From: an uncultured Paracoccaceae bacterium
Lineage (GTDB): Bacteria; Pseudomonadota; Alphaproteobacteria; Rhodobacterales; Rhodobacteraceae
DNA length: 64,000 bases
NCBI GenBank assembly: GCA_947502145.1
Contig: CANMYO010000003.1
Span: 248,001 to 312,000 of the forward strand
Direction: 5' to 3'
Numbering within the stretch: the stretch's first letter is position 1; the number at the start of each line of letters is the position of its first letter. The position numbers and the translations under genes were made by a program. Positions 1 to 64,000 of this stretch are shown piece by piece. The notes under the pieces were generated by a model that had not been told where the DNA came from, ran no database searches, and was given only the letters and a program-made list of their open reading frames with translations.

Positions 1-1
1 T

Positions 2-1099
2 GTCTTGGCCCGGTTTCGCGCGCAATGGGATGCGGTGGAATTTGTCGGCTTTTATGATCCGCAGCCCACCTTTCGCGACGAATTGGACCCGGCGATCCCA
101 CAGTTTGTCTCTGTCGCAACGATGCTGGCGCAGACCAAGCCAGACTTGTTCTTTATCGGCTCACCCAATGAATTTCACCTTGATGACCTCAAGGCAGGCT
201 TTGCCGCCGGTGTGCGGATGTTTTGCGAAAAACCTGTTGTAACGTCGATCCCGGACACGCTGGAACTGGCTGGACTGCTGGCGGAACATGGTCTGGATCA
301 GGTCATGGTGGGACTGGTCCTGCGGTATTCACGCCATATGGTTGATCTGCGCAAGGCGATCAGTGACGGCGCGTTGGGCGATATTGCCAGCATCGAAGCC
401 TCTGAACATATCGGGCCCTATCACGGGGCATTCTTCATGCGGGACTGGCGCCGCAAGACGGCGCATTCCGGTGGCTTCATGCTGGAAAAATGCTGCCACG
501 ATCTGGACCTTTACAACATGATCACCGGATCCCGCCCGCGCCACGTTGCCAGTTTCGGCGCGCGCCGGTCGTTCCTGCCCAAACACCGCCCTGACACCAA
601 TTCAGAGATGGAAGTCTATCACGTCAAACGCTCTGTCTGGAACAGCGCAGATGATCCGTTTGACTCGGATGCTGACATCATCGACTGCCAGACTGCGATC
701 CTCGAATATGAATCCGGGGCCAGCCTGGCGTTTCATACCAATCTTAACGTGCCTGATGAACACCGGCGGTTTTGCGTGGTGGGCGCGCGCGGCATGGCCG
801 AAGGCGATTTTGTGCGCGGCTATCTGCATGTCACGGACGCGCGCAGCAATGACCGCGTGCTTGACCTTGACTACACCGGCACCGCCCCGGCCAAGGGGCA
901 CTACGGCGCGGATGACATGATGGTTGCGGACATTATTGCCCATCTCAAGGATCCGGCGATCCCGCTGCCGGTGACCGTGCTGGATGCGCTCGAAGCCGGG
1001 ATCGCGGCGCTTGCAATTGACCAGGCCCGCAAGGAACGGCGGGTTGTCGATCTGGGCGACATCTGGACCGCACTTGACCAATATGGATTGCGAAAATGA
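2..1099 (+). CDS. Gfo/Idh/MocA-family NAD(P)-dependent oxidoreductase (5' truncated)
   Basis: The reading frame is open at the left edge of the window, so the N-terminal start and the GxGxxG Rossmann loop are missing; the first in-window codons already sit in the Rossmann fold. The family signature EKP is present in FCEKPV (about residues 73-78 of the visible part), followed by a C-terminal alpha/beta domain with the typical GGFMLEKCCHDLD stretch. Family members oxidise or rearrange sugars, sugar phosphates or sugar acids. The stop overlaps the next start (ATGA at 1096-1099), making it part of the amino-sugar operon. The substrate cannot be read from sequence; a role in converting an unusual amino sugar into the core pathway is inference. 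Confidence 0.85.
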   Translation, partial: VLARFRAQWDAVEFVGFYDPQPTFRDELDPAIPQFVSVATMLAQTKPDLFFIGSPNEFHLDDLKAGFAAGVRMFCEKPVVTSIPDTLELAGLLAEHGLDQVMVGLVLRYSRHMVDLRKAISDGALGDIASIEASEHIGPYHGAFFMRDWRRKTAHSGGFMLEKCCHDLDLYNMITGSRPRHVASFGARRSFLPKHRPDTNSEMEVYHVKRSVWNSADDPFDSDADIIDCQTAILEYESGASLAFHTNLNVPDEHRRFCVVGARGMAEGDFVRGYLHVTDARSNDRVLDLDYTGTAPAKGHYGADDMMVADIIAHLKDPAIPLPVTVLDALEAGIAALAIDQARKERRVVDLGDIWTALDQYGLRK

Positions 1100-2070
1100 C
1101 CTTGCTAGGGCCCCATATGGCGGCAGAAATGCGCGAAGCGGCTGGCGTCTTCAGCCGCGCAGTGGTGCAGGATGTTCCCGCACTGACCCGACCCGCGGCG
1201 ATCTATACCTTTGCGCGCGGATCATCTGATACCGTGGCCAATGTGCTGTCCTATGCCTTCATGGCGCAGCTTGGCCTGCCGATGACCAGCCTGCCCCCTT
1301 CGGTCTTTTCGCTGATCAATGGCGTGTCGCTGGACCGGGCGCTGTCGCTGATCATTTCGCAGTCGGGGGCCAGTGATGACCTTGTTGCCTGCGCCCGACA
1401 ACCCGGCGCGGTGATTGCCATCACCAATGTCCCGGGCTCTCCGGTTGAGGCAGCGGCAAACAGCGTTGTGCGCGTTGACGCCGGGCCAGAGCTTGCGGTG
1501 CCGGCCACCAAATCCGTGGTCGGATCGATCGCGGCGGGCATGGCGCTTTTGGCGGCGATTGACCCCGGTTATCGCGGGGCCTGTGAACAGGCCGCGGCCA
1601 GCTTTGCCGCGGGTTTGCCCGATCTGCCAGATATTGCCGCAAAGGCCGCGACCCTCTCGCAGGCCCGGCACGTTTATGTGCTGGGACGGCTTGCCTCGTT
1701 TGGAGTGGCGCAGGAAACCGCCCTGAAGCTCAAGGAAACCTGCGCAATCCATGCAGAGGCCTATTCGGCGTCAGAGGTGTTGCACGGGCCACTGCAACTG
1801 TCGACCCGCGCCCTGACCGTGATCAGCCTGGATTCGGCTGACCCCGTGGCGCAACCCAGCCTGCGCGCCGCCGAAGAACGCTTTGCCGCAGAAGGCGCGA
1901 CGATCCTGCGGATTTGCCCCGATGACATCGGCCTGCCGCATATGGCGCAACCGGCGATGGCGGCGGCCTTGCTGTGCATGATCTACCCGCTTATTCACGC
2001 CACCGCGAACCACCTTGGTCTGAACCCCGATGCCCCCACGACCCTAAAGAAAGTCACCAGCACAATATGA
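1096..2070 (+). CDS. SIS-domain protein, GlmS-isomerase/NagB-II-like sugar-phosphate deaminase
   Basis: A 324-residue protein with two SIS (sugar isomerase) domains. Visible motifs are RGSSD (41-45), ISQSG (87-91) in the phosphate-binding loop, GPELAVPATKS (130-140) and, in the C-terminal half, LKLKET..HAEAYSASEVLHGP, all matching the isomerase half of GlmS. There is no N-terminal glutaminase domain, so a synthase role is unlikely. Stand-alone proteins of this type can act as glucosamine-6-phosphate deaminases (NagB-II), which fits the absence of a classical nagB here. ATGA overlaps on both sides (with the oxidoreductase and the second SIS gene) imply translational coupling. Exact substrate (GlcN-6-P or GalN-6-P) is inferred. 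Confidence 0.8.
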   Translation: MTLLGPHMAAEMREAAGVFSRAVVQDVPALTRPAAIYTFARGSSDTVANVLSYAFMAQLGLPMTSLPPSVFSLINGVSLDRALSLIISQSGASDDLVACARQPGAVIAITNVPGSPVEAAANSVVRVDAGPELAVPATKSVVGSIAAGMALLAAIDPGYRGACEQAAASFAAGLPDLPDIAAKAATLSQARHVYVLGRLASFGVAQETALKLKETCAIHAEAYSASEVLHGPLQLSTRALTVISLDSADPVAQPSLRAAEERFAAEGATILRICPDDIGLPHMAQPAMAAALLCMIYPLIHATANHLGLNPDAPTTLKKVTSTI

Positions 2071-3128
2071 CTGACCTGACGCAATGGCACACCTGGCGCG
2101 AGATTCACGCCCAGCCCGCAATCTGGGCCAGCTTTGGCCCCACTGTGGCTGCGCAAGCCGCTGATCTGCGCCGCTGGATCGACGAAACCGGCGCAACCGA
2201 GGTCTGGTTTTCCGGCGCAGGCACCTCTGCCTATATCGGGGATTTCATCGCCGCGGCCCTGGGCACAACCGCAACGCTGCCGCTACGCGCGGTCGCCTCA
2301 ACCGATCTGGTTGCGGCACCGCATCAGGTCCTCGGCCTGGGCAAACCGCTGGTGGTCAGCTTTGGGCGGTCCGGCAACAGTGCCGAAACAATCGGCGTGC
2401 TCAACGTGCTGGACGCGCTGGCGCCCGAGGTTCCGCGTCTCAACATGACCTGCAACGCCTCCAGCGCGCTCGCCACCCGGCCGGCGGCGCAGCAACGCAG
2501 CATTGTGCTGCCACCGCAGACCCATGATCAGGGCTTTGCGATGACCAGCAGTTTCACCACGATGATGCTGGCCGCGCTTGGCATATTCGACCCCGCACCC
2601 CGCTGCGATGGTGCCGCCCTTGCCGCGGCCTTCGCCGAAAGCGCGCCGATCTATGAAAGGCTGGCGAATGAGATGGCCATGCCCAGCCGGATGGTGGTGA
2701 CCGGATCGGGGGCGCTACGCTATATCGCCCGGGAATCGGCGCTCAAGATCATGGAGCTGACCGCCGGCAAGGTTCCGGTACTTTGGGACAGCAGCCTTGG
2801 GTTTCGCCACGGGCCAAAGGCCTTTGTGGATGCCGAAACCCATGTGCTCTGCCTGATCTCTTCTGACCCCGATATTGCCCGCTATGACCGCGATCTGGCG
2901 GCTGAACTGCGTGCGCAGTTTGCAGGGATCACCGTGACCGAGATTGAGCCCGCCAGCCCTGCGCTACCCGATTCCTGGGGCGGGATCGTGCAGGTCACTG
3001 CGGCTCAGATCATTGGCGTAATCCTTGCCGCGCGCCTTGGCCTGAACGTCGACGACCCCTTCGCCGGACAGGGCACGCTGACCCGCGTCGTGGCGGACGT
3101 GAAACTTTACCCGCCGGCCGCATCATGA
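2067..3128 (+). CDS. SIS-domain sugar-phosphate isomerase/deaminase, AgaS-like
   Basis: Predicted 353 residues from the ATG that overlaps the previous stop (2067-2070); an upstream in-frame ATG at 1974 lies inside the preceding gene and is unlikely. Two SIS domains are seen: SGAGTSAYIGD near residues 49-59 and SFGRSGNSAET near 98-108, with a second-domain segment ending LWDSSLGFRHGPKAF. This arrangement resembles AgaS, the galactosamine-6-phosphate deaminase/isomerase that yields tagatose-6-phosphate. It differs from the preceding SIS protein, suggesting the operon handles two epimeric amino sugars or two steps. Stop overlaps the ROK start (ATGA at 3125-3128). Confidence 0.78.
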   Translation: MTDLTQWHTWREIHAQPAIWASFGPTVAAQAADLRRWIDETGATEVWFSGAGTSAYIGDFIAAALGTTATLPLRAVASTDLVAAPHQVLGLGKPLVVSFGRSGNSAETIGVLNVLDALAPEVPRLNMTCNASSALATRPAAQQRSIVLPPQTHDQGFAMTSSFTTMMLAALGIFDPAPRCDGAALAAAFAESAPIYERLANEMAMPSRMVVTGSGALRYIARESALKIMELTAGKVPVLWDSSLGFRHGPKAFVDAETHVLCLISSDPDIARYDRDLAAELRAQFAGITVTEIEPASPALPDSWGGIVQVTAAQIIGVILAARLGLNVDDPFAGQGTLTRVVADVKLYPPAAS

Positions 3129-4024
3129 GTTTTGGTGGCATTGACCTTGGCGGCACCAAGATCGAGGCGCGCGCCTATGATGCTGCGTTCCAAGAGCTTG
3201 CCCGTAACCGCATTGCCACCCCGGCAGAATCCTACGACGCAATGCTGGATGCGTTGCACGCTCAGGTGCAATGGCTTGAAACCATTGGGGATATGCAGGC
3301 CATTGGCCTTGGTGCGCCGGGGTTGATCCACCCGGACACCGGCGTTTTCCTGACCGCAAACCTGCAGGCCACCGGGCGGGTGCTGCGGGCGGACCTTTCT
3401 GGCCGGGCGGGGCGGGATATCCCGGTGATCAATGATTGCCGCGCCTTTACCCTGTCAGAGACCCCGGCGGCGCTGTCCGGGCAGCGCTCCAACACCGTGG
3501 GGCTGGTGATCGGCACCGGTGTCGCGGGCGGGCATGCAGTGGACGGGCAGATTTTGCCGGACATGAATGGCCAGCACGGCGAATACGGTCATCTGCCGAT
3601 CCCTGCTTCCTTTGTGGCGGCTTATGATGTGCCTCTGATCACCTGCGGATGTGGGCTGACCGGGTGTTTTGAAACCTATCTGTCCGGCCCCGGCCTGCAA
3701 CGGCTGGCCAAGGCAATGACCGGGCAATCGCCAACACCGCAACAGGCGCTGTCTGATCCGGACTTTGCCGAGGTGCGCCGCGCCTGGCTGCGCCTTGCCG
3801 CGCATCTGATTGCGCTGATTGCGCGCACGGCGGACCCCGCTCTGATCGTATTGGGCGGCGGGCTTGGCATGGTCAAGGGCCTGCCTGACGATCTGCTGGC
3901 GGCCCTTGATGGGCTGTTGCTGGCGAACTCTGCACCGCCGCGCATCACGCAGGCCAGATACGGTGATGCCAGCGGTGCGCGTGGCGCTGCGATCTTTGCG
4001 GCACAGCAGGCGGGGGTGGCATGA
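3125..4024 (+). CDS. ROK-family sugar kinase (amino-sugar kinase)
   Basis: A 299-residue ROK kinase. The ATP-binding phosphate-1 loop GGIDLGGTKIEA is at residues 4-15; the catalytic aspartate is in INDCRAF (about D104); the sugar-contact segment HGEYGHLP is at 151-158; and the ROK zinc site CGCGLTGCFE is at 174-183. No N-terminal winged helix is present, so this is an enzyme and not a ROK repressor. The HxEYGH and zinc motif are typical of N-acetylglucosamine/N-acetylmannosamine and related kinases. It overlaps both neighbours by 4 bp and would supply the 6-phosphorylated N-acetyl sugar for the deacetylase. Substrate assignment is from context. Confidence 0.85.
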   Translation: MSFGGIDLGGTKIEARAYDAAFQELARNRIATPAESYDAMLDALHAQVQWLETIGDMQAIGLGAPGLIHPDTGVFLTANLQATGRVLRADLSGRAGRDIPVINDCRAFTLSETPAALSGQRSNTVGLVIGTGVAGGHAVDGQILPDMNGQHGEYGHLPIPASFVAAYDVPLITCGCGLTGCFETYLSGPGLQRLAKAMTGQSPTPQQALSDPDFAEVRRAWLRLAAHLIALIARTADPALIVLGGGLGMVKGLPDDLLAALDGLLLANSAPPRITQARYGDASGARGAAIFAAQQAGVA

Positions 4025-5286
4025 CAGCGCTGCACCGGATCATTGCCGACAACCGGGCAGGGGGCAGACGCGCGCTGCCGTCGATCTGCTCGGCCCATCG
4101 CGACGTGCTGCGCGCGGCGATGCTGCTGCCCGAGATCGCGAATATGCCGCTGCTGATCGAGGCGACGTCAAATCAGGTTAATCAGGATGGCGGTTACACC
4201 GGGATGACACCCGTCGATTTTGTCGCCCATGTCCATGGGATCGCCGCCGAAACCGGCTTTGACCGGAACCGGATCATTCTGGGTGGTGACCACCTTGGCC
4301 CGCAGGCCTGGAAAGACCAAGCAGCGGGTCAGGCGATGGCAAAGGCCCGAACCATGATGACCGCCTATGTCCAGGCCGGGTTCAGCAAAATTCACCTTGA
4401 TTGCTCCGAAGGCTGCGCTGGCGAACCGGCGCATCTGGACGATGATACCGTGGCCGCCCGCGCCGCGGAGCTTGCAGACGTCTGTGAAGCGGCTGCCGCT
4501 GATCCATCGCGGCTCAGCTACATTATCGGGACCGAGGTGCCGGTGCCCGGTGGCGCCCGCGCGGATCACGACCATATCGCGCCCACAACACCCGCCGCCG
4601 CGCGCCAAACGCTCAAGACCCACTTTGTCGCTTTTTCAGAGGCCGCGCAGCGCCGGATTGTCGGGCTTGTGGTGCAGCCGGGGGTGGAATTTGGCGCGCA
4701 AGAGATCGACCATCTGCCGCAGACCGACCAAACCGGCCTGCGCGCGGTACTGGACCCCTATCCGGGGCTGACGTTCGAGGCGCATTCAACCGATTATCAG
4801 CACCCCGATGCCTACGCCCGTCTTGCGGACATGGGCTTTGCCATTCACAAGGTGGGGCCTGCCCTGACCTTTGCGTATCGGCAGGCCATCTACGCGCTCG
4901 ACCATGTTCGTGCGGCGGTGATGGGAACTGAATTGAATATCCAGAAGGTGCTTGAAACCGAAATGCGCGCGCATCCGCACCATTGGCAAGGCCACCTCAG
5001 CGGTGACGCGCGGCAGCTGCAGATGCTGCGGCATTTCAGTTTTTCGGATCGTATCCGCTATTATTGGCCCCACCCGCCGGTGCAGTCCGCCGTCGCAAAG
5101 CTGCGGGATGCCCTGCGGGACGTGACCATCCCGGCCCCGATTTGCATGCAATATTTCGCGCCCGAGGTGATCACGCGCGCGGCGCAACTGCCCGCCAATC
5201 TGCCGCATCATGACCGGCTGACGCTCGCCACGATCCAGATGGCGCTGGTCCCCTATTTCACGCTGGCGGGGCAGGCCAATGACTGA
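4021..5286 (+). CDS. GatZ/KbaZ-family protein (tagatose-bisphosphate aldolase subunit family; possible tagatose-6-P 4-epimerase)
   Basis: A 421-residue protein of the GatZ/KbaZ family: SICSAH near residues 20-25, EATSNQVNQDGGYTGM near 47-62, GGDHLGPQAWKDQ near 89-101 and a C-terminal RYYW..P segment. Family members were first described as non-catalytic subunits of class II tagatose-1,6-bisphosphate aldolase. Stand-alone homologues from galactitol/altritol catabolism have been described as D-tagatose-6-phosphate 4-epimerases. No GatY/KbaY aldolase and no PfkB-type kinase lies beside it, so the epimerase role (tagatose-6-P to fructose-6-P) fits better here. This last point is inference. Overlaps the ROK gene by 4 bp and nagA by 8 bp. 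Confidence 0.82.
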   Translation: MTALHRIIADNRAGGRRALPSICSAHRDVLRAAMLLPEIANMPLLIEATSNQVNQDGGYTGMTPVDFVAHVHGIAAETGFDRNRIILGGDHLGPQAWKDQAAGQAMAKARTMMTAYVQAGFSKIHLDCSEGCAGEPAHLDDDTVAARAAELADVCEAAAADPSRLSYIIGTEVPVPGGARADHDHIAPTTPAAARQTLKTHFVAFSEAAQRRIVGLVVQPGVEFGAQEIDHLPQTDQTGLRAVLDPYPGLTFEAHSTDYQHPDAYARLADMGFAIHKVGPALTFAYRQAIYALDHVRAAVMGTELNIQKVLETEMRAHPHHWQGHLSGDARQLQMLRHFSFSDRIRYYWPHPPVQSAVAKLRDALRDVTIPAPICMQYFAPEVITRAAQLPANLPHHDRLTLATIQMALVPYFTLAGQAND

Positions 5287-6421
5287 ACACTGGCATAGCG
5301 CAGATCAGGTTTTTGATGGCCGCCACCTGCTGACGCGGCACGGCATATGCCTTTCTGGCGGCATTGTCAGCGCGATCAAACCGCTGGCCGCGCTACCGCA
5401 GGGCACCGAAGTCACCCACCATAAGGGCTTGATAACGCCGGGCTTCTTTGACATTCAGGTGAATGGCGGCGGGGGTGTGCTGCTGAACACCTCACCAACG
5501 GTCGAAGGTGTTGCAACGATCCTTGCCGCCCACCGCAAATTTGGGACAACGGCCCTTTTGCCCACCGTGATCACCGACGGGCCAAAGGTGCTGGAACAGG
5601 CCGCCGCCGCCTGTCTTTCCGCCCGGGATCTGCCCGGTGCGGTGGGCATCCATATTGAGGGGCCGCATATTTCATCGGTGCGCCGGGGCACCCATGCCAA
5701 CCATCTGGTGCGTCCCATGGATGCAGCAACGCTGTCGATCGTCGGGGACTTGCGCGCGGCGGGCCTGCCGGTGCTGATCACCGTCGCCCCCGAAGTCACC
5801 GCCCCGGCGCAGATTTCGCAACTGCGCGATCTGGGGGCCGTGGTCTCAATCGGGCATACGGATGCCAGCGCAGACATGGTGCAGGCGGCCCTTTCCGCAG
5901 GCGCAACAGGGATGACCCACCTTTTCAATGCCATGTCGCCGATGTTGCACCGTGAACCCGGCGCGGTTGGCGCGGGCATTGCCAGTGACGCCTGGTGTTC
6001 GATCATCGCGGACGGGTTGCATGTTGACCCGATCATGATTGCCATCGCGGTCCGCGCGCGGCCACTGCCGGACCGCATGGTTGCGATTTCGGATGCGATG
6101 TCGACCGTTGACGGGCCGGACAATTTCGACCTCTACGGGCAGCACATCCAGCTGCGGGACGGGCGGCTTTATAACGAAGAGGGCTCGCTGGCCGGGGCGC
6201 ATCTGACGATGCATGGCGCACTGAAAAATCTTGTCAGCTATGGTGTCAGCCGCGAAGACGCGCTGCGCATGTGCTGCCATAATCCGGGGCAGATGATGGG
6301 GCTTTGGGACCGGGTCCGGCTGTTGGGGCGGGTGGCTGAGGATGTCCTGCTGCTCGACAGTGATCTGACGTTGCGATCGGTTGGGATCGCACGCGAAATC
6401 GCAGCACCCAACCCCGCCTAG
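5279..6421 (+). CDS. nagA: N-acetylglucosamine/N-acetylgalactosamine-6-phosphate deacetylase
   Basis: A 380-residue amidohydrolase of the NagA family. Seen in order: GFFDIQVNGGGG near 56-67, the metal-ligand glutamate in IEGPHIS, histidines in SIGHTDAS and THLFNAMSPMLHREPG, and the catalytic aspartate in ISDAMSTVDG. It removes acetate from GlcNAc-6-P (or GalNAc-6-P in AgaA-type homologues) in the cytoplasm. Its start lies 8 bp inside the GatZ-like gene and it ends the operon. Its TAG at 6419-6421 shares three bases with the TAG of the convergent sigma-factor gene (CTAG at 6418-6421), so there is no intergenic space for a classic terminator. Confidence 0.93.
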   Translation: MTEHWHSADQVFDGRHLLTRHGICLSGGIVSAIKPLAALPQGTEVTHHKGLITPGFFDIQVNGGGGVLLNTSPTVEGVATILAAHRKFGTTALLPTVITDGPKVLEQAAAACLSARDLPGAVGIHIEGPHISSVRRGTHANHLVRPMDAATLSIVGDLRAAGLPVLITVAPEVTAPAQISQLRDLGAVVSIGHTDASADMVQAALSAGATGMTHLFNAMSPMLHREPGAVGAGIASDAWCSIIADGLHVDPIMIAIAVRARPLPDRMVAISDAMSTVDGPDNFDLYGQHIQLRDGRLYNEEGSLAGAHLTMHGALKNLVSYGVSREDALRMCCHNPGQMMGLWDRVRLLGRVAEDVLLLDSDLTLRSVGIAREIAAPNPA

Positions 6422-7302
6422 ATGCGCAGCCACCGCGCATCGCCCATCGCATAGCGGGCATAACGGAAATCACGAATGGCCTGCACGCCCGCAGCATCCG
6501 CATCCAGCAGGATAAAGTAGCGCGGCGCACCGTCGGGATCGGCGCGATCCACCGACAAAAGGGCCGGGCGACCTTCGATCTGGCCGGGCACCATATGCCA
6601 GTCTTCGCGCTTTGCGTAATTGCTGAAATATCCCGACACGCGCGCCTTGCCCTGCCGCTTTTCGACCGCGACCAACTCCAGCCGGACCTCGTTGCTCAGC
6701 ATGTCGCGCAGCGCGTCAAAGTCATGGGCGTTGAACAGGGCGGCATAGCGGCGCAGCATCTCGGTCTGGGCGGTGCTCAGGACTGTGCTGGCCGTGGCGG
6801 CCTCGTCATCATCGCGGGCCGCGCGCAGGGCGACCCGCCCACGGCGCAAGGCTGATTTCACCGCGCTGATGCTGGTGTCGGTCAGCGCTGCCACCTCGGC
6901 AGCCGAATAGCCCAGCACATCGCGCAGGATCACCATGCTGCGCTGGGTCGGGGACAGCGCAAGATAGGGCGTCAACGCCTCAGGCAATGCTGACCAAGGG
7001 GCAGGCTGCGGCATTGGCGGCAAATGGATCAGGTGTTCTTTCATGGCGGCCTCCCGCTTGGCGGCGCGAAAGTGGTTCAGCGCGGTGTTATGGGCGATGC
7101 GAAATAGCCAGGCCCGCAGATTATCAACCTGCGCCCCGGCTTGCAGCGCTGTGGCGGCGGCGATCAGCGCATCCTGCAGGATATCCTCGCCATCAATCAC
7201 CGACCCGGCCATCCGTGCCAGATAGCGGTGCAGCGGGCCGCGCAGCGCCGGCAGGGCCGCGCGGAACGTGGCCAGCCCTTCTGGTTCGCGGTCGTGCGCC
7301 AT
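6418..7302 (-). CDS. ECF-type sigma-70 factor with C-terminal SnoaL/NTF2-like domain
   Basis: A 294-residue sigma factor. Sigma region 2 occupies about residues 10-80 (GEDILQDALIAAA and LRAWLFRIAHNTALNHFR), region 4 about 110-165 (LGYSAAEVAALTDTSISAVKSALRRGR helix-turn-helix), then a roughly 115-residue SnoaL-like extension starting at LRRYAALFNAHDFDAL. ECF groups with this extension (SigJ/ECF41/ECF56-like) usually lack a separate anti-sigma factor, the C-terminal domain modulating activity; they often sit beside an oxidoreductase. Here the gene begins directly after the stop of an SDR gene with no spacer. The ECF41 DGGGK and NPDKL motifs are not evident, so the exact group is uncertain. Confidence 0.88.
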   Translation of the reverse strand: MAHDREPEGLATFRAALPALRGPLHRYLARMAGSVIDGEDILQDALIAAATALQAGAQVDNLRAWLFRIAHNTALNHFRAAKREAAMKEHLIHLPPMPQPAPWSALPEALTPYLALSPTQRSMVILRDVLGYSAAEVAALTDTSISAVKSALRRGRVALRAARDDDEAATASTVLSTAQTEMLRRYAALFNAHDFDALRDMLSNEVRLELVAVEKRQGKARVSGYFSNYAKREDWHMVPGQIEGRPALLSVDRADPDGAPRYFILLDADAAGVQAIRDFRYARYAMGDARWLRI

Positions 7303-8043
7303 CTAAGCCATTGGTTCCATTGCCGTTCCTGTTACACCCCAGGCACCTGTGTCATGTGTGGCGTCGCGATCGACAAGGGCGACGATACGTTTAGCCAGCA
7401 GATCAGGGGTCAGCTGTGCCTCCCATTGTGCCATGAATTGCGCCGAGGACACACCACGCGCATCCGCATAAGCCGCGCAGGCGGTCTCGGCGGTCCGGGT
7501 GCCGGCGATGAACTGCTTTGGATAAACGGTGTAACAGCGCAGGCCCAATCCGCGCCGCTCGGATTCCCAGGTTGCGTAGTTGGTCAGATAGTGCTGCATC
7601 CGCTTGGCCCCGGCATAGCCGCCCGACAGGGTCGAACCGCTGATTGCCGCACCGCTTGACAGGGTCACGATGGCGCTGCCCTTTGCCATCGGGGTGGTGA
7701 CCGCAGCCTTGAGAAAGTCAAACGTCGTCTTGGTGTCGGCGTTCCACGTGGCGCTGAAATCCTCCCAGCTTTGGTCGGTAAAGCTGCTCATCTTCGGGGT
7801 GATGCCACCGGCCAGGACCAGAAGATCAGGCTGCACCGCGGCGACCAGATCTGCGGCGATTCCGCTGGCACCGTCGCCCTGATGGGTTGCGATGTTCGGG
7901 TTTTCGGCGCGCAGGCTGTCCAGATCATCGCCGGTGCGGGCCACCGCCGTCACCGCGCTGCCGGCCTTGGCCAATTGTAGCGCAAGCGCGCGCCCGGTGC
8001 CGCGCCCGGCGCCAATGATCAACGTGTTATTGTACTGGGTCAT
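7303..8043 (-). CDS. SDR-family NAD(P)-dependent oxidoreductase
   Basis: Predicted 246 residues. The Rossmann cofactor loop GAGRGTGRALA follows the first strand (TLIIGAGRGTG, about 8-18), and an LVLAGG motif replaces the usual NNAG. The active-site serine region VTLSSGAAISGS and the YAGAKR Tyr-x-x-x-Lys are present. The chosen ATG (8041-8043) has GAAAGG about nine bases upstream; an ATG nine bases earlier sits directly on that motif and is less likely. The gene stops at 7303 and the sigma-factor ATG follows immediately, so the two form one transcript. The SDR is the probable effector partner of the sigma factor. The substrate is unknown. Confidence 0.85.
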   Translation of the reverse strand: MTQYNNTLIIGAGRGTGRALALQLAKAGSAVTAVARTGDDLDSLRAENPNIATHQGDGASGIAADLVAAVQPDLLVLAGGITPKMSSFTDQSWEDFSATWNADTKTTFDFLKAAVTTPMAKGSAIVTLSSGAAISGSTLSGGYAGAKRMQHYLTNYATWESERRGLGLRCYTVYPKQFIAGTRTAETACAAYADARGVSSAQFMAQWEAQLTPDLLAKRIVALVDRDATHDTGAWGVTGTAMEPMA

Positions 8044-8130
8044 CCTTGTCATCCTTTCGTAAGGGGTCTGAAAGGAAGACACCGCCGGGGGCAAAAAGGG
8101 TTCGCACCCGGCCACAGTTATCTCGCGGTC

Positions 8131-10023
8131 CTATCCGCCTGCATATCCCATCGGCTGTAGCGCCCGCTTGATTTCGTCAAGGATTGCAGGGTCATCAATG
8201 GTGGCGGGCATCTTGAAATCGGCATTGTCGGCAATCTTCACCATCGTGCCCCGCAGGATCTTGCCAGAGCGGGTTTTGGGCAGCCGGTCCACCACCGCGA
8301 TCAGCTTGAAGGCGGCCACGGGGCCAATGGTGTCCCGCATCATCTTGATGCATTCCGCCTTGATCTCATCATCGGATTTGGCAGTGCCCTTGTTGGTGCA
8401 GACAAAGCCCATGGGCAATTGCCCTTTTAGCTGATCCGTCACCCCGATGACTGCGCATTCCGCGACATCCGGGTGATTGGCAAGCACCTCTTCCATGGCG
8501 CCAGTGCTCAGCCGGTGGCCCGCAACATTGATCACGTCATCGGTGCGCGCCATGATGTAAAGATAACCGTCCTCATCAATCATACCCGCATCGCCGGTCT
8601 CGTAGTAGCCGGGAAAGGTGTTGAGGTAGGACTTGATGAACCGGTCTTCCGCATTCCACAGCGTCGGCAAGGTGCCTGGCGGCAGCGGCAGCTTGACCGC
8701 GATGGCGCCCAATTCGCCCTTGGGCACGGGATGGCCCGCGTCGTCCAGGATCTGCACGTCATAGCCCGGCATGGCCACGGTGGGCGATCCGATCTTGACC
8801 GGCAGCGCCTCGATCCCCGCAGGGTTGCCCGCAATGGTGTAGCCGGTTTCGGTCTGCCACCAGTGGTCATAGACCGGCACACCCATGATTTTCTGCGCCC
8901 ACTGAATCGTGTCCGGGTCGGCCCGTTCCCCGGCAAGGTACAGCGCACGCAGGCGCGAAATGTCGTATTTCTTGATCTCTTCGCCGGTGGGGTCTTCGCG
9001 TTTGATCGCGCGAAAGGCAGTTGGTGCGGTAAAGAACGACCGCACATCATGTTCGGAAATGACCCGCCAGAACGTGCCTGCATCGGGCGTGCCGACAGGC
9101 TTGCCTTCAAAGACAACCGTGGTGTTGCCATGAATAAGCGGCGCATAGCAGATATAGCTGTGCCCCACGACCCAGCCCACGTCCGATGCGGCCCAGAACA
9201 CATCGCCCGGATCACATTGATAAATCGCCTTCATTGTCCAGTTCAGCGCCACCAGATGACCCGCGGTGGGCCGCACCACGCCCTTGGGCGCGCCGGTGGT
9301 GCCAGAGGTATAAAGGATATAGGCCGGGTGATCGCCTGGCACCGGAACACAGTCGGCAGGTGTGGCCTTCGCGGTGACCTCATGCCAGTCAAAATCGCGT
9401 CCGGCGATCATGCCGGCGCGGGCCTGTTCCCGTTGCAGAATGATGCAGACATCCGGTTTGTGGCTGGCCATTTCAATTGCGCCATCCAGCAGGGGCTTGT
9501 ATTCAACCACGCGGCCCGGTTCGATCCCGCAGGATCCGGCGATGATCGCTTTGGGGGTGGCATCGTCAATCCGCACCGCCAGTTCATTGGCGGCAAACCC
9601 CCCAAAAACAACCGAATGGATCGCGCCAAGCCGGGCGCAGGCCAGCATCGCCTCCAGCGCCTCGGGCACCATTGGCATGTAGATGATCACGCGATCGCCC
9701 TTGGTGATCCCCTTGTCGCGCAGCGCCCCAGCAAGCGCTGCGACGCGGGTCTGCAACTGGGCATAGGTGATGGTCCGTTTGGTATCGGTGACCGGGCTGT
9801 CATAGATGATCGCCGCTTGATCCCCACGTCCGTTTTCGACATGGCGGTCCACTGCGTTGTAGCAGGTGTTGACGGTTGCATCGGTAAACCAGCGGTAAAG
9901 CGGGGCCTTGCTGTCATCCAGAGCGCGCCGGGGTGGCGTGACCCAGTCAATCGCTTCGGCCTGCGCCATCCAGTAGGCCTCCGGGTCGTCCTGCCAGCTC
10001 TTGTAAACCTCTGCGTAGCCCAT
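8131..10023 (-). CDS. prpE: Propionyl-CoA synthetase (acyl-CoA ligase, acetyl-CoA synthetase-like)
   Basis: A 630-residue AMP-forming ligase with an N-terminal ACAS domain starting MGYAEVYKSWQDDPEAYW. The AMP-binding loop YTSGTTGAPKGVVR, WWQTETG and the C-terminal lysine of PKTRSGKILRG are all present. Length and the N-terminus match PrpE-type propionate-CoA ligases, which activate propionate (and often acetate) with ATP and CoA. A GGGAGGA ribosome site precedes the ATG. It lies 113 bp downstream of maeB on the same strand, so co-transcription is possible but not assured. Propionyl-CoA produced would feed the methylmalonyl-CoA route, not encoded in this window. Confidence 0.93.
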   Translation of the reverse strand: MGYAEVYKSWQDDPEAYWMAQAEAIDWVTPPRRALDDSKAPLYRWFTDATVNTCYNAVDRHVENGRGDQAAIIYDSPVTDTKRTITYAQLQTRVAALAGALRDKGITKGDRVIIYMPMVPEALEAMLACARLGAIHSVVFGGFAANELAVRIDDATPKAIIAGSCGIEPGRVVEYKPLLDGAIEMASHKPDVCIILQREQARAGMIAGRDFDWHEVTAKATPADCVPVPGDHPAYILYTSGTTGAPKGVVRPTAGHLVALNWTMKAIYQCDPGDVFWAASDVGWVVGHSYICYAPLIHGNTTVVFEGKPVGTPDAGTFWRVISEHDVRSFFTAPTAFRAIKREDPTGEEIKKYDISRLRALYLAGERADPDTIQWAQKIMGVPVYDHWWQTETGYTIAGNPAGIEALPVKIGSPTVAMPGYDVQILDDAGHPVPKGELGAIAVKLPLPPGTLPTLWNAEDRFIKSYLNTFPGYYETGDAGMIDEDGYLYIMARTDDVINVAGHRLSTGAMEEVLANHPDVAECAVIGVTDQLKGQLPMGFVCTNKGTAKSDDEIKAECIKMMRDTIGPVAAFKLIAVVDRLPKTRSGKILRGTMVKIADNADFKMPATIDDPAILDEIKRALQPMGYAGG

Positions 10024-10136
10024 GATCGTCCTCCCTTGATCTTGGGCGTAGTGTTAAGCCGCACCCCTGAACCCGGCAAGATCGCAATGTCGCGCAGGCG
10101 GTGGGGGTGTCAATTCCTTTACAAACGCGGGTGTGC

Positions 10137-12416
10137 CTAGCCGTAGTGCGTGACCGGAGTCCCGGCCAGCGCCGAGACATTCAGCAAGCCCCGCGCCGTG
10201 ATTGACGGGGTGACAATGCTGGCCCGGTTGCCCATGCCGACAAGGATCGGACCGACCTCCAGCCCGCCACCTTTCATCTTGAGAATATTACGTACGCCAG
10301 AGGCGGCGTCAGCATCGGCGAAGATCAGGCAGTTTGCGGTGCCCTCCATATGGGCCGCCGGGAAGACCCGTGCCCGCAGTTCCGGGTCAAGCGCGGAATC
10401 GATATGCATCTCGCCCTCGTAGGCAAAATCGCGCGGCGCTGCGTCAAGGATCGCCATCGCAGCCCGCATCCGGCGTCCGCTGTCGCAGTCAAGATTGCCA
10501 AACTGACTGTGCGAACACAGCGCGATGTTCGGCTCCAGCCCAAACCGGCGCACATGCCGCGCAGAGCCGATCACCGTCTCCGCAATCTGTTCCGGCGTCG
10601 GTTCGGCGTGAACCTGGGTATCGCCGATGAACAGCGGCCCATCCTCAAGGATCATCATCGACAGGGCCGCGACAGGATGCAGGTCCTTGCTGCCCAGAAT
10701 CTGCTGAATGTAGTTGAGGTGCCACAGATACTGCCCGAAGGTGCCGCAGATCAGGCTGTCCGCTTCGCCACGCTGCACCATCACGGCGGCAATTGCGGTG
10801 GTATTGGTGCGCATGATCGCCTTGGCCAGATCAGGCGTCACGCCGCGCCGCGCCATCAGGTCATGGTAGGTGTTCCAATAGTCGCGGTAACGGGGGTCGT
10901 TTTCAGGGTTCACGATCTGAAAATCGACACCGGGCCTGATTTCCAGCCCGGCGCGTTCACAGCGGGCGGCAATCACCTCGGGGCGGCCGATCAGGATCGG
11001 AATATCGGTGGTCTCTTCCATCATCGCCTGGCTTGCGCGCAGCACCCGTTCGTCTTCGCCTTCTGCAAATACGATCTGGCGGGTCACGGTGCGCGCCGCC
11101 TCAAAGACCGGGCGCATCAACATCGCGGAACGGAAGACAGAGCCGTCAAGCCGGATCTTGTAGGCCTCCATATCCGTAATCGGACGGGTCGCCACGCCGG
11201 TTTCGCAAGCGGCCCCGGCCACGGCGCTGGCCACCACGCCCATCAGTCGCGGGTCAAACGGTTTTGGGATCAGGTAATCCGCACCAAACGTCAGCTGTTC
11301 GCCTTTGTAGGCGGCGGCGGCCTCGGCACTTGTGGTGGCACGGGCAAGGGCGGCAATGCCTTCGACGCAGGCGATTTTCATCTCGTCATTGATGTCGGTG
11401 GCCCCGACATCCAACGCCCCGCGAAAGATAAAGGGGAAACACAGGACGTTGTTGACCTGATTGGGAAAATCGCTGCGACCGGTGGCAATGATCGCCTTGG
11501 GATTAACCGCACGCGCGGCGTCGGGGTTGATTTCGGGGTTCGGATTGGCAAGCGCAAAGATGATCGGCGTATCAACCATCTTCTTGACCATCTCGGGGGT
11601 CAGAACACCGGGGCCGGACAGGCCAAGAAACATATCCGCATCACCGATGACATCGTCCAGCGTGGCAGGCGTCGTGCCTTGGGCAAACGCGGCCTTTTGC
11701 GGTGTCATCTCGGTTTCGCGCCCGGCATAGACCAAACCTTCGATATCGCACAGCCAGACGTTTTCGCGTTTGACGCCCAGCTTCAGCAACATGTTGAGAC
11801 AGGCAATGCCCGCCGCGCCGCCGCCGGTGCTGACGATCTTGATATCGGCAAATGACTTGCCCGCCACCCGCAGCGCATTGGTCGCCGCTGCGCCAACAAC
11901 AATGGCTGTCCCGTGCTGGTCATCATGGAACACGGGGATGTTCATCCGGGCGCGACAGTAATCCTCAACGATGAAACAATCCGGTGCCTTGATATCTTCA
12001 AGATTGATTGCGCCAAATGTGGGTTCCAGCGCGCAGACGATCTGCGCCAGCTTTTCGGGGTCGGGTTCGTTCAGCTCGATATCAAAGCAATCAATGCCTG
12101 CGAACTTCTTGAACAGGACGGCCTTGCCTTCCATCACAGGTTTTGACGCCAACCCGCCGATGTTGCCCAGCCCCAGAACGGCGGTGCCATTGGTGACAAC
12201 CGCCACCAGATTGCCGCGCGCGGTGTAGTCGCGCGCCGTGGCCGGGTCCGCCTTGATTTCCAGACAGGCCTCTGCGACGCCCGGAGAATAGGCGCGGGCC
12301 AGATCACGGCCATTGGCAAGCGGTTTGGTGGCGCGGATTTCAAGTTTGCCGGGCTTGGGATAACGGTGATATTCCAGGGCCGCCGCGCGTAATCCATCGT
12401 TGTCAGACTTGCTCAT
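10137..12416 (-). CDS. maeB: NADP-dependent malic enzyme with C-terminal phosphotransacetylase-like domain
   Basis: A 759-residue fusion typical of alphaproteobacterial MaeB. The N-terminal half holds malic-enzyme motifs ([55 protein letters not shown]); the C-terminal half from about residue 440 ([14 protein letters not shown]) is homologous to phosphate acetyltransferase and is regarded as regulatory. It decarboxylates malate to pyruvate with NADP reduction, linking the TCA cycle to acetyl-CoA metabolism. The start is supported by a weak purine-rich GGGCGGGGC tract. It is followed by prpE on the same strand, a grouping that suits growth on short-chain acids. Confidence 0.95.
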
Positions 12417-12545
12417 CTTGTCGCCCCGCCCATTTTGTTTAACGTTGAACTATCCGCGTGAGGCGGCTTTCGTTCATGCCAATAAACACGCTTTGCAGGC
12501 TGTTGCAAAGACCAACTCCGGGCGAAATTTCTGATCGGGCCGATT

Positions 12546-12562
12546 GCAGTGCGGGCCACTGC
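12546..12562. other. Short perfect inverted repeat between maeB and DUF3072 gene
   Basis: GCAGTG, a 5-base spacer and CACTGC form a perfect 6-bp-arm hairpin 20 bp downstream of the DUF3072 stop. No T-run follows on the minus strand, so it is at best a weak terminator or an mRNA-processing hairpin. Confidence 0.35.
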
Positions 12563-12581
12563 CCGGACCAGACCGGCCGGA

Positions 12582-12794
12582 TCAGCGACTTTGGGACAGG
12601 TTCTGCAGGCTGTCTCGCAGGTTATCAATGCGTTCTGCGGCCTCAACCTCGGTCAGTTTGCTGTCAAATTCTGTGCCGGTCACATGGCAAAGCGCGCGCA
12701 GCAATTCGGCCTGATCCTGGCGCATGTGCGTGACCGGTTCAAAAGGGTTATTGGCCGCCGACATTGTATTTGATTTTCTTTTGATTTCAGGCAT
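12582..12794 (-). CDS. DUF3072-like small protein (70 aa)
   Basis: The start at 12794 is preceded by TTGGAG seven bases upstream; a downstream ATG at 12764 lacks such a site. The product ends with Q-x-x-LLRALCHVTGTEFDSKLTEVEAAERIDNL, which follows the DUF3072 pattern of QxxxLxxLxxxxGxxFDxxLTxxEAxxRIdxL. Such proteins are short, soluble, and of unknown function. It stands alone on the minus strand between the maeB promoter region and cdd, divergent from the nucleoside operon. Confidence 0.65.
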   Translation of the reverse strand: MPEIKRKSNTMSAANNPFEPVTHMRQDQAELLRALCHVTGTEFDSKLTEVEAAERIDNLRDSLQNLSQSR

Positions 12795-12904
12795 TTTCGT
12801 ACTCCAATACGTGATAAACGCGCCGGGTCGAAATTGGTTCCTGCCGATCTTGCAAAATCTGCGCGAAAGCCGCAAAGTCATCGCAAATACCGGAGCTGCC
12901 TGAA

Positions 12905-13297
12905 ATGTCCCTTGTTGATGACGCCCGCGCGGTGCGTGAAAACGCCCATGCACCCTATTCCAATTTCAAGGTCGGGGCAGCGGTCCGCAGCACGTCGGGC
13001 GCGGTGTATCTTGGCTGCAATGTCGAAAATGTCGCCTATCCGGAAGGCACCTGTGCCGAGGCCGGGGCGATTGCCGCGATGGTGGCCGCGGGCGAAAGCG
13101 AAATTGCCGCAGTGGCGGTCATTGCTGACAGTCCCGCGCCGGTCAGCCCCTGTGGCGGGTGTCGCCAGAAGCTTGCGGAATTTGCCACCGGGGCGGTTCC
13201 CGTCACGCTGGCCACGATGGACGGGACGGAACTGGCGACCACTGTTGGCGATCTGTTGCCCGGCGCCTTTGATCAAGACTACCTGTCGCGGAGCTGA
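12905..13297 (+). CDS. cdd: Cytidine deaminase
   Basis: A 130-residue zinc-dependent deaminase of the short homotetrameric type. The active site is C50-A-E52 (TCAEAGA) and the second zinc pair is PCGGC (C83, C86); NVENVAYPEGTC gives the substrate-binding region. It hydrolyses cytidine and deoxycytidine to uridine and deoxyuridine. GGAG lies nine bases before the ATG. It is the first gene of a five-gene nucleoside salvage operon and feeds deoxyuridine to the phosphorylase encoded three bases downstream. Confidence 0.95.
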   Translation: MSLVDDARAVRENAHAPYSNFKVGAAVRSTSGAVYLGCNVENVAYPEGTCAEAGAIAAMVAAGESEIAAVAVIADSPAPVSPCGGCRQKLAEFATGAVPVTLATMDGTELATTVGDLLPGAFDQDYLSRS

Positions 13298-13300
13298 CCC

Positions 13301-14602
13301 TTGGACGCCCGCAGCATCATCGCGCAGCTTCGCCAGAAAGAAACCCCGGATGCGGCCGCGCTGAACTGGTTCGCGCGAGGCCTTGCAGACGGTGCGGTCA
13401 GCGACGCGCAGGCCGGGGCATTTGCCATGGCGGTCTGCCTCAACGGGCTCAGCGATCAGGGTCGCGTGGCACTGACCACGGCGATGCGCGACAGCGGTGA
13501 TGTGCTGGACTGGGACCTGGATGGCCCGGTCATCGACAAGCATTCCACTGGCGGTGTGGGGGATTGCGTTTCATTGATCCTCGCGCCGATGCTGGCCGCC
13601 TGTGATGTCTACGTCCCGATGATCTCGGGGCGCGGGCTGGGGCATACCGGCGGCACCTTGGACAAGCTTGAGGCGATCCCGGGCGTCAAGACTCAGGTCT
13701 CAGAGGCGAAGTTGCGCCGTATGGTCAAGGACAATGGCTGCGCCATCGTCGGGGCCACCGGTGCCATTGCCCCGGCGGACAAGCGACTTTATGCGGTGCG
13801 CGATGTCACGTCTACCGTCGAAAGCGTTGAGCTGATCACCGCCTCGATCCTGTCCAAGAAACTGTCCGCCGGATTGGCGGCGCTGGTGATGGACGTCAAG
13901 GTCGGCAGCGGCGCGTTCATGAAAACCGCCGATGACGCCCGTACTTTGGCGCGTGCACTCGTGGATACGGCCAATGGGGCCGGGTGCAAAACCGCGGCGG
14001 TGATTTCCGACATGAACCAACCGTTGGCCCCGGCGCTGGGCAACGCGGTTGAGGTCGCCACCTGTATGGAAGTGCTGTCGGGCGATTCCGGGGCCGCGCC
14101 CCGGCTGGTGGATCTCAGCGTCGCGCTGGGGGTGGAACTGCTGGCGCTGGCCGGGGTGGCAAAACCCGACGCGACGCGCCAGCTGAAGACCGCGCTTTCG
14201 TCCGGCGCGGCGCTGGAACGATTCAGCAAAATGGTTGCTGCACTGGGCGGCCCACCTGACATGCTGGACGACTGGCGGACCCATTTGCCAGATGCCCCGA
14301 TCGTGGGCGAGGTGGTGGCCCGTGACGCTGGCCATGTCAGCGCCATCGACGGTGAGGCACTTGGCCTGGCCGTGGTCTCCCTTGGCGGCGGACGGCGGGT
14401 TGAAAGCGACAGTATCAATCCTGCCGTTGGGCTGACGGACGTGGTGATGCTTGGTCAAAAAGTAGATAAAAATCAACCGCTTGCGACGATCCACGCCGCA
14501 ACCGAAGACGCCGCAGAGGCTGCGGCCCAGGCTGTGTTGAAGGCGGTCAGCATTGGCGCTGCGCCAGATTCGCAGGCATTGATCAAAGAGGTTGTGACAT
14601 GA
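13301..14602 (+). CDS. deoA: Thymidine phosphorylase
   Basis: A 433-residue pyrimidine-nucleoside phosphorylase. The phosphate-binding motif KHSTGGVGD is at residues 80-88, followed by MISGRGLGHTGGTLDKLE, the family signature. The start is a TTG at 13301, chosen because GGAG at 13290-13293 sits seven bases upstream and the product then has the usual N-terminus. It splits thymidine or deoxyuridine with phosphate to the base and deoxyribose-1-phosphate, the substrate of deoB. Its stop overlaps the deoB start (ATGA). Confidence 0.95.
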   Translation: MDARSIIAQLRQKETPDAAALNWFARGLADGAVSDAQAGAFAMAVCLNGLSDQGRVALTTAMRDSGDVLDWDLDGPVIDKHSTGGVGDCVSLILAPMLAACDVYVPMISGRGLGHTGGTLDKLEAIPGVKTQVSEAKLRRMVKDNGCAIVGATGAIAPADKRLYAVRDVTSTVESVELITASILSKKLSAGLAALVMDVKVGSGAFMKTADDARTLARALVDTANGAGCKTAAVISDMNQPLAPALGNAVEVATCMEVLSGDSGAAPRLVDLSVALGVELLALAGVAKPDATRQLKTALSSGAALERFSKMVAALGGPPDMLDDWRTHLPDAPIVGEVVARDAGHVSAIDGEALGLAVVSLGGGRRVESDSINPAVGLTDVVMLGQKVDKNQPLATIHAATEDAAEAAAQAVLKAVSIGAAPDSQALIKEVVT

Positions 14603-15813
14603 CAGGACGCGCATTTCTGGTGGTGATGGACAGTGTCGGAATCGGCGGGGCGCCCGATGCCCATCGGTTTTTCAACGGACCCAAACCCGACACCGGATCT
14701 AATACCGCGGGCCATATCGCCGAAAGCTGTGCAGATGGCCGCGCTGACCGTGATCGCCGTGGCCCGCTGATGGTGCCGACGCTGGATGCGCTGGGGCTGG
14801 GCAAGGCGATCACGCTGGCCTCCGGCGACAGCGCACCGGGGCTTTACGCCCGCCCGACCGGCGCATGGGGCGCGGCGACAGAGGTTTCAAACGGCAAGGA
14901 TACACCCTCGGGCCACTGGGAACTTGCCGGGGTGCCGGTGCCCTGGGATTGGCATACTTTCCCGGATGCGGACCCGGCCTTTCCCGATGATCTGACCACG
15001 ATGATCTGTCAGGCGGCGGGGACCGGCGGCCTGCTTGGCAATCGCCATGCATCCGGCACCGCGATCATCAATGAAGAAGGCGCGCGCCATATCCAGACCG
15101 GCTGGCCGATCTGCTACACCTCGGTGGATTCAGTATTGCAGATCGCCGCGCACGAGGACCACTTCGGGCTGGACCGGCTGCTCTCGCTTTGTGCAGAATT
15201 GGCCCCGACGCTGCACGCGATGAAAGTGGGGCGCGTCATTGCCCGCCCCTTTGTCGGCACCCCCGAAGACGGGTTTACCCGTACCGTGAACCGCAAGGAC
15301 TATGCCATCGCGCCGCCCGCCAAGACGCTTTGTGACTATGTGCAGGACGCAGGCCGCCCGGTGCACGCGATTGGCAAGATCGGCGACATCTTTTCCATGC
15401 GCGGGATCGACGATGTGCGCAAAGGACGTGATCTGGATCTGATGGGGCATCTCGACGACCTTGTAGAAACGGCGGATGACGGGGCGTTTGTCTTTGCCAA
15501 CTTTGTCGAATTTGACAGCGAATACGGGCACCGGCGCGACGTGCCAGGCTATGCGCGGCATCTGGAATGGTTTGATGCGGAACTCGCGAAATTGCTGCCA
15601 AAACTGCGCGCCGATGATCTGTTGATCATCACCGCCGACCATGGCAATGACCCCACCTGGGTTGGCGGTGATCACACCCGTGAACGTGTGCCGGTGCTGG
15701 TGCATGGGATCGGGGCAAAACAACTGGGACAGCTTGCCTTTACCGACGTTGCGGCCTCAGTCGCGGCACATCTTAACATTCCGTATCAGGGCGAAGGCCG
15801 CAGCTTTTTATGA
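14599..15813 (+). CDS. deoB: Phosphopentomutase
   Basis: A 404-residue alkaline-phosphatase-superfamily mutase. The N-terminal metal site MDSVGIGGAPDA, the phospho-acceptor threonine region SNGKDTPSGHWE and the C-terminal TADHGNDPTWVGGDHTRE are intact. It interconverts (deoxy)ribose-1-phosphate and (deoxy)ribose-5-phosphate. It sits between deoA and add with 4-bp overlaps on both sides, giving fixed stoichiometry. A deoC aldolase for the next step is not in this window. Confidence 0.96.
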   Translation: MTGRAFLVVMDSVGIGGAPDAHRFFNGPKPDTGSNTAGHIAESCADGRADRDRRGPLMVPTLDALGLGKAITLASGDSAPGLYARPTGAWGAATEVSNGKDTPSGHWELAGVPVPWDWHTFPDADPAFPDDLTTMICQAAGTGGLLGNRHASGTAIINEEGARHIQTGWPICYTSVDSVLQIAAHEDHFGLDRLLSLCAELAPTLHAMKVGRVIARPFVGTPEDGFTRTVNRKDYAIAPPAKTLCDYVQDAGRPVHAIGKIGDIFSMRGIDDVRKGRDLDLMGHLDDLVETADDGAFVFANFVEFDSEYGHRRDVPGYARHLEWFDAELAKLLPKLRADDLLIITADHGNDPTWVGGDHTRERVPVLVHGIGAKQLGQLAFTDVAASVAAHLNIPYQGEGRSFL

Positions 15814-16796
15814 CATTCCGCGATGTGCCAAAGGTCGAACTGCACACCCACCTCGAAGGGGCCGCCCCACCTGCATTCATTCGCCAGTTGGCGCAGGAAA
15901 AGAACATCCGACTCGATGGAATTTTCGATGAAAGCGGCGGCTATGTCTTTGAGAATTTTCAGCAATTTCTTGACGCCTATGACGCGGCCTGTGAACCGCT
16001 CAAGACCACCGAAGACTTCTACCGCCTGACCATGGCGGTGTTGGAAGAAACCGCAAGCCACGGCGTCATCTACATGGAAAGCTTTGTCTCGCCCGATTAC
16101 TGCGGCGGTGGCGACGTGGTCAAATGGCGTGATTACGTGGCGGCAATGGCACAGGCGGCAACGGATGGTGAAAAGGCTTTTGGCATTACCCTCAAGGGCA
16201 TTGCGACCTGCATCCGTCACCGTGGGCCCGAGGCCTCCAAAAGCGATTCCCTTTGCGCGGCGGAGACCGCTGGCGATTTTATTACCGGGTTTGGCATGGC
16301 CGGGGCGGAAATGATGCATCAGCCCTCTGATTTTGCCTATGCTTTTGATCAGGCCCGCGAGGCGGGGCTGTCGTTGACCTGTCACGCCGGTGAATGGGGC
16401 GGCCCGGACCGTATCCGCGAAACGCTGGATGTGCTCAAGGTGAACCGCCTTGGGCACGGCATCAGGGCAATCGACGATCTGGATCTGGTCCGGCGGATCG
16501 TTGAAGAAGACATCGTGCTTGAGGTTTGCCCCGGCTCGAACGTGATCCTCAAGGCGGTTGATGGGTGGGACTCGCACCCGATCGCGAAACTGCGTGATCT
16601 TGGGGTCAAGGTCACGTTCTCGACCGATGATCCGCCATTCTTTCACACCACCATGACCGCCGAATGCGAAGGGATGCACCGCACATTCGGCTGGGACAAG
16701 GACGACTTTATCGCCATGGGCAAAACCGCCATTGATGCGGCCTATTGCGATGCCGACACCCGCAGCCGCATCCGCAAACAGTTGGAATCCGCATGA
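15810..16796 (+). CDS. add: Adenosine deaminase
   Basis: A 328-residue metal-dependent deaminase. Zinc ligands are in ELHTHLEGA near the N-terminus, in TCHAGEWGG and in the STDDPPFF motif; [10 protein letters not shown] contributes the catalytic histidine region. It converts adenosine and deoxyadenosine to inosine forms. Overlaps deoB and upp by 4 bp each. Some bacterial homologues act on adenine instead, but the HAGEWGG context and the nucleoside operon favour adenosine. Confidence 0.9.
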
Positions 16797-17425
16797 CCGA
16801 ACATCTGACCCACGTCCAGCATCCGCTGGTGCAGCACAAGCTGACACTGATGCGCAAGACCAGCACATCCACGGCCGTCTTCCGCCAGCTTCTGCGCGAG
16901 ATCAGTCAGCTTTTGGCCTATGAGGTGACGCGCGAACTGCCGATGACCACGCAGGCCATCGACACGCCGCTGCAGCCAATGGATGCGCCCGTTCTGGACG
17001 GGAAAAAGCTGGCGCTTGTGTCAATCTTGCGGGCGGGCAATGGCCTGCTGGATGGCATTCTGGAACTGATCCCATCAGCGCGGGTCGGCTTTGTCGGGCT
17101 TTACCGGGATGAAGAGACGCTCAAACCGGTGCAGTATTATTTCAAGGTTCCAACCGAACTCGAAGACCGCCTTGTCATCGCTGTGGACCCGATGCTCGCG
17201 ACCGGCAACAGTTCTGTCGCGGCGATTGATCTGCTTAAAAAAGCGGGCGCAAAGAACATTCGGTTCTTATGTCTTTTGGCCGCGCCCGAAGGCATCGCCC
17301 GGATGAAAGAGGCGCATCCCGACGTGCCAATTGTCACTGCCGCAGTGGATAGTCACTTGAATGACAATGGATATATTGTGCCGGGGCTAGGGGATGCGGG
17401 TGACCGCATGTTTGGCACAAAATAG
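16793..17425 (+). CDS. upp: Uracil phosphoribosyltransferase
   Basis: Predicted 210 residues, starting at the ATG that overlaps the add stop; an in-frame upstream ATG at 16745 is inside add. The PRPP-binding loop [10 protein letters not shown], the [12 protein letters not shown] segment and the uracil-binding C-terminus [14 protein letters not shown] are intact. It makes UMP from uracil and PRPP, recovering the base released by deoA-type phosphorolysis. Last gene of the salvage operon. An imperfect stem follows the stop but has no T-run. Confidence 0.96.
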
Positions 17426-17491
17426 GGGAACAATCTCTTTACGAAATAGGGATTGTCGGCTATCCTGCCACAATATTTTGTGGGGGATACT

Positions 17492-18841
17492 ATGGCACAA
17501 ATTGGATTTGCGAGCGCGGTCGCCCTTGCGATCACAATCGGGGCAACCAGCGCAATGGCGCAAAGCGCCGATGTGCCAGCCGAATTTCCACCCGCGGCGT
17601 TTACCGGCAACCAGTTTGTCGACAGCAAGGGCTGTGCCTTTATCCGTGCCGGGGTTGGTGGCGCGACCAATTGGGTGCCGCGGGTCAGTCGCTCACGTCA
17701 GCCGCTGTGCAATTTCCAGCCGTCATTCCCAGATGTCGCTGCCGGTCCGGCTCCGGGTCCGGTTGCGCCGTTGGATGCGCCGATCATTGAAATCACCCCA
17801 CCGCCTGTGGCGGTTGCTGCCCCTGCCCCTGCACCTGCCGCACCGGTTGCGCCCGCGCCTGTGCGCCGCACCCGCGATGTCGGCCCGCCGATCGAAACCG
17901 TGGCCTCGATCCCCGCAGTCCCCGCCGCTGCGGCAGCGCCTGCCGGTGCTGCCAGTGCGGCGGCCCCCAGCATCACACCGCCACGGATCACCCTTGCAGA
18001 GGCCTGCGAGGGTCGCACCGGCATCCAGCGCGGGTTCATTTCATCGCGGACCGGACAGCCGATCGACTGCGGCACACCGCCCGCACCAGCGGTCACGCTT
18101 GCCGCGGCACCCGTTGCGCCGGCGCCCGCCGCGCCCGCGCCGCTGCGCTTGACACTGGCCGAAGTTTGCGCCCGCGCGCAGGCCAACCCCAATATCCGCT
18201 ATGTGCACCCGGACGGGACGCCGATTGCCTGCGATGCTGCCCCCGCAGTTGTCGCAACGATGGACCTGCCCGCGCCGCCTGTGCTGACGCCCGCGCCCGC
18301 GCCGGTCGCGGCCCCTGTCGTGGCCACAGCAACGGCAACCTGTCCCAACAGCCCCTACCTGCAAGGGACGCCGGGCCTGTCGGTGCGTTGTGGCCCGCAG
18401 GAAGAACTGCCCTACACCCACCGCGGGTCACAGTCGGTGCCCCGATCAAATCCGACGGTGGCGAGTAACGCAACAGCACCACGGGTCATGCCCGGTTTCC
18501 AGCAGGTCTGGGCTGACGGTCGGATCAACCCGCAGCGGGGTCAGGTGGCGCAACCTGCGGCCGCGGCCCGTGTCTCGACCCGGTCTACGCCCGCCGCCGT
18601 GCAGGCCCCGGCGTCCGTTGCCAATGGCCACCGCTATGTGCAGGTCGGCACCTTTGGCGATCCTGCCAACGCGGCCCGGATGATCCAGCGCCTTGGCGGC
18701 ATGGGATATCCCGTCGCTTCCGCCAAGTCAGGCAACCTCAAGGTGATTGCAGCCGGACCCTTTGCAAACCCAGACGATCTTGCCCGCGCCCTGCAAGCGG
18801 TGCGCGGCATGGGCTTTGCTGACGCCTATACCCGGAACTAG
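17492..18841 (+). CDS. Secreted SPOR-domain protein with Ala/Pro-rich linker
   Basis: Predicted 449 residues from an ATG preceded by TGGGGGA. The N-terminus MAQIGFASAVALAITIGA..AMA is a signal peptide with probable cleavage before QS. The centre is a long Ala/Pro-rich linker holding two related units of about 28 residues, each beginning [IL]TLAE[AV]C and ending G-x-PI-x-C (bases 17987-18070 and 18149-18232), plus further Cys-containing segments. The C-terminal 70 residues (RYVQVGTFGDPANAARMIQRL to YTRN) form a SPOR domain, which binds denuded septal peptidoglycan. A role in cell division or envelope maintenance is inferred; partners are not evident. Confidence 0.85.
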   Translation: MAQIGFASAVALAITIGATSAMAQSADVPAEFPPAAFTGNQFVDSKGCAFIRAGVGGATNWVPRVSRSRQPLCNFQPSFPDVAAGPAPGPVAPLDAPIIEITPPPVAVAAPAPAPAAPVAPAPVRRTRDVGPPIETVASIPAVPAAAAAPAGAASAAAPSITPPRITLAEACEGRTGIQRGFISSRTGQPIDCGTPPAPAVTLAAAPVAPAPAAPAPLRLTLAEVCARAQANPNIRYVHPDGTPIACDAAPAVVATMDLPAPPVLTPAPAPVAAPVVATATATCPNSPYLQGTPGLSVRCGPQEELPYTHRGSQSVPRSNPTVASNATAPRVMPGFQQVWADGRINPQRGQVAQPAAAARVSTRSTPAAVQAPASVANGHRYVQVGTFGDPANAARMIQRLGGMGYPVASAKSGNLKVIAAGPFANPDDLARALQAVRGMGFADAYTRN

Positions 18842-18859
18842 GATTTCTCCCCGGAAGGG

Positions 18860-18884
18860 CCCTGCACTGTTGCGCAGGGGTCTT
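18860..18884 (+). terminator. Possible weak terminator after the SPOR gene
   Basis: CCCTGC and GCAGGG pair across an 8-base loop about 18 bp after the stop, followed by a short pyrimidine-rich GTCTTCT. The lack of a true T-run makes this uncertain. Confidence 0.4.
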
Positions 18885-18911
18885 CTGGCTGTCCGCAGTC
18901 TGAACCTCTGC

Positions 18912-19931
18912 CTAACTGTCGCAGATGCCTTGCAGGCTGACCCAATCACTGTCTGAAATCACCATCGGGACATCGTCGGCGGCAACCGGATCCGCGGTCA
19001 GCAAGGCATCAGCCGCCACGCCCTGTGCCTGCAAATGCTGACCAAAGGGCGTGCTGGGGATGCGGGCCTGCGCAAAAGCGGGCAACAGCGCGGCACTGTC
19101 CAGATCCGCCGCCTGATCCCCGATCAGCGTCACCGCATGGGCGGCCAGCACATCCGGCGGAATGTCACCGGTGGTCAGCAACCGCAGCGTATTTGCAAAC
19201 CCGGCCTGCGCAAGAATTGGGGAGAGCGGATCATGCCGTGACCGGGTGGTGTCCGCGGCAAGGATGAACCCCGCCGCGATGGCCGGATCATCCAGCCGTT
19301 CGATCACCGCCCGATCAAGCACGATGATCCCGCCCGGCAAGGGCAGCGCGGTGTCCTGATCCAGCGGCATCACCACAATCTGCGACAGGGTGTCCCGGCC
19401 CAGCACGCGGCTCTGGAGCCGACCCAGAGCGGCGCGGCCCAGATCGCCACGGCACACCGGCCCGGTCAGGGATTGCAGGTGACCGAGGATGGCCGCGCCA
19501 ATCTCGATCCGTTTTGTCTGTGGCACCACGCTCAGCGCCTGCCGGTGCAGCGCGCCGGGCAGCCAGAAGACCACAAGCGCCGCCACCGCCGCAATCAGCG
19601 TCACCGTGCCAAGCCCGCGCAGCTTGCCCTTGCGCGGGCGCGATTTGGCGACCGTCTTGCGGACCTTTTCAATGGCATCAACCATCAGGTCGTCTTCGAT
19701 TTCCAGCGCCTCATCCGCGTCCGGTGCCGGGGTGAAAATCGCGGGGCGTGTGCCGGGGTTCTGCCGCTGCACCGCTGCAAGCGACCAATGGGTCAGCGGG
19801 CGTCCGGCGGTATCGGAAATGACCAGTGTCGCATCGCCAAAGGACACCGTGACCTCGCGCCGCTGCGCATCCGCTTCAGCACGCCAAAGCCCACCGCTTT
19901 CTAGCCGTTCATATTCCCTGAGTGCCGTCAT
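18912..19931 (-). CDS. Membrane-anchored M48-peptidase-like protein lacking HExxH
   Basis: A 339-residue protein. The N-terminal 100 residues are soluble and charged (MTALREYERLESGGLWRAE), ending in a basic KSRPRKGKLRG stretch. A single membrane helix follows (LGTVTLIAAVAALVVFWLPGAL), and then a C-terminal domain. In that domain LPGGIIVLDRAVIERLDDPAIAAGFILAADTTRSRH runs parallel to the M48 pattern LPGGxIxVxxGLLxxLxxExELAAVLAHEIxHxxxxH, but the HExxH zinc motif reads AADTT. It would therefore be a non-catalytic homologue, if the relationship is real. It stands alone on the minus strand. No function is assigned. Confidence 0.6.
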   Translation of the reverse strand: MTALREYERLESGGLWRAEADAQRREVTVSFGDATLVISDTAGRPLTHWSLAAVQRQNPGTRPAIFTPAPDADEALEIEDDLMVDAIEKVRKTVAKSRPRKGKLRGLGTVTLIAAVAALVVFWLPGALHRQALSVVPQTKRIEIGAAILGHLQSLTGPVCRGDLGRAALGRLQSRVLGRDTLSQIVVMPLDQDTALPLPGGIIVLDRAVIERLDDPAIAAGFILAADTTRSRHDPLSPILAQAGFANTLRLLTTGDIPPDVLAAHAVTLIGDQAADLDSAALLPAFAQARIPSTPFGQHLQAQGVAADALLTADPVAADDVPMVISDSDWVSLQGICDS

Positions 19932-20006
19932 CTGCCCGACTGCCCTTTTTTGCCACCTTACCGCAGGGCGGGGGCGCGGGACAACTGCAACAAAGAGACA
20001 AGCACA

Positions 20007-21632
20007 CTAGCCTGCCCTGAGCTGCTGGCGCAATTCGAATTTCTGGATTTTCCCGGTCGAGGTCTTGGGAAGTTCTTGAAAAATAACTGATTTCGGACAC
20101 TTGAAACCGGCCAGCTTGGTACGGGCGAACGCGATCACCTCCGCCTCTTCTGCGGCCTCGCCCTCTTTCAGTTCGACAAAGGCGCAGGGCACCTCGCCCC
20201 ATTTGTCATCAGGCTTGGCCACCACTGCGCACAGGCTGATCGCCGGGTGGGCCATCAATGCGCCCTCGACTTCAACTGATGAGATGTTCTCGCCACCCGA
20301 AATGATGATGTCCTTGGCGCGATCAGAAATCTGGATGTAGCCGTCCGGGTGCTGCACGGCGAGGTCCTCGGAATGGAAATATCCGCCCGCAAAGGCCTTG
20401 GCCGTGGCCTCGGGGTTCTTCAGATATCCCTTCATCACCGCATTGCCACGCATCACGATCTCGCCCTGCGTCGCCCCATCCATCGTGACCTGCTGCATGT
20501 TGTCATCCAGCACGGTGATATGTTCCATCATTGGCATCGCAACGCCCTGATAGGATTGCAGGCTTGCCCGTTCCTCGGCAGGGCGGTCATTCCATTCCTC
20601 CAGCCACAGGCATTCGGTGACATGGCCGTAGGTTTCGGTCAGGCCGTAAACCTGCGTGACGTGAAAGCCCAGCTTGCCAATGGCCGCCAAGGTTGCAGGG
20701 GCCGGCGGCGCGCCGGCGGTAAAGACATTGACCACATGATCAAACGGTTTGCGGTCGCTGTCCTTGGCATTGACGATCAGGTTCAGCACGATGGGCGCGC
20801 CGCCAAGATGTGTGACCCCGTGATCCGCGATCGCGTCATAGATCGCCGCCGCCGTAACATCCCGACAGCAGACCGCTGTGCCGCCCAATGCGGGCAACAT
20901 CCAGGTGTGGTTCCAGCCATTGCAGTGAAACAGCGGTACAATCTGCAGCAGTGTCGGAAACAGGTTCATCTGCCACGAAATCGGCGTGCCCATGGTCATC
21001 AGGTAAGCGCCGCGATGATGATAAACCACGCCCTTTGGTCGCCCCGTCGTGCCCGAGGTGTAGTTCAGCGCAAGGCTCTCCCATTCATCCTCCGGCAAGA
21101 CCCAGGCGTAGGCCGGATCACCGTCAGCGATGAAATCCTCGTAAAGCGGATAACGCCCGGTTGCCGCGATGCCCGCCACCGGGTCGGGCACTTCGATGAT
21201 CCGGGGCGGCGGGCCCGCCATCAACGCAATTGCGGCCTCGGTCGTGGCAATGAACTGGCTGTCGACCAGCACCACCTTGGCGCCACCGTGATCAAAGATG
21301 TAACCGATGGTGTCGGGGTCAAGCCGGGTGTTGATGGTGTTCAGCACCGCTCCGCAGGCCGGCACCCCAAAAGCGGCCTCTGACTGCGCCGGGATATTGG
21401 GCAAAAGCGTGGCCACCACATCGCCCGGCGTCACCCCCGCACCGGCGAGCGCCGCAGCCAGCTGAGACACCCGCGCGTGATAGCTGGCATAGCTGTGCTG
21501 CACCGCGCCATAGATCAGCGCGACACGGTTCGGAAAGACCCGCTGCGCCCGCGCCAGATGTGACAGCGGCGTCAGCGGCACATGGTTTGCCGGGCATTTC
21601 CCCAGTCCGGTTTCATCGTCCATCCAGCCCAT
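20007..21632 (-). CDS. AMP-dependent acyl-CoA synthetase
   Basis: A 541-residue adenylate-forming ligase. The P-loop YTSGTTGRPKGVVYHHRG, the YGLTETYGHVTE motif, SGGENISSVEVE, and the catalytic C-terminal lysine in LPKTSTGKIQKFELR are intact. Overall it resembles the medium/long-chain and aromatic acyl-CoA synthetases (plant AAE/benzoate ligase type) more than acetyl-CoA synthetase. A GGGGGAG ribosome site precedes the ATG. It is monocistronic and divergent from the EamA gene. The acyl substrate cannot be read from sequence. Confidence 0.88.
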   Translation of the reverse strand: MGWMDDETGLGKCPANHVPLTPLSHLARAQRVFPNRVALIYGAVQHSYASYHARVSQLAAALAGAGVTPGDVVATLLPNIPAQSEAAFGVPACGAVLNTINTRLDPDTIGYIFDHGGAKVVLVDSQFIATTEAAIALMAGPPPRIIEVPDPVAGIAATGRYPLYEDFIADGDPAYAWVLPEDEWESLALNYTSGTTGRPKGVVYHHRGAYLMTMGTPISWQMNLFPTLLQIVPLFHCNGWNHTWMLPALGGTAVCCRDVTAAAIYDAIADHGVTHLGGAPIVLNLIVNAKDSDRKPFDHVVNVFTAGAPPAPATLAAIGKLGFHVTQVYGLTETYGHVTECLWLEEWNDRPAEERASLQSYQGVAMPMMEHITVLDDNMQQVTMDGATQGEIVMRGNAVMKGYLKNPEATAKAFAGGYFHSEDLAVQHPDGYIQISDRAKDIIISGGENISSVEVEGALMAHPAISLCAVVAKPDDKWGEVPCAFVELKEGEAAEEAEVIAFARTKLAGFKCPKSVIFQELPKTSTGKIQKFELRQQLRAG

Positions 21633-21721
21633 GTCGTGTCTCCCCCCGGCAGGTGTCGCTTTGGGGGTTGAGTATTGTCGCGCAACCGTGACTTTGGGAA
21701 GCGTAATATGCAGGGAACGTC

Positions 21722-22621
21722 ATGGGCATGCAGACTTCGGACAATCGCTACGCTGTCATCTTCGTGCTGGCGGGCATGGGGGTGCTGGGCCTGTCCGACA
21801 ACCTGTTGCGGCTGATCAGCACCGAGAGTTCACTTTGGCAGTTCCATTTCCTGCGTTCGACAATGGCGCTTGCCTGCCTCGTAGTGGTTGCCCGGTTCGG
21901 CTACGGGCGGCTTTGGCCGCGGCGGCCCGCGGCGGTCTTTGCCCGCAGCGCGATGCAGGGCCTGTCGATGTTGATCTACTTTGGCTGCCTGACGCTGATG
22001 CCGATCGGGGTTGCGCTGGCCGGGTTCTTTACCTCGCCGCTGTTTGTGCTGCTGATCGCGGTGATCTTTCAGGGCAAGCGCGTCGGCTGGGTCGAGGTTG
22101 CCGCCGTCATCATCGGGTTTGCCGGGGCGTTGATGGTGATCCGCCCGGACCCGGCAGCGCTGGATCTGGTGTCGTTTCTGCCGATCCTTGCGGGATTACT
22201 TTATGCCATCGGGGCCGTGGCGACCCGCGCATGGTGCGAAGGCGAAGGCACGCTGACGCTGTCGGCCTGGTTCTTTGTGGCGCTGCTACTTGCGGGGTTG
22301 GGCGGCATCGGGCTCTTGCCTGCGGGTGCGGCAGCGGGGGCCGAAGGGTTCAACAGCCGGGGCTGGATGCCGCTGAGCGGGACAAGCCTGGCCTGGATCG
22401 CGGCACAGGCGCTTGGCACGCTGATCGGGATCGCCTGCATCTTTCGCGCCTATGTGATCGGAGAGGCCTCGCGCGTGGCGATCTTTGAATATTCGCTGCT
22501 GGTCTTTGCCAGTATCTGGGCCTGGTTTCTTTGGGGGCAGGGGGTGCCGGCGCTTGGCATTCTGGGCATGGCGCTGATCGTGGCTGCCGGTGCTGTCATC
22601 GCGCGTCGGTCAGACCCGTGA
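21722..22621 (+). CDS. EamA/DMT-family transporter
   Basis: A 299-residue integral membrane protein with about ten hydrophobic helices and two EamA repeats (N-terminal FVLAGMGVLGLSDNLLRL; C-terminal FEYSLLVFASIWAWFLWGQ). The family exports or imports small metabolites by the drug/metabolite transporter fold. AGGGA precedes the ATG. The last codons overlap the GTG start of the sulfotransferase-like gene (GTGA at 22618-22621), suggesting co-expression. Confidence 0.87.
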   Translation: MGMQTSDNRYAVIFVLAGMGVLGLSDNLLRLISTESSLWQFHFLRSTMALACLVVVARFGYGRLWPRRPAAVFARSAMQGLSMLIYFGCLTLMPIGVALAGFFTSPLFVLLIAVIFQGKRVGWVEVAAVIIGFAGALMVIRPDPAALDLVSFLPILAGLLYAIGAVATRAWCEGEGTLTLSAWFFVALLLAGLGGIGLLPAGAAAGAEGFNSRGWMPLSGTSLAWIAAQALGTLIGIACIFRAYVIGEASRVAIFEYSLLVFASIWAWFLWGQGVPALGILGMALIVAAGAVIARRSDP

Positions 22622-23274
22622 TCATCAGCCGCGGCCGGGGCTATATCTTTGCCCATATTCCGAAAACCGGCGGCACGGCATTGGCGCTGGCGCTTGAATC
22701 CCGCGCGATGAAGGATGACATCCTGATCGGGGACACGCCCAAGGCCCTGCGGCGCAGACGGCGGCTGCGCGATGTGCAGACTTCCGGACGGCTCTGGAAA
22801 CACAGCACCCTTGCCGATGTCGAAGGTCTGCTGACCCGCGCCGAGATGGCGACGCTGCATGTGGTGACATTGGTGCGCAATCCCTGGGACCGCATGGTCA
22901 GCTATTATCACTGGTTGCAGGATCAACGCTTTGATCACCCCGCCGTCGCTTTGGCGCAGCGCCTTGATTTCAGCGCTTTCGTGAACCATCCGCAAACATT
23001 GGCCGCGCTGCGGGCCAATCCCTATGCCCGTTATGTCACGGATGGAGCAGGGATCTGTCATGGCAATACCTTTGCCCGCCTCGAACATTGGCGCGACGAT
23101 CTTGCCGGGTTTGCCGATTTGCTTGGCTTTGCCATCGACATGCCCCGGGCCAATGCCTCCACCCGGCGCCGTGATTATCGTGGCTATTACAATGCCGCTG
23201 ATGCAGCACTGATCGCCAAGCATTGTGCCGCTGACATTACCCGCAGCGGCTATCAGTTTGACGGCCCCAGCTGA
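22618..23274 (+). CDS. Sulfotransferase-family protein
   Basis: Predicted 218 residues from a GTG start that overlaps the transporter stop; the protein then begins with I-I-S-R just before the first strand. The 5'-phosphosulfate-binding loop HIPKTGGTALA and the 3'-phosphate motif LVRNPWDRMVSYYHWL, both diagnostic of PAPS-dependent sulfotransferases, are present. Family members sulfate sugars, polysaccharides or small molecules. The acceptor is unknown. Coupling to an EamA transporter suggests modification plus movement of one metabolite, which is inference. Confidence 0.85.
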   Translation: MIISRGRGYIFAHIPKTGGTALALALESRAMKDDILIGDTPKALRRRRRLRDVQTSGRLWKHSTLADVEGLLTRAEMATLHVVTLVRNPWDRMVSYYHWLQDQRFDHPAVALAQRLDFSAFVNHPQTLAALRANPYARYVTDGAGICHGNTFARLEHWRDDLAGFADLLGFAIDMPRANASTRRRDYRGYYNAADAALIAKHCAADITRSGYQFDGPS

Positions 23275-23294
23275 TCGTTTCCAAATGCGCAACG

Positions 23295-23315
23295 ATTAAC
23301 CCTGTTATGGTTAAT
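23295..23315. promoter_or_regulatory. Perfect inverted repeat ATTAACC-N7-GGTTAAT
   Basis: Two 7-bp arms with a 7-bp AT-rich spacer lie 143 bp before the Hint gene start, in a locally AT-rich patch. The symmetry suits a dimeric repressor. No known regulator is recognised. Confidence 0.45.
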
Positions 23316-23321
23316 TGCATA

Positions 23322-23333
23322 TTGCGGCCGCAA
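23322..23333. other. 12-bp perfect palindrome TTGCGGCCGCAA
   Basis: The palindrome is six bases downstream of the ATTAACC inverted repeat and upstream of the Hint gene. It may be part of a composite regulatory region, or chance in GC-rich DNA. Confidence 0.3.
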
Positions 23334-23457
23334 CACTGACGCAAACTTGCCTTTTTTCTGTCGCATCTCCGGCAATGGAATCGCGCCCCTTGGTGTCATG
23401 CCACGAACCGCCGCTGCCACAGTCAGGTTCGGACGATATGACGATGGGGAGTCAGAT

Positions 23458-24126
23458 ATGTTTGATATGATGGATCAAATCGACGGCCGCGCAGGATGCG
23501 AACGGCTGGCTGATGTGACAACCGGACTGGTTGCGGGCACCAAGGTGGCAACGCCAATCGGCTGGCGCGTGATCGAAGGCATCGTAACAGGCGACCGCGT
23601 GTTAACCTTTGACGGTGGCATGCAACGGGTGGTCGCGGTGCGCCGACAGGTCATCTATTCTGATCATTCTGACCGTGACCCCGAAACATGGCCGTTGCAT
23701 GTGCCCGCTGGCATGCTGGGCAACCGCGCTGACATGACCCTGATGTGCGAACAGGCCGTGCTTGTTGAAAGCGATGCGGCAGAAGAAATCTTTGGCGACC
23801 CTTTTGCGATGATCCCGGCACTTGCGCTAGAGGGCTATCGCGGGATCACCCGCGTGGCCCCTCCGGCCCGGCTTGAGGTGATCACCCTTGTGTTTGAACA
23901 GGACGAGGTCGTCTTTGCCAATATCGGAGCGCTGTTCTTTTGTCCGGCGCAAATGGATCTGCTTGATGATAGCGGGGGCACCTACCGGACCCTGCCGCTT
24001 GATCAGGCTGATATGCTGGTTGATCTCCTCGACCTCGAAGACTGCGCCCGCAATGCGCGGGTGCCAAAAACACCAACACCCTCACAAACACATCCGTCAA
24101 CACCGGAACTCCACGCCGTCGCCTAA
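23458..24126 (+). CDS. Hint-domain (Hint_2-like) protein, probably non-splicing
   Basis: Predicted 222 residues; the ATG at 23458 has GGGGAG seven bases upstream, while an earlier in-frame ATG at 23347 adds a low-complexity extension. VAGTKVATPIGWRVIEGIVTGDRVLTFDGG matches the N-terminal block of Hint_2 domains. HVPAGMLGN, then EEIFGDPFAMIPALAL and FEQDEVVFANIGALF follow the later blocks. The usual Cys before xxxGT is Gly here, and the conserved SPxHxxL stretch reads CEQAVLV, so autoprocessing residues appear lost. The function is unknown. It is followed by a strong terminator. Confidence 0.72.
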   Translation: MFDMMDQIDGRAGCERLADVTTGLVAGTKVATPIGWRVIEGIVTGDRVLTFDGGMQRVVAVRRQVIYSDHSDRDPETWPLHVPAGMLGNRADMTLMCEQAVLVESDAAEEIFGDPFAMIPALALEGYRGITRVAPPARLEVITLVFEQDEVVFANIGALFFCPAQMDLLDDSGGTYRTLPLDQADMLVDLLDLEDCARNARVPKTPTPSQTHPSTPELHAVA

Positions 24127-24157
24127 ACTTAATCAGCCCCCACGACGGCGGGGTTTG

Positions 24158-24186
24158 GGGCGCGGGTCATACCGCGCCCTTTTTTT
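24158..24186 (+). terminator. Rho-independent terminator of the Hint gene
   Basis: GGGCGCGG, a 6-base loop (GTCATA) and CCGCGCCC form a perfect 8-bp stem followed by seven T residues (24180-24186). The T-run overlaps the stop codon of the convergent fadJ gene. Confidence 0.9.
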
Positions 24187-26380
24187 ATGCGGCTTCGGCG
24201 GCCGAGGCAAAGCGGCGATAGAAGCCCTGCGCCTTGTCCGCCATGTCGCGCAGCAACGCAGGCGGGGCAAAGCGGTCGCCATGATCGGCGGCCAGTTGGG
24301 CGCAGCGTTCGGCGGCATAGGGCGTGCCGATAATGTCCAGCCAGCTGAACGGACCGCCTGACCAGGGCGCAAAGCCCCAGCCCAGAATTGCGCCGACATC
24401 GCCTTCGCGAATGTCCTCCAGCACGCCCTCTTCCAAAGCGCGGACTGCCTCAAGCGCCTGCACGAACAACAGGCGATGCTGCACGGTGATCAGATCGGGC
24501 TGCTCTGCCGCATGTGGATATTTCTCCGCCAGCCCATCCCAAAAGCCCTGCCGCTTGCCCTTGTCGTCATAGGCATAAAACCCGCCATTGGACTTGCGCC
24601 CCAGCCGGCCGGCATCAAACAGGCCAAACAGCACCTCATCCGTGCTGTCATCATAGGCCGCGCCCAGTGCGGCCTTGGTGGCCTTGGCAATCTTGACGCC
24701 CAGATCAATCGATGTCTCATCCGCCAGTTGCAGCGGCCCCAGTGGCATGCCTACCAGCTTTGCCGCATTTTCGATCAGCGCCGGGGCAACGCCCTCTTTC
24801 ACCATCCGAATGCCCTCGTTGATGTAGGGGATGATGCAGCGGTTAGCGAAAAAGAACCTTTCGTCATTCACCACAATCGGCGTCTTGCGGATCTGGCGGG
24901 TAAAGTCGAGCGCTTTGGCCACCGCCCGCTCACCAGTGTCCGCCCCCTTGATGATCTCGACCAGCATCATCTTTTCGACCGGGCTGAAAAAGTGGATGCC
25001 GATAAAGTTCGTCGGGTCCGTGCTGGCCTTGGCCAGCTCCGTGATCGGCAGGGTCGAGGTATTGGTCGCAAAGATCGCATCCGGGCAGACTGCCTGCACC
25101 TTCCTGGTGACCTCCGCCTTGATCGCGACGTCTTCGAACACCGCCTCTACGATCAGATCACAGCCTTCCAACGCGGCGTAGTCCGTGGTGGCGGTGATGC
25201 GGTCCAGCACGGCGGTCTTGTTTTCCGGCGTCGCTTTCTTGCGGGCGATACCCTTGTCCATGTAATCCGCGCTATAGGCCTTGCCCTTGTCGGCAGCGTC
25301 CTGTTTGGCGTCGATCAGCACCACCTTGATCCCGGCCACGGCCGAAACCAGTGCAATGCCCGCACCCATCATGCCAGCGCCGATGACCCCAACCTGTTTT
25401 ACCGTCTGATCGTCCACGGCGGGGCGATTAGCCCCCTTTTCAAGGGCTTCCTTGTTGATGAACAATGACCGGATCATCGCGCTTGAAGAGGGGTTCATCA
25501 GCACATGGGTGAACCAGCGCGCCTCGATCTTGAGCGCGGTATCAAAAGGCACCAGCGCCCCTTCGTAAACGGCGGACAACAGCGCCTTCGCAGCAGGATA
25601 AACGCCCTTGGTCTTGCCATTTACCATGGCCGAGGCGCCCACAAAGGTCATGAAACCGGCAGGGTGATAGGGCGCGCCGCCGGGCATCTTGTAGCCCTTC
25701 TGGTCCCAGGGTTTCACGATATCCGCATCTGTCGCCTGCAACACCCAGGCCTTGGCGGCATCCAGCAGATCCTCTGCCGGGACAACCTCGTCAACCACGC
25801 CGGCCGCCTTGGCCTTTTGCGGGTCATTCAACTTCCCCTCCAGCAACAGTGGAGAGGCGGCCATCGCACCCATCTTGCGCACCAACCGCGTTGTGCCGCC
25901 CGCGCCAGGGAACAGGCCCACCAGGATTTCCGGCAGGCCGATCTTGGCACCGGGGCGGTCTGCGGCGAAAATGCGGTGGCAGGCCAGCGGCAGCTCCAGA
26001 CCAATGCCAAGTGCGGTGCCGGGCAGGGCCGCCGCAATCGGCTTGCCGCCCTTGTTGGTCTTGGGGTCCATGCCCGCGCGTTCGATCTTGCGCAGCATCT
26101 TGTGCCCGTTCATGGCAAACTCAAACAGCCCCGCGGCCGGGTCATCGCCGTTCTCCTCGCGAATCCGCGCCAGCACGTTCAGATCCATGCCCCCGGCAAA
26201 ACTGTCCTTGCCAGAGGTGATGACGATCCCTTTGATCGCTTCATCCGCAAGGGCTGTGTCAATCAGATCGTTCAGCACCAACATGCTGTCGCGGGTCATC
26301 ACGTTCATGGACTTTTCGGCCACGTCCCAGGTGATGACGGCGACACCATCGGCGTCGGTTTGCATCGTGAAATCTGTCAT
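24185..26380 (-). CDS. fadJ: Fatty-acid oxidation complex alpha subunit: enoyl-CoA hydratase/3-hydroxyacyl-CoA dehydrogenase
   Basis: Predicted 731 residues from the ATG at 26380, which has GGAGA upstream and overlaps the previous stop. The N-terminal crotonase domain includes SGKDSFAGGMDLNVL and LPEILVGLFPGAGGTTRL. The dehydrogenase NAD loop GVIGAGMMGAGIALV follows near residue 330, then the HxxFFSPVEKMMLVEI catalytic block, and a C-terminal tandem 3HCDH domain. It carries out the hydration and NAD-dependent oxidation steps of beta-oxidation and normally pairs with a thiolase, encoded two genes upstream. It is the last gene of a long minus-strand operon. Confidence 0.94.
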   Translation of the reverse strand: MTDFTMQTDADGVAVITWDVAEKSMNVMTRDSMLVLNDLIDTALADEAIKGIVITSGKDSFAGGMDLNVLARIREENGDDPAAGLFEFAMNGHKMLRKIERAGMDPKTNKGGKPIAAALPGTALGIGLELPLACHRIFAADRPGAKIGLPEILVGLFPGAGGTTRLVRKMGAMAASPLLLEGKLNDPQKAKAAGVVDEVVPAEDLLDAAKAWVLQATDADIVKPWDQKGYKMPGGAPYHPAGFMTFVGASAMVNGKTKGVYPAAKALLSAVYEGALVPFDTALKIEARWFTHVLMNPSSSAMIRSLFINKEALEKGANRPAVDDQTVKQVGVIGAGMMGAGIALVSAVAGIKVVLIDAKQDAADKGKAYSADYMDKGIARKKATPENKTAVLDRITATTDYAALEGCDLIVEAVFEDVAIKAEVTRKVQAVCPDAIFATNTSTLPITELAKASTDPTNFIGIHFFSPVEKMMLVEIIKGADTGERAVAKALDFTRQIRKTPIVVNDERFFFANRCIIPYINEGIRMVKEGVAPALIENAAKLVGMPLGPLQLADETSIDLGVKIAKATKAALGAAYDDSTDEVLFGLFDAGRLGRKSNGGFYAYDDKGKRQGFWDGLAEKYPHAAEQPDLITVQHRLLFVQALEAVRALEEGVLEDIREGDVGAILGWGFAPWSGGPFSWLDIIGTPYAAERCAQLAADHGDRFAPPALLRDMADKAQGFYRRFASAAEAA

Positions 26381-26907
26381 GTGTCGTCTCCGCAATTGGG
26401 CGGCATGGTCTTGAGGACCTGCGCCATTGGATTGTATTTCGGGTGTTGTTGGGTCGTGTTCGATCGGCTCAGCGGGCGTAGCAGCGCCTGTTCCAGCCCG
26501 CTTTTGGGTTTCAGGGCGTAGTCGCTTTTCAAAATCCGCCAACGGCCATCAACCACCTCCAGTATCGAATAGACCGGGTAGGGTTCGATCACCCGCCGAT
26601 CACCGGACAGCAGTTCGGAAATATGCGTCGATCCGATCTGTCGGGGCGTGATGAAATCAGCCGCCGCAATGCGGCGCGCCATATCCGTCACGTTCAGCGC
26701 CAGCAATTGTCCGCACATCAGATCAAACGCATGTTGCAGTTCCGCGTCGGATTCAAAGACCCGTGTCGCCTCAAAGGTTTCGACCCGGTAGGGCAGGTGA
26801 AAGGCCGTGCGAAAACAGGCGAAATTGCCAGACATCAACGCCGCACCGGTCCTGTCCAGCAGGGCTTTGGCAATCTCGCTTGCGTCCTGATCGGCGGCCT
26901 GGTCCAT
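26377..26907 (-). CDS. SnoaL/NTF2-like protein of unknown function
   Basis: A 176-residue protein. ALMSGNFACFRTAFHLPYRVETFEATRVFE and VYSILEVVDGRWRILKSDYAL show the helix-strand pattern of an NTF2-like fold, with a polar C-terminal tail. There is no signal peptide. It lies 6 bp after the thiolase stop and overlaps the fadJ start (ATGA), so it is physically inside the beta-oxidation operon. NTF2-like proteins bind small hydrophobic ligands or act as scaffolds; a role with the trifunctional complex is inference. Confidence 0.72.
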   Translation of the reverse strand: MDQAADQDASEIAKALLDRTGAALMSGNFACFRTAFHLPYRVETFEATRVFESDAELQHAFDLMCGQLLALNVTDMARRIAAADFITPRQIGSTHISELLSGDRRVIEPYPVYSILEVVDGRWRILKSDYALKPKSGLEQALLRPLSRSNTTQQHPKYNPMAQVLKTMPPNCGDDT

Positions 26908-26913
26908 CCGTGA

Positions 26914-28125
26914 CTAGACCCTTTCAATAATCGTGGCGGCCCCCATGCCAGAGGCGATGCATAGGGTCGCAAGCCCGGTGCCTTTGCCGGTACGCTCCAG
27001 CTCGTCCAGCAGGGTGCCGATGATGATGGCTCCGGTCGCCCCCAGCGGGTGACCCATGGCGATCGAGCCGCCATTCACATTGACAACGCTGTCATCCACG
27101 TCAAAGGCCTGCATGAACCGTAACACGACAGAGGCAAAGGCTTCGTTGACTTCAAACAGGTCAATGTCGCTGATCGCCATGCCACTGTCGGCCATGATCT
27201 TTTCGGTCACCGGCACCGGCCCGGTCAGCATGATGGTCGGATCGGTCCCGATCTTGGCCGTAGCCCTGATCCGGGCGCGCGGCTTGATGCCATGGGCGTC
27301 GCCCCAGTCCTTGTTGGCAATCAGCAGACCCGCCGCGCCGTCCACGATACCGGAAGAATTGCCAGCGTGATGAATATGGTTGATCCGCTCAAGATGCGGA
27401 TATTTCATCAGTGCCACCTTGTCGAAGCCGGGCATGACCTCGCCCATGGCCTGAAATGCGGGGTTCAATGCACCAAGCGCCTGCATATCGGTGCCGGGGC
27501 GCATGTATTCATCATGATCCAGGATCGCCAGCCCGTTCTGGTCGCGCACGGTGACCACGGATTTGTCAAACCGCTTGTCATCCCACGCCGCCTTGGCGCG
27601 GTTCTGACTTTTGACCGCCAGCGCATCGGCGTCATCACGGCTGAACCCGTATTCGGTTGCAATGATGTCGGCGCTGATCCCCTGCGGGACAAAATAGGTC
27701 TCCATCGCAAGGCTCGGGTCCACGGCGATGGCCGCGCCATCGCTGCCCATCGCCACCCGGCCCATCATTTCCACGCCGCCCGCGATATAGGCCTGCCCGG
27801 CACCGCCCTTGACCTGATTGGCCGCCAGATTGACCGCCTCCATGCCCGAGGCACAAAAGCGGTTGATCGCCAGACCCGGAATGCTCTCGTCCAGATCAGA
27901 GGCCAGAACCGCCGTGCGCGCCAGACAGCCGCCCTGTTCCCCGACCTGAGTCACATTGCCCCAGATCACATCCTCAACCGCATGGCCTTCCAGCCCGTTG
28001 CGGTCTTTCAGGGCGTTCAGCACCCCCGCCGACAGGCGCGCGCTGGTGACTTCATGCAGGCTGCCGTCCTTGCGGCCCTTACCGCGCGGTGTGCGCACGG
28101 CGTCATAGATATAGGCTTCGGTCAT
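26914..28125 (-). CDS. fadA: Acetyl-CoA C-acyltransferase (beta-oxidation thiolase)
   Basis: Predicted 403 residues, starting at the ATG preceded by AAGGAGAGACAC; five extra in-frame codons upstream lack a ribosome site. The thiolase active-site cysteine is in NRFCASGMEAV near residue 89, with the His of NVNGGSIAMGHPLGATGA and the second Cys of LATLCIASGMGAA. It cleaves 3-ketoacyl-CoA to acetyl-CoA. The co-transcribed fadJ argues for a fatty-acid oxidation role over a biosynthetic acetoacetyl-CoA thiolase. Confidence 0.92.
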   Translation of the reverse strand: MTEAYIYDAVRTPRGKGRKDGSLHEVTSARLSAGVLNALKDRNGLEGHAVEDVIWGNVTQVGEQGGCLARTAVLASDLDESIPGLAINRFCASGMEAVNLAANQVKGGAGQAYIAGGVEMMGRVAMGSDGAAIAVDPSLAMETYFVPQGISADIIATEYGFSRDDADALAVKSQNRAKAAWDDKRFDKSVVTVRDQNGLAILDHDEYMRPGTDMQALGALNPAFQAMGEVMPGFDKVALMKYPHLERINHIHHAGNSSGIVDGAAGLLIANKDWGDAHGIKPRARIRATAKIGTDPTIMLTGPVPVTEKIMADSGMAISDIDLFEVNEAFASVVLRFMQAFDVDDSVVNVNGGSIAMGHPLGATGAIIIGTLLDELERTGKGTGLATLCIASGMGAATIIERV

Positions 28126-28136
28126 GTGTCTCTCCT

Positions 28137-28769
28137 TCACGCGGCGGCAGGATATGCGCGCGGCATCAGATCATAGGGGTGTTTCCAGCCGGGAACGGCG
28201 GCAATATTGTCCAGCCAGCGGCTGATATGGGGCAGGGCGTCGCGATCAAACCCGAACGGCTCGGGATAATACAGGTAACTACAGCACGACAGATCGGCAT
28301 TGGTCAGACTGTCGCCGACAATCCAGTCCCGCCCCGCAAGATGGGTGTCCAGCACCGCATAGGCGGCCTTCAGGCGGCCCTGATGAAAGGCGATAACCTC
28401 TGCGGGGCGCTTGTCCTCGGCCAGGAAATTCATCAGGAACCGGGTCATGCCCGCAACCGAGGACAGCTTGTGATTGTCCCAAAGGACCCAGCGCAGCACC
28501 TCATATCTGGCGGCCTTGGGGCCACCAAACAGCCCTGTCTTATCCGTGATATACTGCTGGATGGCACCGGATTGGCTCAGCCGCATGTCGCCGTCCACCA
28601 GCACAGGCGCCTCGCCCATGGGATTGTCCGCGCGCCACGCCGGGCTGCGGGCCTCACCGTTGAAAAAATCCACCTTCACAGGTGCCCAATCCAGCCCGGC
28701 CAATTCCAGCGCCAATGCCGCCTTGTAGCTGTTTCCGCTTTCGCCAAAGCAGTGCAATCGCAGCGTCAT
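28137..28769 (-). CDS. Glutathione S-transferase-family protein
   Basis: A 210-residue GST. The N-terminal thioredoxin-like domain runs from LRLHCFGESGNSYKAALAL with NPMGEAPVLVDGD (cis-Pro) and LSQSGAIQQYI (glutathione-binding). The all-helical C-terminal domain carries WIVGDSLTNADLSC, the N-capping and hydrophobic-staple region. It lies between a secreted protein (4-bp overlap) and the thiolase (11-bp gap) in the beta-oxidation operon. It may detoxify reactive enoyl or aldehyde products; substrate unknown. Confidence 0.88.
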   Translation of the reverse strand: MTLRLHCFGESGNSYKAALALELAGLDWAPVKVDFFNGEARSPAWRADNPMGEAPVLVDGDMRLSQSGAIQQYITDKTGLFGGPKAARYEVLRWVLWDNHKLSSVAGMTRFLMNFLAEDKRPAEVIAFHQGRLKAAYAVLDTHLAGRDWIVGDSLTNADLSCCSYLYYPEPFGFDRDALPHISRWLDNIAAVPGWKHPYDLMPRAYPAAA

Positions 28770-29467
28770 GGGCGCGCCCCTTCAATGTCGGTGATGTTCA
28801 GCCGTGTCTCAAGGTTCAAAAACCCGCGCTCCAGCGCATAGTTCAACGTGACCGGGCACCATTTGTCGGCGCAGGGGCGGTCCCATTCCAGATAATCCAA
28901 CAGTTGCGCATCCATGGCCCGTGACGGCGTGGCGCGGACCATGGCGAATTCGTAAGGCAGCCAATGCACAAGAAATCCGGCCATGCCAGCCTGCCGATCG
29001 GTTGCGGGCGGTGCGACCTGCTGCCATTCGATGCGACAGGTCATTCCGCGCGGCGAAGGGGCGATACGCAACGTCGGGTGGCCCATCGCCGCGTCCAGAT
29101 CAATATCGCCGGTGGGCGACAACAGCATCGCGCCGGGCTCTCCGGTTGGCGCCGTGCCCATCAGATAGGCAAGGTCTTCGTAGGCGGTAAAGCCCGGCGG
29201 CATCACATCGACCAGAGCAGCGCCGCGTTCCAGCCCCAAACAGGTGTTGCGGAACATCCGGCTGATCATCACCAGACCCAACTCATGCGGGGCCGGGGCG
29301 GCAGGCGTGCCAAACCGGTCCGCGGTCAGATCGTCATAGCCCTGCAGCGACGCAAAGATTGCGACCGCGCGCGGCGCACTACCTGGCGGCGGCAGCGCAT
29401 CGCCTTGCGCCAGAGCAGGCGCGACAGGGGCCAAAAGGGCCGCAGATATCAGGGCCAGGGCCTTCAT
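28766..29467 (-). CDS. Secreted protein of unknown function
   Basis: A 233-residue product with an N-terminal signal peptide (MKALALISAALLAPVAPALA, cleavage before QG). The mature part has four cysteines (NTCLG, MTCRIE, RPCADKWCP) that could form disulfides, and no recognised domain. It overlaps the small upstream gene and the GST gene by 4 bp on each side. An exported protein inside a fatty-acid oxidation operon is unusual; it may help with uptake or envelope handling of a lipid substrate, but nothing in the sequence proves this. Confidence 0.7.
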   Translation of the reverse strand: MKALALISAALLAPVAPALAQGDALPPPGSAPRAVAIFASLQGYDDLTADRFGTPAAPAPHELGLVMISRMFRNTCLGLERGAALVDVMPPGFTAYEDLAYLMGTAPTGEPGAMLLSPTGDIDLDAAMGHPTLRIAPSPRGMTCRIEWQQVAPPATDRQAGMAGFLVHWLPYEFAMVRATPSRAMDAQLLDYLEWDRPCADKWCPVTLNYALERGFLNLETRLNITDIEGARP

Positions 29468-29676
29468 TTCTTCCGGTCTGCCAGTTCTGTGTTAAAAATC
29501 CGTAGCCGATGCCCAAATGTGTCGTCGTCAATCACGCTGTCAAAGTTTTCAAACAGGAATGACAGCGCCTCGCCCTCGTCCAGTTGCGATTCCTTTGCGA
29601 ACCGCTTCAGGCGGCGATAGCCATCTTCGGTCATGGCAACGGGAAAGCGGCGGGTCAGGCGTAGTCTTTTGGGCAA
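29464..29676 (-). CDS. Small basic protein, possible ribbon-helix-helix fold (70 aa)
   Basis: The sequence begins with a basic strand-like segment (RLRLTRRFPVAM) followed by two likely helices (DGYRRLKRFAKESQ and DEGEALSFLFENF), the order of a ribbon-helix-helix DNA-binding protein, then an acidic segment and a short basic tail. The start is ATG at 29676, 51 bp after the acyl-CoA dehydrogenase stop, and its stop overlaps the next start. Assignment to RHH is by pattern only. If correct, the operon has a second, internal regulator. Confidence 0.62.
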   Translation of the reverse strand: MPKRLRLTRRFPVAMTEDGYRRLKRFAKESQLDEGEALSFLFENFDSVIDDDTFGHRLRIFNTELADRKK

Positions 29677-29727
29677 TGGGGCACTCCTTTGGCTGCGAGT
29701 GTAGGGCGGGGCGCACCCCGCCGCACC

Positions 29728-31506
29728 TCAAAAATGCGCAGCTTGCAGCGCCATCACGGGATCGGCACCTGTGTTGATCCGGGCCAGATGCATCGCCGTC
29801 GCGGGCAGCTGACGCGCCATGTAATATTGCCCCGTCGCGATCTTGGTCTGGTAGAATTCGACATCCGCAGCGCCGGCCTCGATCGCCTCCATCGCGGCCT
29901 TGCCCATGCGTGCCCACATCAGGCCCAGACAGACATGGCCCATCATGTGCATGAAGTCATACGACCCGGCCAATGCGTGATTGGGGTTTTTCATGCCATG
30001 CTGCATGAAATACATTCCCGCAGCCTGCAGATCCTTTGATGCGGCTTTTAGCGGATCAAGGAAATCGGCCTTCAGCGCTGCGTTGTCTTCGTTGTCCTTG
30101 ATAAAGCCTTTCACCATCTCAAAGAAGGCCATGACGTGCTTGCCGCCGTCCTGGCCCAGCTTGCGTCCGACAAGGTCAAGCGCCTGCACCCCGTTGGCAC
30201 CCTCGTAGATCATCGCGATCCGGGCATCGCGGGCAAACTGCGACATGCCCCATTCCTCGATATAGCCGTGGCCGCCATAGACCTGCTGGGCTGCAACTGC
30301 GCTGTCAAAGCCCTTGTCGGTCAGGAACCCCTTGATTACGGGCGTCATCAGCGAAATCAGGCCGTCGGCGTCTTCGTTGTTGTTGCGCACGGCGCGGTCA
30401 ATCAGACTGGCACCCCAGTAGGTAAAGGCCCGCGCCCCTTCGACAAATGACTTCTGATCCATCAGGTTGCGGCGAATATCGGGATGCACGATCAGCGGAT
30501 CGGCAGGGCCGTCGGGGTTTTCATCGCCAGTGACGGCGCGCCCCTGCAGGCGGTCCTTGGCATAGGCGACTGCGTTCTGATAGGCGGCCTCTGCCTGGGC
30601 ATAGCCCTGCAGCCCCACGCCCAGCCGGGCCTCGTTCATCATCACGAACATCGACCGCATGCCCTTGTGCATCTCGCCAACAAGATAGCCCTTGGCCCCG
30701 TCATAGTTCATCACGCAGGTGACATTGCCGTGGATGCCCATCTTTTCCTCGATGCTGCCCACCGCAACGCCGTTGCGCGCGCCAAGGCTGCCATCTTCGT
30801 TGACCAGGAACTTTGGCACGATGAACAGCGATACACCCTTGATGCCCTCAGGGCCGCCGGGGATCTTGGCCAACACCAGGTGGATGATGTTGTCGGCCAT
30901 GTCGTGTTCACCGGCCGAGATAAAGATCTTCTGACCGGTGATCGCATAAGATCCGTCATCCTGCGGTTCCGCCTTGGTGCGCATCAACCCCAGATCGGTG
31001 CCGCAATGCGGCTCTGTCAGGTTCATCGTGCCGGTCCATTCGCAACTGGCCATCTTGGGCAGATACATCGCCTTTTGCGCGTCAGACCCATGTTCACGCA
31101 GCGCCGAATAGGCCGCATGGGTCAGGCCGGGATACATCTGCAACGCCATATTGGCCGAGACCAGCAGCTCTTGCGCGGCGGTATGCATCAGATAGGGCAA
31201 CCCCTGACCGCCGTGATCCTCGTCACAATCCATCGCCGTCCAGCCACCGTCCTTGAGCTGCTGAAACGCCTCTTTGAACCCGTCCGGGGTGCGGACCACA
31301 CCGTTTTCCAGCGTGCAGCCCTGGGTGTCGCCCACCACGTTCAGCGGGGCCAGCACTTCAGAGGCCACCTTGCCAGCCTCTTCCAGTACCGCACCGGTGA
31401 AATCCCGGTCCAGATCGGCGAAACCGGGAATATCCTGTTCGCTGACCTTCAGCAGATCATGCAGTACAAACTGAAGGTCTTTGATCGGCGCGGTGTAGCT
31501 GGGCAT
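29728..31506 (-). CDS. Acyl-CoA dehydrogenase, large (about 590 aa) subfamily
   Basis: A 592-residue FAD enzyme with the extra C-terminal helical domain of the long ACAD subfamily. Seen are [15 protein letters not shown] (FAD/substrate loop), [15 protein letters not shown], and [22 protein letters not shown] carrying the catalytic glutamate, then a C-terminal domain ending [23 protein letters not shown] precedes the ATG. It performs the first, dehydrogenation step of beta-oxidation. The same subfamily includes DmdC (methylmercaptopropionyl-CoA dehydrogenase); context with fadA/fadJ favours general fatty-acid oxidation. It is 30 bp after the MerR gene. Confidence 0.9.
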
Positions 31507-31536
31507 TGGGAGGTCCTTTGGGTGGGGCAGCGGCGA

Positions 31537-31938
31537 TCAGGCCGCTGCGTTCTTGTTTTTGGCCAGTTCGGCCAGTTTTGCGGCACCCCATTCCATTTGG
31601 CCTTTCAGCTCAGCAATCGCCGTTTCAAGTTCGGCTTTCTGGGCTTCCATTTCCGCCAGATGGGTCTGGGCAAGTTCGTAGGATTTGCTCAGCTGGGCCA
31701 GCTGACCATCTTCCATGTGGTACAGGTCTAGCAGCTGCCGGATCTCTTCAAGGCTGAATCCAAAGCGTTTGCCGCGCAGGATCAGCTTGAGCCGGGCACG
31801 GTCGCGCCGGGTAAACAGGCGCTTTTGTCCCTCGCGGATCGGGAACAGCAATTCTTTGGCTTCGTAAAACCGCAGGGTGCGCGGCGTCACATCAAATGCG
31901 TCGCACATTTCGCGGATGCTCATCGTTTCGGTCGTCAT
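31537..31938 (-). CDS. MerR-family transcriptional regulator (LiuR-like), first gene of the beta-oxidation operon
   Basis: Predicted 133 residues from the ATG at 31938 (TTGGAAAAG upstream; an ATG 15 bases earlier has no good site). The N-terminal winged helix MSIREMCDAFDVTPRTLRFYEAKELL and FTRRDRARLKLILRGKRFGFSLEEI is followed by a coiled coil (QLAQLSKSYELAQTHLAEMEAQKAELETAI). It lacks a metal-binding Cys loop. Related MerR proteins (LiuR type) control branched-chain amino acid and fatty-acid degradation. A perfect TTACGT-N2-ACGTAA site is 76 bp upstream, suggesting autoregulation of the whole operon. Confidence 0.88.
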   Translation of the reverse strand: MTTETMSIREMCDAFDVTPRTLRFYEAKELLFPIREGQKRLFTRRDRARLKLILRGKRFGFSLEEIRQLLDLYHMEDGQLAQLSKSYELAQTHLAEMEAQKAELETAIAELKGQMEWGAAKLAELAKNKNAAA

Positions 31939-32013
31939 ATCTTTTCCAATCATCCCGTGTGTGATGCACGGCAGATGCGAGGGTTGCGCCCACCATACAA
32001 GCTTTCTTGACCC

Positions 32014-32027
32014 TTACGTAAACGTAA
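32014..32027. promoter_or_regulatory. MerR/LiuR-like operator TTACGT-AA-ACGTAA
   Basis: A perfect 6-bp-arm inverted repeat with a 2-bp spacer, 76 bp upstream of the first merR start. The shape matches operators described for LiuR-type MerR regulators of acyl-CoA catabolism. A TTGACC hexamer abuts it on the plus strand; promoter direction cannot be settled by eye. Confidence 0.65.
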
Positions 32028-32044
32028 CGCCACGTCACAAATGC

Positions 32045-32061
32045 CCTGACGAAAGGTCAGG
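32045..32061. other. Hairpin CCTGAC-N5-GTCAGG near the MerR operator
   Basis: Perfect 6-bp arms and a 5-base loop 17 bp from the operator. No T-run follows on either strand, so it is not a standard terminator. It may be a second protein-binding site. Confidence 0.4.
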
Positions 32062-32397
32062 AAAGATCATGCCCGTTTGGCGCAATTTTCTAAGAGGGAA
32101 AAACCGGGACAATTCCCCATAATAGGCGAAAAATAAGGGACCAAAGCGCTTGGAGTCTTTGCGGCGCGGGCCGAGAACTTATCATATGTTAACTTTTCTG
32201 TGCCGCTCGTCGGGGCACGGGATCACCGGGTTGTCAATGGCGGTGATGTCTCCGAACCGGTCGCGGCGGGCCTCGGGCTGTCCGCTGACCGCCGGGCGAA
32301 TCCGCGCAGCCTGCCGGGTTGTGATCGGGGCGGTCGGGGTTAACTGGGGGCTGGCGCGGATGACAGGATCCCGCGCGGGACCCGGAGGTCGGGCGGG

Positions 32398-32766
32398 CTA
32401 TCCCAGCGTCTTGGCCGTCTCATCGCGCAGCTTTTTCAGCGCGGCCATGGTGTCGTCCAGCTGGCGGCGTTGCTCGGCCAGTTCTTCCATCTGCTGATCG
32501 GCCAGCGCAATCCATTGCTGCATCTGCGCCTCGGTGCCTTCATGTTCGTAGATCTGCAGCCACTGTCGGATGTCCTCCAGCGAAAATCCGAACCGCCGTC
32601 CCCGCAGGATCAGCGTCATCCGGGCAATTTCGCGCGGGCCGTAAAACCGCGAGCGCCCTTCCTTGTCGGGCGTCAGCAATTCGATGTATTCGTAGTAGCG
32701 TAACGTGCGCGGCGTCACGTCGAACTTGGCGCACATCTCTTTGAACGTCAGTCGCGGGTCAGCCAT
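32398..32766 (-). CDS. Second MerR-family transcriptional regulator
   Basis: Predicted 122 residues; AAGGAGG lies six bases before the ATG at 32766, a near-ideal ribosome site that excludes longer starts. Winged-helix DNA-binding segment LTFKEMCAKFDVTPRTLRYYEYIELL, then RMTLILRGRRFGFSLEDIRQWL and a C-terminal coiled coil (QQWIALADQQMEELAEQRRQLDDTMAAL). It is clearly paralogous to the MerR protein encoded about 460 bp downstream. It is monocistronic and divergent from the thioesterase genes, so it may control those or the beta-oxidation operon. Confidence 0.87.
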   Translation of the reverse strand: MADPRLTFKEMCAKFDVTPRTLRYYEYIELLTPDKEGRSRFYGPREIARMTLILRGRRFGFSLEDIRQWLQIYEHEGTEAQMQQWIALADQQMEELAEQRRQLDDTMAALKKLRDETAKTLG

Positions 32767-32938
32767 CGACACCTCCTTGGTGTTGAACGTAGCGAAGCGG
32801 CAATCGCAGGGCAACGGCAGAGCGCAGGGATGTGCGAAACCTTTCCGATTGCGGGCACCCCGGTGACGGTGATGTCTTTTGGGGTTGCGATGATCGCCCC
32901 ACATGGCAAAGTCTGCGGTATCAAAAAGGAACCTCCCG

Positions 32939-33388
32939 ATGTCTGATCCGACTGACGCCGACCGGCTGGCCCAACGCAATGCAAATACGCTGGCCTTCAT
33001 GCGGGAACTGCCCCACGCCAAGGCGCTGGGCATGGAGGTGACCGAGGCCGCGGATGGCCGCGCGGTGACGCAGATGGATTATGATCCGCGCTTTATCGGT
33101 GATCCCGAAACCGGCGTGATCCACGGCGGGGCGGTCTCGGCGCTGATGGATACCTGCTGCGGGGCGGCGGTGATGTCGCACCCGGACAATCCCGGCACCA
33201 CGGCGACGCTGGATTTGCGGATCGACTACATGCGACCGGCCAAACCGGGCGACCGGATCACCGCCACCGCGACGGTCTATAACATGACCCGCACCGTGGC
33301 CTTTGTGCGCGCCTTTGCAACCGACAAGGACACCGCACGCCCGGTGGCCACCGCCACCGGGGCCTTTACCATCCAGGGGGGCACGTGA
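32939..33388 (+). CDS. PaaI-family hotdog-fold thioesterase
   Basis: Predicted 149 residues. The hotdog motif GVIHGGAVSALMDTCCGAAVM and the strand LDLRIDYMRPAKPGDRITATATV match PaaI/YbdB-type acyl-CoA thioesterases. AAAAGGA precedes the ATG. Its stop overlaps the start of a second thioesterase gene (TGATG). The pair sits divergent from the second MerR gene, suggesting acyl-CoA hydrolysis under the same control; the acyl substrate is unknown. Confidence 0.85.
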   Translation: MSDPTDADRLAQRNANTLAFMRELPHAKALGMEVTEAADGRAVTQMDYDPRFIGDPETGVIHGGAVSALMDTCCGAAVMSHPDNPGTTATLDLRIDYMRPAKPGDRITATATVYNMTRTVAFVRAFATDKDTARPVATATGAFTIQGGT

Positions 33389-33879
33389 TGGCAAGCCAAC
33401 CCGAACCGGTCATGGTGATCAAGCAGCGGCGCGATGCGGCGCTCAACGCGCTGGTCGACGGCATCCCTTACGCGACATTCCTGGGCATCCGGTTTGACCG
33501 CCGCGGGGATGAACTGACAGCGGTGCTGCCCTTTGATCAGGCGTTGATCGGCAACCCGCTCTTGCCGGCGATTCATGGTGGCGTGACGGCGGCATTTCTG
33601 GAAACCACCGCGCTGATCGAACTGCGCTGGGCAGAACTTTGGTCAGCCATGGAATCGGGTGCGGATGTCAGCGCCGCGCCGCGCAGCATGCCCAAGACCA
33701 TCGACTTTACCATCGACTACCTGCGCTCTGGCCTGCCGCGGGATGCCTATGCGCGCGCGCGGGTCAACCGATCAGGGCGGCGCTACGCCTCTGTGCATGT
33801 CGAGGCCTGGCAGGATAATCGCAGACGGCTGTTTGCCCAGGCCACCGGCCACTTTCTGATGCCAAGCCAGGATGGCTGA
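33388..33879 (+). CDS. Second PaaI-like hotdog thioesterase
   Basis: Predicted 163 residues from the ATG at 33388; a GTG one codon earlier is an alternative. LLPAIHGGVTAAFLETTALIEL and TIDFTIDYLRSGLPRDAYARARV give the hotdog fold, with the Asp/Glu-containing helix differing from its upstream neighbour. AGGGGGGC precedes the start. It overlaps the MATE gene by 8 bp. Tandem thioesterases may form a heteromer or have separate chain-length ranges. Confidence 0.82.
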   Translation: MASQPEPVMVIKQRRDAALNALVDGIPYATFLGIRFDRRGDELTAVLPFDQALIGNPLLPAIHGGVTAAFLETTALIELRWAELWSAMESGADVSAAPRSMPKTIDFTIDYLRSGLPRDAYARARVNRSGRRYASVHVEAWQDNRRRLFAQATGHFLMPSQDG

Positions 33880-35182
33880 CGATGCGCTGACGCATCGCCG
33901 CGTTCTCAGGATCGCCGGACCCATTGTGCTGTCCAATGCCACGGTGCCGATCCTTGGCGTGGTTGATACCGGCGTTGTTGGCCAATTGGGCGAGGCGGCA
34001 CCCATTGCCGCTGTGGGGATCGGCGCGATCATCCTGACCGCATTATACTGGATCTTCGGCTTCCTGCGCATGGGCACCTCGGGGCTGACCGCGCAGGCTG
34101 CTGGGGCCGGGAACCGGGGCGAAGTGGCGGCACTGCTGACCCGGGCGCTGCTGATCGGGACCGGGGCGGGGCTGGCGATCATCCTGCTGCAGGTCTGGCT
34201 CTTTGCGGGGGCCTTTGCAATCTCTCCGGCCAGCGCCGAAGTCGAAAGCCTCGCGCGGCAATACATGGCCATCCGGGTCTGGTCGGCGCCCGCGCTGATC
34301 GCGCTTTACGGGATCACCGGATGGTTGATCGCGCAAGAGCGAACAGCAGGCGTGCTGGCGATCCAGCTGCTGATGAATGGCACCAATATCGTGCTCGATT
34401 TTGTCTTTGTGCTGGGCTTTGACTGGGGCGTGCCGGGGGTGGCTTGGGCAACCTTCATCGCCGAATGGGCGGGGCTGGCGCTGGGGCTATGGCTCTGCCG
34501 CGCAGCGTTTCGCGATCCGGCTTGGCGCGACTGGCCACGGGTGTTTGACCGCGCACCACTGGTGCGCATGGCGGTGGTGAACACCGATATCCTGATCCGC
34601 TCGGTCCTGTTGCAGGCGATCTTTGTCAGTTTCCTGTTCTTCGGGGCGCGCTTTGGCGATGTGCAACTGGCCGCCAACCACATCCTGCTGCAATTCCTCG
34701 AAGTCACCGCCTATGCGATGGATGGATTTGCCTTCGCGGCCGAGGCGCTCGTGGGGCAGGCGCTGGGCGCAAAGCGTCGCGGATTGCTGCGCCGTTCGGT
34801 GATCCTGACGTCGGCCTGGGGGCTGGGGGTGTGTGTCCTGCTGGCACTGGCCTTTGCGCTTTGTGGTCCGTGGATCATCGCGCTCATGGCCAAGAACGTG
34901 CCCGTGCAAGAGGCCGCCAACCTGTTCCTGCCTTATATGATCGCCGCACCCATTGTGGGGGTCGCCGCATGGATGTTTGATGGCGTCTTTATCGGGGCCA
35001 CCCGCACCACGGATATGCGCAACATGATGATCCTGTCCGCGCTGGCCTATTTCGCGACCGTCATTCCGCTGATGGCGGTCTTTGGCAATCACGGGCTGTG
35101 GCTTGGGCTGCTGTTCAGCTTTGTGGTGCGGGGCGCGACACTGGGCTGGCGCTATCCCCGGCTAGAGGCGGCGGCAGGCTAG
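33872..35182 (+). CDS. MATE-family efflux transporter (DinF-like)
   Basis: A 436-residue membrane protein with about twelve helices and two MATE bundles. The N-terminal VLRIAGPIVLSNATVPILGVVDTGVVGQLG is the characteristic first helix, and GTSGLTAQAAGAGN and AFAAEALVGQALGAK are the conserved loops. It would export cationic or amphipathic compounds using a Na+ or H+ gradient. It overlaps the upstream thioesterase gene and converges on pyrD with 9 bp between stops. Confidence 0.9.
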   Translation: MADDALTHRRVLRIAGPIVLSNATVPILGVVDTGVVGQLGEAAPIAAVGIGAIILTALYWIFGFLRMGTSGLTAQAAGAGNRGEVAALLTRALLIGTGAGLAIILLQVWLFAGAFAISPASAEVESLARQYMAIRVWSAPALIALYGITGWLIAQERTAGVLAIQLLMNGTNIVLDFVFVLGFDWGVPGVAWATFIAEWAGLALGLWLCRAAFRDPAWRDWPRVFDRAPLVRMAVVNTDILIRSVLLQAIFVSFLFFGARFGDVQLAANHILLQFLEVTAYAMDGFAFAAEALVGQALGAKRRGLLRRSVILTSAWGLGVCVLLALAFALCGPWIIALMAKNVPVQEAANLFLPYMIAAPIVGVAAWMFDGVFIGATRTTDMRNMMILSALAYFATVIPLMAVFGNHGLWLGLLFSFVVRGATLGWRYPRLEAAAG

Positions 35183-35191
35183 GCGGCCCGC

Positions 35192-36229
35192 TCAGGTCCA
35201 GTCCGCCCGCCCCGTGCCCACGGCCTCTGCCACGCTGGCAAATCCGTGCTGCGCCAACAGGGTGTCCAGACCGCGCGCAATTTCTCCGGCCAGCGAAATG
35301 CCGCCATAGACAAGCGCTGTGTATAGCTGCACCGCCGTCGCCCCGGCGCGGATCTTGTCAAACGCCTGTTGGGCGGACCCCACGCCCCCGACACCAATGA
35401 TCGGCAGCGACGTCAGCCCCGCCAGATGCGCCAGAACCCGCGTTGACTTGTCAAACAGCGGCTGGCCCGACAGCCCGCCTTTTTCGCCCGCATGAGGACC
35501 CTGCAGGCCGGTGCGGTCCAGCGTGGTATTGGTCGCGATCAACCCGGCAATACCAGAGTCGTTGGCAACCTGCGCAATATCCGAAAGCGCCTCAGGCGTC
35601 AGATCAGGGGCGATCTTGAGGAACACCGGTACGGTCGCGGAATTCGCGGCAATCACGCCCTCCAGCAGCGCCGCAAGCGCGTCCTTGCCCTGCAGATCGC
35701 GCAGCGATTCCGTGTTGGGCGAGGATACGTTGACGGTGACAAAATCCACATGGGCGCGACAATGGGCCAGCACCTGCGCAAAATCGGCTGCACGGTCAGC
35801 GCTGTCCTTGTTGGCGCCAAGGTTCAGCCCGACAATGCCCTGATGCCCTTTCAGGCGGTTGGCGATTGCCTGCATCCCGTCATTGTTGAACCCAAAGCGG
35901 TTGATCGCCGCCTTGTCCTGCGTCAGGCGGAACAGCCGCGGCTTTGGGTTGCCCGGCTGCGGGCGCGGTGTGGCGGCGCCCACCTCAAGAAAGCCAAAGC
36001 CGGTCTGTGCAAGGGCGTCGAGCGCCACGGCGTTCTTGTCAAATCCGGCGGCCAGCCCCACCGGGTTGGGCAGCGCCAGCCCGGCCAGGGTGCAACGCAG
36101 CCGGTCAGAGGTCACAGGCCCACCCCTTGGCCCCAGCCCCGATTGCAGCGCCTTCAGGGCAAGCCCATGTGCCTTCTCGGGGTCGGTGCGCTGCAGCGCG
36201 GCCAGCGCAAGCCGTTCCATCAGCTTCAT
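35192..36229 (-). CDS. pyrD: Dihydroorotate dehydrogenase (quinone), class 2
   Basis: A 345-residue FMN enzyme. The N-terminal membrane-associating helices ([28 protein letters not shown]) are typical of class 2. [38 protein letters not shown], the catalytic-serine segment NVSSPNT and the phosphate loop [11 protein letters not shown] are intact. It oxidises dihydroorotate to orotate with electrons passed to ubiquinone. The start overlaps the DUF952 stop (ATGA), so both are translated from one mRNA. Confidence 0.96.
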
Positions 36230-36561
36230 GACAGATCCGGGAACTGGTGCGCGCCATCAACCAGGGGCAGCGGTTTGTGCCAGATCACATCCTCCAGACG
36301 CAGCGCGCGGAACAGATGCGGGAACAGTTCCCCCCCGCGCGAGGCCTCCCAGCGCAGCGCATCGCCTAAGCGACCCGCGTCAACCGCAACCAGAACCAGC
36401 CCGGTGACATCGGCAAAATGCAATGCGGCGGTCTGGGCGACCTGCTTGGCGGCGGAAAAATGGACAAAGCCATCGGCCAGATCAACTGGCGCGCCAAGGG
36501 TCTGGCCGTCGCGTTGAAGGGCGGCCCATTCGGGGGCGCGGAATATCTTGTAAATCAGCAT
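36226..36561 (-). CDS. DUF952-family protein
   Basis: A 111-residue protein beginning [15 protein letters not shown], the classic DUF952 N-terminus. [23 protein letters not shown] and [19 protein letters not shown] give the other conserved blocks. The fold is related to ADP-ribosyltransferase-like glutathione-binding proteins, but no activity is established. It is the first gene of a two-gene operon with pyrD. A perfect GC hairpin directly abuts its start codon. Confidence 0.88.
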
Positions 36562-36578
36562 GGCGGCGTGATGCCGCC
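36562..36578 (-). promoter_or_regulatory. GC hairpin touching the DUF952 start codon
   Basis: On the minus strand GGCGGC, a 5-base loop (ATCAC) and GCCGCC end at the base just before the ATG. A 6-bp GC stem there would occupy the position of the ribosome site, so it may damp or control translation of DUF952-pyrD. Confidence 0.5.
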
Positions 36579-36603
36579 TGCCTTCGGATTAATCAAGACC
36601 CGG

Positions 36604-36621
36604 CTGTCACATAACTGACGT
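36604..36621 (+). promoter_or_regulatory. PHO-box-like direct repeat upstream of 5'-nucleotidase
   Basis: CTGTCAC, a 4-bp AT spacer (ATAA) and CTGACGT form the tandem 7-mer layout of a PhoB half-pair. The first unit matches the CTGTCAY consensus fully and the second at five of seven positions. It lies 91 bp before the nucleotidase start. Confidence 0.55.
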
Positions 36622-36711
36622 AACGGCGCATTACCGGGAACCGGGCTTAGGCGTTTGACTCTCTGATTGGGCCTCGCCACTCTGACGACATTCCAATTTG
36701 GGGGAACCAGA

Positions 36712-38271
36712 ATGACATTTCGTATCCTATCCACGACGGCAGCACTGGCGCTGACTGCCAGCACCGCGATGGCTGACTACAGCCTGACGATCCTGCACAC
36801 CAATGACTTTCATGACCGGCACGAACCGATCAGCAGGTTTGACGGGCCATGTTCTGCCGAAGACAATGCCGCGGGCGAATGCTTTGGCGGCACCGCGCGT
36901 CTTGTGACGGCCGTGGCGGACGCGCGCGCGCGTTCCAACAATTCCATCCTTGTGGATGGCGGCGACCAGTTTCAGGGCACCCTGTTCTATACCCAGTACA
37001 AGGGCACCATGACGGCAGAATTCATGAACCTGCTGGGTTACGACGCCATGACCGTCGGCAACCACGAATTTGACGACGGACCGGAAGTGCTGTCCGCCTT
37101 CACCGACGCGGTCGAATTCCCGATCCTGATGTCAAATGCCGACATCTCCGGCGAACCGCTGATTGCCGACAAGATCGCCAAATCCGTTGTCATCGAACGC
37201 GGCGGCGAAAAGCTCGGCCTGATCGGCCTGACACCGGAAGACACGGACGAGCTGGCCAGCCCCGGCCCCAATGTGATCTTCACCGACCCCGCTGATGCGG
37301 TACAGGGCGAAGTGGACAAGCTCACTGAAATGGGCGTGAACAAAATCATCGTTCTGTCCCACTCCGGCTACAGCACCGACCAGGAGGTTGCAGCCAATAC
37401 CACCGGCGTTGACGTGATCGTGGGCGGTCACTCCAACACCCTGCTGTCCAACACCAGCGACAGCGCGGTGGGGCCGTACCCCACCATGGTCAACGGTGTG
37501 GCCATCGTGCAGGCCTATGCATATGGCAAGTTCCTTGGCGAACTCAACGTCACCTTTGACGACGAAGGCGTGATCACCGAAGCCTCGGGCGAGCCGATCA
37601 TCATCGACGGCGCAGTTGTCGAAGATGCCGCCGTACTGGCCCGCATCGGAGAGCTGGCAGAACCGCTTGAGGCGCTGCGCAATCAGGTCGTGGGCAATAC
37701 GGTTGAGGCGATCGAGGGCAACCGTGACGTCTGCCGTGCCATGGAATGCTCCGGCGGGAACCTTGTTGCTGATGCGATGCTGGCCCGCGTCGCTGATCAG
37801 GGCGTTCAGGTCGCCATCGCCAACTCCGGCGGTATCCGCGCCTCGATTGATGCAGGCGAAGTCACCAAGGGCGAAGTGCTCACCGTGCTGCCATTCCAGA
37901 ACACGCTGTCGACATTCACTGTCACAGGCGAGGTTCTGCTGGCCGCGCTTGAAAACGGTGTCTCCGAAATCGAAGAGGGCGCAGGCCGTTTCCCACAGGT
38001 CGCCGGTCTGACCATGACCGTTGATGCCGCGGCAGAGCCGGGTTCGCGCGTGTCTGACGTGATGGTTGGCGGTGCGCCACTTGATCCGGCGGCAAGCTAC
38101 GGCTTGGTGTCCAACAACTACGTGCGCAACGGTGGTGACGGATACAAGATGTTCGTTGACGCCGCGGACGCCTATGACTTTGGCCCCGATCTGGCTGACG
38201 TCGTGGCCGATTACATCGCTGAACAGGGTGACTATCAGCCCTACACCGATGGCCGGATCATGATGAAGTAA
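36712..38271 (+). CDS. Secreted 5'-nucleotidase / UshA-family metallophosphoesterase
   Basis: Predicted 519 residues from the ATG with GGGGGAACC upstream; an earlier in-frame start at 36667 would bury the signal peptide. N-terminal signal MTFRILSTTAALALTASTAMA, cleaved before DYS. Metal-binding blocks ILHTNDFHDR, VDGGDQFQGT, VGNHEFDDG, VLSHSGYS and GGHSNT form the phosphoesterase domain. NSGGIRAS and YVRNGGDGYKMF mark the C-terminal substrate-binding domain. It would release phosphate from extracellular nucleotides in the periplasm. A PHO-box-like repeat upstream suggests induction on phosphate starvation. Confidence 0.93.
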   Translation: MTFRILSTTAALALTASTAMADYSLTILHTNDFHDRHEPISRFDGPCSAEDNAAGECFGGTARLVTAVADARARSNNSILVDGGDQFQGTLFYTQYKGTMTAEFMNLLGYDAMTVGNHEFDDGPEVLSAFTDAVEFPILMSNADISGEPLIADKIAKSVVIERGGEKLGLIGLTPEDTDELASPGPNVIFTDPADAVQGEVDKLTEMGVNKIIVLSHSGYSTDQEVAANTTGVDVIVGGHSNTLLSNTSDSAVGPYPTMVNGVAIVQAYAYGKFLGELNVTFDDEGVITEASGEPIIIDGAVVEDAAVLARIGELAEPLEALRNQVVGNTVEAIEGNRDVCRAMECSGGNLVADAMLARVADQGVQVAIANSGGIRASIDAGEVTKGEVLTVLPFQNTLSTFTVTGEVLLAALENGVSEIEEGAGRFPQVAGLTMTVDAAAEPGSRVSDVMVGGAPLDPAASYGLVSNNYVRNGGDGYKMFVDAADAYDFGPDLADVVADYIAEQGDYQPYTDGRIMMK

Positions 38272-38278
38272 TCCCGCG

Positions 38279-39445
38279 TCAGGCGGATTGCAGGGGCGTC
38301 CCGTTTGGGGCGCCCTTTGTCGTTTGCCCCTCGAACATCGCAAATCGCGCCTTCAGCAGCGCCTCTGCATATTCACCCTCCGGCGTGCTGTCATAGACCA
38401 CGCCGCCACCCACCGACAGGCTGGCGGCCCCGCCATTGCAGACCAGCGTGCGGATCGCCACGCTGAAGGACATCGCGCTGTCCGGCGCGATCCAGCCGAT
38501 GGCGCCGCAATATGGCCCGCGCGGCGCAGCCTCTTGTTCGTGCAGAATCTGCATCGCCCGGATCTTGGGCGCGCCCGTGATCGAGCCACAGGGAAACAAC
38601 GCCGCGAAGATCTCGGCGATGCTGGTGCCCGCGCGGACATCCGCCGTAATCCGCGACGTCATCTGATGCAGCGTTGCATAGGTCTCAATCGCAAACAGTT
38701 CGGGCACACGCACGCTGCCGATTTCGGATATCCTGCTGATATCATTGCGCAAAAGATCAACGATCATCAGGTTCTCAGCCCGGTTCTTTTCCGATGTTGC
38801 CAGCCATTTGGCCTGTGCGGCATCCTCAGCCGGGTTACCGCCGCGCGGTGCGGTGCCCTTCATCGGGCGCGCGGTCAGCCGCCCGGCGGCGTCTTTTGCA
38901 AAAAACAGCTCGGGCGATCGCGACAACAGGACCGGCCCCGCCAGATCAACATAGGCGCCATATTGCACCGGCTGGCGCTGGTGCAGACGTGTATAAAGGT
39001 CCTCAGGCGTGCCGCTGATTGCTCCGGTCAGGGCAAATGTCAGGTTCGCCTGATAGATATCGCCCGCGCCGATGTAATCCTTGATCGCGGCAAAGGCCTG
39101 GGCATAGCGCGCCGCATCCCAACTTGGCGCAAGCCCCCGCAAGGTCGAATCTGCGGTTGCGACGGGGGGCGGGCAGGCGACGGGCGCGTCAAAGACCCCA
39201 AAGGCCAGCAGCGGCGTGTCCAGCTGATCGGGCATCAGGTCGCGCAGCTTTGTGGAAAACATCAGCCCCAGTTCGTAAGATGCATAGCCCGCCAGCCAAT
39301 AGCCCTGCCGCTGCGCATCCTGCATCTGCATCAAGGCGCCCGGCACCGCCGCCGGGGTGGTCGCTGTGATGATCCGACGCGGTGCCGCAAAAAGGGTGCC
39401 ATTGCCCAGAGGCCCGCTGTCAAACTGAACGCGCGGTGTGCCCAT
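38279..39445 (-). CDS. pabB: Aminodeoxychorismate synthase component I
   Basis: Predicted 388 residues from the ATG at 39445, ten bases after the preceding stop. The chorismate-binding core is clear: GDIYQANLTFAL, RSPELFF, RPMKGTAPRGG, ENLMIVDLLRNDISRI, and FPCGSITGAPKIRAM with Mg-binding acidic residues. It makes 4-amino-4-deoxychorismate for folate. An adjacent lyase (pabC) is not seen, and no fused lyase domain follows. Its 3' end overlaps a hairpin that may also terminate the convergent nucleotidase gene. Confidence 0.9.
   Translation of the reverse strand: MGTPRVQFDSGPLGNGTLFAAPRRIITATTPAAVPGALMQMQDAQRQGYWLAGYASYELGLMFSTKLRDLMPDQLDTPLLAFGVFDAPVACPPPVATADSTLRGLAPSWDAARYAQAFAAIKDYIGAGDIYQANLTFALTGAISGTPEDLYTRLHQRQPVQYGAYVDLAGPVLLSRSPELFFAKDAAGRLTARPMKGTAPRGGNPAEDAAQAKWLATSEKNRAENLMIVDLLRNDISRISEIGSVRVPELFAIETYATLHQMTSRITADVRAGTSIAEIFAALFPCGSITGAPKIRAMQILHEQEAAPRGPYCGAIGWIAPDSAMSFSVAIRTLVCNGGAASLSVGGGVVYDSTPEGEYAEALLKARFAMFEGQTTKGAPNGTPLQSA
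38293..38318 (+). terminator. Candidate terminator between 5'-nucleotidase and pabB
   Basis: GGGGCGTCCC, a GTTT loop and GGGGCGCCCT pair over ten positions (two G-T pairs), followed by TTGTCGTTTG. It is 22 bp after the nucleotidase stop and lies within the pabB 3' coding end. The T-run is imperfect. Confidence 0.5.
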
Positions 39446-39455
39446 CACTGCTGCG

Positions 39456-39749
39456 TCAGAAATCGGCCGCAATGCGCAATTCGCGCAGCGGGCGGACGAT
39501 CTTGATCGCATCCTGATAGATCTGGTGCGCTTTGTAGGCTTTCAGCGCCGCGTCATCGTCAAATTCTGCATAGACAACCACATCCACATCGTCAGACAGC
39601 GCATCAACATGGCTGTTCTGGCTGACCTCAAAGGTGCGCGCATGTGGGATATCCGCCAGCATCGACAGTCCGGCGACAACGCGCGGCACATCGGCCTTGT
39701 CCTTGGCCGAGAAAAAGACGACATGGCGAATGAAGTTACGCGCAACCAT
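39456..39749 (-). CDS. Dabb-domain (stress-responsive A/B barrel) protein
   Basis: Predicted 97 residues from the ATG at 39749 (GGGG upstream); a longer in-frame start at 39821 adds an Arg-rich non-conserved tail. IRHVVFFSAKDKADVPRVVAGLSML and VVVYAEFDDDAALKAYKAHQIYQD fit the dimeric ferredoxin-like Dabb fold. Such proteins respond to stress or act as small cyclases/oxygenases; no activity can be assigned. It lies upstream of pabB on the same strand. Confidence 0.82.
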   Translation of the reverse strand: MVARNFIRHVVFFSAKDKADVPRVVAGLSMLADIPHARTFEVSQNSHVDALSDDVDVVVYAEFDDDAALKAYKAHQIYQDAIKIVRPLRELRIAADF

Positions 39750-40005
39750 TTGCGACCCCGTGGAAAGGTGTTTCAGACGGCGCAGCCGTAATTCGGATCG
39801 CCCCGCGCGGCAATAGCCCATCCCGTCTGTTAGCGTGCAAAGACCGATAAAAAGCCGCGCCCGCGGGGGTGTGCTGATCCCAATGGTGGCCCGGCGCGGC
39901 CTGATGGGACGCCGCGGCGTGATCTTGAACTCTTATCGGCACCATCTGGTTTTCATCCCCCATCCCTCACAGTAGATTGCGACAACACCTCTGTGAAAGC
40001 CCAGC

Positions 40006-41199
40006 ATGGTTTCTGTCACCGAACACTACGACGCCTATCCCTATCCGGCCCGCGACCCCGCGGACGAGGCCAAGCGCCTGATCACCGGGTCGCCGTCACG
40101 CCCCGCCGAGATTGACCACTTTATCTTTGGCGGCTGTCGTGACTGGCGTGTCCCGTTGCGTGTGCTTGTGGCCGGGGGCGGCTCTGGCGACGGGCTGATC
40201 CAGTTGGCACAGCTGATGACCAGCGTCGGCAGACCCTATGAGATCACCTATCTTGACCTCTCGACCTCAGCCCGCAAGGTGGCCGAGGCGCGTGCAAAGG
40301 CGCGTGGGCTGACCGGCATCACGTTCCATACCGGAAGCCTGCTGGATGCGCCGGACTATGGCCAGTTTGACTATATCGACTGCTGCGGCGTGCTGCACCA
40401 TTTGCCGGATCCCGCGGCGGGTTTTGCCGCGCTGTCGCGCGCGGTAACGCCCGCTGGCGGCTTGGGCTTTATGGTCTATGCGCCCTATGGCCGATCCGGC
40501 GTCTATCCGCTGCAACAGGCCTTTGCGGCACTGCTTGCAGGGCTGTCGCCGCAGGACCGGTTGAAAGAGGCCCGCGCGATTCTCACCGCGCTGCCCGAGG
40601 GCCATCCCTTCAAGGTGAACACGCAGGTGACCGATCACCGGGTCAGTGACGCGGGGTTTTACGATCTTCTGCTGCATGGTCAGGACACTGCCTTTGATGT
40701 CACTCGGTTGATCACGGTGATCGAAAGCACCGGCTGGTCGCTGGTGTCATTCTGCAAACCCGCGCTCTATGATCCCACATTGTTCGCGCCCAAGGCAGAG
40801 GGCCTGTCGGAGGTCGCCGCAATGGCAGTGGCCGAGAAACTGCGCGGCACGATCAAGACCCATGTTGGCTATGCGGTGCCCGCCGCCCAGCCCCGCACAC
40901 CCGCATCGGGGGCGAAACTGACGCTGGTGCCGCATCTGTCCGGTGGCAGACCGGCCGACCTTGCGCGCCATATCGCGGCTGGCAAGCCACTGCGGCTGAA
41001 GGAACCTGACGGCCCGGTGACGCTTGATCTTCCGGCAAAGGCCGCGCCACTGATTGCCGCGATCAACGGGCGGCGCAACCTGTCAGAGATCGCAGCCCAG
41101 GCGCAGTTCGACCCGCTCAGCTTTGGTGCGGCCTGGGGACCGGTTGATCGCGCACTGACCGGCTGGGGCCTGCTGCATTACTCCGGGATCGCGCGCTGA
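40006..41199 (+). CDS. Class I SAM-dependent methyltransferase with PqqD-like C-terminal domain
   Basis: A 397-residue protein. SAM-binding motif I VLVAGGGSGDG is at residues 53-63, motif II ITYLDLS follows, and the FDYIDCCGVLHHLPDP motif is typical of Methyltransf_25/31 enzymes. After a linker, the last 70 residues (from LRLKEPDGPVTLDL, through AAINGRRNLSEIA at about 351-363, to GLLHYSGIAR) follow the pattern of PqqD-like winged helices. The acceptor is unknown. The stop overlaps the SRAP gene start (TGATG). Confidence 0.82.
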   Translation: MVSVTEHYDAYPYPARDPADEAKRLITGSPSRPAEIDHFIFGGCRDWRVPLRVLVAGGGSGDGLIQLAQLMTSVGRPYEITYLDLSTSARKVAEARAKARGLTGITFHTGSLLDAPDYGQFDYIDCCGVLHHLPDPAAGFAALSRAVTPAGGLGFMVYAPYGRSGVYPLQQAFAALLAGLSPQDRLKEARAILTALPEGHPFKVNTQVTDHRVSDAGFYDLLLHGQDTAFDVTRLITVIESTGWSLVSFCKPALYDPTLFAPKAEGLSEVAAMAVAEKLRGTIKTHVGYAVPAAQPRTPASGAKLTLVPHLSGGRPADLARHIAAGKPLRLKEPDGPVTLDLPAKAAPLIAAINGRRNLSEIAAQAQFDPLSFGAAWGPVDRALTGWGLLHYSGIAR

Positions 41200-41870
41200 T
41201 GTGTGGCCGCATGGCCGTGACACTGCCACATGCGGCAATGGTGCAGTTGTTTGCCGCAACCGCCTCCAATGACCTGCCAAAGGTGCCCAATTACAACGTC
41301 TGCCCGACCACGCAGATCCACACCGTCACCTCTGAGGACGGCAGCCGCCGCTTGCAACCGATGCGCTGGGGCTTCATTCCACAGTGGTACAAGAAACCCA
41401 ACGGCGGCCCGCTGCTGATCAATGCCCGCAGTGAAACCATTGCCGAAAAACCGGCCTTCCGCGCGGCTTGCCGGGACCGGCGCTGCCTGGTCGTCGCCTC
41501 CGGGTTTTATGAATGGAAGCGGGTCGAAGGCGAAACGCCGCTGCCCTGGTGGGTCACGCGGGCGGATGGATCACCGATGGTCTTTGGCGCGATCTGGCAG
41601 GATTGGAGCCGCGATGACATCACCCATCGTAGCTGCGCAATCGTGACCACACCGGCCAATGCCGCCATGACCCCGATCCATCACCGGTTGCCGCTGGTGC
41701 TTGAACCGGACGACTGGCCCCTGTGGCTTGGTGAAAGTGGCAAGGGCGCTGCCAGATTGATGAAAAGCGCACCCGAAGATGCGCTTTCTTTCCAGCGTGT
41801 GTCCACGGCTGTGAATTCCAATCGTGCTGCGGGTCCAGAGCTGCTTGAACCCGTCGAAGATGAGACCTAA
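41199..41870 (+). CDS. SOS response-associated peptidase (SRAP/YedK family)
   Basis: A 223-residue protein starting MCGR, where Cys2 becomes the N-terminal nucleophile that crosslinks abasic sites in single-stranded DNA. NARSETIAEKPAFR, the FYEWKR motif with catalytic Glu, and the histidine of MTPIHHRLPLVL are all intact. It shields abasic sites through a thiazolidine DNA-protein link. It is translationally coupled to the methyltransferase gene by TGATG, a pairing with no known meaning. Confidence 0.93.
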   Translation: MCGRMAVTLPHAAMVQLFAATASNDLPKVPNYNVCPTTQIHTVTSEDGSRRLQPMRWGFIPQWYKKPNGGPLLINARSETIAEKPAFRAACRDRRCLVVASGFYEWKRVEGETPLPWWVTRADGSPMVFGAIWQDWSRDDITHRSCAIVTTPANAAMTPIHHRLPLVLEPDDWPLWLGESGKGAARLMKSAPEDALSFQRVSTAVNSNRAAGPELLEPVEDET

Positions 41871-41876
41871 GCGCGA

Positions 41877-42347
41877 TTATTCCTCAGGGTCGCTGTAACG
41901 CTCGCCTTCCATGTATTGAGTCGGCGCAAGCCCCAGCACGATACTGCCGGCATCCATTTTCCAGCTGTCCGGATACTTGGGGTGCGAGGTGAGGATGTTC
42001 ATCTCGTTTTCGACACCTGAACGCACAGTGAATGACATGCTGCCAATGGGCTGCCCATTCTGCTGCCAGCCGGTTTGCTTGCTGCTGCCGTCTTCGTAAT
42101 AGTCCTGTACCTTCATCTGAACCCAGTGCGAATTATCGGCCACGAAATTGACTGTGTCGCCGGGGCAGGCATAGGTGATATCCGGGAAAAACCCGGCGCC
42201 CGACGCAACAATTGTGTGCGTTTGCGCACCGCCAAGGCGCCCGGCGCAGGCGGATTCACTGGTTGAATAGCCAGAGGCCAAACCGGCGGTTGTGCCAGCG
42301 ATCAGGGTTGTAGCCGCCACCGCGGCGGTCATCATTAAACGGGTCAT
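41877..42347 (-). CDS. Secreted cupredoxin-like protein of unknown function
   Basis: A 156-residue protein with a signal peptide (MTRLMMTAAVAATTLIAGTTAGLA). GGAAGGA precedes the start. The segment FFPDITYACPGDTVNFVADNSHWVQ follows the cupredoxin beta-barrel pattern. The usual late Cys-xx-His-xxxx-Met copper site is not visible, so copper binding is doubtful. Two cysteines (about 34 and 61) may form a disulfide. It converges on the SRAP gene, 6 bp between ends. Confidence 0.65.
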   Translation of the reverse strand: MTRLMMTAAVAATTLIAGTTAGLASGYSTSESACAGRLGGAQTHTIVASGAGFFPDITYACPGDTVNFVADNSHWVQMKVQDYYEDGSSKQTGWQQNGQPIGSMSFTVRSGVENEMNILTSHPKYPDSWKMDAGSIVLGLAPTQYMEGERYSDPEE

Positions 42348-42454
42348 CTTTGCATCCTTCCAGGTAACCCCATAGCAGTGGGGGAGCAGAACCTACGCAG
42401 GTCTTATGCGCGAGGATTTGGGCAAAGTTATGACGTAACCCCCTTGTTTTTATG

Positions 42455-42467
42455 GGTTCTTGGAACC
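42455..42467. promoter_or_regulatory. Short inverted repeat GGTTC-N3-GAACC
   Basis: Perfect 5-bp arms in the 256-bp gap between the divergent cupredoxin-like and VOC genes. It may be an operator; otherwise nothing recognisable is in this gap. Confidence 0.3.
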
Positions 42468-42603
42468 TATCCTACCCCTGCCGATGGTATTCCCCACGGT
42501 TTTGGAAACAATTTACCCTGTTCACGACTCACGTCCGATGTGCTGGACAGCGAATGATGACGCAGCCAGGGTTTCGCGCATCAGGACAAATCGGCAGGTG
42601 CGC

Positions 42604-42999
42604 ATGGCCCAATCTCTTTCGCTCGTTTCGCTGGTGGTCGCAGACTACGATGCGGCAATCGCCTTTTATGTCGATACGCTGGGATTTGATCTGGTGACCG
42701 ATACCTATCAGCCCGCGCAGGACAAGCGCTGGGTCGTCGTGCGCCCGCGCGGCGCGGGGCAGGCCGGGGTGCTGTTGGCGCAGGCCTCCGATGATCGCCA
42801 GCGGGCCTTTGTCGGGGACCAGACCGGCGGGCGGGTGTTCCTGTTTCTGGAAACCGATGACTTTCAGCGCGACTTTGACAGCTACACCGCGCGGGGGGTG
42901 AACTTCGTGCGCCCGCCCAAGATCGAACCCTATGGCACCGTCGCGGTTTTTGCCGATCTTTATGGCAACCTCTGGGACCTGATTGAATATGCCCGCTAA
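42604..42999 (+). CDS. VOC-family (glyoxalase/bleomycin-resistance-like) protein
   Basis: Predicted 131 residues from the ATG at 42604; a longer in-frame start at 42460 adds sequence unlike the family. LVVADYDAAIAFYVDTLGFDLVTDT and FLETDDFQRDFDSYTARGVNF give the paired beta-alpha-beta-beta-beta units. The metal ligand Glu is in GNLWDLIEYAR. Members include isomerases, dioxygenases and resistance proteins; the substrate is unknown. Monocistronic. Confidence 0.88.
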   Translation: MAQSLSLVSLVVADYDAAIAFYVDTLGFDLVTDTYQPAQDKRWVVVRPRGAGQAGVLLAQASDDRQRAFVGDQTGGRVFLFLETDDFQRDFDSYTARGVNFVRPPKIEPYGTVAVFADLYGNLWDLIEYAR

Positions 43000-43038
43000 G
43001 TCTGCTGACCCAATCGTGGTCAATATTGGGTAAAGACC

Positions 43039-43054
43039 TGTTTCGCGCGAAACA
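43039..43054. promoter_or_regulatory. parS-like 16-bp perfect palindrome
   Basis: TGTTTCGCGCGAAACA is a perfect palindrome in the 265-bp gap between the VOC gene and hss. It matches the conserved ParB-binding parS sequence (TGTTTCACGTGAAACA) at 14 of 16 positions, differing only at two central bases. It may instead be an operator for hss. The rest of the gap shows no gene. Confidence 0.5.
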
Positions 43055-43264
43055 ATTTTCGCGGGTCAGGCCGCAACCACAACGTACGCCGTGTTAAGGC
43101 CGCGTTTCAGCAAAATCGTCTGCATGGGGTGTTGGCAGGATGTGCATGGGTTGTGCATCCCCCGGATCGCCCAGGGCGCGGCCGTTAACATTTGATTGCG
43201 CGCGCCCTCTGGACGCGGCCCGCGTTTCGACTAACCTGCGCCTGATTTACCGGCGGAGACCCAG

Positions 43265-44680
43265 ATGACGCACCCGAATTATGGCAGAATTGACGGCCCG
43301 ATTGTGATGATCGGCTTTGGCTCTATCGGCAAGGGCACATGGCCGCTGATTGAACGGCACTTTGACTTTGACCGCGCGCAATTTGTGGTGATTGACCCCA
43401 ATCCCGCCAGCGGGCCGTTTCTTGCTGAACACGGTTTGCGGCATGTGCAAACGGCGCTCACACCGGATAACTATCGCGATGTCCTTGGTGATTTATTCAA
43501 AGATGGCAAAGGCTTCTGCGTCAATCTTTCAGTAGATACCTCGTCGCTTGACCTGATGAAATTCTGCCGTGAACTGGGTGTGCTTTACATCGACACCGTC
43601 GTTGAACCCTGGGAAGGGTTCTATTTTGACACAACGGAAAACGCAGATCGGACCAACTATGCCCTGCGCCAGCGGGTGCGTGACGAAAAGGCCGCCAACC
43701 CCGGCGGCACCACGGCGGTGTCCTGCTGTGGCGCAAATCCGGGCATGGTCAGTTGGTTTGTCAAAGAAGCTCTGCTGACCCTCGCAAAGGACACCGGCCG
43801 TGATGCAACGCCACCAACCGACCGGGCGGGTTGGGGAAAACTTATGCAAAATCTGGGGGTTAAGGGCGTGCACATTGCTGAACGTGACACCCAGGCACGG
43901 TTAAAGCCGCGCCCGCGCGGCACCTTTGTGAACACCTGGTCGGTCGAAGGTTTCATCGCCGAAGGTTTCCAACCGGCAGAGCTGGGCTGGGGCACGCATG
44001 AAAAGTGGTTTCCCGAAAACGCCCATCGCTATGAAGTTGGTTGCCAGTCGGCGATTTGGCTTGACCGTCCCGGCGCTATTACCCGGGTTCATACCTGGTG
44101 CCCGACGCCGGGGCCGCAGTTTGGGTTTCTTGTCACCCATAACGAGGCGGTCAGCATTTCGGATTACTTTACGGTCGGTCCCGCTGATGATCCTGCGTTC
44201 CGGCCAACCTGCCATTACGCCTATCACCCCGCCGATGATGCGGTGTTGTCACTGCATGAAATGTTCGGGGCCGGGCGACAGCAGAAAGTGCATGAAATTC
44301 TGGGCGTTGATGAAATTGTCACCGGGATCGACGAGTTGGGCGTGTTGCTTTACGGCCATGAAAAGAACGCCCTTTGGTTCGGGTCGCGCCTGTCAAACGA
44401 AGAAACCAAGGCGCTTGCCCCCTATCAGAACGCAACCGGGTTGCAGGTCACCTCTGCGGTGCTGGCGGGTATGGTCTGGGCGCTGGAAAATCCGCAGGCC
44501 GGGATCGTTGAAACCGATGAGATGGACCACGCGAGATGTCTTGAGGTGCAGCGCCCCTATCTCGGCCCGGTCGAGGCGCATTATACCGATTGGACGCCGT
44601 TGCAGGACCGGTGGGAACACTTCCCCGAGGACATCGACGAAAGCGATCCCTGGCAGTTTCGCAATGTCCTGGCGACCTAG
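43265..44680 (+). CDS. hss: Homospermidine synthase
   Basis: A 471-residue NAD-dependent enzyme. The N-terminal dinucleotide fold is VMIGFGSIGKGTWPL; YIDTVVEPWEGFY, SCCGANPGMVSWFVKEAL and WGTHEKWFPENAHRYEVGCQSA are hallmarks of bacterial homospermidine synthases. It condenses two putrescines, or putrescine with spermidine, to sym-homospermidine, the common polyamine of many alphaproteobacteria. GGAG lies seven bases before the ATG. No other polyamine genes are adjacent. Confidence 0.95.
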   Translation: MTHPNYGRIDGPIVMIGFGSIGKGTWPLIERHFDFDRAQFVVIDPNPASGPFLAEHGLRHVQTALTPDNYRDVLGDLFKDGKGFCVNLSVDTSSLDLMKFCRELGVLYIDTVVEPWEGFYFDTTENADRTNYALRQRVRDEKAANPGGTTAVSCCGANPGMVSWFVKEALLTLAKDTGRDATPPTDRAGWGKLMQNLGVKGVHIAERDTQARLKPRPRGTFVNTWSVEGFIAEGFQPAELGWGTHEKWFPENAHRYEVGCQSAIWLDRPGAITRVHTWCPTPGPQFGFLVTHNEAVSISDYFTVGPADDPAFRPTCHYAYHPADDAVLSLHEMFGAGRQQKVHEILGVDEIVTGIDELGVLLYGHEKNALWFGSRLSNEETKALAPYQNATGLQVTSAVLAGMVWALENPQAGIVETDEMDHARCLEVQRPYLGPVEAHYTDWTPLQDRWEHFPEDIDESDPWQFRNVLAT

Positions 44681-44761
44681 GCGCAGTTTTCTGAACGGGA
44701 TCTGACCACGCCGTGCTAACCTGACGCTATTGAAACCAATTCTTTAGCATGAGGTCCTAGT

Positions 44762-45796
44762 ATGAATGCGCGTGACATTTCTTTCGCCAGTTTCAATCTC
44801 TACAACCTGCAGCTCGCCGGGGAACGTCTTTACAACAATTCCACGCCTTGGACGGCGGCACAGTATCAGGACAAGATCGCCTTTACCGGGGGCAAATTGC
44901 GCCGATTCGCGGCCGATGTGATCGGATTTCAGGAACTTTGGGCCGCGCCGGCACTAGATGATGCGTTGCACTCCGCCGGGTTGGACCAGACCCACACTGC
45001 GCTGACCCCTCCGGGACATAACGGCCGGGGGATTGTCTGCGCCGGGGCGGTGCGCAGTGACATCCTGACCGGCACGCCAGAGTGGATCACGGATTTCCCG
45101 CCTGCGCTCCGGTTGCAATCGGGCGGTGACGATCCGCAACAACAGGCGATTAACGTAACCCTCAACAGCTTTTCGCGGCCCGTCTTGCATCTCACCGTGA
45201 AACCCCATGCCGACACGCCAGAGGTGCATGTCTTTGTCTGTCATCTGAAATCCCGTCGCCCGACCCAGATCTGGAACGAAGACTGGTATGACAAGCCCAC
45301 GCATGGCAATCACACCACCGCACTGGGCTATGCGCTGTCGACCATTCGTCGCACCGCAGAGGCCGCTGCCTTGCGGGTTCTGATTACCGATGTGACCAAG
45401 AACACCGCGACACCTGTGGTGGTGATCGGCGATCTCAATGACGGTAAATTGTCCAACACACTCAACGTATTGACAGAACAACCCCGGTTCCTTGCCCCGC
45501 TGTCTCGCGGTGGTGGCGACAACGCGCTTTATACCGTGCAAACGATGCAGGAATACCGCTCAACCCGCGATGTCTATTATACGCATGTGTATAATTCGGA
45601 ACGCGAAAGTCTGGATCATATCCTTGTCAGTCAGGAGTTCTATGACAACGCCAAAACCCGGCTTTGGTCCTTTGATGAGATGATCGTCGAGAATGATCAT
45701 CTGAACTTTGACGACCACAAGGAAAGCGGCACAACCGATCACGGCGTGATCCGGGCGGGGTTCAAATGGAAACCGGAACAAACCGTGGCGGTGTAA
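44762..45796 (+). CDS. Endonuclease/exonuclease/phosphatase (EEP)-fold protein
   Basis: A 344-residue protein without a signal peptide. FASFNLYNLQ at the N-terminus, VIGFQELWAAP with the Mg-binding Glu, VVVIGDLNDGKLSN with the Asp-x-Asn pair, and SLDHILVS plus the final TTDHGVI give the ordered EEP metal-site motifs. Family members are DNases, phosphodiesterases or lipid phosphatases. GAGG precedes the ATG. The substrate is unknown; cytoplasmic location is inferred from the missing signal peptide. Confidence 0.85.
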   Translation: MNARDISFASFNLYNLQLAGERLYNNSTPWTAAQYQDKIAFTGGKLRRFAADVIGFQELWAAPALDDALHSAGLDQTHTALTPPGHNGRGIVCAGAVRSDILTGTPEWITDFPPALRLQSGGDDPQQQAINVTLNSFSRPVLHLTVKPHADTPEVHVFVCHLKSRRPTQIWNEDWYDKPTHGNHTTALGYALSTIRRTAEAAALRVLITDVTKNTATPVVVIGDLNDGKLSNTLNVLTEQPRFLAPLSRGGGDNALYTVQTMQEYRSTRDVYYTHVYNSERESLDHILVSQEFYDNAKTRLWSFDEMIVENDHLNFDDHKESGTTDHGVIRAGFKWKPEQTVAV

Positions 45797-45853
45797 CCTC
45801 TGGTCTTGCGCACCCTTGGCGGCTAGAACACGCCAAACGGTGAGGAACGCCAG

Positions 45854-46939
45854 ATGGCAACGAAAATCAAGCCGCAACCCGGCATCATGGATATCACGCT
45901 TTATCAGGGCGGTGCTTCGACTGTGGCCGGGCATGAGAACGTGCTGAAACTGTCCTCGAACGAGAACCCATTTGGCCCCTCTGAAAAGGCCCGCGCTGCA
46001 GTATCTCGCGCCGCGCACAGCATGCACATCTACCCGTCAACGGACCATGCAAGTCTGCGTGCCGCGATTGCCGAAACCTACGATCTGAATGCGAATCAAA
46101 TCATGTGCGGCAACGGCTCCGGTGAGTTGTTGCATCTTTTGGCACAGGCCTATGCCGGACCGGGTGACGAGGTTTTGTTTACCGAGTACGGCTTTGCGAT
46201 GTATCCGATCTACGCCAGGGCGAGTTCTGCGACACCCGTTGTTGTCAAGGAACGTGACCGGGTTGTTGATGTGGACGCAATCCTTGACGGTTGCACCAAA
46301 AAGACCCGGTTGGTCTATATCGCAAACCCGGCCAACCCGACCGGCACAATGTTGGGACAGGCAGAACTCAAGCGGCTCGCCGATGGGCTGCCAGACAGGG
46401 CGCTCCTGGTACTTGATGGCGCATATGCGGAGTTTGTGGATGGCTATGACGGTGGTGCGGAATTGATCGCTGAGCGGGACAATGTGGTGATGACCCGCAC
46501 GTTTTCAAAGATTTACGGTCTGGGCGGGCTCCGCATCGGTTGGTGCTACGGACCGCAGGAGATCATCGACGTCTTGTCGCGCATTCGCGGGCCATTCAAC
46601 CTGTCGGCTGCTGCGCTGGCCGGGGCAGAGGCTGCAATCCGCGATCGTGCCTACGTCGAAAAATGCCGGGCAGAGAATACCCGCTGGCGCGAATGGATGG
46701 CGACGGCATTGGCCGAGATCGGCGTGCCGTCCGATACTTCAACCGCCAATTTCATTCTGGCCCGATTTGGATCAGAAGAAGAGGCGGAAGGCTGCGACGC
46801 CCATTTGAAATCGCAGGGCATCGTTGTGCGGATGGCCAAGGGTTACGGATTTGCCAATTGCCTGCGGATCACCGTTGGCGACGAAAGTGCATGCCGCCGC
46901 GTGGTTCACGCGATTGGCCAGTTCATGGGGCAACGGTAA
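45854..46939 (+). CDS. hisC: Histidinol-phosphate (aromatic) aminotransferase
   Basis: A 361-residue class II PLP aminotransferase. NENPFGPS near the N-terminus, [16 protein letters not shown] and the PLP lysine in [15 protein letters not shown] (K219) are intact. It is coupled to tyrC (TAATG overlap), so the likely physiological role includes aromatic transamination in tyrosine or phenylalanine synthesis, in addition to or instead of histidine. A dual role is known for this HisC2-type arrangement. Confidence 0.9.
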
Positions 46940-47859
46940 TGGCGGTGATCTATGATCGTGTCGCCCTGATCGGGCTGGGGCTTATCGCCTCTTCAATGGC
47001 GTTGGCGATCAAACGCGGCGGGCTTGCAAGAAAGATCACGGGCTATGCGCGGTCGTCACAGACCCGCGATATCGCGCGCGAGCTGGACCTTTGCGAGGTT
47101 TGCGAAAGCGCAGTCGAAGCGGTGCGTGACGCTGACCTGATCGTGCTCTGTGTTCCGGTCGGGGCAATGGGCAGCATCATGGAGGATATCGGGCCGCATC
47201 TGAAATCCGGTGCGGTAGTCAGTGATGTCGGATCCGTCAAACGCGCGGTGATCGCAAGTGTGACGCCGCACTTGCGGGATGATGTGCATTTTGTGCCGGC
47301 GCATCCAATCGCAGGGACGGAGCATTCGGGGCCGCGATCAGGTTTCGCCGAATTGTTTGATAATCGCTGGTGCATTATTGTGCCCCCGGAAGGCGCGGAT
47401 GCGACCGAGGTTGAACGGCTCAACCGACTTTGGGTCGGGATGGGGGCCCAAGTCGATCAGATGGATGCTGATCATCATGATTTGGTGCTATCCGTCACCA
47501 GTCACACGCCGCATTTGATTGCCTATACGATGGTCGGTGTAGCGGATGATCTGCAACGGGTTACGGACGGTGAAGTCATCAAGTATTCTGCCGCTGGTTT
47601 TCGCGATTTCACCCGGATTGCAGCCAGTGATCCTATCATGTGGCGCGATGTGTTCTTGACGAACAAGGACGCCACGTTGGAAATCCTCGGTCGGTTCACG
47701 GAAGAATTGTTTGCTTTGCAACGTGCCATCCGCACCGGGGACGGGGCGCACCTGCAAGAGTATTTCACACGCACACGCGCGATCCGGCGAGGCATCGTCG
47801 AAGCGGGGCAGGACACGGATGCGCCCGACTTTGGTCGGACGCTTTCCAAAAAGGGATGA
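46939..47859 (+). CDS. tyrC: Prephenate/arogenate dehydrogenase
   Basis: Predicted 306 residues from the ATG overlapping the hisC stop; longer frames are inside hisC. The NAD loop LIGLGLIASSMALAIK is near residue 10. FVPAHPIAGTEHSGP and the catalytic-His segment SHTPHLIAYTM identify the TyrA/TyrC family. It oxidatively decarboxylates prephenate or arogenate toward tyrosine. No ACT or chorismate mutase domain is fused. The stop overlaps the start of the extensin-like gene (ATGA). Confidence 0.93.
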   Translation: MAVIYDRVALIGLGLIASSMALAIKRGGLARKITGYARSSQTRDIARELDLCEVCESAVEAVRDADLIVLCVPVGAMGSIMEDIGPHLKSGAVVSDVGSVKRAVIASVTPHLRDDVHFVPAHPIAGTEHSGPRSGFAELFDNRWCIIVPPEGADATEVERLNRLWVGMGAQVDQMDADHHDLVLSVTSHTPHLIAYTMVGVADDLQRVTDGEVIKYSAAGFRDFTRIAASDPIMWRDVFLTNKDATLEILGRFTEELFALQRAIRTGDGAHLQEYFTRTRAIRRGIVEAGQDTDAPDFGRTLSKKG

Positions 47860-48782
47860 TGCGCGCCGGGCTCCTGCTGTTGTGCCTTTGGGCGGGCGGT
47901 GCTTTGGCGCAGACAGTGGATGTGCGGCCACAGGGACGCCCTGTTGTTGATTCTGTTGCGCCCCTGCGACCAGTCAGCCGACCGGTTATTGAACAGGTCT
48001 CTGTCACGATCGCGCGGCCGCAGGTGCGGCCTACGGGGTTGGTGCCACCGCCGCCGCCACAACCGACATTGGACAATCGACCAAGCGTTCGCCCCTACAC
48101 CCGTCCCGATTTGGCCAGGGGGGCAGCAACCCAACCGCAACGCAGGGCAGAAGCCGGTCTGTTTGCCTTCAGTCCGACCGCCGTACGTCTGTCCCTGCGC
48201 CCCACGGAACGCCCGGCCAAGATAACCCAGCGCGCCGTTGAACAACGCATTGCGCGGCAACGCGGCGCGCTTTGTGGTGATCCTGCCATTCAGGGTGAAC
48301 CAATTGGACGGATCAATGGCCGTGGCCGCTGTGGTGTGGATAACGCTGTGCGCGTCCGTTCCGTCGCTGGCGTAACGCTGCGGCCAAGTCCGACGATTGA
48401 TTGTCGCACCGCTGGCGCGCTAAAGGCCTGGGTCGCGCAGACGGCAAAACCCGCTGTTGGCAGCAGCGGTGGCGGGATCGCAAGTCTGCGGATCGTGTCG
48501 CACTACGCCTGCCGCAATCGCAACAGCGCCCGCAGCGGGCGGTTGTCCGAACACGCCTTTGGCCGCGCCGTCGATATCGCGGGCATCGGCCTGAAGTCCG
48601 GGCAGGAAATCACCGTGCTGACCGATTGGAATCGCGGCGCGGCGGGTGAGGCGCTTCGGAAGATGTGGCGCGGGGCCTGCGGGCCGTTTGGTACGGTATT
48701 GGGACCAAATTCCAATGCTGCGCACCGGGACCACTTCCATTTTGATACGGCCCGCTATCGCAGCGGCTCTTACTGCCGCTGA
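47856..48782 (+). CDS. Extensin-like C-terminal domain protein (secreted LAS-type peptidase-like)
   Basis: Predicted 308 residues starting at 47856 (47859 is an equal alternative); signal peptide MMRAGLLLLCLWAGGALA, cleaved before QT. A Pro/Arg-rich linker spans about residues 20-130. The C-terminal domain from CGDPAIQG carries LSEHAFGRAVDIAG and HRDHFHFD, the metal-ligand pattern shared with D-Ala-D-Ala metallopeptidases. A peptidoglycan-hydrolysing role is likely but unproven. The 3' end overlaps the convergent FAD gene by 13 bp. Confidence 0.85.
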   Translation: MMRAGLLLLCLWAGGALAQTVDVRPQGRPVVDSVAPLRPVSRPVIEQVSVTIARPQVRPTGLVPPPPPQPTLDNRPSVRPYTRPDLARGAATQPQRRAEAGLFAFSPTAVRLSLRPTERPAKITQRAVEQRIARQRGALCGDPAIQGEPIGRINGRGRCGVDNAVRVRSVAGVTLRPSPTIDCRTAGALKAWVAQTAKPAVGSSGGGIASLRIVSHYACRNRNSARSGRLSEHAFGRAVDIAGIGLKSGQEITVLTDWNRGAAGEALRKMWRGACGPFGTVLGPNSNAAHRDHFHFDTARYRSGSYCR

Positions 48783-49951
48783 AGCCGACCCAAAGGCGGA
48801 TACATCGTGCCACAGACAATCGCGGTGAGCAGGTTGGGGATCGGACCGATCTGCGAGGCAGGGAACAGCACATGGTCACGCAGGATTGGCAACCATCGGC
48901 TATCTGACTGATATTGCGGTGTGAAGATCGCGCTCATGGTCTGATAGATCCCGACATGGATGCGACGCGCCCGGGCATAATGCACGAGGGCCGCTTGCCC
49001 GGTGTAAACGTCGAGTGCCCGGGCAAGCGCCTGCGCATCGAGCAGCGCCATGTTGGCCCCCTGACCAAGCTGTGGGCTGGCCCGATGTGCCGCATCGCCG
49101 ATATGCACGATCCGGTCCCCATAGGGGCGGCGCAGCGTTCCGTGCCCGTAACGGGCCATGGTCATCTGATCTGGGTCGGAAATCTGCTGTGCGAACGGCG
49201 CAAAGGCGGGCCACAGTGCTGTGGCCTCGTCCCGCCATGCGCTCAGCCCGCTCTGACGCCATGTGTCAAATGATCCTGATGGCAGCGACCAGAAAATCGC
49301 TGCATGACGTCTGTCAGCACCCGGAACCGCCCCTATGGGCAAGGCGCCGATCATGCGATCCGCACGGCGATATCGCTGCGTGAGCTGATCATAGGGCAAG
49401 TTGGTGTCAGGCCAGCGGACGGTCGCCCAGATGGCGCCATAGGGCAGCGGATGCGCCTTGATTGGTGACAGCGGCGATCCGGCGCCGGCGGCATCGACAA
49501 TCAGATCAAACGGCCCCGCCGTGCCCCGTGCCATCTGGATGGTTCCTGCGTTGGCAGATTTTGCCGGGCTGTCCGGCACCAATGACACACCAGCGCGCAG
49601 GGCCGCGGCAAGAATGGCGTCGAACAGGCTGGCGCGATGAATGGCAAGGCCATGGTGGCCGGTCCCGCGACGGTCATAGTGGACATCAAGCACGGGGCGT
49701 CCGTTTTCAGATTCATGCCCCAGCATTCGGGTGATCCGCGTACCCATCCTGTTCGCTGCTTCAAGCGCGCCGATTTCGTCAAGTGCCGCTTGTCCGACTG
49801 GCTGAATGACCAGCCCCGACCCGATGGGGCGGGGCCGTTCGAACTGGTCAAAAACGGTCACCTGATGCCCGCGCTGCGCGAGCATGGCCGCAGCCGCAAG
49901 ACCGCCAATCCCCGCACCAACGATTCCAATATTCAGCCGTGGAGTCTTCAA
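48770..49951 (-). CDS. FAD-dependent monooxygenase (PHBH fold)
   Basis: A 393-residue flavoprotein. FAD motif IGIVGAGIGGLAAAAML near residue 8; GLAIHRASLFDAIL; the DG-like motif DLIVDAAGAGS, and the second FAD motif IVHIGDAAHRASPQLGQGANMALLDA. This class hydroxylates aromatic or related substrates using NAD(P)H. A short basic C-terminus follows. It is not obviously UbiH/UbiF and is unlinked to a pathway here. Its end overlaps the extensin-like gene on the opposite strand. Confidence 0.88.
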   Translation of the reverse strand: MKTPRLNIGIVGAGIGGLAAAAMLAQRGHQVTVFDQFERPRPIGSGLVIQPVGQAALDEIGALEAANRMGTRITRMLGHESENGRPVLDVHYDRRGTGHHGLAIHRASLFDAILAAALRAGVSLVPDSPAKSANAGTIQMARGTAGPFDLIVDAAGAGSPLSPIKAHPLPYGAIWATVRWPDTNLPYDQLTQRYRRADRMIGALPIGAVPGADRRHAAIFWSLPSGSFDTWRQSGLSAWRDEATALWPAFAPFAQQISDPDQMTMARYGHGTLRRPYGDRIVHIGDAAHRASPQLGQGANMALLDAQALARALDVYTGQAALVHYARARRIHVGIYQTMSAIFTPQYQSDSRWLPILRDHVLFPASQIGPIPNLLTAIVCGTMYPPLGRLQRQ

Positions 49952-50026
49952 TCGTCGCGCCCTGCCAAAACCATCTGCGGGCTAACCTGTCAGGGCGCGC
50001 AACGCAATCGTCTCCCGGCCCGGGCG

Positions 50027-50665
50027 CTATTCATCATAAAGCCGATTTTCATCGTTGTCTTTCAGCCGGGCCTCCAGTTCGGCAAGGGGGGTGTCAATCT
50101 TGGAGTGCGCCAGCAGTGCCTCTGCATAGGTCGGCAGATCATCGACCGGCCCGGCATCCTGCGGCGACCAGAGTCTTGAGCGGATGACGGCTTTGCCACA
50201 GTGATAGAAGGCCTCTTCGACATGGACCAGCACGGCAAAGTCGGGCACGCGGCCCTTGATTGCCAGCATCTCTCTGACCGGCAAATCGCGGATGACTGTC
50301 GCGCTACCATTGACCCGAACCACCTCGTTGCGGTTTGGGACAAGAAAGACAAGGCCGATGCGCCCGGTGGACAGAATGTTTGAAAAGCTGTCAAACCTGT
50401 GGTTGCCGGGTCGATCGGGAACCGCCAGGGTTTTATCATCAAGTACTTTGACAAATCCGGCGGGATCGCCTTTGGGTGAGACATCAACGCGGCCCCCTGC
50501 GTCAACGGTTGCCATTGTCAGAAATGTTGATTTGGCAATCCAGGCCGCGCAAAGCGGGTCAATGTGATCAAGGATCTTGAGTTCCTGATTGGTATAGGTC
50601 GCGCGCAGACGATCCCGGATTTCAGCTTCTGAAGTTACCGGGTTTGTCGGTTGGTAGGCGGACAT
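50027..50665 (-). CDS. Pyridoxamine 5'-phosphate oxidase-family flavoprotein (MSMEG_1061-like)
   Basis: Predicted 212 residues from the ATG at 50665 (AAAGGGAA upstream); the longer frame runs into the ileS promoter region. TFLTMATVDAGGRVDVSPKGDPAGFVKV, PDRPGNHRFDSFSNIL and HCGKAVIRSRLW follow the split-barrel FMN-binding pattern of the small PPOX flavoproteins. These reduce or detoxify small molecules; the substrate is unknown. Divergent from ileS. Confidence 0.85.
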   Translation of the reverse strand: MSAYQPTNPVTSEAEIRDRLRATYTNQELKILDHIDPLCAAWIAKSTFLTMATVDAGGRVDVSPKGDPAGFVKVLDDKTLAVPDRPGNHRFDSFSNILSTGRIGLVFLVPNRNEVVRVNGSATVIRDLPVREMLAIKGRVPDFAVLVHVEEAFYHCGKAVIRSRLWSPQDAGPVDDLPTYAEALLAHSKIDTPLAELEARLKDNDENRLYDE

Positions 50666-50840
50666 GACGGCATTCCCTTTACCTTGAGCAGTGGCAACCT
50701 TATAGCATGCTGCATGAACATGCGGGCCACATCGATACGAATTATTGTCCCGGCGCTCTGACAAGGGCCGCCGGGTCAAGGTGCTGAGACCTCGCGCCGC
50801 CCTCACCCCATGACAAACTGACTGCCAAAGGACGCCGCTG

Positions 50841-53786
50841 ATGTGCGCCGACACGCCTGAATACAAACATACATTGAACCTGCCCCGTACTGATTTTCCG
50901 ATGCGCGCGGGCCTGCCGAAACGGGAACCCGATTGGCTGGAACGCTGGAATCGGATCGGCGTTTATGACCGCCTGCGCGAAAAAGAAGGGCGCACGCCGT
51001 TCACGCTTCATGATGGGCCGCCCTATGCAAACGGGCATCTGCATATCGGGCACGCGCTGAACAAGATCCTCAAGGACTTTGTTGTTCGCAGTCAGCAAAT
51101 GATGGGCCGGGATGCCCGCTATATCCCTGGCTGGGATTGTCACGGACTGCCGATCGAATGGAAAATCGAAGAGCAATACCGCGCCAAGGGCCAGGACAAG
51201 GACGACGTGAACATCGTTGATTTCCGTCAGGAATGCCGGAAATTCGCCGAAAGCTGGGTGGATGTGCAACGTGAAGAGTTCAAGCGTCTTGGAGTCGCGG
51301 GCAATTGGGATGACCCCTATCTCACGATGAAATTCCACGCCGAACGGGTGATTGCGGAAGAATTCCAGACGTTCCTGATGAATGGCACGCTTTATCAGGG
51401 TTCAAAGCCGGTGATGTGGTCACCAGTTGAAAAGACCGCACTGGCAGAGGCAGAAGTCGAGTACCACGACAAGGAAAGTTTTACCGTCTGGGTAAAGTTT
51501 GCCGTTGATGATGCCACGGACCCCGCGGTCAAAGATGCCCATGTGGTGATCTGGACGACAACGCCCTGGACCATCCCATCCAACAAGGCCGTCGTTTTCG
51601 GGGCCGACATTGACTATGGCCTTTACGAAGTCACCGACACACCCGAAGAAAGCTGGGCCAATGTGGGAGACAAGTTCATTCTGGCTGACAAGTTGGCCGG
51701 TCAGGTCCTGCGTAAGGCGCGGCTGGAGGACGAGATGTGGACCCGTGTCCGCGATGTTGATCCTGCGGTCATAACCGGTTTGCGCCACCCGCTGCATGGT
51801 GTCGCGGGTGCCGAAGGTGAGTGGGACGATATCCGCGATTTCCGCGCTGCCGATTTTGTGACCGATGACGAAGGCACCGGCTTTGTGCATTGTGCGCCGA
51901 GCCACGGGATGGAAGAATTCGAACTTTATCGCGACCTGGGGATGTTGGAGCAGGTGATCACCTACAATGTGACCGAAGACGGGTCATTCCGGGCTGATCT
52001 GCCCTTGTTCGGTAGATGCCGCATCCTGCGCGACAAACCAAACAAGAAGAACAAGACCAACCCTTGGGAAGGGGATGCCAATACGGCTGTGATGTCACAA
52101 TTGGCATCGGCCGGCGGTCTTCTCGCGCGGGGGGTCATCAAGCATTCCTACCCACATTCATGGCGCTCAAAGGCGCCGGTCCTCTATCGCAACACGCCAC
52201 AGTGGTTCGCCGCCATCGACCGCGCTGTGGGCGACGGGCAGGACGACTATGGCACAACCATCCGTGAACGTGCGCTGCGCTCGATTGACGAGCTGGTCAC
52301 CTGGACGCCCAAACGGGGGCGCAACCGCCTGCATGCGATGATCGAGCAACGCCCGGACTGGGTCTTGTCGCGTCAACGCGCGTGGGGGGTTCCGCTCACC
52401 TGTTTCACCAAGGTTGGTGCGCTGCCGACGGATGCCGATTTCCTGTTGAGGAATGAAGAGGTGAACGCGCGGATCGTTGCGGCGTTTGAAGCCGAAGGCG
52501 CGGATGCATGGTACATGGATGGTGCGAAGGGCCGGTTCCTTGACGGGATCGTCGATCCTGACGCCTATGATCAAGTTTTTGATATTCTTGATGTCTGGTT
52601 TGATTCCGGGTCCACACATGCCTTTGTCCTGCGCGATCGACCGGACGGGTCGGAGGATGGGCTCGCAGACCTTTACCTTGAAGGCACCGACCAGCATCGC
52701 GGCTGGTTCCATTCGTCGATGTTGCAGGCCTGTGGCACCAGGGGCCGCGCACCATATCGCGGCGTCCTGACACATGGCTTCACGCTGGACGAAAAGGGCA
52801 TGAAGATGTCCAAGTCGCTTGGCAATACCATTGTTCCGGAAACCGTGGTCAAGCAATATGGCGCAGATATCCTGCGCCTTTGGGTCGCACAGACGGATTA
52901 TTCAAACGATCAGCGGATCGGGCCGGAAATCCTGAAAGGGGTGGCTGACAGCTATCGCCGGTTGCGCAACACGATGCGCTACATGCTGGGATCTTTGGCT
53001 GATTTTACCGAAGCGGACCGGGTTGACCCTGCAGATATGCCGGAGCTTGAACGCTGGGTCCTGCACCGCATGTCCGAATTGGACGAGGTCGTGCGCAAGG
53101 GCTATGCCGCCTATGATTTCCAAGGCTTGTTCCGCGCGGTCTTTGATTTTGCGACACTGGATTTGTCCGCATTCTACTTCGATATCCGCAAGGATGCGCT
53201 TTATTGCGATGGCGACACGTTGCGTCGCCGGGCAGCACGCACGGTGCTTGATCTCTTGTTTGACCGGATAACAACTTGGCTAGCGCCGATCCTGGTGTTT
53301 ACGATGGAAGAAGTCTGGCTTGAACGGTTCCCGGGCGAGGACAGCTCTGTTCATCTGGTTGATTTCCCAGACACCCCGGCGACGTGGCGGGATGAGGCGC
53401 TGGCGGGCAAGTGGGACGGCATCCGGATTGTTCGTCGAAACGTCACCGCGGTACTTGAAGAATTCCGAGTCAAAAAAGAAATTGGATCGAGTTTAGAAGC
53501 TGCCCCCACCGTCTATTTGGGACTGGATAGTCACCACTGGCCAAGCAGAGAAGAAGCTATCGCGCACCTTCGGAGCGCAAGCTTTGCCGACATCTGCATC
53601 ACTTCCGATATCACGATCAGCGAAGGCTATCCCGAAGGCGTTGCCCCCAATGATCTTGGAGACTGTTGGGTCGAATTTGCAAAGGCGACCGGCGACAAGT
53701 GTCAGCGCTGCTGGAAAATCCTGCCGGACGTGGGGCAACATACCCATGCGGGGGTTTGCAAGCGGTGCGACGAGGCTCTGAGTTAA
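50841..53786 (+). CDS. ileS: Isoleucyl-tRNA synthetase
   Basis: A 981-residue class I synthetase. HIGH signature PYANGHLHIGH at residues 61-71; KMSKS at 655-659; the CP1 editing domain includes VIWTTTPWTIPSN and DEGTGFVHCAPSHG; the C-terminal zinc ribbon is CQRCW...CKRC. AAAGGA precedes the ATG. It charges tRNA-Ile and hydrolyses mischarged Val-tRNA. It heads a tightly coupled set with a thioesterase, ogt and an EamA transporter, an arrangement with no obvious functional link. Confidence 0.98.
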   Translation: MCADTPEYKHTLNLPRTDFPMRAGLPKREPDWLERWNRIGVYDRLREKEGRTPFTLHDGPPYANGHLHIGHALNKILKDFVVRSQQMMGRDARYIPGWDCHGLPIEWKIEEQYRAKGQDKDDVNIVDFRQECRKFAESWVDVQREEFKRLGVAGNWDDPYLTMKFHAERVIAEEFQTFLMNGTLYQGSKPVMWSPVEKTALAEAEVEYHDKESFTVWVKFAVDDATDPAVKDAHVVIWTTTPWTIPSNKAVVFGADIDYGLYEVTDTPEESWANVGDKFILADKLAGQVLRKARLEDEMWTRVRDVDPAVITGLRHPLHGVAGAEGEWDDIRDFRAADFVTDDEGTGFVHCAPSHGMEEFELYRDLGMLEQVITYNVTEDGSFRADLPLFGRCRILRDKPNKKNKTNPWEGDANTAVMSQLASAGGLLARGVIKHSYPHSWRSKAPVLYRNTPQWFAAIDRAVGDGQDDYGTTIRERALRSIDELVTWTPKRGRNRLHAMIEQRPDWVLSRQRAWGVPLTCFTKVGALPTDADFLLRNEEVNARIVAAFEAEGADAWYMDGAKGRFLDGIVDPDAYDQVFDILDVWFDSGSTHAFVLRDRPDGSEDGLADLYLEGTDQHRGWFHSSMLQACGTRGRAPYRGVLTHGFTLDEKGMKMSKSLGNTIVPETVVKQYGADILRLWVAQTDYSNDQRIGPEILKGVADSYRRLRNTMRYMLGSLADFTEADRVDPADMPELERWVLHRMSELDEVVRKGYAAYDFQGLFRAVFDFATLDLSAFYFDIRKDALYCDGDTLRRRAARTVLDLLFDRITTWLAPILVFTMEEVWLERFPGEDSSVHLVDFPDTPATWRDEALAGKWDGIRIVRRNVTAVLEEFRVKKEIGSSLEAAPTVYLGLDSHHWPSREEAIAHLRSASFADICITSDITISEGYPEGVAPNDLGDCWVEFAKATGDKCQRCWKILPDVGQHTHAGVCKRCDEALS

Positions 53787-54233
53787 ATGGAGCCGCGCAA
53801 CCCTGATTGGCAGGCCCGTTGCGCGGCAAGTTTCGAACAACAGGCGGTGATGGCGACCTTTGGCGTTGCCATGCCGCTGATCGCACCCGGGCGCGTCACG
53901 TTGACGATGCCGTTTGGAAAGACACTCACCCAGCAGCATGGCTTTCTGCACGCGGGCGTGGTCACGACGGTGCTCGACAGTGCCTGCGGTTACGCGGCGT
54001 TTACGCTGATGCCAGCCGACGCCGAAGTGCTGACGGTTGAGTTCAAATCCAATTTTCTGGCCCCGGCGCGGGGGCAGGATTTCCGTTTTGAAGGTGAGGT
54101 CCTCAAGGCAGGGCGGACCCTGATGGTGACACAGGGGCGGGCCATTGCGATTGATCAGGACAAAGAACGGCTGATTTCGACGATGCAGGCCACCATGATG
54201 GTTGTCACCGACCGGCCGGGGGTTACATCCTGA
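53787..54233 (+). CDS. PaaI-family hotdog thioesterase
   Basis: A 148-residue protein whose ATG follows the ileS stop with no spacer. KTLTQQHGFLHAGVVTTVLDSACGYAAF and LTVEFKSNFLAPARGQDFRFEGEV give the hotdog fold and the PaaI active-site helix. It would hydrolyse acyl- or aryl-CoA esters. The stop overlaps the ogt start (TGATG). Third hotdog thioesterase in this window, not linked to the pair at 33 kb. Confidence 0.86.
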   Translation: MEPRNPDWQARCAASFEQQAVMATFGVAMPLIAPGRVTLTMPFGKTLTQQHGFLHAGVVTTVLDSACGYAAFTLMPADAEVLTVEFKSNFLAPARGQDFRFEGEVLKAGRTLMVTQGRAIAIDQDKERLISTMQATMMVVTDRPGVTS

Positions 54234-54682
54234 TGCTGGTTGAGCATTCCATCGTCGGACCATTGGGCGCGGATACCGACGGACAGGCGGTGACCGCTTT
54301 GCATTGGGGTCGGGACGGCACCTTGACGGAAGGGCCCCTGTTTGAGCAACTTCGCACCGAAATGGACGCCTATTTTGCCGGCAATTTGACCGCCTTCAGC
54401 GTCCCATTGGCACCCGGCGGATCCGATTTCCAGCTTAAGTTCTATGACGCGCTATGCGCAATTCCCTATGGGGACACACGCACCTATGGCGACATTGCAA
54501 AAAATCTGAACGTGTCGGCACAGGCGATCGGGCAGGCCTGCGGCGCCAACCCGATTGCGATTCTGATCCCTTGCCACCGGGTGTTATCCGCCCGGGGGCT
54601 TGGCGGATATTCCGGCGCGGGCGGGGTTGACGCGAAGGTTGCGCTGCTCAGACTTGAAGGCGCGGCGGGGTTGTTGATCTGA
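54233..54682 (+). CDS. ogt: Methylated-DNA-[protein]-cysteine S-methyltransferase
   Basis: A 149-residue protein. The active site IPCHRVLSARGLGGYSGA and the DNA-binding helix NLNVSAQAIGQACGANPIAILIPCH are intact. It removes methyl groups from O6-methylguanine by suicide transfer to the cysteine. The N-terminal domain is short, as in Ogt. It overlaps both neighbours by single-base TGATG junctions. Confidence 0.93.
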   Translation: MLVEHSIVGPLGADTDGQAVTALHWGRDGTLTEGPLFEQLRTEMDAYFAGNLTAFSVPLAPGGSDFQLKFYDALCAIPYGDTRTYGDIAKNLNVSAQAIGQACGANPIAILIPCHRVLSARGLGGYSGAGGVDAKVALLRLEGAAGLLI

Positions 54683-55518
54683 TGTCATTCGGCGTGTTGC
54701 TGGCGGTGCTGGGTGCCGCGCTCTTGCATGCAGGCTGGAATGCCACGATCAAGACCGGGGTCAACAAGCAGGCGACGATGCTGGTCTTTACCATCTGGCA
54801 GGCAGCCATTGGTCTTATGGTGTTGGTTTGGTTGCCATTTCCTGCGCCCGAAGTCTGGCCCTGGCTTATCGCATCCGGCTTTGTGCATATGTTTTACCAA
54901 TTGTTCCTGGCCTATGCTTATGAGCAGGGTGACCTCAGCCGTGTTTACCCGATTTCGCGTGGGTCTGCACCGATGATCGTTTTGGTGGTCAGCCTGTTTC
55001 TGCTGCCAGATCCGATCAACGCGATGGAATATCTCGGGGTCTGTGTCCTGGGACTTGGCATCTTGCTGATGGCGCGCGGGGCGCTGACCTCGGGCGAAAG
55101 CCGCCGTCTGATCCCCTATGCACTGGGCGCGGCAACGGCGACGGCGGCCTATACTGTCATTGACGGGATCGGCGCCCGGATCGAAGGCGATGCGCTTGCC
55201 TATGTGGCTTGGCTGCTGATGATGGCCGGTCTTTTCTACGTGCCCGCCGTTCTTGCTTTGAAGGGGACGCAAATCTTGCGGTCCAGCGCGGCGACATGGC
55301 GGGTCGGGGCGCTTGCAGCGGCGGCATCGCTGATTGCCTATTCCGTTGCGGTCTGGGCGATGACCGTTGCGCCGATTGCCTTGGTCGCGGCGCTGCGCGA
55401 AACCTCAATCCTGTTTGCCGTGCTTATCGGATGGCTGATCTTTGGAGAGAAAATGAACGGTCAAAAAGCACTGTCAGCGGCATTGATCGTGGGCGGAGTT
55501 ATCCTGACCCGTCTTTAA
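54682..55518 (+). CDS. EamA/DMT-family transporter
   Basis: A 278-residue membrane protein with about ten helices. LAVLGAALLHAGWNATIK and LRETSILFAVLIGWLIFGEKMNGQKALSAALIVGG are the ends of the two EamA repeats. It overlaps the ogt stop and converges on pcs with stop codons sharing bases at 55515-55518. The transported solute is unknown. Not closely similar to the EamA protein at 21.7 kb. Confidence 0.88.
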   Translation: MSFGVLLAVLGAALLHAGWNATIKTGVNKQATMLVFTIWQAAIGLMVLVWLPFPAPEVWPWLIASGFVHMFYQLFLAYAYEQGDLSRVYPISRGSAPMIVLVVSLFLLPDPINAMEYLGVCVLGLGILLMARGALTSGESRRLIPYALGAATATAAYTVIDGIGARIEGDALAYVAWLLMMAGLFYVPAVLALKGTQILRSSAATWRVGALAAAASLIAYSVAVWAMTVAPIALVAALRETSILFAVLIGWLIFGEKMNGQKALSAALIVGGVILTRL

Positions 55519-56210
55519 CCTTCGCGCCCATAGACAACCTGTTGCGCAGCGCCTGCGCCGACCAGATAAATCGAGGACAACATCAATCCCCAATGGGCCC
55601 AGCTTTCCGGGTGGAAATCCACCCAGGCGGCCCAGCCAGCAAAGAAGACCCAGGCAAATGCGGTGGGCAGTGTCACCATCCGCCAGCGTTCTGTCCGGAC
55701 CGGGTGCACGAACTTGACCGGCAGGAACATCGCCACGGCAAGGATCGCGACCAAAGTCAGACACACCGCCCAATGCGGCGATAGCGCAAAAAGAACAAGG
55801 ATCAGCATATTCCAGCATCCGGGGAACCCACGGAACGAATAATCGTTTGTTTTCATGCGGGTATCGGCAAAGTAGAGGGCCGACGCAAAAGTGATGATGA
55901 TGATCGCTGCCCAGCCGGACCATCCATCCATCAAGCCACTTTCATAAAGCGCAAAAGCGGGAATGAAGACATAGGTGAGGTAGTCGATGATCAGATCCAG
56001 CAAGACGCCGTCAAAGATCGGGGCGTTTGTCTTTACGTCATAGCGGCGCGCCAGCGGGCCATCAATGCCATCCACCGCAAAGGCGACGACCAGCCACAGG
56101 AACATCAGGCTCCATTGGCTGTCAACGGCGGCCAATGTGGCGAGCATTGCAAAAACCGCGCCCGAGGCTGTCAGGAAATGAACGAGAAGAGCTTTTTGAG
56201 AAAGTGTCAT
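55515..56210 (-). CDS. pcs: Phosphatidylcholine synthase
   Basis: A 231-residue membrane enzyme. The CDP-alcohol phosphotransferase motif DGIDGPLARRY...FDGVLLDLIID is complete, with eight likely membrane helices. Pcs joins choline directly to CDP-diacylglycerol to give phosphatidylcholine; length and the NDYSFRGFPGCWNML segment support this over phosphatidylserine synthase. It lies 39 bp downstream of xerC on the same strand, so co-transcription is possible. Confidence 0.9.
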   Translation of the reverse strand: MTLSQKALLVHFLTASGAVFAMLATLAAVDSQWSLMFLWLVVAFAVDGIDGPLARRYDVKTNAPIFDGVLLDLIIDYLTYVFIPAFALYESGLMDGWSGWAAIIIITFASALYFADTRMKTNDYSFRGFPGCWNMLILVLFALSPHWAVCLTLVAILAVAMFLPVKFVHPVRTERWRMVTLPTAFAWVFFAGWAAWVDFHPESWAHWGLMLSSIYLVGAGAAQQVVYGREG

Positions 56211-56249
56211 GCGGATTTCATGTCTGTTTTGGGGGGGACTGGCAAGCGG

Positions 56250-57164
56250 TTACGCACGCGGGTGGGCTTTGTCATAGACCTCTAGCAGGCGGGCCGTATC
56301 AACGGCCGTGTAGGCCTGGGTGGTCGAGAGGCTGGCATGGCCAAGTAGCTCTTGTATGGCGCGCAGATCACCGCCTGCAGTCAAAAGGTGGGTTGCAAAA
56401 CTATGGCGCATCGCGTGGGGCGTGGCGGTCGCGGGCAAGCCAAGCTGCATGCGCGCCCGTTCCATCACCTTCTGGACCATGCGCGGGTTAAGGCCGCGAC
56501 CACGTACCCCCCGAAACAGGGGCTGATCCGCTGTTTGTTCAAACGGCGCGAGGGCGACATAGCTGCCCACCGCTGCCCTTGCGGCGTCAATCACCGGCAC
56601 AATCCGTTCCTTGCCACCTTTGCCCGTGATCCGCAGGGTGGCTGGCAGGGGATGGTCCGCACCGGTCAGGCTCAACGCTTCTGATATGCGCAACCCGCAT
56701 CCATAAAGCAGGGTCACGACGGCACTGTTGCGTGCCGCGACCCAGGCTTCTGTTGCCTGAAGTTCGACCGTGTCGATCATCGCTGTCGCGGCATCTTCGG
56801 CCAGAGGGCGTGGCAATTTGCGCTGGAATTTGGGCGCGCGGGTGGACAGGACTGCAGTCGGTTCAAAGCCTTCACGTTCTGCCAGCCAGCGGTAAAAGGT
56901 TTTTACGGCTGACAATTGTCGTGCAAGTGTGCGCGCGCCGACGCCACCGGCACGGGCATGTGCCATCCATGATCGCATGTCACGCACGCCTATTCTAGCA
57001 ATCGGACCAAGCCCCTGTTGCCCGCCATTATGTTGCGACATGAAGGCCAGAAAGCCCAGAACATCGGCCTGATAGGCCTTCACGGTGTTGTCGGCTGCCC
57101 CGTCAATCGCGCGGGCATGATCCAGCCATTCCGCCAAGGCATGGGTGAGCGCCGGCGCAATCAC
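56250..57164 (-). CDS. xerC: Site-specific tyrosine recombinase XerC
   Basis: Predicted 304 residues from a GTG at 57164, five bases after the DUF484 stop; a TTG at 57212 inside DUF484 is possible, and neither has a clear ribosome site. The N-terminal SAM-like domain (ARQLSAVKTFYRWLA) precedes the catalytic residues: Arg in CGLRISEAL, Lys in GKGGKERIV, HAMRHSFATHLL, LGHASLSTTQAY with the Tyr nucleophile. It resolves chromosome dimers at dif with XerD. Its position after DUF484 is the standard arrangement. Confidence 0.93.
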   Translation of the reverse strand: MIAPALTHALAEWLDHARAIDGAADNTVKAYQADVLGFLAFMSQHNGGQQGLGPIARIGVRDMRSWMAHARAGGVGARTLARQLSAVKTFYRWLAEREGFEPTAVLSTRAPKFQRKLPRPLAEDAATAMIDTVELQATEAWVAARNSAVVTLLYGCGLRISEALSLTGADHPLPATLRITGKGGKERIVPVIDAARAAVGSYVALAPFEQTADQPLFRGVRGRGLNPRMVQKVMERARMQLGLPATATPHAMRHSFATHLLTAGGDLRAIQELLGHASLSTTQAYTAVDTARLLEVYDKAHPRA

Positions 57165-57168
57165 AGGG

Positions 57169-57876
57169 TCAGGACAGCCAGCGGCGCATGGTACGTTCAA
57201 AGACCCCCGCAAAGAACGTCAGCAGATCAGTGCCTTGCTGGGGTGTGAACAGATGTGGGTCTTCGGACCCAAGCACCAGCATGCCGGGCAGTCGACCGGG
57301 GCCAAAATCAAGCTTCAGGCAGGCTTCTGAGCGCATGTAATCCGCTTTGTCGCCGTAGACCTTTTCGTCCTGCGTCTGCACCTGTCGCAAGATGACCTGC
57401 CGCACCGGCACATCACGACCTCGGGTGATGTAGCGGTCACAGAATCCCGCCTCAGCCACTGAGAGGACATCGCCCATCTTGCGCACTGCCGGGTCATCAC
57501 CGGCCTCGTGACTTTCCAGAACCAGCCGGGTGACATCAACGCGCAGCGTGTCGGCCACATCACCGGCCAAATCACGCAGAAATACTTCGAACTTTGTTGC
57601 ATCAAGCAAGCGCATGACGGCGCGGTGGACTTGGTTGGTTCCGGCAAGATTTTCATAAGCTGCGGCAATGACGGAGCGGTGGGTGTCTTCGAGGCGATCC
57701 AGCCGCGCTTCGAGCCGTTCCATCGCGATCCCGCGCAGGTCGACGATATTGCCGCCCATGGTTTTTTCGTTCGCGGCGACCAAGGCACGCATAATATCCT
57801 GATCCTCCAAAAGGAGTTCGGGATCAGACATAATCTTTTCGCGGACGTGATTGTCCATCATCGGTTTACTGGTCAT
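57169..57876 (-). CDS. DUF484-family protein
   Basis: A 235-residue GAF-like protein. PELLLEDQDIMRALVAAN, LRGIAMERLEARLDRLEDTHRSVIAAAYENL and LPGMLVLGSEDPHLFTPQQGTDLLTFFAGVFERTMRRWL are the conserved blocks of DUF484. It is conserved next to xerC in many proteobacteria, pointing to a link with chromosome segregation, but no activity is established. The central segment is predicted coiled coil. Confidence 0.9.
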   Translation of the reverse strand: MTSKPMMDNHVREKIMSDPELLLEDQDIMRALVAANEKTMGGNIVDLRGIAMERLEARLDRLEDTHRSVIAAAYENLAGTNQVHRAVMRLLDATKFEVFLRDLAGDVADTLRVDVTRLVLESHEAGDDPAVRKMGDVLSVAEAGFCDRYITRGRDVPVRQVILRQVQTQDEKVYGDKADYMRSEACLKLDFGPGRLPGMLVLGSEDPHLFTPQQGTDLLTFFAGVFERTMRRWLS

Positions 57877-57992
57877 GTGGCCTGCTCAAGTTCTTGTTTT
57901 GTCGGTTATAGCACGGCACCGCAGCAGGTCAGCCGTTTTTCGTCTAAAATTTGCTGGTGCGGCATTTGCGTCAAAATCTGAGCGGCCGCCCC

Positions 57993-58025
57993 AAAAAACA
58001 AGGGCGGCCCGAAGTGGGACCGCCC
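57993..58025 (-). terminator. Rho-independent terminator of the transaldolase gene
   Basis: On the minus strand GGGCGGTCC, a 6-base loop (CACTTC) and GGGCCGCCC form a 9-bp stem (one G-T pair), followed by TTGTTTTTT, 25 bp after the transaldolase stop. Confidence 0.9.
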
Positions 58026-58049
58026 GAAATGCAGGGATGAAGTCTGCAG

Positions 58050-58703
58050 TTACAGAATTTTGATACCTGCTTTTTCAACGTCTGCCATAAACCCGGCCAG
58101 GCCCTTGTCTGTCAGAACATGGTTGGCCATCGCCTTGATCACGCCCGGTGGGGCGGTTGCGACATCAGCACCAATCTTGGCGCATTCGCTCATGTGGTTA
58201 GCGCTCCGGATCGAGGCGGCAAGGATCTGGGTGTCAAAGCCATAGTTGTCGTAAATCGTGCGGATGTCTTCGATCAGCTCAAGCCCGTCGGTATTAATGT
58301 CGTCTAGACGACCGATGAAGGGGCTGATGAATGTCGCACCGGCTTTGGCCGCCAAAAGTGCCTGATTGGCGGAAAAGCAAAGCGTGACGTTGACCATCGT
58401 GCCTTCGTCAGACAGCGCCTTGCAGGTCTGCAGGCCTGCCCATGTCAGGGGCACTTTGACAGCGATGTTATCTGCGATTTTGGCCAGTTTGCGTCCTTCC
58501 GCCAACATCGTTTCAGCGTCCAGCGCAACAACCTCGGCGGATACCGGGCCCGCGACCATGTCGCAAATCTCCTTGGTCACCTCGAGGATATCGCGCCCCG
58601 ATTTGGCAATCAGTGAGGGGTTGGTGGTCACACCATCGACCATGCCAAGGTCGTTGAGTTCCTTGATGGCATCAATTTCGGCAGTATCGACAAAAAACTT
58701 CAT
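58050..58703 (-). CDS. tal: Transaldolase (small FSA-like family)
   Basis: Predicted 217 residues; GAGGAG precedes the ATG at 58703. [31 protein letters not shown], the Schiff-base lysine in [37 protein letters not shown] and [11 protein letters not shown] are complete. The short single-domain type acts as transaldolase or fructose-6-phosphate aldolase. It is monocistronic with a strong terminator and may connect with the fructose-6-phosphate made by the amino-sugar operon. Confidence 0.93.
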
Positions 58704-59099
58704 GGGGGCGCTCCTCGGGCGGGTGTTAGCGTTCTCAGGGTGCGTGTAGCGCAAGTCGGGCGGCGCGAAAAGGGCTGCGCGACCTGTGTCAGTGTCAGTG
58801 CAAGGCCAATCGAGGAATTTACTGGTGCCTGCCGCGCAGATGACATTGTCATGGCCGGGACATGGCACGCGTAATCGCGTGTTCGGTTGGACGATGTTCC
58901 CAGCGAGACAGGGCGCTTTGGCGCACGATCACCCGAAAACTTCAGTTGGCGCCGCCGGAAATGGTTCGCATCAAGCGTTGAGCCGCCGTCCCCAATTGAT
59001 ACAGGTCAGACAGGTGCGGACAAGCACAGCACGTGTCGCTGCTTGCGATGGCTGGGGATATGGCTCTAAATGATGGTTCTGCAATCTGCCGGATAACAG
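58704..59099. other. 396-bp divergent intergenic region between transaldolase and priA
   Basis: No gene is supported. It must hold both divergent promoters. The only clear structure is a perfect inverted repeat at 58866-58881. Short open frames here lack ribosome sites and family features. Confidence 0.6.
58866..58881. promoter_or_regulatory. Perfect inverted repeat CACGCG-TAAT-CGCGTG
   Basis: Six-base arms and a 4-base AT core, central in the transaldolase/priA gap. The layout suits a dimeric helix-turn-helix regulator; none is identified. Confidence 0.45.
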
Positions 59100-61292
59100 A
59101 TGACCCAAACCCACTTTGACCAAGGCGATCTGATCGGCGTGCTGACAACGCAACCGCTTGATCGGGTGCTGGACTACAAGGCGCCAGAGGGTGGTTGTTT
59201 TGTAGGTGCTTTTGTTGAGGTGCCACTGGGCCCCCGCAAGGTCGTGGGCGTCGTCTGGGGCAAGGGGCGCGGTGATTGGGACTATAACAAAGTACGATCG
59301 GTCATCCGGGTGCTGGATGTGGCCCCGATGCGCGATGAAATGCGCCAGTTCCTGGAACGCGCTGCCGATTATACGCTGACGCCGATGTCGGCAATGCTGC
59401 GGCTGGCGACCCGCGCCCCGGGGCTGGGTGATCCGCCGTCAATGCGCAAGGTTTATCGTCTGGGTGGCGATCCGCCGGCAAGGATGACGGATGCCCGCGG
59501 CAAAGTGCTTGCGGTTTTGCGCGACTATGGAGGCCTGTCCTTTACCCTCAAGGAATTGGCCGAGACCGCAGGTGTCACATCTTCCGTGGTGAAGGGATTG
59601 GTGAAAACCGGTGCCGTCGCAGAGGAAGATGCCCCGCGCGATACACCATTTCCGCTGCTGGATCCGGACTATGGCAGCAAGGATTTGACTGCCGACCAGC
59701 AGGCCGGTGCCAAGGTCCTGCGCGAAGCCGTGACCGCAGGGACATATGGAACGACCTTGCTGAAGGGCGTCACCGGGTCGGGTAAGACCGAAGTTTATCT
59801 GGAGGCGGTCGCGGCCTGCCTCAGCGCAGGGCGACAGGCGCTTGTGCTGTTGCCTGAAATCGCCCTGACGGGAGAGTTCATAGATCGGGTAGAGGCGCGG
59901 TTCGGGATGAAGCCGGCCGAGTGGCATTCTGGCGTGACCGCGACCGAACGGCGCCGCGTCTGGCGCATGGTCGGGCAGGGGCAGGCGCAGTTGGTGGTTG
60001 GTGCGCGATCAGCACTATTTCTGCCTTATCGGCAACTTGGCCTGATCGTCGTGGATGAGGAACACGACACATCCTACAAGCAAGAGGACGGCGTTCTTTA
60101 TAATGCACGGGATATGGCAGTGCTGCGGGCCTCGCTGAATGCCGCTCAGGTGGTTCTGGCATCGGCGACGCCAAGCCTAGAAAGCTGGGCGAACGTGGAG
60201 GCGGGAAAATACGCGCGACTGGAGCTGACATCCCGCTTTGGCGAGGCTGTGATGCCCAGTATGGCTGCAATCGACATGCGGTCAGAGGAGGTCAAGAGCG
60301 GTCATTGGGTTTCTCCGACCTTGCAGGGGGCTATCCGCGCGCGGATCGAGAAGGGTGAGCAGTCGCTGATTTTTCTCAACAGACGTGGTTATGCGCCGAT
60401 CACGCTTTGCCGGGCTTGTGGGCATCAGATCGGCTGCGACCAATGCGACGCACGCATGGTTGAACACAGGTTCCTCAAACGATTGATGTGTCACCAATGC
60501 GGTGAGACCAAACCGATGCCGACAGTTTGCCCGTCTTGTGAAGCCGAGGACAAGTTAAGCGCTGTGGGGCCGGGCGTGGAACGTATGGGGGAAGAGGTCA
60601 CCGCGCTGTTTCCAGATGCCCGCGTGGTTGTCCTGTCCTCTGACCTTTATGGCTCCGCCCGGGCGATGAAAGCCCATATTGCCGAAATCGCAGAAGGGGG
60701 GGCTGACATCATCATCGGCACGCAGCTTGTGGCAAAGGGGCACAACTTTCCCAAACTCACCTTGGTCGGTGTGATTGACGCCGATCTGGGGCTGCAGGGG
60801 TCGGACTTGCGCGCTGCCGAACGCACCTTTCAACTGATGCGACAGGTCGCAGGACGGGCCGGGCGGGCCGCGGCACCGGGCGAGGCATTGATGCAGACCT
60901 ACCAGCCGGAACATCCGGTCATTCGTGCGATCATCGCGGGTGATGAGGAACAGTTTTGGGCGGCCGAAGCCGCAGAGCGCAAACAGGCGGGCGTGCCGCC
61001 TTACGGCCGGATGGCGGGCATCGTGCTGAGCAGCCCCAATGTGCAGGAGGTGTTTGATCTTGGCACCGAAATGGCGCGGCGCAGCGAACCGCTGCGCAGG
61101 ATTGGGGCACAGGTTTTCGGCCCCGCTCCGGCCCCGATTGCGCGGATCAGAGGGCGCCATCGGGTCAGGCTATTGGTCAAGGCAGAAAAATCCGCGCCGC
61201 TGCAACGGGCGCTCGCCGACTGGGCCGCACAGTTCAAACTGCCTACAAATCTTCGCCTTTCCATCGATATTGACCCGCAAAGCTTTTATTGA
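59100..61292 (+). CDS. priA: Primosomal protein N' (replication restart helicase)
   Basis: A 730-residue superfamily 2 helicase. The N-terminal 3'-DNA-binding domain (residues 1-100, LDYKAPEGG..VEVPLG) is followed by Walker A GVTGSGKT near 223, DEEH near 319, SATPSLES, the eight-Cys zinc region (CRACGHQIGCDQC...CHQCG...CPSC) and GTQLVAKGHNFP plus QVAGRAGR in the second RecA domain. It reloads the replisome at stalled forks. Monocistronic by spacing to the next gene. Confidence 0.97.
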   Translation: MTQTHFDQGDLIGVLTTQPLDRVLDYKAPEGGCFVGAFVEVPLGPRKVVGVVWGKGRGDWDYNKVRSVIRVLDVAPMRDEMRQFLERAADYTLTPMSAMLRLATRAPGLGDPPSMRKVYRLGGDPPARMTDARGKVLAVLRDYGGLSFTLKELAETAGVTSSVVKGLVKTGAVAEEDAPRDTPFPLLDPDYGSKDLTADQQAGAKVLREAVTAGTYGTTLLKGVTGSGKTEVYLEAVAACLSAGRQALVLLPEIALTGEFIDRVEARFGMKPAEWHSGVTATERRRVWRMVGQGQAQLVVGARSALFLPYRQLGLIVVDEEHDTSYKQEDGVLYNARDMAVLRASLNAAQVVLASATPSLESWANVEAGKYARLELTSRFGEAVMPSMAAIDMRSEEVKSGHWVSPTLQGAIRARIEKGEQSLIFLNRRGYAPITLCRACGHQIGCDQCDARMVEHRFLKRLMCHQCGETKPMPTVCPSCEAEDKLSAVGPGVERMGEEVTALFPDARVVVLSSDLYGSARAMKAHIAEIAEGGADIIIGTQLVAKGHNFPKLTLVGVIDADLGLQGSDLRAAERTFQLMRQVAGRAGRAAAPGEALMQTYQPEHPVIRAIIAGDEEQFWAAEAAERKQAGVPPYGRMAGIVLSSPNVQEVFDLGTEMARRSEPLRRIGAQVFGPAPAPIARIRGRHRVRLLVKAEKSAPLQRALADWAAQFKLPTNLRLSIDIDPQSFY

Positions 61293-61392
61293 CAGCGCTT
61301 AGATGCGGGTTTTCCAGACCTGCGGGACCGGCTCTGAACTGCTAACTTGAAGTCGCCATATTTCTGGCAATTTCAAAGAAGGAGTTTTTATC

Positions 61393-61710
61393 ATGCTTAA
61401 CGTTGAGAAATTATCTCGCGACCAAATGCTCGAAGTTGTCGCAGACCGATTGGCCCGCAAGCGGGTTGACGGTGACGCGGTCACAGCCATGTCCAAGGTC
61501 ATCTTTAATGACGAATTTCCCGTCATAGACTTTGATGTGTGCAAATACGGCACCTGCTGGGACTTCGAATTCAAGGGCCCGTTGGTCAAGTTTGAACTGC
61601 AGCGGCTGCTTGAAATGGTGCCGGGCCGGGTGCGCAACGTCGATATCATGATCGACGGGATCACGGATCCGGAACGCCTGCGCGTCCGCGTCGGGCAAGA
61701 GCTGGGCTGA
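61393..61710 (+). CDS. Small protein with CKYGTC motif, coupled to a radical SAM enzyme (105 aa)
   Basis: A 105-residue protein with a strong AAGGAG ribosome site eight bases before the ATG. An N-terminal helical half (NVEKLSRDQMLEVVADRLARKRV) precedes FPVIDFDVCKYGTCWDFEFKG, with only two cysteines, C50 and C55, then a helix and a strand-rich tail (RNVDIMIDGITDPERLRVRV). No domain is recognised. The stop overlaps the radical SAM start (TGATG), so the two are made together. It could be a substrate, a chaperone or an electron-transfer partner of that enzyme; there is no Gly-rich leader/core layout typical of classic RiPP precursors. Confidence 0.72.
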   Translation: MLNVEKLSRDQMLEVVADRLARKRVDGDAVTAMSKVIFNDEFPVIDFDVCKYGTCWDFEFKGPLVKFELQRLLEMVPGRVRNVDIMIDGITDPERLRVRVGQELG

Positions 61711-62669
61711 TGGCCCTTATGGCGCGTCGGGTGGTGCACATCCACCCGACACTTCTGTGCAACCTCACATGTGCCCATTGCTATTCTACCTCCAGCCCGC
61801 AGATGCCGCGCGGGCTGGATCCCGATGATATCCTCAAGGCGACTGCGCAACTGGCTGAACAAGGCTACGACAGCGCAAGCCTGTCAGGCGGCGAGCCGAC
61901 GATATATTTTGGTCTGGATCGGTTGTGCGATGGCTTGCGCGATCAGAACTTTTCGGTGTCTGTGATCACAAACGGGCTGCAGCCACGGCGCATTGTGTCC
62001 TTTGCCGAACGTCACCGCCCTGACCTGATTTCAGTCAGTTTTGATGGGCTGGCACCGCGTCACGACCTGATCCGCCGCAAACAGGGCAGTTTCGAGCGCG
62101 CGATGGAAAGCCTGATGCGCCTCACCGGGGCGGGGCATCGCTGTGGTGCCGTCGTGTCGCTTGGCGAAGACGGGATGGAGGACATCCCGGCGCTGGTGGC
62201 GCAGATTGCTGCCGCAGGGGCAAGCCATGTGCAGATTCACCCGGTATCAGAGCTCGGCCGCGGGCTGACATCGGCAATTGTCCGTGAGCCAAGCGACGAC
62301 ACCCTGCTGCGTGCAATGGTGTTGAGCCAGGTGTTGGACGTGATGTATCCGGAGTGCCGGATCATTTGTGACGCCCTGACCGGTGATCTGCTGCAGGCCA
62401 AGCCGCGCCCAAAAGTGGGTGAACTGGTGTCCCCGGTGGTGATCGGAGCGGACGGCCAGGTCTTTCCGGTGGCCTATGGGCTGGCCGGACAGTTCAGTTT
62501 TGGCAACCTCAGCGACGGGGTTTCCCCAACCGTTTACAGCGCCGCGTTGGTCGACCTGATTGATCGCTGCTGGAATGATGCCGCGTCGCGGGCTGCGACC
62601 GCATTTTATCCTGACCTGACGCGGCTCAGCCACGCGGAACGTAAAGCAGCGGTGGCCGGCCAAACGTGA
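61710..62669 (+). CDS. Radical SAM enzyme (MoaA/peptide-maturase-like, no SPASM cysteines)
   Basis: A 319-residue radical SAM protein. The cluster motif CNLTCAHC is at residues 17-24; SGGEP at 59-63; SVITNGL, ISVSFDGLAPRHD and HVQIHPVSELGRG follow the TIM-barrel order of MoaA/AlbA/PqqE relatives. The C-terminal block GADGQVFPVAYGLAGQFSFGNLSDG aligns in style with SPASM domains, but the cluster cysteines there are absent. It begins inside the stop of the small CKYGTC protein. Its substrate is unknown; the neighbour is the first candidate. Confidence 0.85.
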   Translation: MALMARRVVHIHPTLLCNLTCAHCYSTSSPQMPRGLDPDDILKATAQLAEQGYDSASLSGGEPTIYFGLDRLCDGLRDQNFSVSVITNGLQPRRIVSFAERHRPDLISVSFDGLAPRHDLIRRKQGSFERAMESLMRLTGAGHRCGAVVSLGEDGMEDIPALVAQIAAAGASHVQIHPVSELGRGLTSAIVREPSDDTLLRAMVLSQVLDVMYPECRIICDALTGDLLQAKPRPKVGELVSPVVIGADGQVFPVAYGLAGQFSFGNLSDGVSPTVYSAALVDLIDRCWNDAASRAATAFYPDLTRLSHAERKAAVAGQT

Positions 62670-62752
62670 ATGCGCCAGATGTGCATTTGCGACGGATAAA
62701 CTGTGCGATCAAACGGCTCGCGTACCGGTGGAAATGGGCGTAAGGCAGGCAC

Positions 62753-63982
62753 ATGAAAATCGTGCGCCTCGAAGATACGCATCAGTTGCCATTCTGGCGG
62801 CGACCCATTGGCATGCTGCTGATGATGGCGCTGGCGATGCCAATCGCATTTAACACGTGGATTGCCCTGCTTAATAACTTCGTCATTGAAGTGGCGCGCT
62901 TTGATGGGGCCGACATTGGTCTGCTTCATACGGTGCGCGAGATTCCGGGCTTTCTGGCGATCGGCGTAATTGCCATCATCATGTTCATGCGCGAGCAGGT
63001 GCTGGGATTGGTGTCACTTGTCATGCTTGGCATCGCCACCGCGCTGACAGCGCAATTTCCCAGCATGGGGGGGATTCTGACGATCACGATGCTGTCGTCG
63101 ATCGGGTTTCACTACTACGAGACCGTCAACCAGTCGTTGCAGCTCCAATGGCTGGACAAAGGCCGGGCCCCACAGGTCATTGGGTGGCTGATGGCGGCAG
63201 GGTCAGGCGCGACGTTGGTCGCCTATGTGATCATCGTAATGACGTGGGAAGCATTCGATCTTAGCTATAGTTTTGTCTATTGGATTGCAGGCGGGATCAC
63301 GACCGCGATTGCCATTTTCTGCCTTGCCTTCTATCCGCAATTCGAAGCGCCGCATCCGCAACGCAAGGAATTTGTGCTCCGCAAGCGGTATTGGCTCTAC
63401 TACGCGCTGCAATTCATGTCAGGCGCACGGCGGCAGATCTTTGTTGTCTTTGCCGGCTTCATGATGGTCGAGAAATTTGGTTTTGAGGTCCATGAGGTCA
63501 CGGCGCTGTTTCTGATCAATCTGGTCGCAAACGTGTTGTTCGCGCCTCTGATCGGGCGGGTGGTCACAGTATTCGGGGAGCAGCGGGCGCTGCTGTTTGA
63601 ATATGCCGGTCTTGTGGCGGTCTTTCTGGCCTATGGCGGTGTTTATTACCTTGGGTGGGGAGTTGTTGTTGCCGCGACGTTGTACGTCGTGGATCACATC
63701 TTCTTTGCGCTTGCGCTCGCGTTGAAGACATATTTCCAGAAAATTGCGGATCCTGGCGATATTGCCCCGACGGCAGCGGTCGCATTCACCATCAACCATA
63801 TTGCGGCAGTCTTTCTGCCTGTTCTTCTGGGGCTACTTTGGTTATTGTCGCCGGCGGCCGTGTTCTTTTTGGCGGCAGCCATGGCGAGCGTTTCGTTTGC
63901 TCTTGCTCTGTTGATCCCACGCCATCCGGTTCCGGGGTATGAAACACGCCTGACGCGACCCCTTTCTGCGCCGGCAGAGTAG
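62753..63982 (+). CDS. MFS transporter
   Basis: A 409-residue membrane protein with about twelve helices. A short cytosolic N-terminus (MKIVRLEDTHQLPFWRRP) leads into helix 1; REIPGFLAIGVIAIIMFMREQ is the loop 2-3 region; KEFVLRKRYWLYYALQFMSG marks the central loop before the second half; PRHPVPGYE ends it. AAGGCAGG precedes the ATG. It starts 83 bp after the radical SAM gene with no terminator between, so it may belong to the same transcript and move the product. The gene is complete and stops 18 bp before the right edge. Confidence 0.87.
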   Translation: MKIVRLEDTHQLPFWRRPIGMLLMMALAMPIAFNTWIALLNNFVIEVARFDGADIGLLHTVREIPGFLAIGVIAIIMFMREQVLGLVSLVMLGIATALTAQFPSMGGILTITMLSSIGFHYYETVNQSLQLQWLDKGRAPQVIGWLMAAGSGATLVAYVIIVMTWEAFDLSYSFVYWIAGGITTAIAIFCLAFYPQFEAPHPQRKEFVLRKRYWLYYALQFMSGARRQIFVVFAGFMMVEKFGFEVHEVTALFLINLVANVLFAPLIGRVVTVFGEQRALLFEYAGLVAVFLAYGGVYYLGWGVVVAATLYVVDHIFFALALALKTYFQKIADPGDIAPTAAVAFTINHIAAVFLPVLLGLLWLLSPAAVFFLAAAMASVSFALALLIPRHPVPGYETRLTRPLSAPAE

Positions 63983-64000
63983 AAAGGCGCCGGCGGTGTG

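What the first reader, a model, noticed from the sequence alone, without database searches (positions are those of the whole stretch)
61393..63982. Small two-Cys protein, radical SAM enzyme and MFS transporter as a possible new modification/export set
A 105-aa protein with an isolated C-x4-C (CKYGTC) is coupled by TGATG to a radical SAM enzyme with CNLTCAHC but no SPASM cysteines, and an MFS transporter follows with no terminator. Small protein + radical SAM + transporter is the layout of peptide-maturation systems, but the small protein does not look like a standard precursor, so the function is open. Linking the three as one system is inference.
Basis: partly seen in the sequence, partly recalled or inferred. 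Interest (0 to 1): 0.7.

Follow-up and report, generated by a model that had tools for sequence, protein, structure and literature searches.

The report
Radical enzyme with dedicated small partner
A rare bacterial gene pair couples a small protein of unknown family to a stripped-down radical enzyme that probably works on it; the pair recurs in distant bacteria, while the neighbouring transporter gene is just a neighbour.

Summary
The anatomy is as described: a 105-aa protein with CKYGTC, TGATG overlap to a radical SAM gene (CNLTCAHC, no SPASM cysteines), then an MFS gene 83 nt on. Small protein and enzyme are a real, conserved pair: the small protein was found in 10 genomes (own genus, two other genera of the family, two Euzebyaceae MAGs, two genomes of a third class); the enzyme follows directly in 9, and in the tenth the contigs break there. 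The MFS gene is not part of it: it is in 6 of 6 genus genomes, the pair in 4 of 6, and in the 3 other pair-bearing species two genes lie between. The two cysteines are not universal: one lineage lacks both. What persists is a C-terminal motif, [MF][IP][DWY]GI, found also in the otherwise dissimilar partners (77 and 61 aa) of two further enzymes of the same SPASM-less clade. Beyond the radical SAM superfamily no model names either protein at its cutoff. Best reading: a single-cluster radical SAM enzyme acting on its dedicated partner protein, the motif being recognition or modification site. That the partner is substrate rather than obligate subunit is inference (about 0.45 v 0.35).

The parts
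61347..61376 (+). conserved hairpin in the 5' leader of the small gene, just before its Shine-Dalgarno
   Evidence: Aligned leaders of 4 species of the genus; folds -11.3, -9.6, -7.3, -9.6 kcal/mol, z -2.26, -1.79, -1.42, -1.79. Modest statistics; not seen by eye in front of the G101 pair.
61379..61384 (+). AAGGAG, likely ribosome binding site of the small gene
   Evidence: sequence; conserved
61393..61710 (+). 105-aa dedicated partner protein (probable substrate or obligate subunit of the radical SAM enzyme)
   Evidence: no hit in Pfam or PADLOC; NCBIfam best E 0.095, PHROGs best E 0.067
61540..61557 (+). CKYGTC: first motif, lineage-specific cysteine pair C50/C55
   Evidence: CKYGTC / CPYGIC / CVYGIC in three lineages; FPKGIP, no cysteine, in L011 and G913
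61648..61662 (+). MIDGI (residues 86-90): the motif [MF][IP][DWY]GI shared by partners of all subclades of the ten-row enzyme clade
   Evidence: 15 hits in 14,587 ORFs, 13 in partner genes
61710..62669 (+). radical SAM enzyme with a single cluster motif C17-x3-C21-x2-C24 and no auxiliary-cluster cysteines
   Evidence: C17, C21, C24 are the only invariant cysteines in 10 rows

Best explanation
A two-gene radical SAM unit. The 105-aa protein is the dedicated protein partner, most likely the substrate, of a small radical SAM enzyme that has only the SAM-binding cluster motif. Shown: operon order, tight translational coupling in most lineages, joint presence across distant bacteria, no third gene shared by all loci, a SPASM-less enzyme clade, and a short C-terminal motif ([MF][IP][DWY]GI) kept in the partners of all subclades although their length (61 to about 119 aa) and the rest of their sequence change. 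Inferred: the enzyme binds the partner through this motif and abstracts a hydrogen atom there or at the related upstream motif ([CF].[YK]G[IT]), leaving a modified residue in a small protein that stays in the cell, since no protease or exporter is shared by the loci. Which bond is changed is not known. Sactionine or ranthionine chemistry by way of an auxiliary cluster is unlikely, because the auxiliary-cluster cysteines are missing and the partner's cysteines are not universal; epimerisation of the EpeE/PoyD type with a fixed enzyme cysteine as hydrogen donor is also not supported.
For: Pairing: small protein found in 10 genomes (G000, G149, G150, G152, G118, G101, G536, G537, G538, G913); the enzyme follows directly in 9 of 10, and in G536 both contigs carrying the small gene end 49 nt after its stop while a third contig (L009) starts inside the small gene and runs into the enzyme. 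Coupling: a start codon overlaps the partner's stop in the own genus (TGATG), G101 (ATGA), G118 (GTGATG), G913, and probably a CTG start (CTGA) in Euzebyaceae; in L011 the nearest start is 3 nt after the stop. Surroundings: of 1298 ORFs around the pair in seven lineages, only partner and enzyme recur across lineages, apart from one FMO relative near G083 (29%). Enzyme clade: 10 rows, support 95/97; invariant cysteines only C17, C21, C24. Motif: in 1.88 million residues of 14,587 ORFs 15 hits, 13 in partner genes, including the partners of G083 and G146, which the profile of the 105-aa family does not find; the other two hits lie more than 5 kb from the enzyme. Low dN/dS on both genes within the genus.
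Against: No direct evidence of modification. Within the 105-aa family the protein is conserved over much of its length and its model has a helix-helix-strand-strand-helix-strand-strand order (pLDDT 52, unreliable), which does not look like leader plus core. One-base or four-base overlaps suggest equal amounts of partner and enzyme, which suits a subunit better than a precursor made in excess. No protease or exporter is shared. The motif was cut to five positions after G083 and G146 were seen; the further positions of the pattern do not match in them. The repeat of the motif within one protein is significant only in L011 and G913 (1 and 0 of 200 shuffles reach the score) and not in the window protein, G118, G101 or Euzebyaceae (200, 97, 33, 164 of 200). 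The sister pair (G004, Mycolicibacterium) lacks the motif.
Confidence: 0.45

Rival explanations
1. The small protein is an obligate accessory subunit (recognition, docking or electron-transfer partner, as PqqD is for PqqE, recalled) of a radical SAM enzyme whose real substrate is another protein or a small molecule encoded or made elsewhere.
For: Stop-start overlaps in most lineages; conservation over much of the length within the 105-aa family; the enzyme begins about 10 to 40 residues before its cluster motif, so it has no N-terminal recognition domain of its own; BlsE, which acts on a small molecule and has a single cluster (the latter recalled), is among the closest solved structures.
Against: Partners of G083 and G146 share only the short motif with the others, unusual for a subunit that must fit a conserved enzyme; no further gene shared by the loci; the low-confidence model does not show the order of a winged-helix recognition element.
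Confidence: 0.35
2. One reading: peptide precursor, maturase and MFS exporter as one three-gene unit.
For: Order and spacing in the window. In all 4 genus genomes that have it, the pair lies just upstream of the run that holds MFS.
Against: MFS in 6 of 6 genus genomes, pair in 4 of 6; a USP gene on the other strand and the FMO gene between pair and MFS in 3 of the 4; FMO-MFS-msrA in 5 of the 5 other genus genomes, with or without the pair; no MFS relative near the pair outside the genus at E 1e-4, though unrelated transporters lie nearby in places (MFS-like gene about 5.8 kb from the G118 pair on the other strand; a membrane protein that looks like TauE upstream of the G537 pair).
Confidence: 0.03
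3. A variant of viperin-like (nucleotide-modifying) or heme d1/siroheme-type (NirJ/AhbC) radical SAM enzyme acting on a small molecule, with the small protein as regulator.
For: Partial matches over the N-terminal half to pVip models (best E 7e-13 to 6e-24 over six enzymes) and to NirJ/AhbC models. Genes that look like cobalamin biosynthesis lie a few kb from the G118 pair.
Against: Matches far below curated cutoffs (47.9 v 180 bits for NF038283, 77.5 v 515 for NirJ) and confined mainly to the core barrel; the cobalamin-like genes are not shared by the other lineages.
Confidence: 0.12

Closest known systems
GDL-motif peptide system (TIGR03913 radical SAM/SPASM maturase with DUF1843 small proteins, e.g. 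Azospirillum sp. B510 plasmid)
   Same: small protein gene(s) upstream of a radical SAM gene; best NCBIfam match of the window enzyme (82 bits); layout seen
   Different: score far below its cutoff of 591.75; that enzyme is a 516-aa protein annotated SPASM; the window partner has no Pfam hit, so not DUF1843
SkfB / SuiB (solved structures of RiPP maturases)
   Same: core radical SAM barrel; best sequence match SkfB 1.3e-14, best folds SkfB and SuiB (on a model of mean pLDDT 61)
   Different: no N-terminal recognition domain, no auxiliary-cluster cysteines; partner is a 105-aa protein rather than a short leader-core peptide
BlsE (cytosylglucuronate decarboxylase)
   Same: third-ranked fold and second-ranked sequence relative in the PDB; a radical SAM decarboxylase (title and start of the abstract of PMC3715490 in the listing)
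   Different: acts on a small molecule in blasticidin S biosynthesis; no such cluster seen here
Mycolicibacterium pCBMA213_1 radical SAM pair (WP_155921908/WP_155921909) and its relative in G004
   Same: sister branch of the enzyme tree (85/81); small partner directly upstream
   Different: partner of another family (FEGGDFGTV and a GPRP stretch; 54% identical between the two; no match to the 105-aa family); both enzymes keep CAAYVCNG.GCH, further cysteines absent from the window's clade
QhpD with the quinohemoprotein amine dehydrogenase gamma subunit (recalled; papers seen only as a listing)
   Same: a radical SAM enzyme modifying a small cysteine-bearing protein that stays folded (recalled)
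   Different: QhpD is a SPASM enzyme (recalled); the window partner has no Pfam match; cysteines here are dispensable in one lineage

Membership tests
Radical SAM superfamily (PF04055) | CxxxCxxC cluster motif in a radical SAM barrel domain | tested here: met
   PF04055 6.9e-20, 72.3 bits v 29.5 cutoff; C17, C21, C24 invariant in 10 rows
SPASM/twitch radical SAM RiPP maturases | C-terminal auxiliary-cluster cysteines | tested here: not met
   no invariant cysteine besides C17/C21/C24 in 10 rows
SPASM/twitch radical SAM RiPP maturases | N-terminal or separate RRE/PqqD-like recognition domain | tested here: inconclusive
   no room for one in the enzyme; none in the partner by Pfam/NCBIfam, structure model too poor
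RiPP system in general | small precursor-like gene beside the modifying enzyme | tested here: met
RiPP system in general | protease and/or exporter linked to the pair | tested here: not met
   no such gene shared between lineages in the stretches held (some contigs are only 7-9 kb); MFS excluded
RiPP system in general | post-translational modification of the small protein | not testable with these tools
   needs mass spectrometry
GDL-motif system TIGR03913 | equivalog cutoff 591.75 bits and DUF1843 partner | tested here: not met
   82.4 bits; no Pfam hit of the partner
pVip / prokaryotic viperin | NF038283 cutoff 180 bits over the whole protein | tested here: not met
   47.9 bits over residues 8-117; PADLOC 46.5 bits over the same stretch
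NirJ / AhbC / AhbD tetrapyrrole enzymes | curated cutoffs 500-650 bits | tested here: not met
   77.5 (NirJ), 49.1 (AhbC) and 36.4 (AhbD) bits
EpeE/PoyD-type epimerases | conserved enzyme cysteine as hydrogen donor | tested here: not met
   no further invariant cysteine; requirement as given in PMC8326336 section 11

The most novel reading that the evidence does not exclude
A new class of protein modification: a one-cluster radical SAM enzyme without SPASM cysteines or recognition domain modifies a small folded partner protein at a repeated aromatic-Gly-Ile motif ([CF].[YK]G[IT] and [MF][IP][DWY]GI), the motif being conserved while the rest of the partner turns over between subclades, and cysteines being present at one motif in only some lineages.
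Probability: 0.35. Interest if true: 0.7.

Novelty: new variant of a known kind. Interest (0 to 1): 0.5.

Why it matters
Radical SAM genes with small partner genes have been a source of new chemistry, and a large share of the enzymes known from peptide maturation carry a recognition domain and a SPASM or twitch domain (passage of PMC8326336). Here is a clade with neither, a dedicated partner in every member found, and a short motif that says where to look. Whether the enzyme changes its partner, and where, can be settled with two genes in one expression strain and a mass spectrometer. It also corrects a tempting three-gene reading: the transporter is an old neighbour.

Tried and rejected
MFS as third member: rejected. 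Cysteine pair as universal reaction site: rejected. Known families for the small protein: Pfam, NCBIfam, PHROGs, PADLOC and a PDB profile search gave no credible hit. Homology of the 105-aa family to the G004/Mycolicibacterium partner (probability 0.2%) and to the G083/G146 partners by profile: not shown; only the short motif links the latter. Internal repeat: significant in two of six proteins only. Structure of the small protein: mean pLDDT 52, pTM 0.32, not used for a fold search. The enzyme model has mean pLDDT 61 and its last 97 residues are below 50, so the state of the SPASM-like C-terminus was not settled. Viral contigs: 51 radical SAM relatives, only scanned for the motif; no relative of the small protein. 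Plasmids: no match for the window's small protein. Alignment A4 misaligned L011 in my judgement and was dropped for A7. In some searches I gave the G083 and G146 partners one residue short at the end (the latter also one residue early). Papers: searches (15 of 41, 15 of 172, 0, 1 of 1, 9 of 9, 6 of 15 and 5 of 41 papers listed); no title or abstract start listed named this pair. Read beyond listings: passages of PMC9062424 and PMC8326336, and section 11 of PMC8326336. Subscription papers are mostly not in the library.

Full report
What is in the window. The three ORFs are present at the stated coordinates and are protein-coding: 105 aa at 61393-61710, radical SAM at 61710-62669, MFS at 62753-63982, with dN/dS between 0.04 and 0.15 in comparisons with and between two sister species. 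The window is G000:C3:248001-312000 of a 4.03-Mb genome. The named sister contigs are uncultured Rhodobacteraceae. Gene order: tal (minus), priA, small gene, radical SAM, MFS, msrA, prmA (names of flanking genes by sequence look, not by family scans).

The MFS gene is a neighbour. In the genus the small gene was found in 4 of 6 genomes and the MFS gene in 6 of 6. In all 5 other genus genomes (G149-G153) an FAD-dependent monooxygenase gene (FMO, named by look) lies directly before MFS and msrA after it. In the 3 of them that have the pair (G149, G150, G152) a universal-stress-protein gene (USP, by look; other strand) and FMO lie between the radical SAM gene and MFS. G151, which lacks the pair, has tal-priA-USP-FMO-MFS-msrA in one stretch, with about 320 bp between priA and USP. 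Most simply, MFS came to lie beside the pair in the window species because USP and FMO are missing there. For the other side: in all 4 genus genomes with the pair it lies just upstream of this run.

The pair is real. With the small protein or its profile, matches were found in 2 of 149 and 4 of 394 family genomes (overlapping samples), 4 of 6 genus genomes, 1 of 385 class genomes (the own one), 2 of 66, 2 of 148 and 1 of 396; these counts include genomes that gave the query, and the first look scores only a limited number of candidates per genome, so weak members may be missed. Together 10 genomes hold it: G000, G149, G150, G152, G118, G101, G536, G537, G538, G913. G536 and G537 are Euzebyaceae MAGs; G538 and G913 belong to an unnamed class that must differ from the other two by its size (148 genomes held, against more than 385 and 66). 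The radical SAM gene follows directly in 9 of 10; in G536 the two contigs with the small gene end 49 nt beyond its stop, and a third contig (L009) begins inside the last 22 codons of the small gene and continues into the enzyme. In an all-against-all comparison of 1298 ORFs of at least 60 codons around the pair in seven lineages (including G083 and G146 below), the partner and the enzyme, with their overlapping shadow frames, are the only ones that recur across lineages at E 1e-4, apart from one FMO near G083 that is 29% identical to the FMO of L008. Some stretches are short (7-9 kb). In most lineages a start codon of the enzyme overlaps the partner's stop; in Euzebyaceae no ATG, GTG or TTG is available before the cluster motif and a CTG overlapping the stop (CTGA) is the likely start, an inference.

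The enzyme. It has the CNLTCAHC motif and no other invariant cysteine across ten relatives. It reaches no specific NCBIfam cutoff (best TIGR03913, 82 bits v 592). A tree of 31 rows, 18 of them outgroups that I picked from the 80 loci, puts ten SPASM-less enzymes in one clade (95/97), with a Mycolicibacterium plasmid enzyme and G004 as sister (85/81); the program flags two of the ten rows (G913, one Euzebyaceae) for unusual composition. Of the 80 loci, L007-L011 have the small partner (L009 cut). L017 also matches most of the query (residues 1-286) but is a 786-aa protein with many late cysteines and no such partner; most of the rest carry late cysteines and match mainly up to about residue 255, some being cut by contig ends. 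A search of 228 family genomes with the enzyme profile gave, beside G000, G118 and G101, two more full-length members, G083 and G146, and the sister-type G004; among 207 class genomes none beyond the own one matched at full length at E 1e-38.

The motif. G083 and G146 have small ORFs of 77 and 61 aa upstream of their enzymes (74 and 81 nt before the likely start). The profile of the 105-aa family does not find them, but both contain MIDGI, as the window protein does (residues 86-90). Scanning every stop-to-stop ORF of at least 50 aa in all loci then held and the window (14,587 different ORFs, 1.88 million residues) for [MF][IP][DWY]GI gives 15 hits, 13 of them in partner genes (12 genomes) and 2 elsewhere (L074, L033), both more than 5 kb from the radical SAM match. 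Eleven of the 13 belong to the 105-aa family, whose members were found with sequences or profiles that contain the motif, so the test is the two hits in G083 and G146, which are relatives of each other and count as one event. The first five positions were in a pattern printed before they were seen, but I cut the pattern to five after seeing them; its next positions do not match. The background of 2 hits in 1.88 million residues still makes a chance match in two short partner ORFs unlikely. The partner of the sister pair (G004, Mycolicibacterium) lacks the motif.

The cysteines. C50-x4-C55 is kept in the own genus, in G118 and G101 (CPYGIC) and in Euzebyaceae (CVYGIC), but is FPKGIP in L011 and G913, and the partners of G083 and G146 have no cysteine. 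The first motif looks like a second copy of the later one (CPYGIC/FPKGIP v FPYGI); by shuffling this is significant in L011 and G913 only, of six tested.

How it may work. Thioether formation in sacti- and ranthipeptides has been proposed to involve an auxiliary cluster of the SPASM or twitch domain, whose role is called controversial, and epimerases of the EpeE and PoyD type a fixed enzyme cysteine (passages and section 11 of PMC8326336). Neither feature is met here. I therefore commit to a single-cluster hydrogen abstraction on the partner, with the motif as binding or reaction site, at 0.45; a stoichiometric accessory subunit is the main rival at 0.35. The overlap of the genes and the conservation within the 105-aa family speak for the rival; the turnover of the partner around a fixed motif, and the lack of another shared gene, speak for the substrate.

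Novelty. Radical SAM plus small partner gene is a known kind of cassette (work of Haft and Basu as described in passages of PMC9062424). This clade, its partner families and the shared motif match no specific model at its cutoff in the libraries searched here, and no title or abstract start listed by seven paper searches named it (lists capped). Hence a new variant of a known kind, of moderate interest until a modification is shown.

Noticed in passing
window 61347-61376: A hairpin of 9-11 pairs in the leader of the small gene, ending just before the Shine-Dalgarno, is conserved in four species of the genus; possibly an operator or a translation control element.
   Followed up: partly
L007 and L008, about 7584-8000: Between these two sister species the small gene is 94.9% identical (dS 0.22), its leader 85-97% per 60 bases, while the adjacent radical SAM gene is 82% (dS 0.84); suggests recombination or extra constraint on the small gene.
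   Followed up: partly
L154 2966-2990 (Euzebyaceae MAG): The radical SAM frame has no ATG, GTG or TTG before its cluster motif; a CTG overlapping the partner's stop (CTGA) is the likely start.
   Followed up: partly
L093 7536-9062 and L191 4508-5931: A second kind of pair: 113-118-aa partner with FEGGDFGTV and a GPRP stretch, 54% identical between a Mycolicibacterium plasmid and a genome of the window's family, upstream of a related radical SAM gene with further cysteines.
   Followed up: partly
L189 6160-6390 and L190 2730-2912 (minus strand): Short partners (77 and 61 aa) that end in Phe (LMGF, MMQF) and share MIDGI; more like peptide precursors than the 105-aa type.
   Followed up: partly
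L192 4805-6780 (minus strand, G126): By look a separate peptide-maturation cassette: 59-aa precursor-like ORF, 106-aa PqqD-like ORF and a radical SAM gene with late cysteines.
   Followed up: no
L189 7819-9807 (minus strand, G083) and L008 9422-10588: A flavin monooxygenase-like gene lies near the pair both in G083 and in the sister species of the window (29% identical); probably a common family met twice, not tested.
   Followed up: no
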